This document shows positions 1-35,611 of a DNA stretch of 35,611 nt, one piece after another. The stretch lies in NCBI GenBank assembly GCA_017517135.1, contig JAFXAK010000002.1, positions 1 through 35,611 on the forward strand, given 5' to 3'. The translations under genes were made by a program, and so were the position numbers. Position 1 is the first letter of the stretch, and each line of letters opens with the position of its first letter. The DNA is from Clostridia bacterium. Lineage in GTDB: Bacteria; Bacillota; Clostridia; Oscillospirales; Acutalibacteraceae. Under the pieces are notes generated by a model, which made no database searches, was not told where the DNA came from, and saw only the letters and a list, made by a program, of their open reading frames with translations.

Positions 1-19
1 CTCGATAAAAAATCTTCGA

Positions 20-127
20 CCTGAAATCAAAGAATTTTCAGATGATTTTTGGATGTTGAGGGTGCCGAAAGGCTGACGCCTTTCAAAGCCGAAACGCCGA
101 AAAGCGCTGAAAAGGCTTGATTTCAGG
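20..127. repeat. Structured palindromic element with 11-bp perfect arms
   Basis: CCTGAAATCAA at 20-30 is the exact reverse complement of TTGATTTCAGG at 117-127. Between the arms is a perfect GAAAGGC/GCCTTTC hairpin (67-73 and 78-84, loop TGAC) and several CGAAA/GAAA-rich short stems. The element lies just past the 3' end of the minus-strand DHHW gene. It could be that operon's 3' structure, a small RNA or a dispersed palindromic repeat. No coding frame in it is convincing. The identity is unknown; only the pairing is certain. Confidence 0.5.
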
Positions 128-147
128 CATGGTTCGGATTGCTACCG

Positions 148-1554
148 TCACCCTATGTGATTGTAAAGTGTGTTTACCATACTTGTGCTTCTTGTCATTG
201 AAATATTGTTACAGAAAATAACATCATTGATGCCGTATGCATCTACAAGAGACATTATTGAATACGGTGAATAGCGGAAATCCATAACATAAACATACTT
301 ATAGTGAGATGCCAGGAAGGGCACAAAGCAGTTACCGAAGGATTCCTTTATAACCAGACAGCTCTCCCCTGCCGCCATATCGGTATTGTCGATAATGGTA
401 AACGGATTGTCTCCGAAAATGAAGCAGCCGTACTTATTTGAAGCGGCATTACCGCTTACATTATATATAAGCGGATGAACACCCGGATTGCCGTTTTTAT
501 CGTATACGGTCATTACGGTGTTGCACGGGGGAACATAAGCATCAACTCTGTCGGGAGTTGCGGAAAGTGCGGGATTCATTCCCGAATCCGTATAAAAACT
601 GCCAAGGAAGCCGTCAAAGCTTAAAACACCGTAAGAATTGAGCGGCAGAGCAGAAATACCCTTTGTATTACAGAAATCGGTATACGCATAATACGCCCCG
701 AGAGCAGTCCAATGATGGTCTGTGCGGAAATACAGATATTCACCTGAATGATTTTTAAGAGTGGGATAAATATTTATTTTCCTTACATTGTCATTCATTG
801 AGCCGAGCATATAATTTATCGCCTTGCTCTGATCGGAAACAGAGAGCTTGGCCCTTACGGCTTCGGGAAGCACTATATCAATGCTCGTAGGAATTACCAT
901 ACAGTATACATTCGCTTTTCCGAGAAGCTTATCGGCTGTCTGATTGACCGCGGCAATATATCCGTCGGTTGCCGACTGATTGAAATGATAATATTCATAG
1001 CCGGCATTTTCGTGGATATATATACTGCTGAATGCCTGAGAATGTGTTGTGCTTTCCGTCTGTCCCTGAGCGGTTGTGCCCTCGGGCAGAGCTGTGGTGG
1101 TTTCGGGCAGTAAGGTTGTGGGAGCTTCGGTCACGGGAGGCTCTGTCACGGGAGGGGCGGTTGTGCTTTCCTGTGTCACGGGAGGTTGAGTTGTGGTTTC
1201 GGTCTGAATATTATCGGGAACATCGGGGATTTCGTCTCCCTTATTTCCCTCGGAAAAACCGAGCTGAACCCTTGAAGTGCCGAGGAAATTCTGAATTTTA
1301 GAGTTAGCCGAAACAAAATAATCCCTGAACGGCACGGTATCGGAAAACCAGAGAGAAATATCAGAAAAATACGAGCCGTCAAGCAAGGCAGATACCGTAA
1401 AATCGGGGAATTTTGCAAGCTCTCTCTTTTCCGTTTCCGATACACTCGGACGAAGCGGAATAATAAGAGAACCTATCGACATCACAAGCAGTACAGCGGC
1501 AGTAACAACTGTTTTTGTTATATTAAGCTTTTGCTCTTTTGTATAATTTTTCAC
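148..1554 (-). CDS. DHHW-family (AlgX/AlgJ-like) putative O-acetyltransferase accessory protein
   Basis: This 468-residue protein has one N-terminal membrane segment (about 15-35), so the bulk is likely extracytoplasmic. It carries the family-naming DHHW at residues 279-282 and a KESFGN block with the probable catalytic Ser at 405, the arrangement of SGNH-like acyltransferases that act with an MBOAT partner. Residues about 115-172 form a Thr/Pro-rich, low-complexity spacer (repeats of PPVTE/TTT) unlike the globular parts. The start is GTG at 1554, placed about 7 nt after AGGCGG. The MBOAT gene ends only 12 nt upstream, so the two are an operon. By family knowledge the pair O-acetylates a surface polysaccharide or peptidoglycan; the substrate cannot be read from sequence. 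Confidence 0.85.
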   Translation of the reverse strand: MKNYTKEQKLNITKTVVTAAVLLVMSIGSLIIPLRPSVSETEKRELAKFPDFTVSALLDGSYFSDISLWFSDTVPFRDYFVSANSKIQNFLGTSRVQLGFSEGNKGDEIPDVPDNIQTETTTQPPVTQESTTAPPVTEPPVTEAPTTLLPETTTALPEGTTAQGQTESTTHSQAFSSIYIHENAGYEYYHFNQSATDGYIAAVNQTADKLLGKANVYCMVIPTSIDIVLPEAVRAKLSVSDQSKAINYMLGSMNDNVRKINIYPTLKNHSGEYLYFRTDHHWTALGAYYAYTDFCNTKGISALPLNSYGVLSFDGFLGSFYTDSGMNPALSATPDRVDAYVPPCNTVMTVYDKNGNPGVHPLIYNVSGNAASNKYGCFIFGDNPFTIIDNTDMAAGESCLVIKESFGNCFVPFLASHYKYVYVMDFRYSPYSIMSLVDAYGINDVIFCNNISMTRSTSMVNTLYNHIG

Positions 1555-1566
1555 CTTTTCACCGCC

Positions 1567-3033
1567 TTAAAACTGGAAATAGATAAACGGATTATATGAA
1601 TCACCGACTAATGCAAGACAGGATACAATAAGCAATACTGCGGGAATCAGCACATTTGACAGATTATAAACAGCGGCAAACACCTTATTGCTTTGTCCCT
1701 TTTCTCTTACCCTTTCACCGAGCTTTTTATAAACGGGTGTGCAGGCAAGAACGCATATAACAAAGAAGAAAATATAGTCCTTTGCAAAGGACAGGCTTTC
1801 AAAGGTGAACCAATCATTTGAATTAAGAGCAAACATTCCTCTGAAAACGCTTATGAGCAAAGAAATATCGGTAAATTTAAAGAATACCCAACCGAAGAAA
1901 ACAACGGCTAAGAGATATATTCTGCTGAAGATACCCTTTTTCAGAATTTTACCGAGGAACGCTTTTTCGATAACAAGGAAAACAAAGAAATAAAGTCCCC
2001 ACAGCACAAAATTCCAGCTCGCACCGTGCCACAGTCCCGTAAGCGACCACACGATGAAAAGATTTATATATGTTCTTATTTTTCCCTTTCTGTTACCGCC
2101 TAAGGGAATATACACATAGTCACGGAAGAATGTGCCGAGCGAAATATGCCAGCGTCTCCAGAATTCGGTTACACTTGACGAGCAATAGGGATAATCAAAG
2201 TTTTCCTTATATCTGAAGCCGCAGATAAGTCCCAAACCTATTGCCATATCCGAATAGGCCGAAAAATCAAGATATATCTGAAGCATATAGAAAGCCATTC
2301 CCACCCACAAGGTAAGTGCAGAACTGCTTTGAACAGACATAATGTTTTCTATGAGGATATCCTTGTTTGCAATAGCCGCATCCGACAAAAGCAGAGTATC
2401 GGCAACTGCCGCACAGGAATTTGCAAGCACAGCCTTTTTGGCAAGTCCGAAGGTAAATCTTGTGATACCCTGACTTACACAGGCAATATCCTCTTTTCTG
2501 TGCATTATCTGCTCTTCAATGTCACCGTAACGCACGATAGGTCCTGCCACACATTGGTGGAAAAGCCCCGCATACAAAAGCACACACCGGTATTTTTTCT
2601 GTGCGGGCACCTCTTTTCTGTACACATCAACAACATATGTCAGCAGCTGGAAGGTATAAAAGGAAATACCTATTGGCAGAGAGACCTTCGGCACCGTGAA
2701 CAAAGTGAAGCCTGCAAGGGAATTTATATTCTCAACAATAAATCCCGCATACTTAAAATAGCCTATTGAAGCAATACAGACTGCAACGGCACACAGCAGA
2801 ATAAATTTTCTTGTTCCGTTTTTCGTACTTTTCTCAATAAGCCGTGAAAATACCCAGCAAAACCACGACATTGCTATAAGAATAAGAACATAAACAGGCT
2901 CCCCCCACGCATAGAAAACGAGAGAGAACAAAAGAAGAACTATATTTCTGACCTTTATGCTGTCAACAAAAAAGTAGCACAGCAGATTAAGGCTAAGAAA
3001 AACGAGAATGAAAATAAGACTGGAAAAAACCAT
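1567..3033 (-). CDS. MBOAT family O-acyltransferase (AlgI/DltB-like)
   Basis: This 488-residue polytopic membrane protein opens with hydrophobic helices (residues about 1-60) and has the conserved MBOAT core: a polar FWRRWHISLG block (RRWH His 296), PLGGNRKG (310-317) and TGLWHGASWN with the presumed catalytic His 336. These proteins move an acyl group, usually acetyl, across the membrane to an extracytoplasmic acceptor with a DHHW/AlgJ-type partner. That partner is encoded 12 nt downstream. The length is typical of the family. The ATG at 3033 has only a weak GGGCAG ribosome binding site. No other exopolysaccharide synthesis genes are in view, so the acceptor (peptidoglycan, teichoic acid or capsule) is undetermined. 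Confidence 0.92.
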   Translation of the reverse strand: MVFSSLIFILVFLSLNLLCYFFVDSIKVRNIVLLLFSLVFYAWGEPVYVLILIAMSWFCWVFSRLIEKSTKNGTRKFILLCAVAVCIASIGYFKYAGFIVENINSLAGFTLFTVPKVSLPIGISFYTFQLLTYVVDVYRKEVPAQKKYRCVLLYAGLFHQCVAGPIVRYGDIEEQIMHRKEDIACVSQGITRFTFGLAKKAVLANSCAAVADTLLLSDAAIANKDILIENIMSVQSSSALTLWVGMAFYMLQIYLDFSAYSDMAIGLGLICGFRYKENFDYPYCSSSVTEFWRRWHISLGTFFRDYVYIPLGGNRKGKIRTYINLFIVWSLTGLWHGASWNFVLWGLYFFVFLVIEKAFLGKILKKGIFSRIYLLAVVFFGWVFFKFTDISLLISVFRGMFALNSNDWFTFESLSFAKDYIFFFVICVLACTPVYKKLGERVREKGQSNKVFAAVYNLSNVLIPAVLLIVSCLALVGDSYNPFIYFQF

Positions 3034-3148
3034 TTTTATAACTGCCCTTTATATATTGAATACAAAATATTATCCGTCAAAAAATGACAAAAAACAAGCA
3101 CCTTAAAGCAAAAATAAATAAATTGTATATTTACACAAAAACACCTGT

Positions 3149-3177
3149 CCCGAAAACACATTTTTTCGGGATTTTTT
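3149..3177 (+). terminator. Orphan intrinsic-terminator-like hairpin
   Basis: CCCGAAAA (3149-3156) pairs with TTTTCGGG (3163-3170) across a CACATT loop and is followed by ATTTTTTC. As a plus-strand terminator it has no gene directly upstream, and it precedes the identified exporter promoter. It may end a short leader or small RNA, or block read-in. Confidence 0.5.
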
Positions 3178-3268
3178 CATTTTTCTATCACTTCCCCGCT
3201 GCAATATCCGGGCTGATGTGAATTTATCTTTCGTTTTAGTGCAAAACAGAGAAAATTTTACTTTTTTA

Positions 3269-3297
3269 TTGTACTTTTCTTTTTTGTATGTTATTAT
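3269..3297 (+). promoter_or_regulatory. Sigma-A promoter of the ABC exporter operon
   Basis: The -35 TTGTAC (3269-3274) and -10 TATTAT (3292-3297) are separated by exactly 17 bp and read toward the start at 3351. A CGGAGG ribosome binding site lies at 3339-3344. Confidence 0.7.
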
Positions 3298-3350
3298 AGA
3301 GTGTATTTTTATATCCGGAATAACAACAATAACCCCTACGGAGGCAAAAA

Positions 3351-5213
3351 ATGAAAAAAGTTTTAAGTATGCTGAAACCGCATTCAAAGCCGCTTGTGCT
3401 TTCAATAATATTTGCAACAGTAAATACGGTTATGCAGCTTCTTCTCCCCTTTTATACAAAAGAAATAATGGATAAGGGTATCCTTGCAAAGGATATGGAA
3501 AAGCTTGTGCAGATATGTCTTATAATGCTCGGCTTTACCGTTATCGGAATAATAACAAGCCTTCTCAATACATATTTTTCAACGAGAACATCCGTAGGCT
3601 ATGCCGTAACGCTGAGAAACTTTATTTTTGAAAAGGTCTCCCGTCTTTCTCAGAGCGATATCGACAAAATCGGAGTAGCATCCCTCGTAACAAGAACAAC
3701 AAACGATGTCCGTCAGGTGCACGATATTGTTTTGTCCACGCTCAAATCCCTTATTCCCATTCCGATAATGTTTGTGGGCGGTCTTGTGCTGGCATTCAAG
3801 ATGAATGCAAAGCTTGCAAGAATTGCATTATGGAGTATACCCGTTCTTCTCGTACTCGCAGTAATTCTTATTGCCGTGATTGTGCCGATGTTCTCAAAAA
3901 TCCAGAAGCTGGTGGACAAGCTCAACCAGTCAATGAGAGAAAAAATCAGCGGTATCCGTGTAATCAGAGCCTTCAACAAAACCGAATATGAGGATGAACG
4001 CTTTTCAAAAACAAACCTTGACCTCACGGGTATCTCACTCAGAGCCCACAGAATTATGGCAGGTCTTCTCCCCATTGTCAGCATAGGACTGTATTCACTC
4101 ATATGCATTATAGTTTACATAAGCGTATCCGATGCAAACACCCTTGATCCCATCACTCAGAGCGAGGAAATCCGCAGCGCAATACCCAATATGTATGCAT
4201 TCATAACATATTTCACCTTAGTAATAACTGCTGTCACCTCTGTTGTGAGTATTGTTGTATCAATCCCCAAGGCTTCAATTTCCGGCAAAAGAATCAAGGT
4301 AATAATGGATGCGGTTTCCGATATCGTTGAAAGCGAAAATCCCGTAACTCCCGACGAAAAGGACAAGGGCAAGGTTGAATTCAGAAATGTAACCTTTAAG
4401 CATAAGCCCTTGCCTGAAAAGGATACAAAAAAGAAACGCTCTCTCAAGGCAAAGAAAAAAGACAAAAACGCCGATACTACCGTAAAAAATACAGAGCCTT
4501 TCACGCTCAACAATGTAAGCTTTGTTTCAAATCCCGGTGAAATCACGGCAATCATAGGTATCACGGGAAGCGGAAAAACAACGCTGGTCAATCTCATTCC
4601 CCGTCTTTATGACACCACAGAGGGTGAGGTGCTTGTTGCGGGCGTAAATGTAAAGGATTTAAGCTCACAGGAGCTTGAGGACCGTATTGCGGTAATTCCT
4701 CAGCAGGCTTTCCTTTTCAGCGGCACAATAGCAGACAATATCCGCTTCGGTAAGGAGGATGCCACCGACACCGAAATATGGCGCGCCCTCGAAATAGCAC
4801 AGGCAAAATCCTTTGTTGCGGCAATGCCCGACGGCATTGAAAGCTTTGTGTCCCAAGCGGGTAAAAACTTCTCGGGCGGTCAGAAGCAGCGGCTTGCAAT
4901 AGCAAGAGCAATTGTAAAAGGCGCAGAAATCTGCATTTTTGACGACAGCTTCTCAGCCCTCGACCTTGCAACAGATGCCCGTCTTCGTGCATCATTAAAG
5001 GAAAACCTTACGGACACAAATCTTATTATTGTTGCCCAGCGAGTGGGTACGGTTATAAATGCCGACAGAATTATAGTTCTTGACAACGGAAATGTTGTAG
5101 GTCAGGGCACACATACTGAGCTTCTGAAGACCTGCAGTACATACCGCGAAATAGTTGTAACACAGTTATCCGAGGAAGCACTTGAGGGGGTGGAAATAAA
5201 TGAGCAGGAATAA
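3351..5213 (+). CDS. Heterodimeric ABC exporter, subunit 1 (degenerate-site half)
   Basis: This 620-residue fusion has a six-helix transmembrane domain (about 10-305) and a nucleotide-binding domain (about 340-620). Motifs are Walker A GITGSGKTT (403-411), Q-loop region IPQQAFLFSG, signature FSGGQ (507-511) and Walker B ending FDD (530-532). The residue after the Walker B Asp is Asp 532 rather than the catalytic Glu, and the H-loop has Gln 563 (VAQRVGT) instead of His. These are the marks of the non-hydrolytic site in BmrCD/LmrCD/TM287-288-type heterodimers. An unusual Lys-rich insertion (about 353-383) precedes Walker A. The next gene overlaps by 14 nt and encodes the partner. Substrate (drug, lipid or peptide) is unknown. 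Confidence 0.9.
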   Translation: MKKVLSMLKPHSKPLVLSIIFATVNTVMQLLLPFYTKEIMDKGILAKDMEKLVQICLIMLGFTVIGIITSLLNTYFSTRTSVGYAVTLRNFIFEKVSRLSQSDIDKIGVASLVTRTTNDVRQVHDIVLSTLKSLIPIPIMFVGGLVLAFKMNAKLARIALWSIPVLLVLAVILIAVIVPMFSKIQKLVDKLNQSMREKISGIRVIRAFNKTEYEDERFSKTNLDLTGISLRAHRIMAGLLPIVSIGLYSLICIIVYISVSDANTLDPITQSEEIRSAIPNMYAFITYFTLVITAVTSVVSIVVSIPKASISGKRIKVIMDAVSDIVESENPVTPDEKDKGKVEFRNVTFKHKPLPEKDTKKKRSLKAKKKDKNADTTVKNTEPFTLNNVSFVSNPGEITAIIGITGSGKTTLVNLIPRLYDTTEGEVLVAGVNVKDLSSQELEDRIAVIPQQAFLFSGTIADNIRFGKEDATDTEIWRALEIAQAKSFVAAMPDGIESFVSQAGKNFSGGQKQRLAIARAIVKGAEICIFDDSFSALDLATDARLRASLKENLTDTNLIIVAQRVGTVINADRIIVLDNGNVVGQGTHTELLKTCSTYREIVVTQLSEEALEGVEINEQE

Positions 5214-7097
5214 AATGAACACCCTTGACCAAACAAGCTATAACAGCAAATACGCTGCCTACAGAAACCAGCCGAAAAACGAGCAGAAGCCCGAAAATAT
5301 GAAGGGCACGGTTATCCGCTTCTTTGCACTCATAAAGCCGCAGGCGATTTCAATGGCAATAGTCTGTATTGCTTCAATGCTTAACACCGTCTGTACGGTT
5401 GTTTCACCGCAGTACCTTGCAGACCTCATAAATGTTCTTCAGGAGCAGATTGAGGGCAGACTCACGGGCGGCACCATTGATTTTTCGGGTACATACACAA
5501 TAATAATCAGACTGGCTCTGATATATTTTATGTCCTCGCTGTTTATGTTTGTTCAGCAGTATACCTCGGCAGGACTTTCCCAGAAGCTTGTATGCCGTTT
5601 AAGAGAACAGCTCAACTCGAAATTATCCCGTCTGCCCTTAAGCTATTACGACAAAAACACCAAGGGACAGGTTATTTCAAAAATGATAAACGATATTGAA
5701 AATGTAAGCTCAAGTCTTCAGAGCAGTATCGTTACAATTCTCACAAGCATAGTTCAGGTAACAGGAAGCCTTGTGATGATGCTCTCCACGGGCAATATGT
5801 GGATGACGCTTGTTGCAATATGCCTTGTTCCGATTTCGGGCACTGTCTCCTATCAGATTTCAAAGATATCGAAAAAATGGTTCAGGCGTTATTGGGACAC
5901 AATGGGCGACCTCAACGGACATATAGAGGAAATGTATGCAGGACATACGATAGTAAGAATGTTCGGGCATGAGAGCAAATCCGTTGAAGAATTCAGAGAT
6001 ATTACCTACCGCCTTGCAAAAAACAGCTTTATGGCGAATATGATTTCGGGTATACTCAATCCCATTCTTACCCTCATCAAAAACATAAACTATGTAAGCC
6101 TTTGTCTGCTCGGCGGATATTTCTACATAGGACTGAACAAGGGCTTTGTTGCGGGTGTAAAATCCGTAGCATTGGGCGACATTCAGGCGTTCCTTTCATA
6201 TTCGTCCTATTTCTCCTCACCGATTATCAACCTTTCAAAGATTATAAACAATATTCAGTCCTCCTTAGCTTCAGCCGAAAGAGTTTTCGCTATTCTTGAC
6301 GAAGAAGAGGAAGTCCCCGACTGTAACGACAATAATTCCGACGAAAAAGCAAAAGGACTTATTGAATTCAGAGATGTATCGTTCAGATATGTTGAGGATA
6401 TCCCGCTTATTGACAATCTCAATCTTACCGCAAAACCGGGAAGCGTTACCGCAATAGTAGGCCCCACGGGAGCAGGTAAACAACAATAGTAAATCTGCTT
6501 ATGAGATTTTACGACATAAACGGCGGTCATATTTATCTTGACGGTACAGATATTTATACAATGTCGAGAAATGCTCTCAGAGCAAACTTCGGTATGGTTT
6601 TACAGGACACCTGGCTTTTCAAGGGCACAATAAGAGAAAACATCCTCTACGGCAGAAGCGATGCTACCGAGGAAGAGCTTATTGAGGTCACAAAATCAGC
6701 ACATATTTATGATTATATAATGTCCCTGCCCGACGGCTTTGACACTCTGCTTACAGAGGACGGCACAAACATTTCTCAGGGACAAAAACAGCTTCTCACC
6801 ATTGCAAGAGCACTCATTGCAAATCCTGCAGTTCTTATTCTTGACGAGGCAACAAGCTCCGTTGACACAAAAACAGAAATGCAGATACAGAATGCTATGA
6901 ACACCCTTATGCAGGGCAGAACAAGCTTTGTTATCGCCCACCGCCTTTCAACCATAAAGAATGCAGATAACATTCTTGTTATGAAAAAGGGCACAATTGT
7001 TGAACAGGGCACACACGATGAGCTTCTTAAAGCCGACGGCTTCTATGCAATGCTTTACAACAGTCAGTATACAGACGGTATTCCGCCTGAAGATTAA
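5200..7097 (+). pseudogene. Heterodimeric ABC exporter, subunit 2, frameshifted in Walker A
   Basis: Translation from 5200 (ribosome binding site GGGGGTGG just upstream) gives a six-helix membrane domain and the start of a nucleotide-binding domain, then reads GPTGAGK (421-427), Gln-Gln and a stop at 6487-6489. Adding one A to the AAA at 6478-6480 restores GAGKTTIVNLLMRFYDINGG and joins the frame ending at 7097, for a protein of about 632 residues. The distal part holds VLQDTWLFKG, the signature variant ISQGQ, Walker B LILDEATSSVD with catalytic Glu, and IAHRLSTI with the H-loop His, so it is the catalytically complete half. Everything else is intact. It is either a recent one-base deletion or a homopolymer base-calling error. 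Reinitiation at ATG 6501 could at best make a soluble fragment. Confidence 0.85.
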
Positions 7098-7126
7098 AAA
7101 TAAAAAAAATTACGAGGTGTATTAAA

Positions 7127-7549
7127 ATGCTTAAAGGTATTCCCGCTTTAGTTTCCCCCGAGCTTCTCAAAATTCTCTGTGAAATGGGCCACGGTGACGA
7201 AATCGTTATCGGCGACGGCAACTTCCCCGCTGCCTCCTGTGCACAGAGACTTATCCGCTGTGACGGTCTGGGTGTTCCCGAAATTCTCGATGCAGTTCTC
7301 AAGCTCATTCCCCTTGACACTTATGTTGACTCTCCCGCAATGCTTATGGCAACAACCAAAGGCGATCCCACACCCGAAATATGGGATACATATGAAAAAA
7401 TAATCACGGAAAACAACGGCGAAACAAACATTTCTCAGATTGAAAGATTCGAGTTCTATGACAGAACAAAGAAGGCTTATGCCGTTATCGCAACAAGTGA
7501 AAGTGCACTTTATGCAAACATTATTCTCAAAAAGGGCGTAGTTAAATAA
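7127..7549 (+). CDS. fucU: L-fucose mutarotase, FucU/RbsD family
   Basis: This 140-residue protein has the family start LKGIPALVSPELLKILCEMGHGDE with the conserved His of MGHGDE, then IVIGDGNFPA. The length matches FucU, a cytoplasmic oligomer that interconverts alpha and beta anomers of L-fucose. The specificity for fucose over ribose rests on similarity and on a rhamnulokinase-type kinase two genes on. A GAGGTG ribosome binding site precedes ATG 7127. The stop shares one base with the next start (TAATG), indicating translational coupling. No fucose isomerase, aldolase or transporter is nearby, so this would be part of a scattered pathway. Confidence 0.85.
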   Translation: MLKGIPALVSPELLKILCEMGHGDEIVIGDGNFPAASCAQRLIRCDGLGVPEILDAVLKLIPLDTYVDSPAMLMATTKGDPTPEIWDTYEKIITENNGETNISQIERFEFYDRTKKAYAVIATSESALYANIILKKGVVK

Positions 7550-8256
7550 TGACAATGTCCTGGCTTATATATTTTATGCTTCTTATTGCACAGGCACTTC
7601 TCACCTACCGCTACACTCAGGAAAACACAACTCTCAAAGAAAAGCTTGCCGCATCCTCTATTTTCGTGGCAACGGGTATTTATCTGCTTGTGTATGACAA
7701 CAATCTCTCCTCGCCCTATGCGTGGCTTATTGTCACAGGACTTGTGCTGTCCTTCTTAGGCGACTGGCTTCTCAAATATACCCTTTGCGGTATGCCGGGG
7801 CTTCCGGGAATTGCTTCCTTTGCAGCGGCTCATATTCTGTATATCAGCGCATATATTGTCCGTCAGCCGCTCGACAGAAATGCATTGTGGCTTCTTATCC
7901 CGTGGGCTGTAATCATAATCACCGCCCTGCTTGTACAGAAGAAAATTAAAATTGATTTCTCAGGCTCAGGCCCCGCTGTTTTCGGTTATATTATGATAAT
8001 TTCCGCAATGGTGTGTCTGGGCTGCCGTGCGGGTATACTCTATATGGATTTTGCCGACATTATCAGCATCGGCAAGGGACTTATACTCGTTGCCGGAGTT
8101 ATCCTTTTTATGATTTCCGACTGCGGTGTTGCTTTTCATATGTTCGGGAAAAAAGAGCACATCCGCCTTGGCAAAAAAACATTTTCACTCGATACATTTA
8201 ATCTTATAACCTATTATTCGGGACAATTTCTTATTGCCTCCTCAATTCTTATGTAA
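7549..8256 (+). CDS. YhhN family integral membrane protein (lysoplasmalogenase-like)
   Basis: This 235-residue protein has about seven or eight hydrophobic helices. It matches the YhhN/TMEM86 pattern, with a GDWLL element in helix 3 (LVLSFLGDWLL), the AAHILYISAY segment and a late MISDCGVAFHMF stretch containing polar membrane residues. Characterised eukaryotic relatives hydrolyse the vinyl-ether bond of lysoplasmalogens. Many anaerobic clostridia make plasmalogens, so that activity is plausible here but unproven. The ATG overlaps the fucU stop by one base. There is a second in-frame ATG two codons later. Confidence 0.75.
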   Translation: MTMSWLIYFMLLIAQALLTYRYTQENTTLKEKLAASSIFVATGIYLLVYDNNLSSPYAWLIVTGLVLSFLGDWLLKYTLCGMPGLPGIASFAAAHILYISAYIVRQPLDRNALWLLIPWAVIIITALLVQKKIKIDFSGSGPAVFGYIMIISAMVCLGCRAGILYMDFADIISIGKGLILVAGVILFMISDCGVAFHMFGKKEHIRLGKKTFSLDTFNLITYYSGQFLIASSILM

Positions 8257-8271
8257 AAGGAGATTGACATT

Positions 8272-9738
8272 ATGAAAAGAGTTCTCGCTTTTGACTTCGG
8301 AGCTTCCTCCGGCAGAGCAATTCTCGGTATTTTCGACGGTAAAAAAATCACACTCAATGAGGTGCACCGCTTCTCAAATGATCCCGTAAGCGTGGGCGGC
8401 ACATTCTATTGGGATGTACTGCGTCTTTTCCACGAAATTAAACAGGGCATACTCAAAGCCAAGCAGGCGGGCGGCTTTGATTCCATAGGAATTGACACCT
8501 GGGGCGTTGATTTCGGTCTTATCGACAAAAAAGGCTATCTTCTCGAAAACCCCGTTCACTACCGCGACAAGAGAAATCAGGGTATGATAGAAGAAGCGGA
8601 AAAGTACATTTCAAAGGACGAGCTTTATAACATCACGGGAATTCAGTTTATGGATTTCAATACGGTTTTTCAGCTTTTAAGCCTTAAAATAAACCGTCCC
8701 GAGCTTTTAGAAAAGGCCGACAAGCTCCTTTTTATGCCCGATTTATTAAACTATTTCCTCACGGGTGCAAAGGTCAGCGAATATTCGATAGCTACCACCT
8801 CTCAGCTTATTGACATAAAAACAAGAAGCTGGAGCAAAACCGTTACCGAAAAGCTGTCTCTCCCCGAAAATCTCCTTGCTGATATCGTAAAGCCTGGTAC
8901 CGTAATAGGAAAATTATCTCCCGAAATATGCAAAGAGCTCTCAGTTGAGCCGGTTGATGTTATTGCCGTTGCAGGTCACGACACTCAGTCTGCAATAACC
9001 GCAGTTCCCAGCGAAAAACCCGACTTTGCATTTATAAGCTGCGGCACATGGTCACTTTTCGGCACAGAGCCGGAAAAGCCCATTGTCAATGAAAAATCAA
9101 GAAAATTCAATGTAACCAACGAGGGCGGATATAACTATGCCACCGCCTTCCTTAAAAACATCTGCGGACTGTGGCTTATTCAGGAAAGCCGCCGTCAGTG
9201 GATAAGAGAGGGCAAGGAATATTCCTATGCCGAGCTTGAGGAAATGGCTCTCGCTTCAAAGGAATTCGCGTGCTTTATCGATCCCGATGCACCCGAATTT
9301 GTAGCAATGGGCGATATTCCCTCAAGAATAAAGGAATTCTGCAGAAAAACAGGTCAGTATGTGCCCGAGACCGTAGGTGAGATTGTCAGATGTATCTACG
9401 AAAGCCTTGCCCTCAAATACAGAAATGTGTTCGAGGGAATCGAGGACTGTACAAACAAAAAATATGAGCAGATAAACATTATGGGCGGCGGTACAAAGGA
9501 TAAGCTTCTTTGTAAAATGACAGCCGATTCCTGTCTGGTTCCCGTATATGCAGGTCCCATTGAAGCCACCGTTCTCGGCAATATTGCAATTCAGCTTATG
9601 AGCTCAGGTGCAATTTCCGATATAAACGAAGCAAGAAAAATTATTGCAAACGGAGAAAACCTTAAAGAATATCTGCCCGAAAACACCGAAAAGTGGAACA
9701 AGGCATACGAAAGCTATAAAAATTATATTGTTGAGTAA
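8272..9738 (+). CDS. rhaB: Rhamnulokinase-type FGGY carbohydrate kinase
   Basis: This 488-residue protein has the FGGY kinase fold. The N-terminal phosphate-binding segment reads AFDFGASSGRAILG (residues 5-18). A GIDTWGVDFGLID block and GHDTQSAITAVP, the latter characteristic of RhaB, follow. The C-terminal ATP-binding part contains MGGGTKDKLLCKMTADS. The reaction is ATP-dependent 1-phosphorylation of L-rhamnulose or, given fucU two genes upstream, possibly L-fuculose. AAGGAG sits 8 nt before ATG 8272. No isomerase or aldolase is in the window, so the sugar specificity remains open. Confidence 0.85.
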   Translation: MKRVLAFDFGASSGRAILGIFDGKKITLNEVHRFSNDPVSVGGTFYWDVLRLFHEIKQGILKAKQAGGFDSIGIDTWGVDFGLIDKKGYLLENPVHYRDKRNQGMIEEAEKYISKDELYNITGIQFMDFNTVFQLLSLKINRPELLEKADKLLFMPDLLNYFLTGAKVSEYSIATTSQLIDIKTRSWSKTVTEKLSLPENLLADIVKPGTVIGKLSPEICKELSVEPVDVIAVAGHDTQSAITAVPSEKPDFAFISCGTWSLFGTEPEKPIVNEKSRKFNVTNEGGYNYATAFLKNICGLWLIQESRRQWIREGKEYSYAELEEMALASKEFACFIDPDAPEFVAMGDIPSRIKEFCRKTGQYVPETVGEIVRCIYESLALKYRNVFEGIEDCTNKKYEQINIMGGGTKDKLLCKMTADSCLVPVYAGPIEATVLGNIAIQLMSSGAISDINEARKIIANGENLKEYLPENTEKWNKAYESYKNYIVE

Positions 9739-9741
9739 ATT

Positions 9742-10608
9742 ATGAATTTAACTGATATCAATACCGTAAAAAAAATACTGTCCCGTCACGGCTTTTCCTT
9801 TTCAAAGGCTTTAGGACAGAACTTCATAATAAATCCCGATGTCTGCCCCGAAATGGCAAGACTTTCGGGAATTGAACCGGGATGCGGAGTAATCGAAATC
9901 GGTCCCGGTATAGGTGTACTGACGGTTGAGCTTGCAAAAATTGCCGAAAAGGTTGTTGCAATAGAGCTTGATACCCGTCTTATCCCCGTACTTGCCCAGA
10001 CTCTTTCTGACTACCGTAATGTTGAGGTCATAAATGCCGATGTACTCAAAACAGACCTCGTTGACATTATAAACACTCATTTTGCAGGTAAAAAGGTGTA
10101 TATCTGCGCAAATCTCCCCTACTATATCACCTCTCCCATTATAATGTACCTTCTCGAAAGCCGTCTGCCCGTTGAATCAATAACAGTTATGGTACAAAAG
10201 GAAGCAGCCGAGAGACTTTGCGCCCCTGTGGGAAGCCGTGAATCGGGAGCTATCACCGTTGCGGTAAACTATTATGCAAAGGCAAAAAGGCTTTTCGGTG
10301 TGGATAAAAACAGCTTCACTCCTGCCCCCAAGGTAGACAGCGAGGTTATGCGGCTCGATATCAGAAAAGAACCTGAAATTCAGCTTGACGACGAAAAATT
10401 CTTCTTCAGCGTTGTCAAAGCCGCTTTCTCACAGAGAAGAAAAACCGCAATAAACGGTATATCCTCGGGAATGGGTATAGCAAAGGATAAAATCACAAAG
10501 GCACTTGAGGAGTGTAATCTCTCACCCACAGTAAGAGCGGAAGCACTCTCAATGGAACAGTTAGCTTCTCTTGCCAACTGCTTATACAAATTAAAACAGG
10601 AGAAATAA
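9742..10608 (+). CDS. rsmA: 16S rRNA N6-dimethyladenosine transferase RsmA/KsgA
   Basis: This 288-residue protein carries the complete RsmA signature: LGQNFIINPDV at the N terminus, the SAM-binding loop VIEIGPGIGVLTVELA, the catalytic NLPYYITSPI motif, and FTPAPKVDSEVMRL ahead of the C-terminal helical domain. It dimethylates two adjacent adenines in the 3'-terminal hairpin of 16S rRNA during 30S maturation. It starts 3 nt after the kinase stop with no clear ribosome binding site, so coupling to upstream translation is likely. It is followed at 1-nt spacing by thymidylate kinase. Confidence 0.96.
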   Translation: MNLTDINTVKKILSRHGFSFSKALGQNFIINPDVCPEMARLSGIEPGCGVIEIGPGIGVLTVELAKIAEKVVAIELDTRLIPVLAQTLSDYRNVEVINADVLKTDLVDIINTHFAGKKVYICANLPYYITSPIIMYLLESRLPVESITVMVQKEAAERLCAPVGSRESGAITVAVNYYAKAKRLFGVDKNSFTPAPKVDSEVMRLDIRKEPEIQLDDEKFFFSVVKAAFSQRRKTAINGISSGMGIAKDKITKALEECNLSPTVRAEALSMEQLASLANCLYKLKQEK

Positions 10609-10609
10609 A

Positions 10610-11230
10610 ATGAACGGTCGTTTTATTGTAATAGAAGGTCTTGACGGCACAGGCAAATCCACACAGATACAGCTTCTTGCAAAAAGACTGCGAGAAAATA
10701 ACATCCCCGTTGAAATAACCGCAGAGCCTACCGCACACGAATCGGGAAGGCTCATAAGACGCATTCTTTCGGGTGAAATCAAATGCGATCCGTGGGCAAC
10801 TGCCGCACTTTTCCTTTCAGACAGAATTACCCACAACACAAGTGAAGACGGAATACAGGCACTCACAGAAAAGGGCAATACCGTTATAAGCGACAGATAC
10901 TATTACTCAACCTTTGCCTATCAGGGAATGGACACAGACCTTAACTGGGCAATGGATATGCACTATAGCTGTCCGCTTATCAGAAAGCCCGACCTTGTGC
11001 TGTTTCTTACGATGTCTGCCGAAAAATGCATTGAAAGAATAAATACAAACAGAAAGGCGGAGGAAATCGAAATTTTTGAAAACACCGAAACCTTAAAAAG
11101 AATCAGCAGTCAGTTTGACAAGGTATTTTCACTTATAAAGGATAAGGAAAATATCGTTTATATTGATGCAGACGGCACTATTGAGGAAGTAAGCGACAGA
11201 ATTTTCTCTGCCGTAAAAACGCTTTTTTAA
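10610..11230 (+). CDS. tmk: Thymidylate kinase
   Basis: This 206-residue protein has the P-loop IEGLDGTGKSTQIQLLAKRL, the DRY-type motif VISDRYYYSTFAYQG and a C-terminal Asp/Glu-rich end. It phosphorylates dTMP to dTDP for DNA synthesis. The element usually written REPGGT is AEPTAHESGRLIR here, a variant seen in part of the family, so the identification is firm while fine details of dTMP and LID chemistry may differ. AGGAGAAATAAA precedes ATG 10610. It begins directly after rsmA, within the same operon. Confidence 0.9.
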   Translation: MNGRFIVIEGLDGTGKSTQIQLLAKRLRENNIPVEITAEPTAHESGRLIRRILSGEIKCDPWATAALFLSDRITHNTSEDGIQALTEKGNTVISDRYYYSTFAYQGMDTDLNWAMDMHYSCPLIRKPDLVLFLTMSAEKCIERINTNRKAEEIEIFENTETLKRISSQFDKVFSLIKDKENIVYIDADGTIEEVSDRIFSAVKTLF

Positions 11231-11239
11231 GAGGTAAAT

Positions 11240-11896
11240 ATGGATAAAAATTTGATTCTGTTTGACTTTGACGGCACCGTCATAGACAACAGCGAGGGTA
11301 TTTTCAACTGTATAAATTATGCGGCAGACAAGATGTGTCTCCCCCGTCTTTCTCCCGAAATTCTGCGTACCTTCATAGGCCCCTCGCTTTTTGACAGCTT
11401 TACAAAGCATTATAAAAAGGACGAGGCAACGGTTAAGGAAATTATTGCAAATTACCGTGAAAGATATAACGAAAAGGGCTACCTTGAAACTGTTTTATAT
11501 CCCGATATAAAAGAGGTTATAAGCCGTCTCAGGGATGACGGCTATACAGTCTGCATCGTTTCGAGCAAGCCTTTGCCCTTTGTTACGAAAATCGTGGAGC
11601 ATCTCGGCATGAAGCAGTATTTCTCTGCCCTTTGCTGTCCCGATTTCACACAGCACACCTCAGAAAAGGACTGGCTTATAGGTGAGGCTGTAAGAAAATT
11701 GGGCTCTTCAAAGGAAAAAACCGTAATGATAGGTGACCGTCATTTTGATATTGATGCAGCAAAAGCAGCGGGAGTTGAAAGCATAGGTGTGTCCTACGGC
11801 TTTGCCGAAGAAAATGAATTACAGTCTGCAGGTGCGGATTTTGTTGTTGACACCCCCAAAGAGCTTTACACTCTCATAACAGGTAAGCAAATATGA
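11240..11896 (+). CDS. HAD family hydrolase (phosphoglycolate phosphatase-like)
   Basis: This 218-residue protein has all four HAD motifs: nucleophile motif FDFDGTVIDNSEGI, motif II VSSKP, a following Lys-rich segment, and motif IV MIGDRHFDIDAAKAAG with the Mg2+-binding acidic residues. The long helical insert between motifs I and II is a type C1 cap, placing it in the phosphoglycolate phosphatase/beta-phosphoglucomutase subfamily. The substrate cannot be assigned. AGAGG precedes ATG 11240, and the stop overlaps the next start by 4 nt (ATGA). In this context it could be a housecleaning phosphatase. Confidence 0.85.
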   Translation: MDKNLILFDFDGTVIDNSEGIFNCINYAADKMCLPRLSPEILRTFIGPSLFDSFTKHYKKDEATVKEIIANYRERYNEKGYLETVLYPDIKEVISRLRDDGYTVCIVSSKPLPFVTKIVEHLGMKQYFSALCCPDFTQHTSEKDWLIGEAVRKLGSSKEKTVMIGDRHFDIDAAKAAGVESIGVSYGFAEENELQSAGADFVVDTPKELYTLITGKQI

Positions 11897-12510
11897 AAAG
11901 ATGTATAATTTTCGGTGCGGGAGTATACGACAGCACTATCCCCGACATACAAAGCGGTGATTTTGTTATAGCAGCCGATGCGGGATATGAGAAATGCAGA
12001 TGCTTCGGTATAACACCCGACATAATAATCGGAGATTTTGATTCATCGGAAAGAATTCCCGACGGAGAAAATATAGTGAGGCTTCCCGTTGAAAAGGATA
12101 TCACCGACCTTTTTGCCGCAGCAAATGAAGCAAAAAAACGCGGCTGTGACGAGTTTCACATTTACGGTGCCTTAGGCGGCAGACCTGACCATTCCTTTGC
12201 AAATTATTCCCTGCTTGCAAGCCTTGCTAAAGACAGGATAAGTGCATTTTTATACGGTGAAAATTATACTGTCACCGCCATACGGAATAACACGCTTGAG
12301 ATAAACGGAAAAAAGGGGGACACCGTTTCTGTTTTTTCGTGGACTGAAAAAAGCGAGGGTGTTTCCTATTCGGGATTGAAATATCCCCTTGAAAATGCTG
12401 TTCTTGAAAGGGATTTTTCTCTCGGTGTGAGCAACTCTCTCACGGGCACCAAAGCTCTCATAAGCGTAAAAAACGGAATTTTACTGGTAATGCAGGAAAA
12501 TAATTCTTGA
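11893..12510 (+). CDS. thiN: Thiamine pyrophosphokinase
   Basis: This 205-residue protein has the TPK motifs in order: FVIAADAGYEKC, IIIGDFDSSE, the acidic KDITDLFAA segment, and GALGGRPDHSFANY. A C-terminal thiamine-binding beta domain follows, including KGDTVSVFSW. It transfers pyrophosphate from ATP to thiamine to make TPP in the cytoplasm. It overlaps the HAD gene by 4 nt and so belongs to the upstream operon. The next locus, a TPP-riboswitch-controlled thiT, would supply its substrate. thiN itself lies upstream of the riboswitch and is not under it. The promoter of the thiT unit overlaps the thiN stop codon. Confidence 0.93.
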   Translation: MKRCIIFGAGVYDSTIPDIQSGDFVIAADAGYEKCRCFGITPDIIIGDFDSSERIPDGENIVRLPVEKDITDLFAAANEAKKRGCDEFHIYGALGGRPDHSFANYSLLASLAKDRISAFLYGENYTVTAIRNNTLEINGKKGDTVSVFSWTEKSEGVSYSGLKYPLENAVLERDFSLGVSNSLTGTKALISVKNGILLVMQENNS

Positions 12511-12534
12511 CAAAGCATATTTTTGTGCTACAAT
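12507..12534 (+). promoter_or_regulatory. Sigma-A promoter of the TPP riboswitch/thiT transcript
   Basis: A perfect TTGACA (12507-12512) and TACAAT (12529-12534) with a 16-bp spacer overlap the last codon and stop of thiN. Initiation near 12541 would place the riboswitch at the very start of the transcript. Confidence 0.75.
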
Positions 12535-12548
12535 AAAAGCAAATCTAA

Positions 12549-12656
12549 CAGGGGTGCTGAAACCGACTGCCATTAAAAAACGGTCGGCAAAGGCTGAGAC
12601 GGAGTTTTCCGAACCCTCGAACCTGAAATGGGTAATACCGGCGTAGGGAGTTATGA
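12549..12656 (+). promoter_or_regulatory. TPP riboswitch (THI element)
   Basis: The conserved segments occur in order: GGGGTGCT (12551-12558), a variable P3-type hairpin (CCGACTGCC pairing with GGTCGG), GGCTGAGA (12592-12599), ACCCTCGAACCTGA and GGGTAATACCGGCGTAGGGA (about 12630-12649). It folds with TPP and should lower thiT expression when TPP is abundant. A GTAAAG/CTTTAC hairpin and then a terminator follow at 12663-12717, so control is probably at transcription termination. An apparent ATG at 12653 lies inside this leader and is not the thiT start. Confidence 0.96.
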
Positions 12657-12690
12657 ATAGCAGTAAAGTGTATTCTTTACCGAAAACATC

Positions 12691-12717
12691 AATCCGTGCG
12701 TCCGAGTACGGATTTTT
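12691..12717 (+). terminator. Riboswitch-controlled intrinsic terminator
   Basis: AATCCGT (12691-12697) pairs exactly with ACGGATT (12708-12714), followed by TTT. It lies between the TPP aptamer and the thiT ribosome binding site, where the expression platform of a transcription-terminating riboswitch would be. Confidence 0.75.
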
Positions 12718-12745
12718 CATTTTTCGTATAAGGAGTACAAAACAA

Positions 12746-13351
12746 ATGACAAACACAAACAAAACAAAGAACACCAAAATCGTAAAGCTCACCGAATGTG
12801 CAATGCTTCTTGCATTGTCAATAATCTTAAGCTTTGTAACAGTCTACCAGATGCCAATGGGCGGCGGAATAACTCTTCTGAGTATGCTTCCCGTTATGCT
12901 CGTCAGCATAAAATACGGCATAGGAACGGGGCTTTCTGTAAGTCTTACATTCTCACTCTTCCAGCTGCTTCAGGGCATTTTAAGCGGAAATGTTTTCGTC
13001 TACTGCACAACAGCCTCGGCACAGATAATATGTGCACTGTTTGACTACATTGTTCCCTTTGCAGTACTGGGCTTTGCAGGTATTTTTGTAAATATCGGCA
13101 AGAAAAACAGCAGTGTAAATGCATATATCCTCAAGGCTGTATCGGGTATCGCAATTATGATTTTCCTGCGCTTTGTATGTCACTATATAACAGGTGTTGT
13201 TATCTGGGGACAGTGGGCAGAAAATATGAGTCCCTATCTCTATTCGCTCATATACAACGCTCAGTATATGCTTCCCGAATGCATCTTCACCGCTGTGGCT
13301 GCTGCTATTCTTCTCAGAGTAAACCGCATCCGTCAGCTTCTTTCAAAATAA
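12746..13351 (+). CDS. thiT: Thiamine transporter ThiT (ECF substrate-binding component)
   Basis: The 201-residue product has about six hydrophobic helices and matches ThiT: a cationic N terminus, KLTECAMLLALSIILSF, a Gly/Met-rich QMPMGGGITLLSMLPVM loop, SIKYGIGTG and the late MSPYLYSLIYNAQYMLPE segment. ThiT binds thiamine with high affinity and docks on the shared ECF module (EcfA1A2T), which must be encoded elsewhere. I place the start at ATG 12746, 10 nt after AGGAG (12731-12735). The longer frame from 12653 would run through the riboswitch terminator. The upstream TPP riboswitch independently supports the assignment. A terminator follows directly. Confidence 0.92.
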   Translation: MTNTNKTKNTKIVKLTECAMLLALSIILSFVTVYQMPMGGGITLLSMLPVMLVSIKYGIGTGLSVSLTFSLFQLLQGILSGNVFVYCTTASAQIICALFDYIVPFAVLGFAGIFVNIGKKNSSVNAYILKAVSGIAIMIFLRFVCHYITGVVIWGQWAENMSPYLYSLIYNAQYMLPECIFTAVAAAILLRVNRIRQLLSK

Positions 13352-13360
13352 TTCTTCAAA

Positions 13361-13393
13361 AAACTGTCCTGATATATTTTCGGGGCAGTTTTT
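13361..13393 (+). terminator. Intrinsic terminator of thiT
   Basis: AAACTGTCC (13361-13369) pairs with GGGCAGTTT (13383-13391), with one G-T wobble, followed by Ts. It lies 10 nt after the thiT stop. Confidence 0.8.
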
Positions 13394-13434
13394 CAATCTT
13401 ATTTCAATGTTAGTATATTAAATTAAAAAAAGCA

Positions 13435-13463
13435 TTGCAAAAAGCAGCTTAAAATGTTATGAT
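13435..13463 (+). promoter_or_regulatory. Sigma-A promoter of the TPR-like membrane protein gene
   Basis: TTGCAA (13435-13440) and TATGAT (13458-13463) are separated by 17 bp. GGAGG at 13483-13487 and ATG 13496 follow. Confidence 0.65.
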
Positions 13464-13495
13464 GTAGTGTAAATATTTTTTTGGAGGAATCAACT

Positions 13496-15709
13496 ATGTC
13501 AGAGGAAAAGAAAGAAAACCTCACTCCCGAAACTGAAGAAGAGAGCTTGAAAAAAGAGCTCGAAGAGTTAAAAGACACCTTCCAGACAGCTTACAATGAA
13601 ACCGTACAGGAAGAGCAGTCCGCTCCCGTCATTCAGGAGCTCGAGGAAGAGGTCGTTGAGGAAGAGGAAGAAGAGGAAGAAGCTCAGGAAAACTCAAAGC
13701 CTTATCCTTATGCACATGCAAAAGCAAACAAAAAGAATAAGAAAGAGGAGAAAAAGAAGAGAAGCAAGCTTCCCATCATAATCCCCTTGATACTGTGTCT
13801 GTTTATCATTCTCCCTCTCGGTGTATATTTTATTATGACACTTGCAGTCCCCGATTTCAGCAATTTAATGAGCTGTGTTGTTGCTGCTGAAAGCAGCAAG
13901 GAGCCTGCTGATGCCATTGAAAGCTATACCGATGCACTTGAATACTGTGACGGAAACGAGTTTTTCAAGGCTTATGCGCAGATAATCCACGAAAAGATAG
14001 TTCTTCTCACCTATGAAGACACAGGCTTTGCAGATGCTTACAGCTATATGAGCCAGAATCTCACAGAAGATCAGATTGCTTCTCCCGCAACAGGAGAATT
14101 AAAAGCATTCCTCAAGGTTATTGATGAGGTTGACGAAATTTCAGACAAGTCATACGATGCTGTTAAAGAAGCCATCGGTGATTCCGATGCGGAGCCTGAC
14201 TATATTGCTATTCTCGACGAGCTCAAGGTTCCCGAGTCTCTGATTACAGATGTAACAACAGCTCTTAAAAGCCTTGCAACAGCTATAATTGCTGAAAAGA
14301 CAGCCGAAACCAGGGATGAAATGAAAGAGGTTGCAACCTCTTATATGAGTGCATACCAGACCTTTGCCTCATTGGGTGCAAAGGCACAGTATCTCCTTGA
14401 GATTATGGCTCTTACAATGTATGATAACGGCTTTATTTATGAAGCAAAATACATTATAGGTGACTATCTTACAGAAGAAATGCTCGCTTCCCCCAAGCAC
14501 GAGGAATTGACCGCTGCTGTTGAAGATATTGAAACCATCAAAACCTACACAGACTCCATATACGATATAGCCCTCAAAGCATCTGAAGACGGCAAAACAG
14601 GCGAGGACGATTTGTCGGCTTATATAGACACAGACCTGTCCGAAAAGATACAGCCTGCTCTAGTATCTATCCTTGAATACTGCCTTAAAGCTGTTATAGC
14701 AGAAAAGGAAAACAACCTCACAATGGCGAACACAAACTATGCCTCAGCAGCAGAGCTTTGTGCAACATTTGAGTTAAGCCAGCCCGAGCTTACCTGCAAG
14801 TCAATTGAAATTCTTTATACAATAGGCGATATTTACAGTGCTAACACCTATGCAACAGAGAATTTAACCGAAGATGATATTGAACAGGCAGACAGCGATT
14901 TCAAGGCACTCTATGAAGAAATTACTCTTGTATATGCTGCTATGGATGCAGCAAACGAAGCATTCTATCCCTATTATTACAGCTATTCCTCCGCAGGAAC
15001 AGCCATTGATAAGGATGCGGCATTTGCTGACCTTGATAAGCTTATAACAGAAAGCTCCAACAAATACGACAAGGCATTTGTTGATTACTACAAATATCTT
15101 ATTGAAGGCTTCACAGATGCTGACTCTGCGAAGATGAATGAATATATCACAGCATTTGCCGAAGCTATGCCCGAAGCTAAATTCATTTACGGCTACGGAC
15201 TTATTGATAACTACATCGCAGAAAAAGAAAACAAAAAGGCGCTCGCACTTGCAAAGGAGCTTCTTGAAGTCAACATTGCAGACGACTACTGCAATATGAT
15301 TGTAGCCCTCGAGCAAAGAAAAGCAGGCGACCTCAAGGCAGCACTTGAAACAGCAGTCAGCTGCGTTGAAAATTCAGGCGAATATGTCTACAGCGCAAGA
15401 GAAGCGGTAATTCTCTATATGCTTGAAGGTAACTTCGAAAAAGCTTATGAATACGCAACAATTCTTTATGAAGAATCCTTCACAATAGAAACCTGTGAGC
15501 TTATGTATGTGCTTGCAACAGAATATCTCAAAGAGGCTGAAGACAACGAAGAACTCAAGGAAGAGCTTGAATATACTATCGAATACATTGACTATGTATA
15601 TTCCAGCTACTCTGTCAGCCACACAGACACAACCAAGGCTTTAATCAACGGAGAGCTTTCTCTTAAGGATGTTTTCCTTTCCGAAAAATACGACTACGAC
15701 CTTGTATAA
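13496..15709 (+). CDS. Membrane-anchored protein with TPR-like helical repeats, function unknown
   Basis: The start is ATG 13496, 8 nt after GGAGG; the TTG codon at 13481 overlaps that site. The 737-residue product has a strongly acidic cytoplasmic N terminus (a Glu run at about 49-62), a Lys-rich stop-transfer stretch (79-91), one membrane helix (92-117) and a roughly 620-residue Ala/Glu/Tyr-rich helical exterior. Segments reading roughly DAYSYMSQNLTEDQI, EAKYIIGDYLTEEML and SANTYATENLTEDDI recur about 132-135 residues apart, showing an internally repeated, TPR/SEL1-like solenoid. No catalytic motif is visible. It is a single-gene transcript. A surface scaffold or sensor role is speculation. 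Confidence 0.8.
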   Translation: MSEEKKENLTPETEEESLKKELEELKDTFQTAYNETVQEEQSAPVIQELEEEVVEEEEEEEEAQENSKPYPYAHAKANKKNKKEEKKKRSKLPIIIPLILCLFIILPLGVYFIMTLAVPDFSNLMSCVVAAESSKEPADAIESYTDALEYCDGNEFFKAYAQIIHEKIVLLTYEDTGFADAYSYMSQNLTEDQIASPATGELKAFLKVIDEVDEISDKSYDAVKEAIGDSDAEPDYIAILDELKVPESLITDVTTALKSLATAIIAEKTAETRDEMKEVATSYMSAYQTFASLGAKAQYLLEIMALTMYDNGFIYEAKYIIGDYLTEEMLASPKHEELTAAVEDIETIKTYTDSIYDIALKASEDGKTGEDDLSAYIDTDLSEKIQPALVSILEYCLKAVIAEKENNLTMANTNYASAAELCATFELSQPELTCKSIEILYTIGDIYSANTYATENLTEDDIEQADSDFKALYEEITLVYAAMDAANEAFYPYYYSYSSAGTAIDKDAAFADLDKLITESSNKYDKAFVDYYKYLIEGFTDADSAKMNEYITAFAEAMPEAKFIYGYGLIDNYIAEKENKKALALAKELLEVNIADDYCNMIVALEQRKAGDLKAALETAVSCVENSGEYVYSAREAVILYMLEGNFEKAYEYATILYEESFTIETCELMYVLATEYLKEAEDNEELKEELEYTIEYIDYVYSSYSVSHTDTTKALINGELSLKDVFLSEKYDYDLV

Positions 15710-15721
15710 AATTTAACACAG

Positions 15722-15757
15722 CCGAAAGAGATGCAAAAAAAATCTGCATCTCTTCGG
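15722..15757. terminator. Terminator hairpin between convergent genes
   Basis: CCGAAAGAGATGCA (15722-15735) pairs with TGCATCTCTTCGG (15745-15757) with one bulged base. It lies between the end of the TPR-like gene and the end of the convergent small gene and may serve both. Confidence 0.75.
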
Positions 15758-15765
15758 AACATTTC

Positions 15766-15948
15766 TTATAAGTCATCCGCATCCTGAACGGGATAAAGGT
15801 CCTCTTCACATACAGGACCGTTAAAGCCCGTACAGGTACCCGTGTAGCTTCCTAAAACATCACTTTCTATCTTTTGTTTTCCCGGGAAATGCCACACGGC
15901 TCTTTTAGAATCATAAGATTGCTTATTTTTATCGTTTTTTGCACTCAA
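15766..15948 (-). CDS. Small conserved acidic protein ending PVQDADDL, function unknown
   Basis: This roughly 60-residue product has a Lys-rich start, a central HFPGKQKIESDVLGSYTGT segment and the C terminus DLYPVQDADDL. I recall short clostridial hypothetical proteins with the same DVxGSYTGT...PxQDADDL layout, which is why I call this real, but no function is known to me. The start is a TTG (15948, or the adjacent in-frame TTG at 15951), 9-12 nt after GGAG; no ATG is available in frame. There is no signal peptide or membrane segment, and two cysteines lie in TGTCTGFNGPVCEE. It stands alone, convergent with the upstream gene. Confidence 0.65.
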   Translation of the reverse strand: MSAKNDKNKQSYDSKRAVWHFPGKQKIESDVLGSYTGTCTGFNGPVCEEDLYPVQDADDL

Positions 15949-16034
15949 CAAAAATCACACTCCAAAATATTAATATATTATTATTAATATTTGTGCAAAA
16001 CATACAATATATACAAAGTTTTAAAATAATTGTT

Positions 16035-16064
16035 GACTTTTGGTGATAGATTGTAGTATAGTTG
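16035..16064 (+). promoter_or_regulatory. Sigma-A promoter of the secreted Gly/Cys-rich protein gene
   Basis: TTGACT (16035-16040) and TATAGT (16059-16064) are separated by 18 bp. The site is followed by an AAAGGGTGG ribosome binding site near 16100 and ATG 16116. Confidence 0.7.
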
Positions 16065-16115
16065 ATATGTATAAAAACGCATTAATGTTTTTTATCAAGA
16101 AAGGGTGGATTTTCC

Positions 16116-16622
16116 ATGAAAAAAATCTTAGCTGTAGCTATAGCTCTTATGCTCGCATTAACAGCAACTCTTACTGTTTCCGCAACTGTTCTCAACAAGG
16201 ATGCTGATGAAGCTCCCGTTCTCGTATCTCTTTCCGGTGAAGATCTTGATCTCGGCGGTATTCTTGATACAGTAACAGGTCTCCTCGGCGGCATTGACCT
16301 TGGCGGTATGATGGACAGTCTCGGCGGTAGCCTTGACCTCGGCGGCATTATGGATACTGTTGGCGGCCTTCTCGGCGGCGGCGGAGATTCTCTCGGCGGC
16401 ATCACAGATAGCCTCGGTGGTCTCGGTGACAGCCTCGGTGGCATCACAGACAGCCTCGGCGGTTCTTCAGATGAACCTACTACCGGTGACAATGGCGACA
16501 ACGGTGACAACAATGGTGGTTGCACAAATCCCAATTGTCCTTGCGGACCTAACTGTTCTTGCGGTCCCGATTGCAACTGCGGTCAGGATGTTAACAACCC
16601 CAACACAGGCGACATCAGATAA
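16116..16622 (+). CDS. Secreted glycine-rich repeat protein with cysteine-rich C terminus
   Basis: The 168-residue product starts with a clear Sec signal peptide (MKKILAVAIALMLALT..., cleavage probably after VSA at about 23). Residues about 48-117 are LGG-rich repeats alternating DLGGIxDTV/GGLLGG and DSLGGITDSLGG. A DNGDNGDNN spacer leads to a cluster of seven cysteines, CxxxxCxCxxxCxCxxxCxC (about 136-155), and the end is NPNTGDIR. The Cys pattern resembles metallothionein-like metal-binding segments. NPNTGD resembles a sortase-like motif, but no membrane anchor follows. It has its own promoter and a perfect terminator and is therefore a single-gene unit. Function unknown; possibly a surface metal-binding or structural protein. 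Confidence 0.85.
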   Translation: MKKILAVAIALMLALTATLTVSATVLNKDADEAPVLVSLSGEDLDLGGILDTVTGLLGGIDLGGMMDSLGGSLDLGGIMDTVGGLLGGGGDSLGGITDSLGGLGDSLGGITDSLGGSSDEPTTGDNGDNGDNNGGCTNPNCPCGPNCSCGPDCNCGQDVNNPNTGDIR

Positions 16623-16644
16623 GAAAAAAACAGTAGAAGAATAT

Positions 16645-16674
16645 ACAGGTACAGTTAGCTGTACCTGTTTTTCT
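16645..16674 (+). terminator. Intrinsic terminator of the secreted Gly/Cys-rich protein gene
   Basis: A perfect 10-bp stem, ACAGGTACAG (16645-16654) with CTGTACCTGT (16659-16668), has a TTAG loop and is followed by a T-rich tract. Confidence 0.9.
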
Positions 16675-16698
16675 TTTGTCCGAAAACACTATCTGTTT

Positions 16699-16840
16699 TT
16701 AATGAATAATGAAGTCGCTGACGCTGATGAATAATGAAAAATGAATAATTGAGGAAGCCGCCAAGCGGCTTAAATTATAATTGCAAACCGCAGGTTCCAA
16801 AATTATTCATTATTAATCATTCAATATTCATTATTCATTT
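16699..16840. repeat. AT-rich imperfect inverted repeat enclosing a GC hairpin
   Basis: The left arm (16699-16750) is built of AATGAATAATG/AAAATGAATAATT units and the right arm (16800-16840) of their complements. Between them is a perfect hairpin AAGCCGC-CAA-GCGGCTT (16755-16771). The right arm runs into the 3' end of rarA. It looks like a short miniature palindromic element of the ATGAATAATG type and may also terminate both flanking genes. No coding capacity is seen. Confidence 0.5.
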
Positions 16841-18103
16841 CTTTATCTTATCCCAGTATTCCCTTGCCGCCTGCTCGTTCTTATTTTCTCCCGGAACATA
16901 ATATACCTTGTCCTTGAGAGCATCGGGAAGATACTGCTGATAAGTCCAATGATTGGGATAATCGTGCGGATATATGTAATTCTGCCCTTTCTGCGGATTG
17001 TCCTCACCGTCAAAATGCTTGTTCTGCAATTGGCGCGGAACGGGAAAGGCTTTTCCGTTCTGAATATCAGCCATAGCAGAATTTATCGCCATATATGCTG
17101 AATTCGATTTCGGGGAATTGCACACAAGAATAACTGCATTTGCAAGCGGTATTCTCGCCTCGGGCAAGCCTACCTGCAAGGCTGTGTCAACTGCGGCTTT
17201 CACTATAGGTATAATCATAGGATATGCAAGCCCCACATCCTCATTTGCACAGACCATAAGCCGTCTTGCAGCAGAAGTAAGATCACCTGCTTCTAAAATA
17301 CGGGCAAGATAATGTATTGCGGCATTCGCATCAGAGCCGCGCATTGATTTCTGAAAGGCTGAAAGCATATCGTAATACTCATCGCCGTTTTTGTCATAAT
17401 GCATTCCTGAGTGGGCACAGATTTCCTTAACGCTTTTCATCGTTACAAGTCTTTTAGCGTCAGCAGCGGCCTTTTTTGCCCCTAAAACGCACAGTTCAAC
17501 AATATTCAGAGCCTTACGCATATCTCCGCCGCAGGCATAGGATATATATTCTGTCAATCCCTCTTCAAGCTCAAGCTCCTCGCCTATTTCCTTTGACATT
17601 TCATTGAACGCTCTTTCAATTCCGCCCTTGGCATCTTCCGGTGAAATTGCTTTGAACTCAAAAACAGTTGAACGGCTGAGCACCGCGGAATAAACATAAA
17701 AATACGGATTTTCGGTTGTTGATGCAATAAGAGTTATATCTCCGTTTTCAATATACTGCAAAAGCGACTGCTGCTGCTTTTTATTGAAATACTGAATTTC
17801 ATCAAGATACAGTAAAATCCCGTTTCTTGCGGCAATGGTATTCACCTGAGAAATAACATCCTTGACATCGCTCAACGAAGCATTTGTTGCATTGAGGATA
17901 TGCAAACTTTTATTTGTTGCATTTGCGATAATTCTGGCAACGGTAGTTTTCCCCGTACCCGACGGGCCGTAAAAAATAAGATTAGGAATATTCCCCGATT
18001 CGATGATATTTCTTAAGACGGCACCCTCGGAAAAAAGGTGCTTCTGACCGTAAATATCATCCAATGTAGTAGGTCTTATTCTGTCTGCAAGTGGTTTTGA
18101 CAT
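16835..18103 (-). CDS. rarA: Replication-associated recombination protein A (RarA/MgsA), AAA+ ATPase
   Basis: The 422-residue product starts at ATG 18103, 8 nt after GGGAG, with PLADRIRPTTLDDIYGQKHL, the family N terminus. The 16 extra upstream codons of the longer frame have no such support. Walker A is GPSGTGKTT, Walker B is LLYLDEIQYFNKKQQ and sensor 1 lies in LIASTTENPYF. The C-terminal tetramerisation region contains SDANAAIHYLARILEAGD and LPEARIPLANAVI. RarA is a clamp-loader-like ATPase at stalled replication forks. The gene is complete. Its stop lies inside an AT-rich inverted repeat. Confidence 0.95.
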   Translation of the reverse strand: MSKPLADRIRPTTLDDIYGQKHLFSEGAVLRNIIESGNIPNLIFYGPSGTGKTTVARIIANATNKSLHILNATNASLSDVKDVISQVNTIAARNGILLYLDEIQYFNKKQQQSLLQYIENGDITLIASTTENPYFYVYSAVLSRSTVFEFKAISPEDAKGGIERAFNEMSKEIGEELELEEGLTEYISYACGGDMRKALNIVELCVLGAKKAAADAKRLVTMKSVKEICAHSGMHYDKNGDEYYDMLSAFQKSMRGSDANAAIHYLARILEAGDLTSAARRLMVCANEDVGLAYPMIIPIVKAAVDTALQVGLPEARIPLANAVILVCNSPKSNSAYMAINSAMADIQNGKAFPVPRQLQNKHFDGEDNPQKGQNYIYPHDYPNHWTYQQYLPDALKDKVYYVPGENKNEQAAREYWDKIKK

Positions 18104-18161
18104 AGTGTTTCTCCCGACATCAATTAATATAAATATGGTAACATAAATCAATAAATAAGTA

Positions 18162-18192
18162 AAGACCGCAGAAAAAAGAAATCTGCGGTCTT
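18162..18192 (-). terminator. Intrinsic terminator of the SH3/C39-like protein gene
   Basis: AAGACCGCAGA (18162-18172) pairs exactly with TCTGCGGTCTT (18182-18192). On the minus strand it follows the stop at 18211 by about 19 nt and ends in TTTACTT. Confidence 0.8.
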
Positions 18193-18210
18193 CCTTTTCA
18201 GAGGAGGCAA

Positions 18211-19203
18211 TTATACATAATATGCGATCTTATGGAACACGGGATAAACGGCAATAAACTGTGCTAAAGTTGTTCTCGTATTTGAGCCGGGGTCATTGAT
18301 TATAAAATCAGATGCGGATGCACCCGAATTCACATATCCCGTAACCACAACCCAATGCATTGTACCTGATGTTTTCTTAAAGCCGACAATAACAGGCTTG
18401 CCTGAGTTCAGAAGGCTTTTTATCCTCGCAAGATAGCCCGAGGATGATACAGAAGTCACATAATTCGAGGGCCAATAAAGAGAGCCGCCCGAATTATAGG
18501 AAAGCCTTGAAGCCATTGTTTTGGGAGTTATCGTGCTGCCCGTTCTGTAGCTTTCGGTCATTGCAAGACAGGTTGTTGTACAGCCTATTCGTCCCAGCGT
18601 CTTACCCGACGAGCCTAATGTAACCCAATTCCAGCGGCTGTCTGTCTGCTTATAGTCAACAACATTGAGCTTTACGGTTTTGGAGGTATTCGCAGAGTAC
18701 GATACAGCTTTAAGGTAGGAATTGTGTACATATCCCGTCTTATTACCGTGATAGACTACCTTTGCCCAATTTCCGTTGACAGACAAAACAACAACCTTTT
18801 CACCGTTGTAAAGATAATCCTTCACACCGTAAGATGTGCCTGCACCCTTTCTGACATTGAGATAACCGGATGACAGCTTTACCTGCATAGGATAAGAAGA
18901 CTTATTGATATTAAGATAGTCCGTACTGCTATAGCCGGTTTTGCCGTTTGCATAACCCACCTTCGCCCAACCGTCAGAAACAGAATAAACCGTTACGGTT
19001 GTTTTGTTGCCAACGGAGGTTATAACATTATTTTTTAATGACGGCCCCGTTCTTACATTAAGTCTTCCTCCCTGTGTAACAATTGTTGCCGCACTCTCGG
19101 GTACATTTTCAGCAGCGTGTGCCGTAATATATTTTGCCGAAACAAATAAGCACATCACCGCCAGACAAGCACCCAAAAGTGCCTTAAGCGTTCGATTTTT
19201 CAT
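18211..19203 (-). CDS. Secreted protein with two bacterial SH3 domains and a C39-like cysteine peptidase domain
   Basis: The start is ATG 19203 after GGAAG; the longer frame adds 14 residues without a ribosome binding site. The 330-residue product has a signal peptide (about 1-31, ending TAHAAEN) and two SH3_3 domains (about 40-98 and 105-165) with the typical LNVRTGPSLKNN and LNVRKGAGTSYG cores. The C39_2-type domain (about 178-330) shows Gln 186 (DYKQTDSRW), Cys 208 (GCTTTCLAM), His 283 (MHWVVVTGY) and Asp 304 (INDPG), a plausible catalytic set. It probably binds the wall and cleaves a peptide bond in peptidoglycan or another surface peptide; the substrate is unknown. Another wall-active gene lies immediately upstream. 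Confidence 0.87.
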   Translation of the reverse strand: MKNRTLKALLGACLAVMCLFVSAKYITAHAAENVPESAATIVTQGGRLNVRTGPSLKNNVITSVGNKTTVTVYSVSDGWAKVGYANGKTGYSSTDYLNINKSSYPMQVKLSSGYLNVRKGAGTSYGVKDYLYNGEKVVVLSVNGNWAKVVYHGNKTGYVHNSYLKAVSYSANTSKTVKLNVVDYKQTDSRWNWVTLGSSGKTLGRIGCTTTCLAMTESYRTGSTITPKTMASRLSYNSGGSLYWPSNYVTSVSSSGYLARIKSLLNSGKPVIVGFKKTSGTMHWVVVTGYVNSGASASDFIINDPGSNTRTTLAQFIAVYPVFHKIAYYV

Positions 19204-19306
19204 TTTTCTCTTCCTTTCTGTGGCAGGTAACCACAAAAAGAGCATAACACAGCACCCACTCCCCTGCCAAGGGGCAAAATGTTGGTAATGCTGTAAAAAT
19301 ATACAA

Positions 19307-19335
19307 AAGAAAAACCGCCCGTTTTTGCGGGCGGT
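19307..19335 (-). terminator. Intrinsic terminator of the VanY-like carboxypeptidase gene
   Basis: ACCGCCCG (19314-19321) pairs with CGGGCGGT (19328-19335). On the minus strand the stem is followed by TTTTTC. It sits 6 nt after the stop. Confidence 0.9.
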
Positions 19336-19340
19336 AAGTT

Positions 19341-20135
19341 TTAATTAAGCTTCCCTAAGTATTCCTCAAGACACAGATTATCTGCCTTCATTGCCTTTGC
19401 GGCATCAACGCCTACATATCTCCAATGCCAGGGGGAAGCCTGATAATGCGTAATACCTTCCTTATCGGCTGTGTATCTTTCAATAAAGCCATACTCTGCC
19501 GCGTGCTTTTTAAGCCAGGAATATGCGGGAGAATCTGCAAAGCTGTCTGCAATCCAGCCGATGTCTATTGCAAGTCCGTAGTTATGCTCACTGCAGCCCT
19601 CGGGGAGAACATAGAAAATTGCCTGTACCTTGCTTTGCTCCTCGCTTAAGCCCGAAGCAATAAGACTTTCAACCTGTTTATCATAATTTCTTGTCTGTCT
19701 GTCAAGGCTTACATAACCGGAAGCGGGGGTAAGTGTTACTGAATCAGACAAGGCTGCATTATACATCTGAATAAATTTCTCGGCAACTCTGCTGTCAAGA
19801 TAAATACCCGTTCCCTCAACAACCTCTGTCAGCTGAGGCTCATATGAGGAATCCATTTTATAGTATGCATTAAGAAGCACAAGACACCAGCTCTCATCAG
19901 CGGGCATTGTTACTTTTTTAGGTGTGGGGATTTCTGTCAGCTCAACCGCTATATTTCCCGAAGCGGTTGTTTCCTCTGTGTTTACAGTTGTTTCCTCTAC
20001 AGCTGCAGTTGTTTCTTCTGTTACAGGCTGAGAGGATGTTCTCACGGCAACAGTTATTTTATATGAAACGAAAAATGCGACAAGCATCGCAATTATAATA
20101 ATCATAGCAAGGGGTAAAAGCTTTTTTATATTCAT
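19341..20135 (-). CDS. VanY-like D-alanyl-D-alanine carboxypeptidase family protein (M15B)
   Basis: The 264-residue product has an N-terminal membrane anchor (about 6-32), a Thr/Glu-rich linker (about 37-60) and an M15B/LAS domain. Zinc ligands are visible as His 184 and Asp 191 (SEHNYGLAIDIGW) and His 237 (PWHWRYVG), with SGYVSLDRQ upstream. In characterised VanY/DdpX enzymes the block is EPWHxRYVG, with the Glu as catalytic base; this protein has Ser 234 there (codon TCC). Either another acidic residue serves or activity is altered. The expected role is trimming terminal D-Ala from muropeptides outside the membrane. GGGAGG precedes ATG 20135. Confidence 0.85.
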   Translation of the reverse strand: MNIKKLLPLAMIIIIAMLVAFFVSYKITVAVRTSSQPVTEETTAAVEETTVNTEETTASGNIAVELTEIPTPKKVTMPADESWCLVLLNAYYKMDSSYEPQLTEVVEGTGIYLDSRVAEKFIQMYNAALSDSVTLTPASGYVSLDRQTRNYDKQVESLIASGLSEEQSKVQAIFYVLPEGCSEHNYGLAIDIGWIADSFADSPAYSWLKKHAAEYGFIERYTADKEGITHYQASPWHWRYVGVDAAKAMKADNLCLEEYLGKLN

Positions 20136-20173
20136 AAAGGAGAGCCTCCCGATTAAATAAGTTATCTGTGTAT

Positions 20174-20202
20174 ACTATACTCTATTATGCGAAAAAAGTC
20201 AA
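20174..20202 (-). promoter_or_regulatory. Sigma-A promoter of the VanY-like carboxypeptidase gene
   Basis: On the minus strand TTGACT (20202-20197), a 17-bp spacer and TATAGT (20179-20174) lie between the FkbM stop and the carboxypeptidase start. Confidence 0.75.
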
Positions 20203-20204
20203 TC

Positions 20205-21236
20205 TCAGACGAAATAAAAAGCGGTGTCCCATGCAGGAATATACGGAAGATGGCGCATATACACCTTATAATCGGGATTGATTTCTGAAATTTTAAGCGG
20301 AAGTGTGAACAAATCCTCGCTTCTGTGGTAACAGGAGACGAGCATTTTCGGCTTGTATGTTTTTATGGAATGTTCTGCCCCCGAAATGGCTTTCAGCTCA
20401 TTTCCCTCAACATCCATTTTTATAAAATCAACCCTTTTGCCGTTCAGAAGCGAATCGACGGTAAGCGAGGGAATACACTCCCCTGTTGCCGCTTCGTGCG
20501 AGCCTCTGCCCTTTTTGGAATCAAAAAAGGTGTCTTCCACCCTATCTCCTATAACTGCCCTTACACAGTTTATGTTTACAAGCTCTGCCGTGTTTTCACA
20601 CAATTTTCTGAAGCTGCGTTTATCAGGCTCAACGGCAATAATCTCGGCATAAGACGGACATTTTTCAACAAATTCCTTTACGGTATCTCCGTTATACGCT
20701 CCGAGGTCAACAAACACGGCTTTTTCGGGCAAGTCAATTATACTGCTCTCCTCTGCCTTGTCTGTCTCACATTCATATAAATACTCTATTTTCCCTGTAA
20801 GCTTGTATTTTATATGATTTTCAAGGGTTTTAACGGATAATTCATCAGCCAAAACTGCTCTGACACGCTCTAATTCATCAATATGCTTTTCATAAAATGA
20901 CAAATTAAATATGTTATCGCCGTATACCGGCACATCGGGAGCGAGCAGCTCACATTCTGCCGATATTTTTCTGATATTTTCGAGAACCTCCGGACGGCTT
21001 GAGCCGAAGCACATCAGCACTGACATATCGAGGAATTTCTCTTTTGCCTCAGAGAAAGACATCACCCGCATCCCTCTGAAAAAGCGGTCTCTTACAAAAG
21101 AGTCACTTGCGAAAACACCGCTGACAGGAATATTATTTCTTTCCAGCTCGTCAAGTATTTTATCCGCACCGTTTCCCGTGCCGTATAAAACAATATTTTT
21201 ATTGCAATTTTTAAGATAAGTCCAGATATCCGTCAT
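20205..21236 (-). CDS. FkbM family SAM-dependent methyltransferase with N-terminal Rossmann-like domain
   Basis: The 343-residue protein has two parts. Residues about 10-110 start with NIVLYGTGNGADKILDEL, a dinucleotide-binding-like fold common in surface-sugar enzymes. Residues about 165-343 hold the FkbM methyltransferase: SAM motif VFVDLGAYNGDTV, IIAVEPDKRSF, and VDFIKMDVEGNELKAISGAE. Such enzymes O-methylate sugars or secondary metabolites. The acceptor is unknown and no glycan cluster is adjacent. It has its own promoter (TATAAT at 21268-21273 on the plus strand read in reverse) and precedes the carboxypeptidase gene, which has a separate promoter. Confidence 0.88.
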   Translation of the reverse strand: MTDIWTYLKNCNKNIVLYGTGNGADKILDELERNNIPVSGVFASDSFVRDRFFRGMRVMSFSEAKEKFLDMSVLMCFGSSRPEVLENIRKISAECELLAPDVPVYGDNIFNLSFYEKHIDELERVRAVLADELSVKTLENHIKYKLTGKIEYLYECETDKAEESSIIDLPEKAVFVDLGAYNGDTVKEFVEKCPSYAEIIAVEPDKRSFRKLCENTAELVNINCVRAVIGDRVEDTFFDSKKGRGSHEAATGECIPSLTVDSLLNGKRVDFIKMDVEGNELKAISGAEHSIKTYKPKMLVSCYHRSEDLFTLPLKISEINPDYKVYMRHLPYIPAWDTAFYFV

Positions 21237-21267
21237 ATTTTCTCCGTGTTAAGCATTTGTTTTATGT

Positions 21268-21296
21268 ATTATACATTTTCAAGCAAAAAAAGTAAA
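21268..21296 (-). promoter_or_regulatory. Sigma-A promoter of the FkbM methyltransferase gene
   Basis: On the minus strand TTTACT (21296-21291) and a perfect TATAAT (21273-21268) are separated by 17 bp, about 32 nt before the start codon. Confidence 0.75.
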
Positions 21297-21318
21297 TATT
21301 TAACAATATTCTTCCAAC

Positions 21319-21350
21319 AAAAAAAAGCCCCGATTAAGGGACTTTTTTTT
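21319..21350 (-). terminator. Terminator of the four-peptide operon
   Basis: On the minus strand AAGTCCC pairs with GGGGCTT (one T-G wobble) around TTAATC, flanked by A and T runs, and ends in at least seven Ts. It lies about 30 nt after the last peptide gene, ahead of the FkbM promoter. Confidence 0.8.
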
Positions 21351-21381
21351 AATTATGCATAATTCTTAATAGTAAAAATTA

Positions 21382-21507
21382 TCAAGCGGTTGTTTCTTCG
21401 TCTTCTGCACCAATTTTAACACCGAAAATCTTTTCGATTTCAGCAAGAACCTGCTTGAAGAATTCAACTACTTCAGCAACCATCTGCTTTATTGTAGCCA
21501 TATCCAT
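21382..21507 (-). CDS. Amphipathic acidic small peptide D (41 aa)
   Basis: This is the last of four tandem small genes. The product begins MDMATIKQMVAEVVEFF and ends GAEDEETTA. Hydrophobic residues at 6, 9/10, 13/14, 17, 20/21, 24 and 27/28 recur every 3-4 positions, as in one long amphipathic helix, and the tail is acidic (net charge about -5). There is no signal peptide and no cysteine. A GAGGTG ribosome binding site (plus-strand CACCTC at 21515-21520) sits 7 nt before ATG. A second ATG at codon 3 is less well spaced. The 56-nt gap to peptide C carries the same GAAAAGAGGTGCA leader as the gap before C. Function unknown. Confidence 0.8.
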   Translation of the reverse strand: MDMATIKQMVAEVVEFFKQVLAEIEKIFGVKIGAEDEETTA

Positions 21508-21563
21508 TAGTGTGCACCTCTTTTCAATTAAATAAAATAATTAATTTGAAAAAATATCAAAAA

Positions 21564-21680
21564 TTAAGCAACAGTTGTTTCTTCTTCACCGAAATAGTCA
21601 TTGAAGAAAGATTTGATGGAATCAAGAGCTTCAAGAAGCTTTGATATTGCATATTCAAACCAGTTAAAGAAGTTTTCCAT
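21564..21680 (-). CDS. Amphipathic acidic small peptide C (38 aa)
   Basis: The product begins MENFFNWFEYAISKLLEAL and ends DYFGEEETTVA. It is the most aromatic of the set (five Phe by residue 26, plus Trp 7 and Tyr 10 and 29), with hydrophobics on one helical face and Glu/Asp/Lys on the other, net about -6. Its EEETTVA end is identical to that of peptide A at both protein and near-DNA level, which argues for duplication. GAGGTG (CACCTC at 21687-21692) lies 6 nt before ATG. It resembles phenol-soluble modulins in size and amphipathicity but is far more acidic. No homologue is known to me. Confidence 0.82.
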   Translation of the reverse strand: MENFFNWFEYAISKLLEALDSIKSFFNDYFGEEETTVA

Positions 21681-21746
21681 TAGTTGCACCTCTTTTCAAA
21701 AAGTAATAAAAAATCTTAAGAAATGAAACAATAAAACTAAATAAAA

Positions 21747-21890
21747 TTATTCAGCCTTTGTTGCCCATTCGTCACCTTCCCAAGGCATGGGATTTGTGGA
21801 TGTGATGTCAGCGATGAAGTTCTTGAGAACGTTGAATAAGTCTTTAAGAACTGTTACGAAGTTGTTAAGCATAGCCTTAAGTTCATCCAT
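21747..21890 (-). CDS. Amphipathic small peptide B (47 aa), divergent tail
   Basis: The product begins MDELKAMLNNFVTVLKDLF and continues as a helix with hydrophobics at 4, 7/8, 11/12, 14/15, 18/19, 21/22, 25/26 and 29. Unlike the other three it ends with a Pro/Trp-containing tail, TSTNPMPWEGDEWATKAE, instead of EETT(V)A. Net charge is about -4. GAGGTG (CACCTC at 21899-21904) is 8 nt before ATG. It is the second gene of the transcript, 50 nt after peptide A. The distinct tail suggests a partner peptide rather than another copy, but that is inference. Confidence 0.8.
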   Translation of the reverse strand: MDELKAMLNNFVTVLKDLFNVLKNFIADITSTNPMPWEGDEWATKAE

Positions 21891-21940
21891 TGTTGCGGCA
21901 CCTCACTTTCATAATAAAATTAAAAATTCTGAAACAAAAA

Positions 21941-22060
21941 TTAAGCAACTGTTGTTTCTTCTTCATCAAGACCGAGTGTAGCCATAGCTCTTTCGATGAA
22001 TGCAAAGAGTTCGTTGAAGAACTTAACAAGCTTATCGAGGATTACTTCTACCTTATCCAT
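21941..22060 (-). CDS. Amphipathic acidic small peptide A (39 aa), first gene of the operon
   Basis: The product begins MDKVEVILDKLVKFFNELF and ends GLDEEETTVA. Hydrophobic residues at 4, 7/8, 11, 14/15, 18, 21/22, 26 and 29 form a continuous amphipathic face; the tail is acidic and net charge about -5. GAGGTG (CACCTC at 22070-22075) lies 9 nt before ATG. It is the first gene after the promoter and the 5' hairpin of the transcript. The frame is intact, the ribosome binding site is strong and three relatives follow, so coding is likely despite the length. There is no adjacent transporter, modification enzyme or immunity gene. Function unknown. Confidence 0.82.
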   Translation of the reverse strand: MDKVEVILDKLVKFFNELFAFIERAMATLGLDEEETTVA

Positions 22061-22092
22061 TATTGGGGGCACCTCACTTTCAGATATAATTA

Positions 22093-22108
22093 GCAAGTAT
22101 TACCTTGC
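22093..22108 (-). promoter_or_regulatory. 5'-terminal mRNA hairpin of the peptide operon
   Basis: GCAAG/CTTGC with a 6-nt loop lies at the predicted transcript start (near 22108). Hairpins at an mRNA 5' end often stabilise the transcript; that role is inferred here. Confidence 0.5.
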
Positions 22109-22114
22109 GATATT

Positions 22115-22143
22115 ATAATAACACCAATGTCTATAAATTTCAA
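22115..22143 (-). promoter_or_regulatory. Sigma-A promoter of the small-peptide operon
   Basis: On the minus strand TTGAAA (22143-22138), a 17-bp spacer and TATTAT (22120-22115) lie about 55 nt before the first peptide start. TTAACATT occurs three times upstream on the plus strand (22160, 22285 and 22296, the last two 11 bp apart), possibly operator sites. Confidence 0.65.
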
Positions 22144-22323
22144 GTAAAATTTAAGCAATTTAACATTGTTTACATTTATAACAAAATGTTGTCAAAATTG
22201 TAACCATTGCCGGCAAAATTATCCGACAAAAGCTTATTTAATGTTGCAAAATCGATTTTTTGTACTATTAATCATACAGCTTTGTTAACATTTGATTAAC
22301 ATTTTGAAATAAAATCAAACGAA

Positions 22324-23196
22324 TTATTTGTTTTCGTTGTATGTTCTTATAAGAATTTCTTCCTGTTCGGGAGTGTATGCTCTGAAGGGCTTGCGGCAAT
22401 TGCCGAGGTCAATACCGAGATATTTACAAAGCACCTTTTCACCGGACATAACACCGAAACGGCAAAGAACTTCAATGATGTTGTTTGCCTTGACCTGCTC
22501 GGCTCTTGCTTCTTCTATCTTATTTTCTCTGAAGAGCTTTTCAATAAGAACGAATTTTTCAGCCATAAAGTTATAGGTACTGCCGATACCGCCGTCTGCA
22601 CCTGCAGCAAGACCTGAAATGAATATTTCATCAAAGCCGTTAAAAACAACAGCATCTTTTCTGAAATTCTTAAGTCTTTCAAGCATAAAGAAATCGCTGC
22701 TTGTGTGCTTTACACCGATGAAACGGGGATCAGACAGAAATTCCTTGAAATTCTCTGTTGAAAGCTTTGCACCGCCTGCTGCAACAAAGTTATAGATAAT
22801 AACAGGCAAGCCTACATCTGCAAGGTCGAAATAATAATTCTTTATTTCATCATAAGTAAAGCCGTAATAGAAAGGCGGAACACTGCTTATTGCATCAGCG
22901 CCTGTTTCCTTTGCGTGCTGTGCCAATGCAAGAGCGTGAGCCTCACCCACATTACCTACATGTGCAATAATTGCAGCCTTGCCGTTTACCTCCTCGCAAA
23001 CTGTTTCAAGAACCTTTTTTCTCTCGCAGTCTGTCATAAGGAAAGCCTCAGATGTTGAACCGCATACATAGAAGCCGTTAACACCCTTATCAAGGTTGAA
23101 CTTTACAAGCTCCTTGAGAGCCGCATAATTTACTTCTCCGTCTGCCTTAAAAGGAGTAAGGAGAGCCGGAAATACGCCGTGGAATTTTTCATTCAT
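22324..23196 (-). CDS. nanA: N-acetylneuraminate lyase-like protein (DHDPS/NAL family)
   Basis: The 290-residue TIM-barrel aldolase shows GFYVCGSTSEAFLM (substrate carboxylate loop at about 46-50; usually GSTGE, here Ser 49), VIIYN with the catalytic Tyr 135, and IGVKHTSSDFF with the Schiff-base Lys 163. Spacings match sialic acid lyase better than dihydrodipicolinate synthase, which has KEA/KDS-type contexts. It would cleave N-acetylneuraminate to ManNAc and pyruvate. No nanE, nanK or transporter is adjacent, so another 2-keto-sugar acid remains possible. GGAGGG lies 9 nt before ATG 23196. It has its own promoter, and no clear terminator follows. Confidence 0.82.
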   Translation of the reverse strand: MNEKFHGVFPALLTPFKADGEVNYAALKELVKFNLDKGVNGFYVCGSTSEAFLMTDCERKKVLETVCEEVNGKAAIIAHVGNVGEAHALALAQHAKETGADAISSVPPFYYGFTYDEIKNYYFDLADVGLPVIIYNFVAAGGAKLSTENFKEFLSDPRFIGVKHTSSDFFMLERLKNFRKDAVVFNGFDEIFISGLAAGADGGIGSTYNFMAEKFVLIEKLFRENKIEEARAEQVKANNIIEVLCRFGVMSGEKVLCKYLGIDLGNCRKPFRAYTPEQEEILIRTYNENK

Positions 23197-23235
23197 AATA
23201 TTTTCCCTCCGAGAAAACCATATTTTAACAATTAC

Positions 23236-23264
23236 AGTATAAATCGAAAAAAAACTTTAGTCAA
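23236..23264 (-). promoter_or_regulatory. Sigma-A promoter of the nanA-like gene
   Basis: On the minus strand TTGACT (23264-23259), a 17-bp spacer and TATACT (23241-23236). Confidence 0.75.
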
Positions 23265-23389
23265 CACCTTTTGTAAATTCCTACAAATAAAAGAACTGAA
23301 AATATACATAAATCCGCACAAATCACCGCTAAAAGAGGAAATGTGAAAATCAACACCTGAAACTGTCGGAAAAATGTGCAAAAACAATA

Positions 23390-23418
23390 TTGAAACGGTT
23401 GGAATTTTGTGATACACT
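23390..23418 (+). promoter_or_regulatory. Sigma-A promoter of the first AAA_14/DUF4143 gene
   Basis: TTGAAA (23390-23395) and TACACT (23413-23418) are separated by 17 bp, 30 nt before ATG 23449. Confidence 0.65.
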
Positions 23419-23448
23419 ATATTCACAATAAATACAGGCGGTGTTTTT

Positions 23449-24795
23449 ATGTCCCGACTAATTCGCAAAACCGATACTTTTCTTCTTGAATGGAAAAACA
23501 AAACAGACAGACTTCCCCTCATTGTGAAAGGAGCCCGTCAGATTGGAAAAACCGAAGCAATAAGTCATTTCGCAAGAGGAAATTACAAATCGGTAATTGA
23601 AATCAATTTTGCCCTGCAAAAGCAATTCAAGGATATCTTTGATGACGGCTTTGATGTGGATACTATCATCAAAAATATTTCTCTCAAAAATCCCGAATTT
23701 GAATTCCCTGCCGGGGAAACGCTTTTTTTCTTTGATGAAATTCAGGATTGCATAAACTGTGCAACAAGCCTTAAAGCCTTTAAAACAGACGGCCGTTTTG
23801 ATGTTATCTGCTCAGGCTCACTTATGGGAATCAATTATAACGAAATTGAATCCAACAGCGTGGGGTATAAAGAAGACTATGAAATGCATTCACTTGACTT
23901 TGAGGAATTCCTCTGGGCAAAGGGCTATAAACCCGAACAGATAGAAGAGCTTTTTCAAAAGCTTATCACAACAACTCCGCTTTCAGACACACAATATTCC
24001 GTTATGCTCGAAAATTTCAGAGAGTATATGGTGCTTGGCGGTATGCCTGCCGTTGTTTTCTCGTTTGTAACACAAAAAAATTACAGCGGAACTCTCAAGC
24101 TGCAAAGACAGCTGCTGCTTGACTACGAAGAAGATATCACAAAATATGCAGCGGGACTTGACAAGGGTAAAATTCTTGATATTTACAGAAAAATTCCTGT
24201 TTTCCTCGGGAAGGACAATAAAAAGTTTCAGATTTCAAAAATCAGAACAGGAGCAAGAAACCGAGATTATGTGGGCACGGTTGAATGGCTTAAAAATGCG
24301 GGAATTGTAAATGTATGCTACTGTTTGTCTTCCCTTGAACTGCCGCTGAAAGGTAACTATAATCCCGATAACTATAAAATTTATTTCCGTGATACGGGCT
24401 TGCTTATCGGCTCTCTTGACGAAGAGGTACAGGAGGATCTCCGATTCAATAAAAATTTCAACACCTACAAGGGGGCACTTTATGAGAATATTGTTGCGGA
24501 TATGCTGGTAAAACAGGGTTACGGTCTTTATTTTTACCGCAATGAAAAAGCTACTGTTGAAATGGACTTTTTTGTCCGTGATGCAAATTCGCTTATTCCC
24601 GTTGAGGTAAAAGCAAATGATGCTTCAACACCTTCCCTTAATTCCCTTATTGAAAAGGAAAGCTTTGAGGACATAAAATACGGCATTAAGCTTGCAAATA
24701 AAAATATCGGCTTTAACGGAAAATTCTACACCATTCCGTATTTCCTCACCTTTATGCTGAAAAGATTTCTGAAAGAAAAAAGTAAAACCGACTAA
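23449..24795 (+). CDS. AAA_14/DUF4143 ATP-binding protein (first copy)
   Basis: The 448-residue protein has Walker A GARQIGKT (28-35), Walker B TLFFFDEIQDC (Asp 96, Glu 97) and the family's sensor segment CSGSLMGI, followed by DUF4143 (about 195-380). Near the C terminus EMDFFV...IPVEVKA has the spacing of a PD-(D/E)xK-type nuclease core, a common feature of this family. The family is widespread and of uncertain function, with suggested links to defence or mobile elements. The ribosome binding site is weak (GGCGG). The neighbours are housekeeping genes. A relative lies about 1.6 kb downstream on the other strand. Confidence 0.9.
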   Translation: MSRLIRKTDTFLLEWKNKTDRLPLIVKGARQIGKTEAISHFARGNYKSVIEINFALQKQFKDIFDDGFDVDTIIKNISLKNPEFEFPAGETLFFFDEIQDCINCATSLKAFKTDGRFDVICSGSLMGINYNEIESNSVGYKEDYEMHSLDFEEFLWAKGYKPEQIEELFQKLITTTPLSDTQYSVMLENFREYMVLGGMPAVVFSFVTQKNYSGTLKLQRQLLLDYEEDITKYAAGLDKGKILDIYRKIPVFLGKDNKKFQISKIRTGARNRDYVGTVEWLKNAGIVNVCYCLSSLELPLKGNYNPDNYKIYFRDTGLLIGSLDEEVQEDLRFNKNFNTYKGALYENIVADMLVKQGYGLYFYRNEKATVEMDFFVRDANSLIPVEVKANDASTPSLNSLIEKESFEDIKYGIKLANKNIGFNGKFYTIPYFLTFMLKRFLKEKSKTD

Positions 24796-24808
24796 GATAC
24801 ATTGGATA

Positions 24809-24837
24809 TTGAAAAAACAGACTTAATATGATATAAT
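24809..24837 (+). promoter_or_regulatory. Sigma-A promoter of ychF
   Basis: TTGAAA (24809-24814), a 17-bp spacer and a consensus TATAAT (24832-24837). AAGGAG and ATG 24876 follow. Confidence 0.8.
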
Positions 24838-24875
24838 ACAACAGTTATATTTGCATAATAAGGAGAAACATATAA

Positions 24876-25970
24876 ATGAAATTAGGTATAGTAGGCTTAC
24901 CGAATGTAGGCAAAAGTACACTTTTCAATGCACTTACAAACGCAGGGGCACAGGCTGCGAACTATGCATTCTGCACAATAGAGCCTAATGTGGGCGTTGT
25001 TGCAGTTCCCGATGCAAGACTTGACGCATTAGCCGAGATGTATTCCCCCGACAAAATCACTCCCGCAACCATTGAATTTGTTGACATTGCAGGACTTGTA
25101 AAGGGTGCTTCAAAGGGCGAGGGACTGGGAAACAAGTTCCTTTCTCACATCAGAGAGGTGGATGCAATAATCCATGTTGTGCGTTGCTTTGAAAATGACG
25201 ATATTATGCATGTTGACGGGGAAATAGATCCCGCAAGAGATATAGAAACTATCAATCTTGAGCTTATTCTCTCCGATGCGGAAATTCTCCAGAGAAGAAT
25301 AGACCGCGACACAAAGGCTATGAAGGGGGATAAATCCCTTGCAGGAGATGTTGCCTTCCTCAACCGTCTTAAGGACGAGCTTGACAATGCAGTATGTGCG
25401 AGAGCCGTTGAAATGACAAAGGAAGAAAAAGAGATAATGGACACCGTTGCTCTTCTCTCCTCAAAGCCCGTAATCTATGCTTGTAATATGAGTGAAGAGG
25501 ATTTCTCGGGCGACCTTGCAGACAACAAGTACTTCTCAAAGGTAAAGGAAATTGCAGATGCCGAGGGCAGTCAGGTGCTTCCCATCTGTGCAGAGCTTGA
25601 AGCACAGATAGCAGAGCTTTCGGGTGAAGAAAAGGAAATGTTCTTATCGGAGCTTGGCATTGAAAAGGGCGGACTTGACCTGCTCATTCAGAAGAGCTAC
25701 GATTTATTGGGACTTATGAGCTACCTCACCGCAGGCAAGCCCGAGGTAAGAGCCTGGACAATAGCAAAGGGGACAAAAGCACCTCAGGCAGCAGGTAAAA
25801 TCCATTCAGACTTTGAAAGAGGCTTCATCCGTGCCGAGGTTATCTCCTTTGACGACCTTATGGCAAACGGCTCAATGGCAGCCGCAAAGGAAAAAGGACT
25901 TGTACGCTCAGAGGGAAAGGAATATGTAATGCAGGACGGCGACATCGTTCTGTTCAGGTTTAATGTATAA
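24876..25970 (+). CDS. ychF: Redox-regulated ATPase YchF (Obg-like)
   Basis: The 364-residue protein has the P-loop GLPNVGKSTLFNALT (residues 6-20), ANYAFCTIEPNVGVVAVPD (switch I region), DIAGLVKGASKGEGLGNKFL (G3) and YACNMSEED in place of the NKxD of GTP-specific relatives, as expected for an ATP-preferring YchF. A coiled-coil arm (about 125-200) and the C-terminal TGS domain with RAWTIAKGTKAPQAAGKIHSDFERGFIRAEV complete it. It binds ribosomes and is linked to stress responses. Length and motifs are normal. The stop overlaps the next start by one base. Confidence 0.97.
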   Translation: MKLGIVGLPNVGKSTLFNALTNAGAQAANYAFCTIEPNVGVVAVPDARLDALAEMYSPDKITPATIEFVDIAGLVKGASKGEGLGNKFLSHIREVDAIIHVVRCFENDDIMHVDGEIDPARDIETINLELILSDAEILQRRIDRDTKAMKGDKSLAGDVAFLNRLKDELDNAVCARAVEMTKEEKEIMDTVALLSSKPVIYACNMSEEDFSGDLADNKYFSKVKEIADAEGSQVLPICAELEAQIAELSGEEKEMFLSELGIEKGGLDLLIQKSYDLLGLMSYLTAGKPEVRAWTIAKGTKAPQAAGKIHSDFERGFIRAEVISFDDLMANGSMAAAKEKGLVRSEGKEYVMQDGDIVLFRFNV

Positions 25971-26323
25971 TGGATAATATGGGTACGGGCAAGGTAAGCC
26001 CCGTTGATGCAGAGGAATTTATAGAGGTTACAGTTTTCGTTGAGGGTGATTTCATAGAAAAAGCACAATACACCTGTTCTCACTCCCCCGAAATTGAGGA
26101 CTGTGCAAAAACAGTTTGTACGGTTATAACAGACAAGCCGTTCAGGGATATTATGCAGATGAACGCAAATGCCGTTATATACAACACGGAAAACGATTTA
26201 CCGCGTTTGAAGCTCTACTGTGCCGCAATGGCAGTAACCGCCGCAAAAAAAGCAGTAGCCGATTTTGCAAAGAAAAACAACATAGACATAGGCTTCGACG
26301 GACTTTGCAGCTGTTTCAAATAA
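25970..26323 (+). CDS. Divergent IscU/NifU-N-like protein
   Basis: This 117-residue protein resembles the NifU_N/IscU fold over residues 20-100: VFVEGDFIEKAQY aligns with the early beta strands, and LPRLKLYCAAMAVTAAKKAVADF matches the LPPxKxHCSxLAxxAxKxAxxDY end of IscU. Cys 84 corresponds to the third cluster Cys. The first Cys context (NPxCGD) is missing, and the GCGxA loop is replaced by CSHSPEIEDCAK (Cys 36, Cys 45). A C-terminal CSCF adds two more. It may be a degenerate scaffold or a metal-binding relative. It is translationally coupled to ychF by the TAATG overlap. The family assignment is my alignment by eye. Confidence 0.6.
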   Translation: MDNMGTGKVSPVDAEEFIEVTVFVEGDFIEKAQYTCSHSPEIEDCAKTVCTVITDKPFRDIMQMNANAVIYNTENDLPRLKLYCAAMAVTAAKKAVADFAKKNNIDIGFDGLCSCFK

Positions 26324-26345
26324 TAATACATACACAAGCACAAAA

Positions 26346-26379
26346 CCTCACCGACATCACATCGGTGAGGCTCTTTTTT
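26346..26379. terminator. Bidirectional intrinsic terminator
   Basis: CCTCACCGA (26346-26354) pairs perfectly with TCGGTGAGG (26362-26370), followed by CTCTTTTTT. On the minus strand the same stem is followed by TTTTG, so it can end both the ychF unit and the convergent AAA_14 gene. Confidence 0.9.
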
Positions 26380-26400
26380 ATCTGTTCACCTAAGTCAGCA

Positions 26401-27750
26401 TTAAAACTCAAGCTTCTTGATATTGGAATCTGCATCAAAAAACATAATATAATAAATCGGCATATATATTATTTTACCGTTTTGTGTAACATTTCTTTCA
26501 TTAGATACAACAAATGCTTTTTTAATATTATAATCCTCATTCTGAACAAATGCGTTCAATGCACTATGCACAGTATAGTCTTTACCGGACTTTACTTCAA
26601 TCGGCACAACTGACAGACTGTCATAATCATCAATAAGATAATCAACCTCGCCCTTGTTGCGATTGTCATAATAAAAGAGCTTGTGACCGTGAGCGATTAA
26701 TTCACTTGCAACAACCGATTCATATACCGAGCCTAAATTAACACTCTTCACATCATCAAGAACAGCACGGATGTTTGTTCTGTAAAGAATATTTGTAAGA
26801 ATGCCTACATCATTAAGATACAATTTCAATAAGTTCTTACCGCTGTTCTCAATCAACGGGAATGTGGGGGTTGAAATTGCCTTTACATCAAGTGCAATAC
26901 CTGCATTGATAAGATAATCAAATTCGTCTTCATAATCCGAAGCGCGTTTTCCTCTGATATTTTCAATATTCTGAATCACCAGACGCTTTTTCTTATTTTC
27001 AAGATTTGACGGTATCATATCATATATTCTGCGAATTTTCAGTTTTTTGCCCTCGTCATATTTTGAAGCATCCATACCGTAATAATTATGGATCTGAGTC
27101 TGGATATTGCGAACGGCAACAATGTTCTTATCCCGTATATAAGAATTGATTACATCGGGAAGACCGCCTATAAGCAGATACTTTCTGAACAGCTCCATAA
27201 CTTTATTGTGAGTTGCTTCATCAAGACTCTCCATTGCCTCAAACCTTTTACGCATTTCATCAATCGCATAATTATTAAATCCCTGACTTAACAAAAATTC
27301 TTCAAAATCAAGCGGATACATTCTCTTAACCTCAATGCTGCCCATAGGGATAGATTCTGTCTCGGCAAGAGTAACACCAAGCAGAGAACCACTTGCAATA
27401 TAAGTAAATTTATCATCCCGCTTCAAGAATTTGAGCAGAGTAAGCAAATGCGGGTATGCTTGTATTTCATCAATAAAGATTATTGTATTATCCTTATTTC
27501 CCATTTTTTCACCGGCAATCATGCTCACCTGCAAATAAAAATCATCGACGGTTCTTATACTGCTGAAATGCCGATCCTTCAGAGAATCCTCAAGCATATT
27601 GATTTCAATATAGTTCTTAAAAAGCTTTTCAGCAGTATATTTTATGATATAGGTTTTACCAATCTGTCTCGCACCGTCAATAACCAGAATCTTATTTGAA
27701 TCGGAGCGCAAGTGGTTTTCGATATAGGCTTGTATCTTTCTGTAAAGCAC
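26401..27750 (-). CDS. AAA_14/DUF4143 ATP-binding protein (second copy)
   Basis: The 449-residue protein has the same plan as the gene at 23449: Walker A GARQIGKT (26-33), Walker B TIIFIDEIQAYP (Asp 94, Glu 95), ASGSLLGV, DUF4143 and a C-terminal GEVDYLIDD...PIEVKSGK that fits a PD-(D/E)xK core. It is clearly divergent from the first copy, so recent local duplication is unlikely. The start is GTG 27750, 7 nt after GGAGG. Its upstream region is an array of 33-bp-spaced ACACTTTTCAA repeats. Lower GC and more A/T-ending codons than the flanking genes hint at horizontal acquisition, judged by eye only. Confidence 0.9.
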   Translation of the reverse strand: MLYRKIQAYIENHLRSDSNKILVIDGARQIGKTYIIKYTAEKLFKNYIEINMLEDSLKDRHFSSIRTVDDFYLQVSMIAGEKMGNKDNTIIFIDEIQAYPHLLTLLKFLKRDDKFTYIASGSLLGVTLAETESIPMGSIEVKRMYPLDFEEFLLSQGFNNYAIDEMRKRFEAMESLDEATHNKVMELFRKYLLIGGLPDVINSYIRDKNIVAVRNIQTQIHNYYGMDASKYDEGKKLKIRRIYDMIPSNLENKKKRLVIQNIENIRGKRASDYEDEFDYLINAGIALDVKAISTPTFPLIENSGKNLLKLYLNDVGILTNILYRTNIRAVLDDVKSVNLGSVYESVVASELIAHGHKLFYYDNRNKGEVDYLIDDYDSLSVVPIEVKSGKDYTVHSALNAFVQNEDYNIKKAFVVSNERNVTQNGKIIYMPIYYIMFFDADSNIKKLEF

Positions 27751-27777
27751 AATCTTACCTCCTGTTTTTTGTATTTT

Positions 27778-27887
27778 ACACTTTTCAATATAATTTCATA
27801 CTCAAATTTCACACTTTTCAATAAGATTATATATCAAAAAATCACACAAGTCAACACAAACGGACTGCTCAAAAATACACTTTTCAA
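27778..27887. repeat. Four direct repeats at exact 33-bp period upstream of the second AAA_14 gene
   Basis: ACACTTTTCAA occurs at 27778-27788, 27811-27821 and 27877-27887; a degenerate copy, ACACAAGTCAA, sits in register at 27844-27854. Each start is exactly 33 bp after the last. A weaker TCAAA-type match recurs near the end of each unit. The array fills the region where the promoter of the minus-strand gene should be; on that strand each repeat reads TTGAAAAGTGT. Confidence 0.75.
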
Positions 27888-27927
27888 AAAAAAATACTCA
27901 CCGATTGTTGTACAATACATCAGTGAG
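27885..27927 (-). terminator. Intrinsic terminator of clpC
   Basis: On the minus strand CTCACTGAT (27927-27919) pairs with ATCGGTGAG (27905-27897) with one mismatch, followed by TA and at least eight Ts. It starts 7 nt after the clpC stop. Confidence 0.8.
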
Positions 27928-27933
27928 CCTTTT

Positions 27934-30372
27934 TTATGTGTTCACAAATTCAATTTTCCCGTCATCTGCCGTGCATAAAATATCCTTGCCCTGAAGCGTA
28001 TCTGCTATAAGCATTTCGCTCAGCTTATCTTCAATATTATTCACGATAAAACGCTTTATAGGCCGCACGCCGTATGCTTCGTCAAAGCCTTTTTCGCTTA
28101 TAAGCTCAACAGCCGATTCTGAAAAGGTAATATTATATCCGAGCTTTTCCATTCTTTCCTGCACCTTTTCAAGGGCAAGTCTTATTATGCTTTTTATATC
28201 GTCCTTTGAAAGTCTGCTGAACACAACCGTTTCGTCTATTCTGTTGAGAAATTCGGGACGGAATATTTTTTTAAGCTCGTTTTTTACTGCCTTTTCGACC
28301 TCTTTTATCCCCTCGTCCTTCTGAGCTTTATCAAAGCCCATAGACACGAATTGCTGAGATAAAATTTTGTCCCCTGCATTCGAGGTCATAACAAAAATAC
28401 AGTTTCTGCAGTCCACCGTACGCCCCTGTGACGAGGTTATTATGCCGTCGTCGAGAATCTGCAGCAATGCATTGAAAATCTCGGGATGTGCCTTTTCAAT
28501 TTCATCAAAAAGCACCACGCTGTAGGGCTTGCGGCGGATTTTTTCCGTAAGCTGTCCGCCGTCCTCAAAGCCGACATATCCCGGCGGTGAGCCTATCATA
28601 CGGGAGAGCGAATGCTTTTCCGTGTATTCGGACATATCAAGCCTTATTATGGCATTTTCATTCCCGAAAACCGTTCTTGCAAGTGCCTTTGCGAGGGCGG
28701 TTTTTCCCACTCCCGTAGGCCCGCAGAAGATAAAAGAGCCTATAGGTCTTTGTTCGTCCTTAAGCCCCGAGCGGCTTCGTCTTATTGCACGGCTTACAGC
28801 CTTTACAGCAGAATCCTGACCTATGATATCACGGTGAAGCTCCTGTTCGAGATTAAGAAGCTTTTCTTTTTCGCTCTGAGTTAATTTTTCAGTAGGAATA
28901 GAAGTCCATTCGCTGACTATCTGTGCAATATCCTCGGCGGTAACCTCACGGATTTTACCGCCGCTGCCGTCTTTCCATTTTGCCGTGGCTTCACTTAAAA
29001 GCAGCTGTACCTCCCTTTCCTCGTCCCTGAGATGTGCGGCTCTCTCAAAATTCTGCGCATTTACTGCCGCCGCCTTCATTTTAGCCGTATTTTTCATTTT
29101 TTTCTCTAATTCAACAAGCTCCTCGGGCTTCTCTCTTTCGGATAAGCTGACCTTTGCTGCGGCTTCGTCTATAAGGTCAATTGCCTTATCGGGCAGAAAG
29201 CGGTCGCTTATATATCTAACAGATTGCTCAACTGCCGTTTTTATTGCAGCATCACTTATTTTTACATTATGATGCTCCTCATATCTCTCCCTGAGGGCAT
29301 TTATAATTTCAACCGTTTCCTCTTTGGTAGGCTCCTTTACCGTTACGGTCTGAAAACGCCTTTCGAGTGCCGCATCCTTTTCGATATTCTTGCGGTATTC
29401 GTCAATGGTTGTTGCCCCCACAAGACGGATTTCACCTCTTGCAAGTATGGGCTTTAAGATATTTGCCGCATCCACAGCACCCTCGGCAGAGCCTGCACCT
29501 ATTATATTGTGTATCTCATCAATAAAAAGAATAATGTTTCCGCAGCGGCTCACCTCATTGACGGCATTTCTGATTCTCTCCTCAAAGTCACCTCTGTATT
29601 TTGCTCCTGCCACCATTCCCGTAAGCTCAAGAGAAAACAGGTCCTTGTCCTTCAGAGCTTCGGGCACCTCACCCGAAGCTATTTTCAGCGCGAGCCCCTC
29701 TGCAACGGCAGTCTTGCCCACACCCGGCTCCCCTATCAGACAAGGATTGTTTTTTGTTTTTCTGCAAAGAATCCGGATTACTCTGTCTATCTCCTTGTCT
29801 CTTCCCGTCACGGGATCAATTTTGCCCGCCTTTGCCGCCTCAACAAGACTTCGTCCGTACTTTGTAAGCGTGGGGAAATCCTTTTTTCTGCTGTCATCCT
29901 TAAGCTTTACATTGGCAGACACTCCCCCGGAGTTTCCTGTAAGGCTTTTCACCATATCAGAATAAACCTCGGCAGGAGACACACCCATTTTCGCAATAAG
30001 AGTATATGCAAAGCATTGCTGATCCTTGAGTATTGCCATAAGTATATGCTCCGTACCCACAAGTGTATATGATGAAGCCTTTGCAAGGCTTATTGAATTT
30101 TCTATTATTCTGCGGCATTTAGGAGTTATATCCTCGTTTGTAAGCGTGGTCGGGACACCTATACCCACGGTTTCGCGTATCTTCTCATTAAGACGCATAA
30201 AATTGATTTTTCTTGCCCCCAAAACAACACCCGCAACGCTCGACGGGTCCTTAAGCAGTCCGGCCAGCACATGCTCGCTGCCTATATAGGTATGCCCCAT
30301 ATCCTCCGCACAGTTTATGGCAAAATTCAGAGCAACATTCGCTTTTTCGGAAAATCCCGTAAATTTATAAAT
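27934..30372 (-). CDS. clpC: ATP-dependent Clp protease ATP-binding subunit ClpC, probable AUU start
   Basis: The open frame has the ClpC plan: N domain, first AAA+ module (GEPGVGKTA, ILFIDEIHNIIGAG), a middle domain with a UVR-like QNFERAAHLRDEE, and a second AAA+ module (GPTGVGKTALAKALA, VVLFDEIEKAHPE). It unfolds substrates for ClpP. The first ATG (30300) would remove the first N-domain helix. The frame is open upstream and encodes YKFTGFSEKANVALNFAI, the normal ClpC N terminus, beginning right after an ATT codon at 30372-30370 that sits 7 nt from GGAGG. No ATG, GTG or TTG is available there, so translation probably starts at AUU, giving 812 residues. mcsA and mcsB lie upstream. Confidence 0.88.
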   Translation of the reverse strand: MYKFTGFSEKANVALNFAINCAEDMGHTYIGSEHVLAGLLKDPSSVAGVVLGARKINFMRLNEKIRETVGIGVPTTLTNEDITPKCRRIIENSISLAKASSYTLVGTEHILMAILKDQQCFAYTLIAKMGVSPAEVYSDMVKSLTGNSGGVSANVKLKDDSRKKDFPTLTKYGRSLVEAAKAGKIDPVTGRDKEIDRVIRILCRKTKNNPCLIGEPGVGKTAVAEGLALKIASGEVPEALKDKDLFSLELTGMVAGAKYRGDFEERIRNAVNEVSRCGNIILFIDEIHNIIGAGSAEGAVDAANILKPILARGEIRLVGATTIDEYRKNIEKDAALERRFQTVTVKEPTKEETVEIINALRERYEEHHNVKISDAAIKTAVEQSVRYISDRFLPDKAIDLIDEAAAKVSLSEREKPEELVELEKKMKNTAKMKAAAVNAQNFERAAHLRDEEREVQLLLSEATAKWKDGSGGKIREVTAEDIAQIVSEWTSIPTEKLTQSEKEKLLNLEQELHRDIIGQDSAVKAVSRAIRRSRSGLKDEQRPIGSFIFCGPTGVGKTALAKALARTVFGNENAIIRLDMSEYTEKHSLSRMIGSPPGYVGFEDGGQLTEKIRRKPYSVVLFDEIEKAHPEIFNALLQILDDGIITSSQGRTVDCRNCIFVMTSNAGDKILSQQFVSMGFDKAQKDEGIKEVEKAVKNELKKIFRPEFLNRIDETVVFSRLSKDDIKSIIRLALEKVQERMEKLGYNITFSESAVELISEKGFDEAYGVRPIKRFIVNNIEDKLSEMLIADTLQGKDILCTADDGKIEFVNT

Positions 30373-30392
30373 AAAAATCCCTCCTCAGAGAG

Positions 30393-30431
30393 TAAAAAAA
30401 ATAAAGCAGCACAAAAACGCACTGCTTTATT
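30393..30431 (-). terminator. Intrinsic terminator between mcsB and clpC
   Basis: On the minus strand a perfect 10-bp stem, AATAAAGCAG (30431-30422) with CTGCTTTATT (30409-30400), is followed by a run of Ts. It lies 14 nt after the mcsB stop and before the clpC ribosome binding site, so it should reduce clpC transcription from the mcsA promoter. Confidence 0.8.
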
Positions 30432-30444
30432 ATATGGAAAATAT

Positions 30445-31464
30445 TTATTTGGTATACAGCTTTTCTCGCACAATCTTTGCTCTTATTTCGTCACCCTGAA
30501 CAGAGCTTAGCTTCGTTCCCGCAAGAACATTGAGAGTTGCGGGCTGCATTGTCACAAATAGAGAATTTACCGTCTGCGGCTTTATGTCAACAAGAGAATA
30601 CACAGCACCGAGCCTTACCCAGCTGAGTGCCTCCATCATTTCGTCAACCGACAAAAGCACGGCACTCGACAAAAGCCCCATAGAACGGTTTATTCTGTCC
30701 TTAACGCTTATATCCCTTACAAACTCCTCTGCCGTTCTTCTCTCCTTGGTTGCGAGCTGCAAGGCTATCGATTTGAGATTTGAAACAGCCTGGCTCTCGC
30801 TTATCCCCATAACAACATTGTTACTCAAGCGGTAAATATCGCCCTTGGGATCGGTGCTGTCACCGTATGCACCGCGCACGGTAAGTCCGAGCTTTGCGGC
30901 AGTTGAAGCAAATTTAGACATTGCCCCCGTTTTAGACAAAGCCGGCAGATGCATCATAACCGACACCCTCATACCCGTTCCTATATCTCTCGGGCTCTGA
31001 TTGAGAAAGCCGAAGCGTCTGTCAAAGGCAAACTGCAATTCACCGTCAAGCAAACTGTCTATCTCAAAAGCCTTTTCGGCCGCCTTTTCGGGAGACAAGC
31101 CCTCCTCTATAACCTGTATACGGATATGGTCATTTTCGTTAAGCATAATACTTATTTTTTCGTCCTGAGAAAGAAGAAGCACTCTGCCGTCGGAAACGGA
31201 AGCAAATTCGGGTGTGATAAGATGCCTTTCAGCCAAAGACACAGCCTCATAGCCGTAAAGACGGCTCATATCTATAGCATTCAGAGGTAACTGACATTTG
31301 TATACCGCCGAGCATATTTTTTCGTTTATTTCATTTTTTCTGTTCACATTAAGCCTTACGGGGAAAGGCACAGAGCTTATATTTCTTGCAAGTCTCACCC
31401 TTGAAGAAATGACCGTATCCCCCTGCTCACCTGCATTGTGGTACCATCCGCTGTCAAGAAGCAT
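30445..31464 (-). CDS. mcsB: McsB-like protein arginine kinase homologue, catalytic residues substituted
   Basis: The 339-residue protein aligns along its length with McsB: ISSRVRLARN (19-28), NENDHIRIQ (109-117), IGTGMRVSVMMHLPAL (161-176) and SKFASTAAKLGLTVRGAYGD. McsB phosphorylates arginines to mark proteins for ClpCP. In canonical phosphagen kinases the second motif is NEEDH with a catalytic Glu; here it is Asn 111. The catalytic Cys of CPTNVGTG is Ser 157 in SPRDIGTG. The phosphoarginine-binding RDxxRA near the C terminus reads GDEIRA (324-329). The frame is intact, so it may be a pseudokinase or adaptor. It overlaps mcsA by one base. Confidence 0.9.
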   Translation of the reverse strand: MLLDSGWYHNAGEQGDTVISSRVRLARNISSVPFPVRLNVNRKNEINEKICSAVYKCQLPLNAIDMSRLYGYEAVSLAERHLITPEFASVSDGRVLLLSQDEKISIMLNENDHIRIQVIEEGLSPEKAAEKAFEIDSLLDGELQFAFDRRFGFLNQSPRDIGTGMRVSVMMHLPALSKTGAMSKFASTAAKLGLTVRGAYGDSTDPKGDIYRLSNNVVMGISESQAVSNLKSIALQLATKERRTAEEFVRDISVKDRINRSMGLLSSAVLLSVDEMMEALSWVRLGAVYSLVDIKPQTVNSLFVTMQPATLNVLAGTKLSSVQGDEIRAKIVREKLYTK

Positions 31465-31964
31465 CAGCCTTCACCTCCCGAGAGAGCGCGTATTTCATCT
31501 CTTATCTGAGCGGCTCTTTCAAAATTCTGTTCGTCTATGGCAATATTAAGCTTCTTTTTAAGCTCATCTATCCTGAAATCAAGCTTTGTTTCGGCTGTTG
31601 CACTTTTGGGAATTTTTCCCGAATAAGACACTCTGCCGTGAATTTTATTCACTACGGGCAAGAGCTTATCGGCAAACACCTTGTAGCAATCCGGACAGCC
31701 CAAGCCCCCCGTTCTTGCAATATCCTCAAATGTAAACGAGCAGGTTTCACAGCGAAGCACCTTGTTGCCCAATAAACTCAATTTCGGCTGAGAATACACC
31801 GCACCTAAAACAGAAGCAAAGGACGAGGGCAGCGAGGAAAACATATCGGAATAGCCTAAAGCCTTTGCACAGTCCGTACAAAGATGTATCTCATATGTTT
31901 CGCCGTTTTTTATTCTTTTCATATGCATAAGAGCATCGTTTTTATGACAGTTCTGACAAAGCAT
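31464..31964 (-). CDS. mcsA: McsA, zinc-binding activator of McsB
   Basis: The 166-residue protein has four Cys pairs, CxxC at 3/6, 29/32, 72/75 and 90/93, matching the two zinc-binding treble-clef units of McsA. A C-terminal UVR domain follows (about 131-162: KLNIAIDEQNFERAAQIRDEIR). McsA activates McsB and helps link it to ClpC. All eight Cys are intact, in contrast with the substituted McsB. It is the first gene of the operon; ctsR, which normally precedes it, is absent. Its stop overlaps the mcsB start (TGATG). Confidence 0.93.
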   Translation of the reverse strand: MLCQNCHKNDALMHMKRIKNGETYEIHLCTDCAKALGYSDMFSSLPSSFASVLGAVYSQPKLSLLGNKVLRCETCSFTFEDIARTGGLGCPDCYKVFADKLLPVVNKIHGRVSYSGKIPKSATAETKLDFRIDELKKKLNIAIDEQNFERAAQIRDEIRALSGGEG

Positions 31965-31996
31965 AACAAAACTCCGTAAATATATATGATATTAAT

Positions 31997-32032
31997 AATA
32001 TATACCACTTTTCTTCATTAGTCAAGTTTGAC
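31997..32032 (-). promoter_or_regulatory. Sigma-A promoter of mcsA-mcsB-clpC with overlapping inverted repeat
   Basis: On the minus strand TTGACT (32025-32020), a 17-bp spacer and TATATT (32002-31997). The -35 is embedded in the inverted repeat GTCAA-N2-TTGAC (32021-32032), a possible operator. It is not the CtsR direct heptad repeat and not CIRCE. Confidence 0.7.
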
Positions 32033-32096
32033 ATATAATTGTGCAAAATACACATAAAAACAGAAAATTTTTCAAAATAGATAAATATTAAACATA

Positions 32097-32125
32097 TTGC
32101 AATTTTTTTTACTTTTTACTATAAT
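32097..32125 (+). promoter_or_regulatory. Sigma-A promoter of the Na+-decarboxylase operon
   Basis: TTGCAA (32097-32102), 17 bp and a consensus TATAAT (32120-32125), upstream of AAGGAGAAGG and ATG 32174. Confidence 0.8.
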
Positions 32126-32173
32126 ACATAATGGCGTAGATTTGGAATTCAAATTTTATAAGGAGAAGGTATA

Positions 32174-33556
32174 ATGAAAATCAAATTCACAGAAACCATA
32201 CTCAGAGACGCAAACCAGTCCCTTATTGCAACAAGAATGCCCTTCGAAACATTCGAGCCCATTCTTGAAACCCTCAATAAGGCAGGTTACTATTCTCTCG
32301 AATGCTGGGGCGGTGCAACATTTGACTCTTGCCTGAGATATCTCAACGAAGACCCTTGGGAAAGACTCAGAAAGATCAAAAAGGCTTGTCCCGATACAAA
32401 GCTTCAGATGCTTTTAAGAGGTCAGAATCTTCTCGGCTACAAGCACTATCCCGATGATGCAGTAAGACTTTTCGTAAGAAAGAGCGTTGAAAACGGCATT
32501 GATGTTATAAGAATCTTTGATGCTCTCAACGACCTTCGCAACATTGAGGTTGCAGTTGACGAAGCACTCAAGGCAGGTGCTGAGGTTCAGGGCACAATCT
32601 GCTACACAATAAGCCCCATCCACGACCTTAAAAGCTATGTTGAAACAGCAAAGGGCCTCAAGGCTCTCGGTGTACAGTCAATCTGTATCAAGGATATGGC
32701 AGGTATTATGAGCCCCAAGCAGGCTTATGACACAGTCAAGGCTATCAAGGAAGCAGTTGACCTTCCCGTTGTTCTTCACACTCACTCAACAACAGGCCTC
32801 GGCTTTATGACACTTCTTAAGGCAGTTGAGGCAGGCTGTGATGTTATTGACACAGCTATTTCCTGCTTCTCAGGCGGTACTGCACAGCCCGCAACAGAAA
32901 CTATGAACTATGTTCTCAAGGAGTACGGCTACGAAACAGACCTTGACACAGCCGCTCTCACAAAGATAAACGATTTCTTCAAGCCCTACAGAGCAAAATG
33001 TCTTGACAGCGGACTTCTCAATTCCGTTGTTATGGCAACAGACACAGATGCTCTCGGCTATCAGATTCCCGGCGGTATGCTTTCAAACCTTGTTGCTCAG
33101 CTTACAGCTCAGGGCAAGCTTGACAAGCTTCAGGAGGTTCTCGAGGAAACTCCCAGAGTAAGAGCAGATATGGGTTATCCTCCCCTTGTTACTCCTATGA
33201 GCCAGATGGTCGGTGTTCAGGCAACATCAAATGTGCTTCAGGGTAAGTACAAGAACATATCCAAGGAAATCAAGAACTACATCAAGGGTGAATACGGCAG
33301 AGCACCCGGTGAAATCAGCGAAGAGCTCAAAAAGCTCGTTCTCGGTGACGAAGAACCCATCACATGCCGTTTTGCAGACACCCTCGCTCCTATAGTTGAA
33401 GAAACAAAGGCTCTCCTCGGTGACAGGGCTGAAAGCATTGAAGATGTCCTTTCCTATATTGCTTTCCCCCAGCTTGCAGAAAAGTATTTTGATGCAAGAG
33501 AAGAAAAGAAAAAGAAAACTTACATCTACTCTATCAAGGCAATTAAGGAGGACTAA
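32174..33556 (+). CDS. oadA: Oxaloacetate decarboxylase alpha (carboxyltransferase) subunit
   Basis: The 460-residue protein is the biotin-dependent carboxyltransferase of the OadA/PycB/5S family: TILRDANQSLIATRMP (active-site Asp and metal loop), ECWGGATFD, MLLRGQN, CIKDMAGI with the carboxylatable/metal-binding Lys, and the metal-ligand HTHSTTG. It transfers carboxylate from oxaloacetate to biotin. Unlike fused OadA proteins of about 590 residues it stops before a biotin domain, which is a separate gene at 33934. An AAGGAG site precedes ATG 32174. Oxaloacetate is the expected substrate from operon composition, but a malonyl- or methylmalonyl-type carboxyl donor is not excluded by sequence alone. 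Confidence 0.93.
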   Translation: MKIKFTETILRDANQSLIATRMPFETFEPILETLNKAGYYSLECWGGATFDSCLRYLNEDPWERLRKIKKACPDTKLQMLLRGQNLLGYKHYPDDAVRLFVRKSVENGIDVIRIFDALNDLRNIEVAVDEALKAGAEVQGTICYTISPIHDLKSYVETAKGLKALGVQSICIKDMAGIMSPKQAYDTVKAIKEAVDLPVVLHTHSTTGLGFMTLLKAVEAGCDVIDTAISCFSGGTAQPATETMNYVLKEYGYETDLDTAALTKINDFFKPYRAKCLDSGLLNSVVMATDTDALGYQIPGGMLSNLVAQLTAQGKLDKLQEVLEETPRVRADMGYPPLVTPMSQMVGVQATSNVLQGKYKNISKEIKNYIKGEYGRAPGEISEELKKLVLGDEEPITCRFADTLAPIVEETKALLGDRAESIEDVLSYIAFPQLAEKYFDAREEKKKKTYIYSIKAIKED

Positions 33557-33561
33557 TCAAT

Positions 33562-33933
33562 ATGCAGCTTTTAAGTGTTTTTGATACAGTCTTCGGCGGT
33601 GTTATGACAATCCCCACAGCTATCGTTATTTCCCTTGTAGGATTTGCAACCGTTCTCCTTATTCTCTCTTTCCTCGCTGTTTTCGTTCTTCTTATGGGTA
33701 AAATCTTTGATGCTATTGCAAAAAGCAAGGCAGCAAAGAAGGCAAAGGCAGCTCCCGAGCAGACTGCTGTTGCTGCAGCACCCGCTTCTCCCACAGCTGT
33801 TATTCCCGAGGTTACTCTCTATAATGTAGAAGAGCCCGATGCTGCAGTTATTATGGCTATCGTAAGCGACAAGAGCGGTATTCCCCTTAACAGACTTAAA
33901 TTCAACTCAATCAAACTTGTGGAGGACAAATAA
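33562..33933 (+). CDS. oadG: Sodium-pump decarboxylase gamma subunit (OadG-like)
   Basis: The 123-residue protein has a short N terminus, one membrane helix (about 17-46), a Lys/Ala-rich cytoplasmic stretch (KSKAAKKAKAA), an Ala/Pro linker and a small C-terminal segment (about 85-123). This is the layout of OadG-family gamma subunits, which tether the carboxyltransferase to the beta subunit and assist Na+-coupled decarboxylation. It begins 5 nt after oadA with AAGGAGG upstream. The C-terminal tail ending IKLVEDK is longer than in minimal OadG. Assignment relies on membrane topology and position; the sequence is not strongly conserved. Confidence 0.8.
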   Translation: MQLLSVFDTVFGGVMTIPTAIVISLVGFATVLLILSFLAVFVLLMGKIFDAIAKSKAAKKAKAAPEQTAVAAAPASPTAVIPEVTLYNVEEPDAAVIMAIVSDKSGIPLNRLKFNSIKLVEDK

Positions 33934-34320
33934 ATGAAATATCAGGTAACATTAAACGGAAAAACTTATGAGGTTGATGTAACAGAATGTGATGCTGTTA
34001 TCACATCAATAACAGATGCAGCACCCGTTGCAGCAGCTCCCGCAGCTCCCGCAGCTGCACCCGTTGCAGCTCCTGTTGCAGCAGCTCCCGCAGCAGCCCC
34101 CGCAGCAGACGGCGAAAAGGTTGTTGCTCCTATGCCCGGTAACATTCTTGCAGTTAATGCTTCCGTAGGTCAGGCTGTTAAGGCAGGCGATGTTCTCTTC
34201 ATTCTTGAAGCTATGAAAATGGAAAATGAAATCGTTGCTCCTTCTGCCGGCACTGTTAAGCAGGTTCTTGTTTCCAAGGGTGCAACAGTCAACACAGACG
34301 ATGTTCTCGCTGTTCTGTAA
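33934..34320 (+). CDS. Biotin carboxyl carrier protein of the decarboxylase
   Basis: The 128-residue protein begins with a beta segment, MKYQVTLNGKTYEVDV. A flexible Ala/Pro repeat linker (about 29-58) follows, then a biotinyl domain with VVAPMPGNI and LEAMKMENEI, where Lys 95 is the biotin attachment site. It carries the carboxyl group from the alpha to the beta subunit. It abuts the gamma stop directly, with GGAGG inside the end of the gamma gene. The same-strand order alpha-gamma-carrier-beta is typical of Firmicute sodium-pump decarboxylases. Confidence 0.95.
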   Translation: MKYQVTLNGKTYEVDVTECDAVITSITDAAPVAAAPAAPAAAPVAAPVAAAPAAAPAADGEKVVAPMPGNILAVNASVGQAVKAGDVLFILEAMKMENEIVAPSAGTVKQVLVSKGATVNTDDVLAVL

Positions 34321-34340
34321 AATAAGGAGGTCACAAACAT

Positions 34341-35531
34341 ATGGAACTCATTACTGAAGTTCTTAAAGGTATATGGGTGGACTCCGGTTTCTATCTTCTT
34401 ACCTGGCAGAACCTTGCTATGATAGCAGTAGCATTTGGCTTCCTTTTCCTTGCTATTGCAAAAAAATTCGAGCCCTTACTTCTGGTTCCCATTGCATTCG
34501 GTATTCTTCTTGCCAACCTTCCCGGTGCTAATATGATGCTCGACACAACAGGCGGTCTTTTAGGCGATATGTCAGGTGCTCCGCCCATTGAAGGCGCACA
34601 TTGGTATGATTCGGGTGTATTGAGAATTCTTTACACGGGTGTCAAGTCAAGCATCTTCCCCTGCCTTATCTTTATGGGCGTTGGTGCTATGACAGACTTC
34701 GGTCCTCTTCTTTCAAACCCCGTTTCTCTTCTTTTAGGCGCAGCTGCACAGCTTGGTATTTATGTTGCATTCATCATTGCTATCCTTTTAGGCTTTGAAC
34801 CCAATGTTGCCGCTTCAATCGCTATCATCGGCGGTGCAGACGGTCCCACAGCTATCTTCCTCGCTTCAAAGCTCGCTGCTACATACTTAGCACCGATTGC
34901 TCTGGCAGCATATTCATATATGGCTCTTATCCCGATTATCCAGCCTCCCATTATGAAGGCACTCACCACTAAAAAGGAAAGAGAAGTAAAGATGACTCAG
35001 CTCCGTCAGGTTTCAAAGACAGAGAAGATCATCTTCCCCGTTGTTGTTCTTGTTCTTGTTGCTCTTATTCTTCCCTCTGTTGCTCCCCTTCTCGGTATGC
35101 TTATGCTCGGTAACCTCTTCAAAGAATGCGGCGTTACAGAAAGACTTTCAGAAACAGCACAGAATGCTCTTATGAACATCGTAACAATTATGCTTGGTGT
35201 TTGTGTTGGTGCAACAGCAAACGGTGCAGACTTCATCAAATGGGAAACACTCAAGATAGTCGGTCTCGGTCTTGCAGCATTCATCTTCTCAACTGCAGGC
35301 GGTGTGCTTATCGGTAAGCTGCTTTACCTCGTAACAGGCGGTAAGGTTAATCCTCTTATCGGTGCAGCAGGCGTTTCAGCCGTTCCTATGGCAGCAAGAG
35401 TTGCACAGAATGAAGGCAGAAAGTACAATCCCACAAACTTCCTTCTTATGCACGCTATGGGCCCCAATGTTGCCGGTGTTATCGGCTCTGCAGTAGCAGC
35501 AGGCTTCCTTCTCATTATGTTCGGCAACTAA
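34341..35531 (+). CDS. oadB: Sodium-pump decarboxylase beta subunit (OadB)
   Basis: The 396-residue polytopic membrane protein has about nine to eleven helices, including the signature IIGGADGPTAIFLASKL that contributes to the Na+ site, and conserved loops such as GVGAMTDFGPLLSNP, PLIGAAGVSAVPMAARVAQ and MHAMGPNVAGVIGSAVAAG. It releases CO2 from carboxybiotin while exporting Na+. AAGGAGG lies 10 nt before ATG 34341. It closes the operon and is followed by a clear terminator. Together the four subunits would build a sodium gradient from decarboxylation in a fermentative cell. Confidence 0.97.
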   Translation: MELITEVLKGIWVDSGFYLLTWQNLAMIAVAFGFLFLAIAKKFEPLLLVPIAFGILLANLPGANMMLDTTGGLLGDMSGAPPIEGAHWYDSGVLRILYTGVKSSIFPCLIFMGVGAMTDFGPLLSNPVSLLLGAAAQLGIYVAFIIAILLGFEPNVAASIAIIGGADGPTAIFLASKLAATYLAPIALAAYSYMALIPIIQPPIMKALTTKKEREVKMTQLRQVSKTEKIIFPVVVLVLVALILPSVAPLLGMLMLGNLFKECGVTERLSETAQNALMNIVTIMLGVCVGATANGADFIKWETLKIVGLGLAAFIFSTAGGVLIGKLLYLVTGGKVNPLIGAAGVSAVPMAARVAQNEGRKYNPTNFLLMHAMGPNVAGVIGSAVAAGFLLIMFGN

Positions 35532-35548
35532 AAAACTCAATATCAAGC

Positions 35549-35584
35549 AAAACGGGAACTGTGAAAAACAGCTCCCGTTTTTAT
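35549..35584 (+). terminator. Intrinsic terminator of the Na+-decarboxylase operon
   Basis: AAAACGGGA-CTGT pairs with ACAG-TCCCGTTTT around a GAAAA-type loop, with one internal mismatch, and is followed by Ts. It lies 18 nt after the oadB stop. Confidence 0.85.
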
Positions 35585-35611
35585 TATTTATTATTTATTA
35601 TTAATTATTTA
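35579..35611. repeat. AT-only short tandem repeat at the window edge
   Basis: Repeats of TTTATTA/TTATTAT run to the end of the window and are cut off there. The composition recalls the AATAATG-type arms at 16699-16840, but it is too short to tell whether it is the same element. Confidence 0.4.

Follow-up and report, generated by a model that had tools for sequence, protein, structure and literature searches.

The window, a 35,611-nucleotide stretch of DNA from the genome of a Clostridia bacterium, carries an operon of four short peptide genes (P1 to P4), which are confirmed as real genes and more than chance frames by conserved order, purifying selection in relatives, and codon bias. The genus (27 genomes) carries two four-peptide sets, type A, to which the window operon belongs, and type B. 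New here is the observation that a related box lies upstream of both the type A and the type B quartets, at a fixed distance from the -10 element in each type.

Operon Structure and Predicted Folds

Four consecutive minus-strand frames of 39, 47, 38, and 41 residues with GAGGTG sites, one promoter, and one terminator had been described from the sequence alone, and our re-reading confirmed this layout (Table 1). The GAGGTG motif precedes the ATG of P1, P2, P3, and P4 by 9, 8, 6, and 7 nt, respectively, and the gaps between P1-P2, P2-P3, and P3-P4 are 50, 66, and 56 nt. The C-termini of P1, P3, and P4 are EETTVA or EETTA, and the tail of P2 contains Pro/Trp. By alignment, P2, P3, and P4 have 26, 52, and 32% identity to P1. 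The products had also been described as amphipathic acidic helices, and this held: their net charges are -5, -4, -6, and -5, and their hydrophobic-moment z-scores against same-residue shuffles are 3.3, 3.3, 3.0, and 2.5. P1 and P2 are predicted to be mostly one helix each. AlphaFold2, run on single sequences, placed a helix at residues 3-29 of P1 (mean pLDDT 85.7), and at residues 2-32 of P2 with a further low-confidence one at 38-46 (mean pLDDT 81.5).

Promoter-like matches are not enriched in the window (seven versus 5.8 expected by chance), so the weight of the operon promoter comes from its conserved distance to the box in relatives. A rule-based terminator scan of the window found no terminator (0.6 expected) and did not list the hairpin in Table 1, perhaps because the U-run is base-paired to an A-run within the stem. 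No Rfam match was found within positions 20000-24000.

Table 1. Features of the peptide operon and its flanking genes in the window.
Feature	Position	Strand	Basis and remarks
Peptide P1, 39 aa	22060-21941	minus	ORF; type A position 1, weak positional assignment
Peptide P2, 47 aa	21890-21747	minus	ORF; type A position 2, weak positional assignment
Peptide P3, 38 aa	21680-21564	minus	ORF; type A position 3, clearest orthologue in G002, G010, and G015
Peptide P4, 41 aa	21507-21382	minus	ORF; type A position 4, weak positional assignment
Promoter TTGAAA-17-TATTAT, TG before -10 (extended -10)	22143-22115	minus	Promoter scan; box spacing kept in relatives
Upstream box TTTTGTTATAAATGTAAACAAT	22165..22186	minus	Motif model, 24.6 bits; box start 66 nt before start of -10 hexamer
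Hairpin with U-run, likely intrinsic terminator	21351-21318	minus	Folding of 76-nt stretch, z = -3.8
FkbM-domain methyltransferase	20205..21236	minus	PF05050; synteny marker, not thought part of the system
YchF-type GTPase (presumed, judged from its sequence)	24876..25970	plus	Synteny marker; same gene on this side of the array in L097, L101, L102, and L103

Peptide Quartets in the Genus

A search for homologous frames in relatives, proposed in the sequence-only reading, was successful: 24 of the 27 genus genomes match the type A and/or type B profiles, the exceptions being G001, G004, and G022. With the four window peptides combined in one profile, all 27 genomes gave matches at E <= 1, mostly noise, and tandem short frames surrounded several of these matches. 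The type A position 2 profile matched 20 of the 27 genomes at E <= 0.02 (15 of these at E <= 5.4e-9), seven of the 20 having been used to build it. The profile of the type B first peptide (...LGILVLPE...) also matched 20 of the 27, of which six had been used to build it. All 13 loci from L151 to L163 have arrays of three to five peptides, and the G009 array has five. Type B was not found in the window's genome, a metagenome-assembled genome (MAG) of 94% completeness. Type B carriers (16 loci) are MAGs of Clostridia, Oscillospiraceae, or Ruminococcaceae, and their stated sources are water buffalo rumen; goat rumen, omasum, or rectum; and water deer cecum.

Five genomes (the window's, G002, G010, G015, and G013) share one chromosomal location for type A, between the FkbM methyltransferase gene and the YchF gene; G013 has only two peptides there. 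The FkbM gene is present in 10 genomes, including the window's own, and an array adjoins it in five. The other five have no array within approximately 1.5 kb on each side of it (less in G017, where the contig ends).

Gene order within the quartets is conserved. Among the quartets of G002, G010, and G015, each of the three comparisons puts the one-to-one pairing in order at rank 1 of 24. Window P3 corresponds to the third peptide of these three genomes (scores 79, 52, and 59; others in the row <= 47), although position 3 is not its best fit against G003. P1, P2, and P4 have a loose position assignment only. Against G002, G010, G015, G024, and G003, the window set taken in identity order ranks 2, 6, 5, 1, and 1 of 24, respectively. 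Quartet statistics covered 35 quartets (17 type A and 18 type B; 140 peptides) after incomplete sets were dropped (G006, G013, and G017 of 20 for type A; G011 and G023 of 20 for type B). Of the 24 possible pairings, identity order came out best for 152 of 153 type B pairs (6.4 expected by chance) and, less clearly, for 62 of 136 type A pairs (5.7 expected by chance). Sequence alone gave no position-by-position homology between sets A and B, as the best pairing varies from pair to pair. The earlier suggestion of a multi-component set is supported. The special status given to one divergent member is not, as the best-resolved relatives have four distinct positions, each with its own orthologues, and a second quartet exists.

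Several other small genes were seen near the arrays or resemble their members. At least 11 of 20 genomes encode a small Cys-containing protein (CPFF...CEG..., 73-118 aa) close to type B (e.g., L095:7760-7990 and L098:10680-10904); the one that was scanned had no Pfam, PHROG, or PADLOC match. A helix related to type B peptide 1 is also coded apart from the quartet and without a box (e.g., L116:8591-8692 and L058:1495-1587), in several genomes near a PHP-domain-like gene (Pfam run on one). The window's genome has a solo amphipathic peptide (L109:9867-9965) with no box before it (-0.4 bits), and G015 has a pair (L183:1504-1757); the same gene, which we take to be TrmL-like, lies beside both.

Neighbor Genes

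In the neighborhoods read by eye, none of the genes noticed beside the arrays was a recurrent exporter or immunity gene; family searches covered ten neighbors. Uptake genes beside three type B loci are presumably GlnPQ-like. A spoVAE-like gene lies upstream of type B in G005 (PF03862) and, by likeness, in G003 and G008. Elsewhere in the window, the second half of an apparent heterodimeric ABC exporter pair (5200-7097) looks split into two ORFs of 429 and 198 aa, and two AAA_14/DUF4143-like ATPases (23449-24795 and 26401-27750; Pfam on the first) flank the YchF gene.

Selection and Codon Use

The earlier reading of leaderless acidic amphipathic helices in one operon is supported, and they are under selection. 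The synonymous-site check showed purifying selection and not non-synonymous drift, with dN/dS of 0.25-0.41 in three unsaturated type A pairs compared as whole sets (0.34/1.36, 0.35/1.16, and 0.48/1.17) and 0.16-0.30 in five set-wise type B pairs (0.11/0.37, 0.24/1.10, 0.20/1.25, 0.19/0.70, and 0.17/0.82). In all three pairs that include the window set, dS is saturated (>= 2.3) and dN is 0.63-0.67.

Ribosomal protein L14 was not found in the window's MAG, and EF-Tu of the same genome alone was used instead as the codon reference. The four window peptides together score +0.22 for EF-Tu-like codon use, compared to -0.46 (sd 0.085) for 2000 draws from window codons and +0.08 for the best of 25 window genes. 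Singly, P1 to P4 score +0.33, +0.26, +0.08, and +0.20, and P3 by itself does not exceed the top-scoring window gene. All nine loci computed (11 listed) show an excess of preferred codons, with p from 3.6e-19 to 0.042. Codon use and Shine-Dalgarno sites suggest high expression of the peptides. The most EF-Tu-like of the 25 window genes (16116-16622) codes for a Gly-rich secreted protein that carries LGGI/LGGL repeats and is Cys-rich at its end.

Shared Upstream Box

Type A upstream regions carry TTTTGTTATAAATGTAAACATT-like sequences. A joint model, fitted to types A and B together, located a site (14.3-27.2 bits) in each of the 37 upstream regions except that of G011 type B (-13.5). Thirty-two of the 36 sites lie 114-145 nt upstream of the first listed peptide's start codon. 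In 13 of 18 type A regions, exactly 66 nt separate the start of the box from that of the extended -10; in 14 of 19 type B regions the distance is 75-78 nt, about one helical turn more. When a model of type A only was applied to the 19 type B regions, p was <= 0.01 in eight and <= 0.05 in 13, and 12 of these 13 sites were at -122 to -132. Because the type A model reaches only part of the type B regions, the two boxes are related, not identical. The A and B operons are apparently controlled through this common DNA box, which may bind a putative regulator.

In 861 kb of collected loci, 31 sites reached 15 bits. Twenty-seven of them precede peptide arrays or a solo peptide, and the others are one overlapping reverse site in the window and three sites before other genes. 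Most of the 27 sites are among those used to fit the model, so its specificity is best judged from cases outside the training set, which are a solo peptide of G006 (18.3) and the G082 array of another genus (17.7), and from the control, in which 598 kb of letter-shuffled sequence had one 15-bit site. No box was found before the detached type B-related peptide 1 genes (best scores <= 7.4 in 11 of 11), the solo peptides of G007 (6.8) and G026 (-4.6), or the arrays of G286, G086, and G070 (<= 4.1).

In the window's own genome, the box pattern occurs at eight places versus three for the reversed control. The only exact core is at 22169-22185 of the window, and the other seven places have two mismatches. 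One two-mismatch box (16.1 bits) precedes a gene for a secreted 429-aa protein, and a weak box (11.9 bits, L166) precedes a response-regulator-like gene, presumably of the LytTR type as judged from its start. Of the sites before other genes in the 861 kb, one at array-like spacing precedes the gene for a secreted protein with repeats (L075:14177 onward), which we take to be dockerin-like, and two precede like genes of G002 and G010. The box before this secreted repeat protein hints that the regulon may include other exported proteins.

Peptide Character and the EETT Tail

The quartet peptides have a median length of 47 aa and a median gap of 49 nt. Net charge is negative in 137 of 140, neutral in two, and positive in one; only one of the 140 contains cysteine. 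Their tails are acidic. The hydrophobic period of all quartet peptides is 3.6 (peak at 100 degrees). It is near 3.5 (102-103 degrees) at positions A1-A3 and B2, and positions A4, B1, B3, and B4 peak at 97-99 degrees.

EETT-type segments are typical of exported proteins in this genus. Of 93 genus proteins whose N-terminus has a hydrophobic segment, 16 contain them, versus four of 198 others (p = 6.5e-6); per 10,000 residues the figures are 9.3 versus 0.57, a 16-fold difference. At seven of nine further loci inspected for the tail pattern in the window's genome, the pattern lies in a reading frame that has a signal-like or lipoprotein-like start. As DNA, the pattern is not enriched in that genome (16 matches versus 15 in the control), and only 18 of the 140 quartet peptides have an EETT-type motif. 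The EETT tail had been said to belong to no described family; no family was indeed found, but the same segments are present in exported proteins and lipoproteins of the genus.

Relatives Beyond the Genus and Database Scans

Similar arrays of short acidic or near-neutral helices were recognized by eye in G082, G286, G086, G070, and G034, each from another genus of the family. The G082 array (L106:8262-9485) has seven peptides, a box in mid-array (8798), and a phage-holin-family gene nearby (PF05105). At E <= 0.005, the type B first-peptide profile matched eight of 300 genomes, three of them of the genus, and the type A position 2 profile matched 13 of 349 genomes, five of them of the genus. Few matches beyond the genus may reflect either fast divergence of the peptides or rarity of the arrays there. 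At the order level (395 genomes), the type B fourth-peptide profile had matches in eight genomes at E <= 0.02. Inspection of three of these loci showed one plausible pair in L119 and none in L120 and L122.

None of the four window peptides matched a Pfam family at E up to 10. NCBIfam gave nothing above cut-off for them, and below cut-off matches of P4 (E 0.04 and 0.069) were taken as chance, as was the single weak PADLOC match, P4 to JAB (E 0.014). There was no PHROG match for nine proteins, eight of them array peptides, no phage match for one type B peptide at E <= 0.01, and no plasmid match for P1 at E <= 0.1. Phage, plasmid, or defense origin is thus not supported by these scans. The best match to solved structures had an E value of 0.14. 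Single type B peptides had weak sub-cut-off Pfam matches to PSMalpha, Bombolitin, Uperin, HILPDA, SpoV, and others without such a link, which are probably chance. A literature search, with coverage lacking most subscription journals, found no description of such peptide arrays among the titles listed; PMC13376575 contains neither "amphipathic" nor "operon".

Comparison With Known Systems

PSM-beta peptides are amphipathic helices. They are described as leaderless, about 44 residues long, encoded in clusters of two to six genes, and exported by Pmt, and the six PSM-beta of Staphylococcus capitis are 55-93% identical to each other (PMC5585272). The array peptides resemble staphylococcal PSM-beta/SLUSH (Staph_haemo domain) in size, lack of leader, and tandem clusters, and they are likewise short leaderless amphipathic helices, often in tandem. 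They differ in that the window peptides have no Pfam match, with P2-P4 only 26-52% identical to P1, come from another taxon, and have acidic Glu/Thr tails. The best PSM profile match was PSMalpha in one of 21 type B fourth peptides (E 0.028, 14.9 bits versus a cut-off of 23), and the 19 type B first peptides had none. LspU and LspD of Staphylococcus aureus flank a lipase gene on its mRNA, and LspU is exported by PSM transporters (PMC12607899). These PSM-alpha-like proteins are also small leaderless amphipathic helices overlooked by annotation but form no quartets.

Aureocin A70 consists of four leaderless peptides of 30-31 aa, and garvicin KS is also multi-peptide; table rows of the same source give leaderless bacteriocins a charge of +2 to +7 and the multi-peptide ones a length of 26-34 aa (PMC6131525). 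The arrays share with aureocin A70, garvicin KS, and cereucins a make-up of three or four tandem leaderless peptides made together, but the array peptides are longer and acidic. Of the likenesses drawn in the sequence-only reading, that to PSMs stands for size, layout, and absence of a leader and fails for the Pfam profile, and that to leaderless bacteriocins stands for layout and fails for cationic charge. SpoVM is a short amphipathic helix too, and three genomes have a spoVAE-like gene close to type B. The array peptides differ from it in their vegetative-type promoter, sets of four, and acidity; no window peptide or type B fourth peptide (21 scanned) reached the SpoV profile cut-off, and one of 19 type B first peptides had a sub-threshold match (E 0.069).

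Possible Roles of the Quartets

The role that we favor, tentatively, is that of an exported set of four peptides working jointly outside the cell as a membrane- or surface-active product, like PSM-beta. It is favored because EETT-type segments mark exported proteins in this genus. The operon would make four different short amphipathic acidic leaderless helices in large amounts from one vegetative-type promoter, tuned by a putative regulator at the upstream box. Some exporter would then carry them out, and the set may act jointly in surfactant activity, spreading, attachment, or biofilm matrix, as PSM-beta does in staphylococci. We infer export from tail composition alone, joint action from the conserved fourfold make-up, and also the membrane- or surface-active role itself. 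Against this role, the peptides have no signal peptide and no recurrent exporter or immunity gene beside them in the neighborhoods read by eye, are strongly acidic, rarely have the EETT-type motif, and reach no PSM Pfam family at cut-off, and the period near 3.5 at A1-A3 and B2 also suits helix packing. That period, the lack of a noticed exporter, the strong codon bias (as in structural proteins), and the recurrent four with non-interchangeable positions in two parallel sets would all fit an intracellular assembly, in which the four helices combine in a bundle or as a coat on membranes, granules, or droplets and are never exported. We consider such an assembly rather unlikely, as EETT-type segments are typical of exported proteins in the genus, the overall period of 3.6 (97-99 degrees at A4, B1, B3, and B4) is unlike that of coiled coils, and G013 keeps two peptides at the site and G009 has five. 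A bolder proposal, which we hold to be doubtful, is that the two co-regulated operons each encode one obligate four-component machine. Non-interchangeable acidic helices would combine in fixed stoichiometry as a bundle, pore, or surface film, would rank with the most heavily translated products of an uncultured gut genus, and would be under one dedicated regulator, with the box one helical turn nearer the promoter in one set than in the other.

A multi-peptide leaderless bacteriocin of the aureocin A70 or garvicin KS kind would have the same tandem make-up (PMC6131525), and synthetic S. capitis PSM-beta peptides are antibacterial (PMC5585272). Nevertheless, this is unlikely given that 137 of the 140 peptides are negative where leaderless bacteriocins are cationic, and that no recurrent immunity or exporter gene was noticed by eye beside the arrays. 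Presence in most genomes of a genus is also unusual for a bacteriocin. It is very improbable that the peptides are sporulation or membrane-shaping helices like SpoVM: the spoVAE-like gene in G005, G003, and G008 and the one sub-threshold SpoV match point that way, but the promoters resemble extended -10 vegetative ones (the scan covered SigA-like sites), and no sporulation gene was noticed beside other type B loci or the type A loci read. We give a similarly small chance to secreted signal peptides sensed by neighbors or by the producer. Co-regulated short leaderless peptides and the response-regulator-like gene with a weak box in the window's genome would suit signaling; four distinct peptides with EF-Tu-like codon bias exceed a signal's needs, and no receptor gene was noticed beside the arrays. 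Chance reading frames in non-coding or RNA-coding DNA could account for short frames with no family match above cut-off, but conservation of frame and order, purifying selection, codon bias, and the lack of an Rfam match refute both chance ORFs and a known structured RNA, leaving this explanation almost no probability.

Annotation often passes over small proteins, and those described here form a whole, apparently co-regulated group with the codon bias of highly expressed genes; the members scanned have no family above cut-off in Pfam, NCBIfam, PHROGs, or PADLOC. Through the conserved box, the regulator and additional members could be sought directly. If the peptides assemble in fours, they would represent an unusual protein design. 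Export, if it occurs, would make them the gut equivalent of staphylococcal PSMs and perhaps one of the lineage's major extracellular products.
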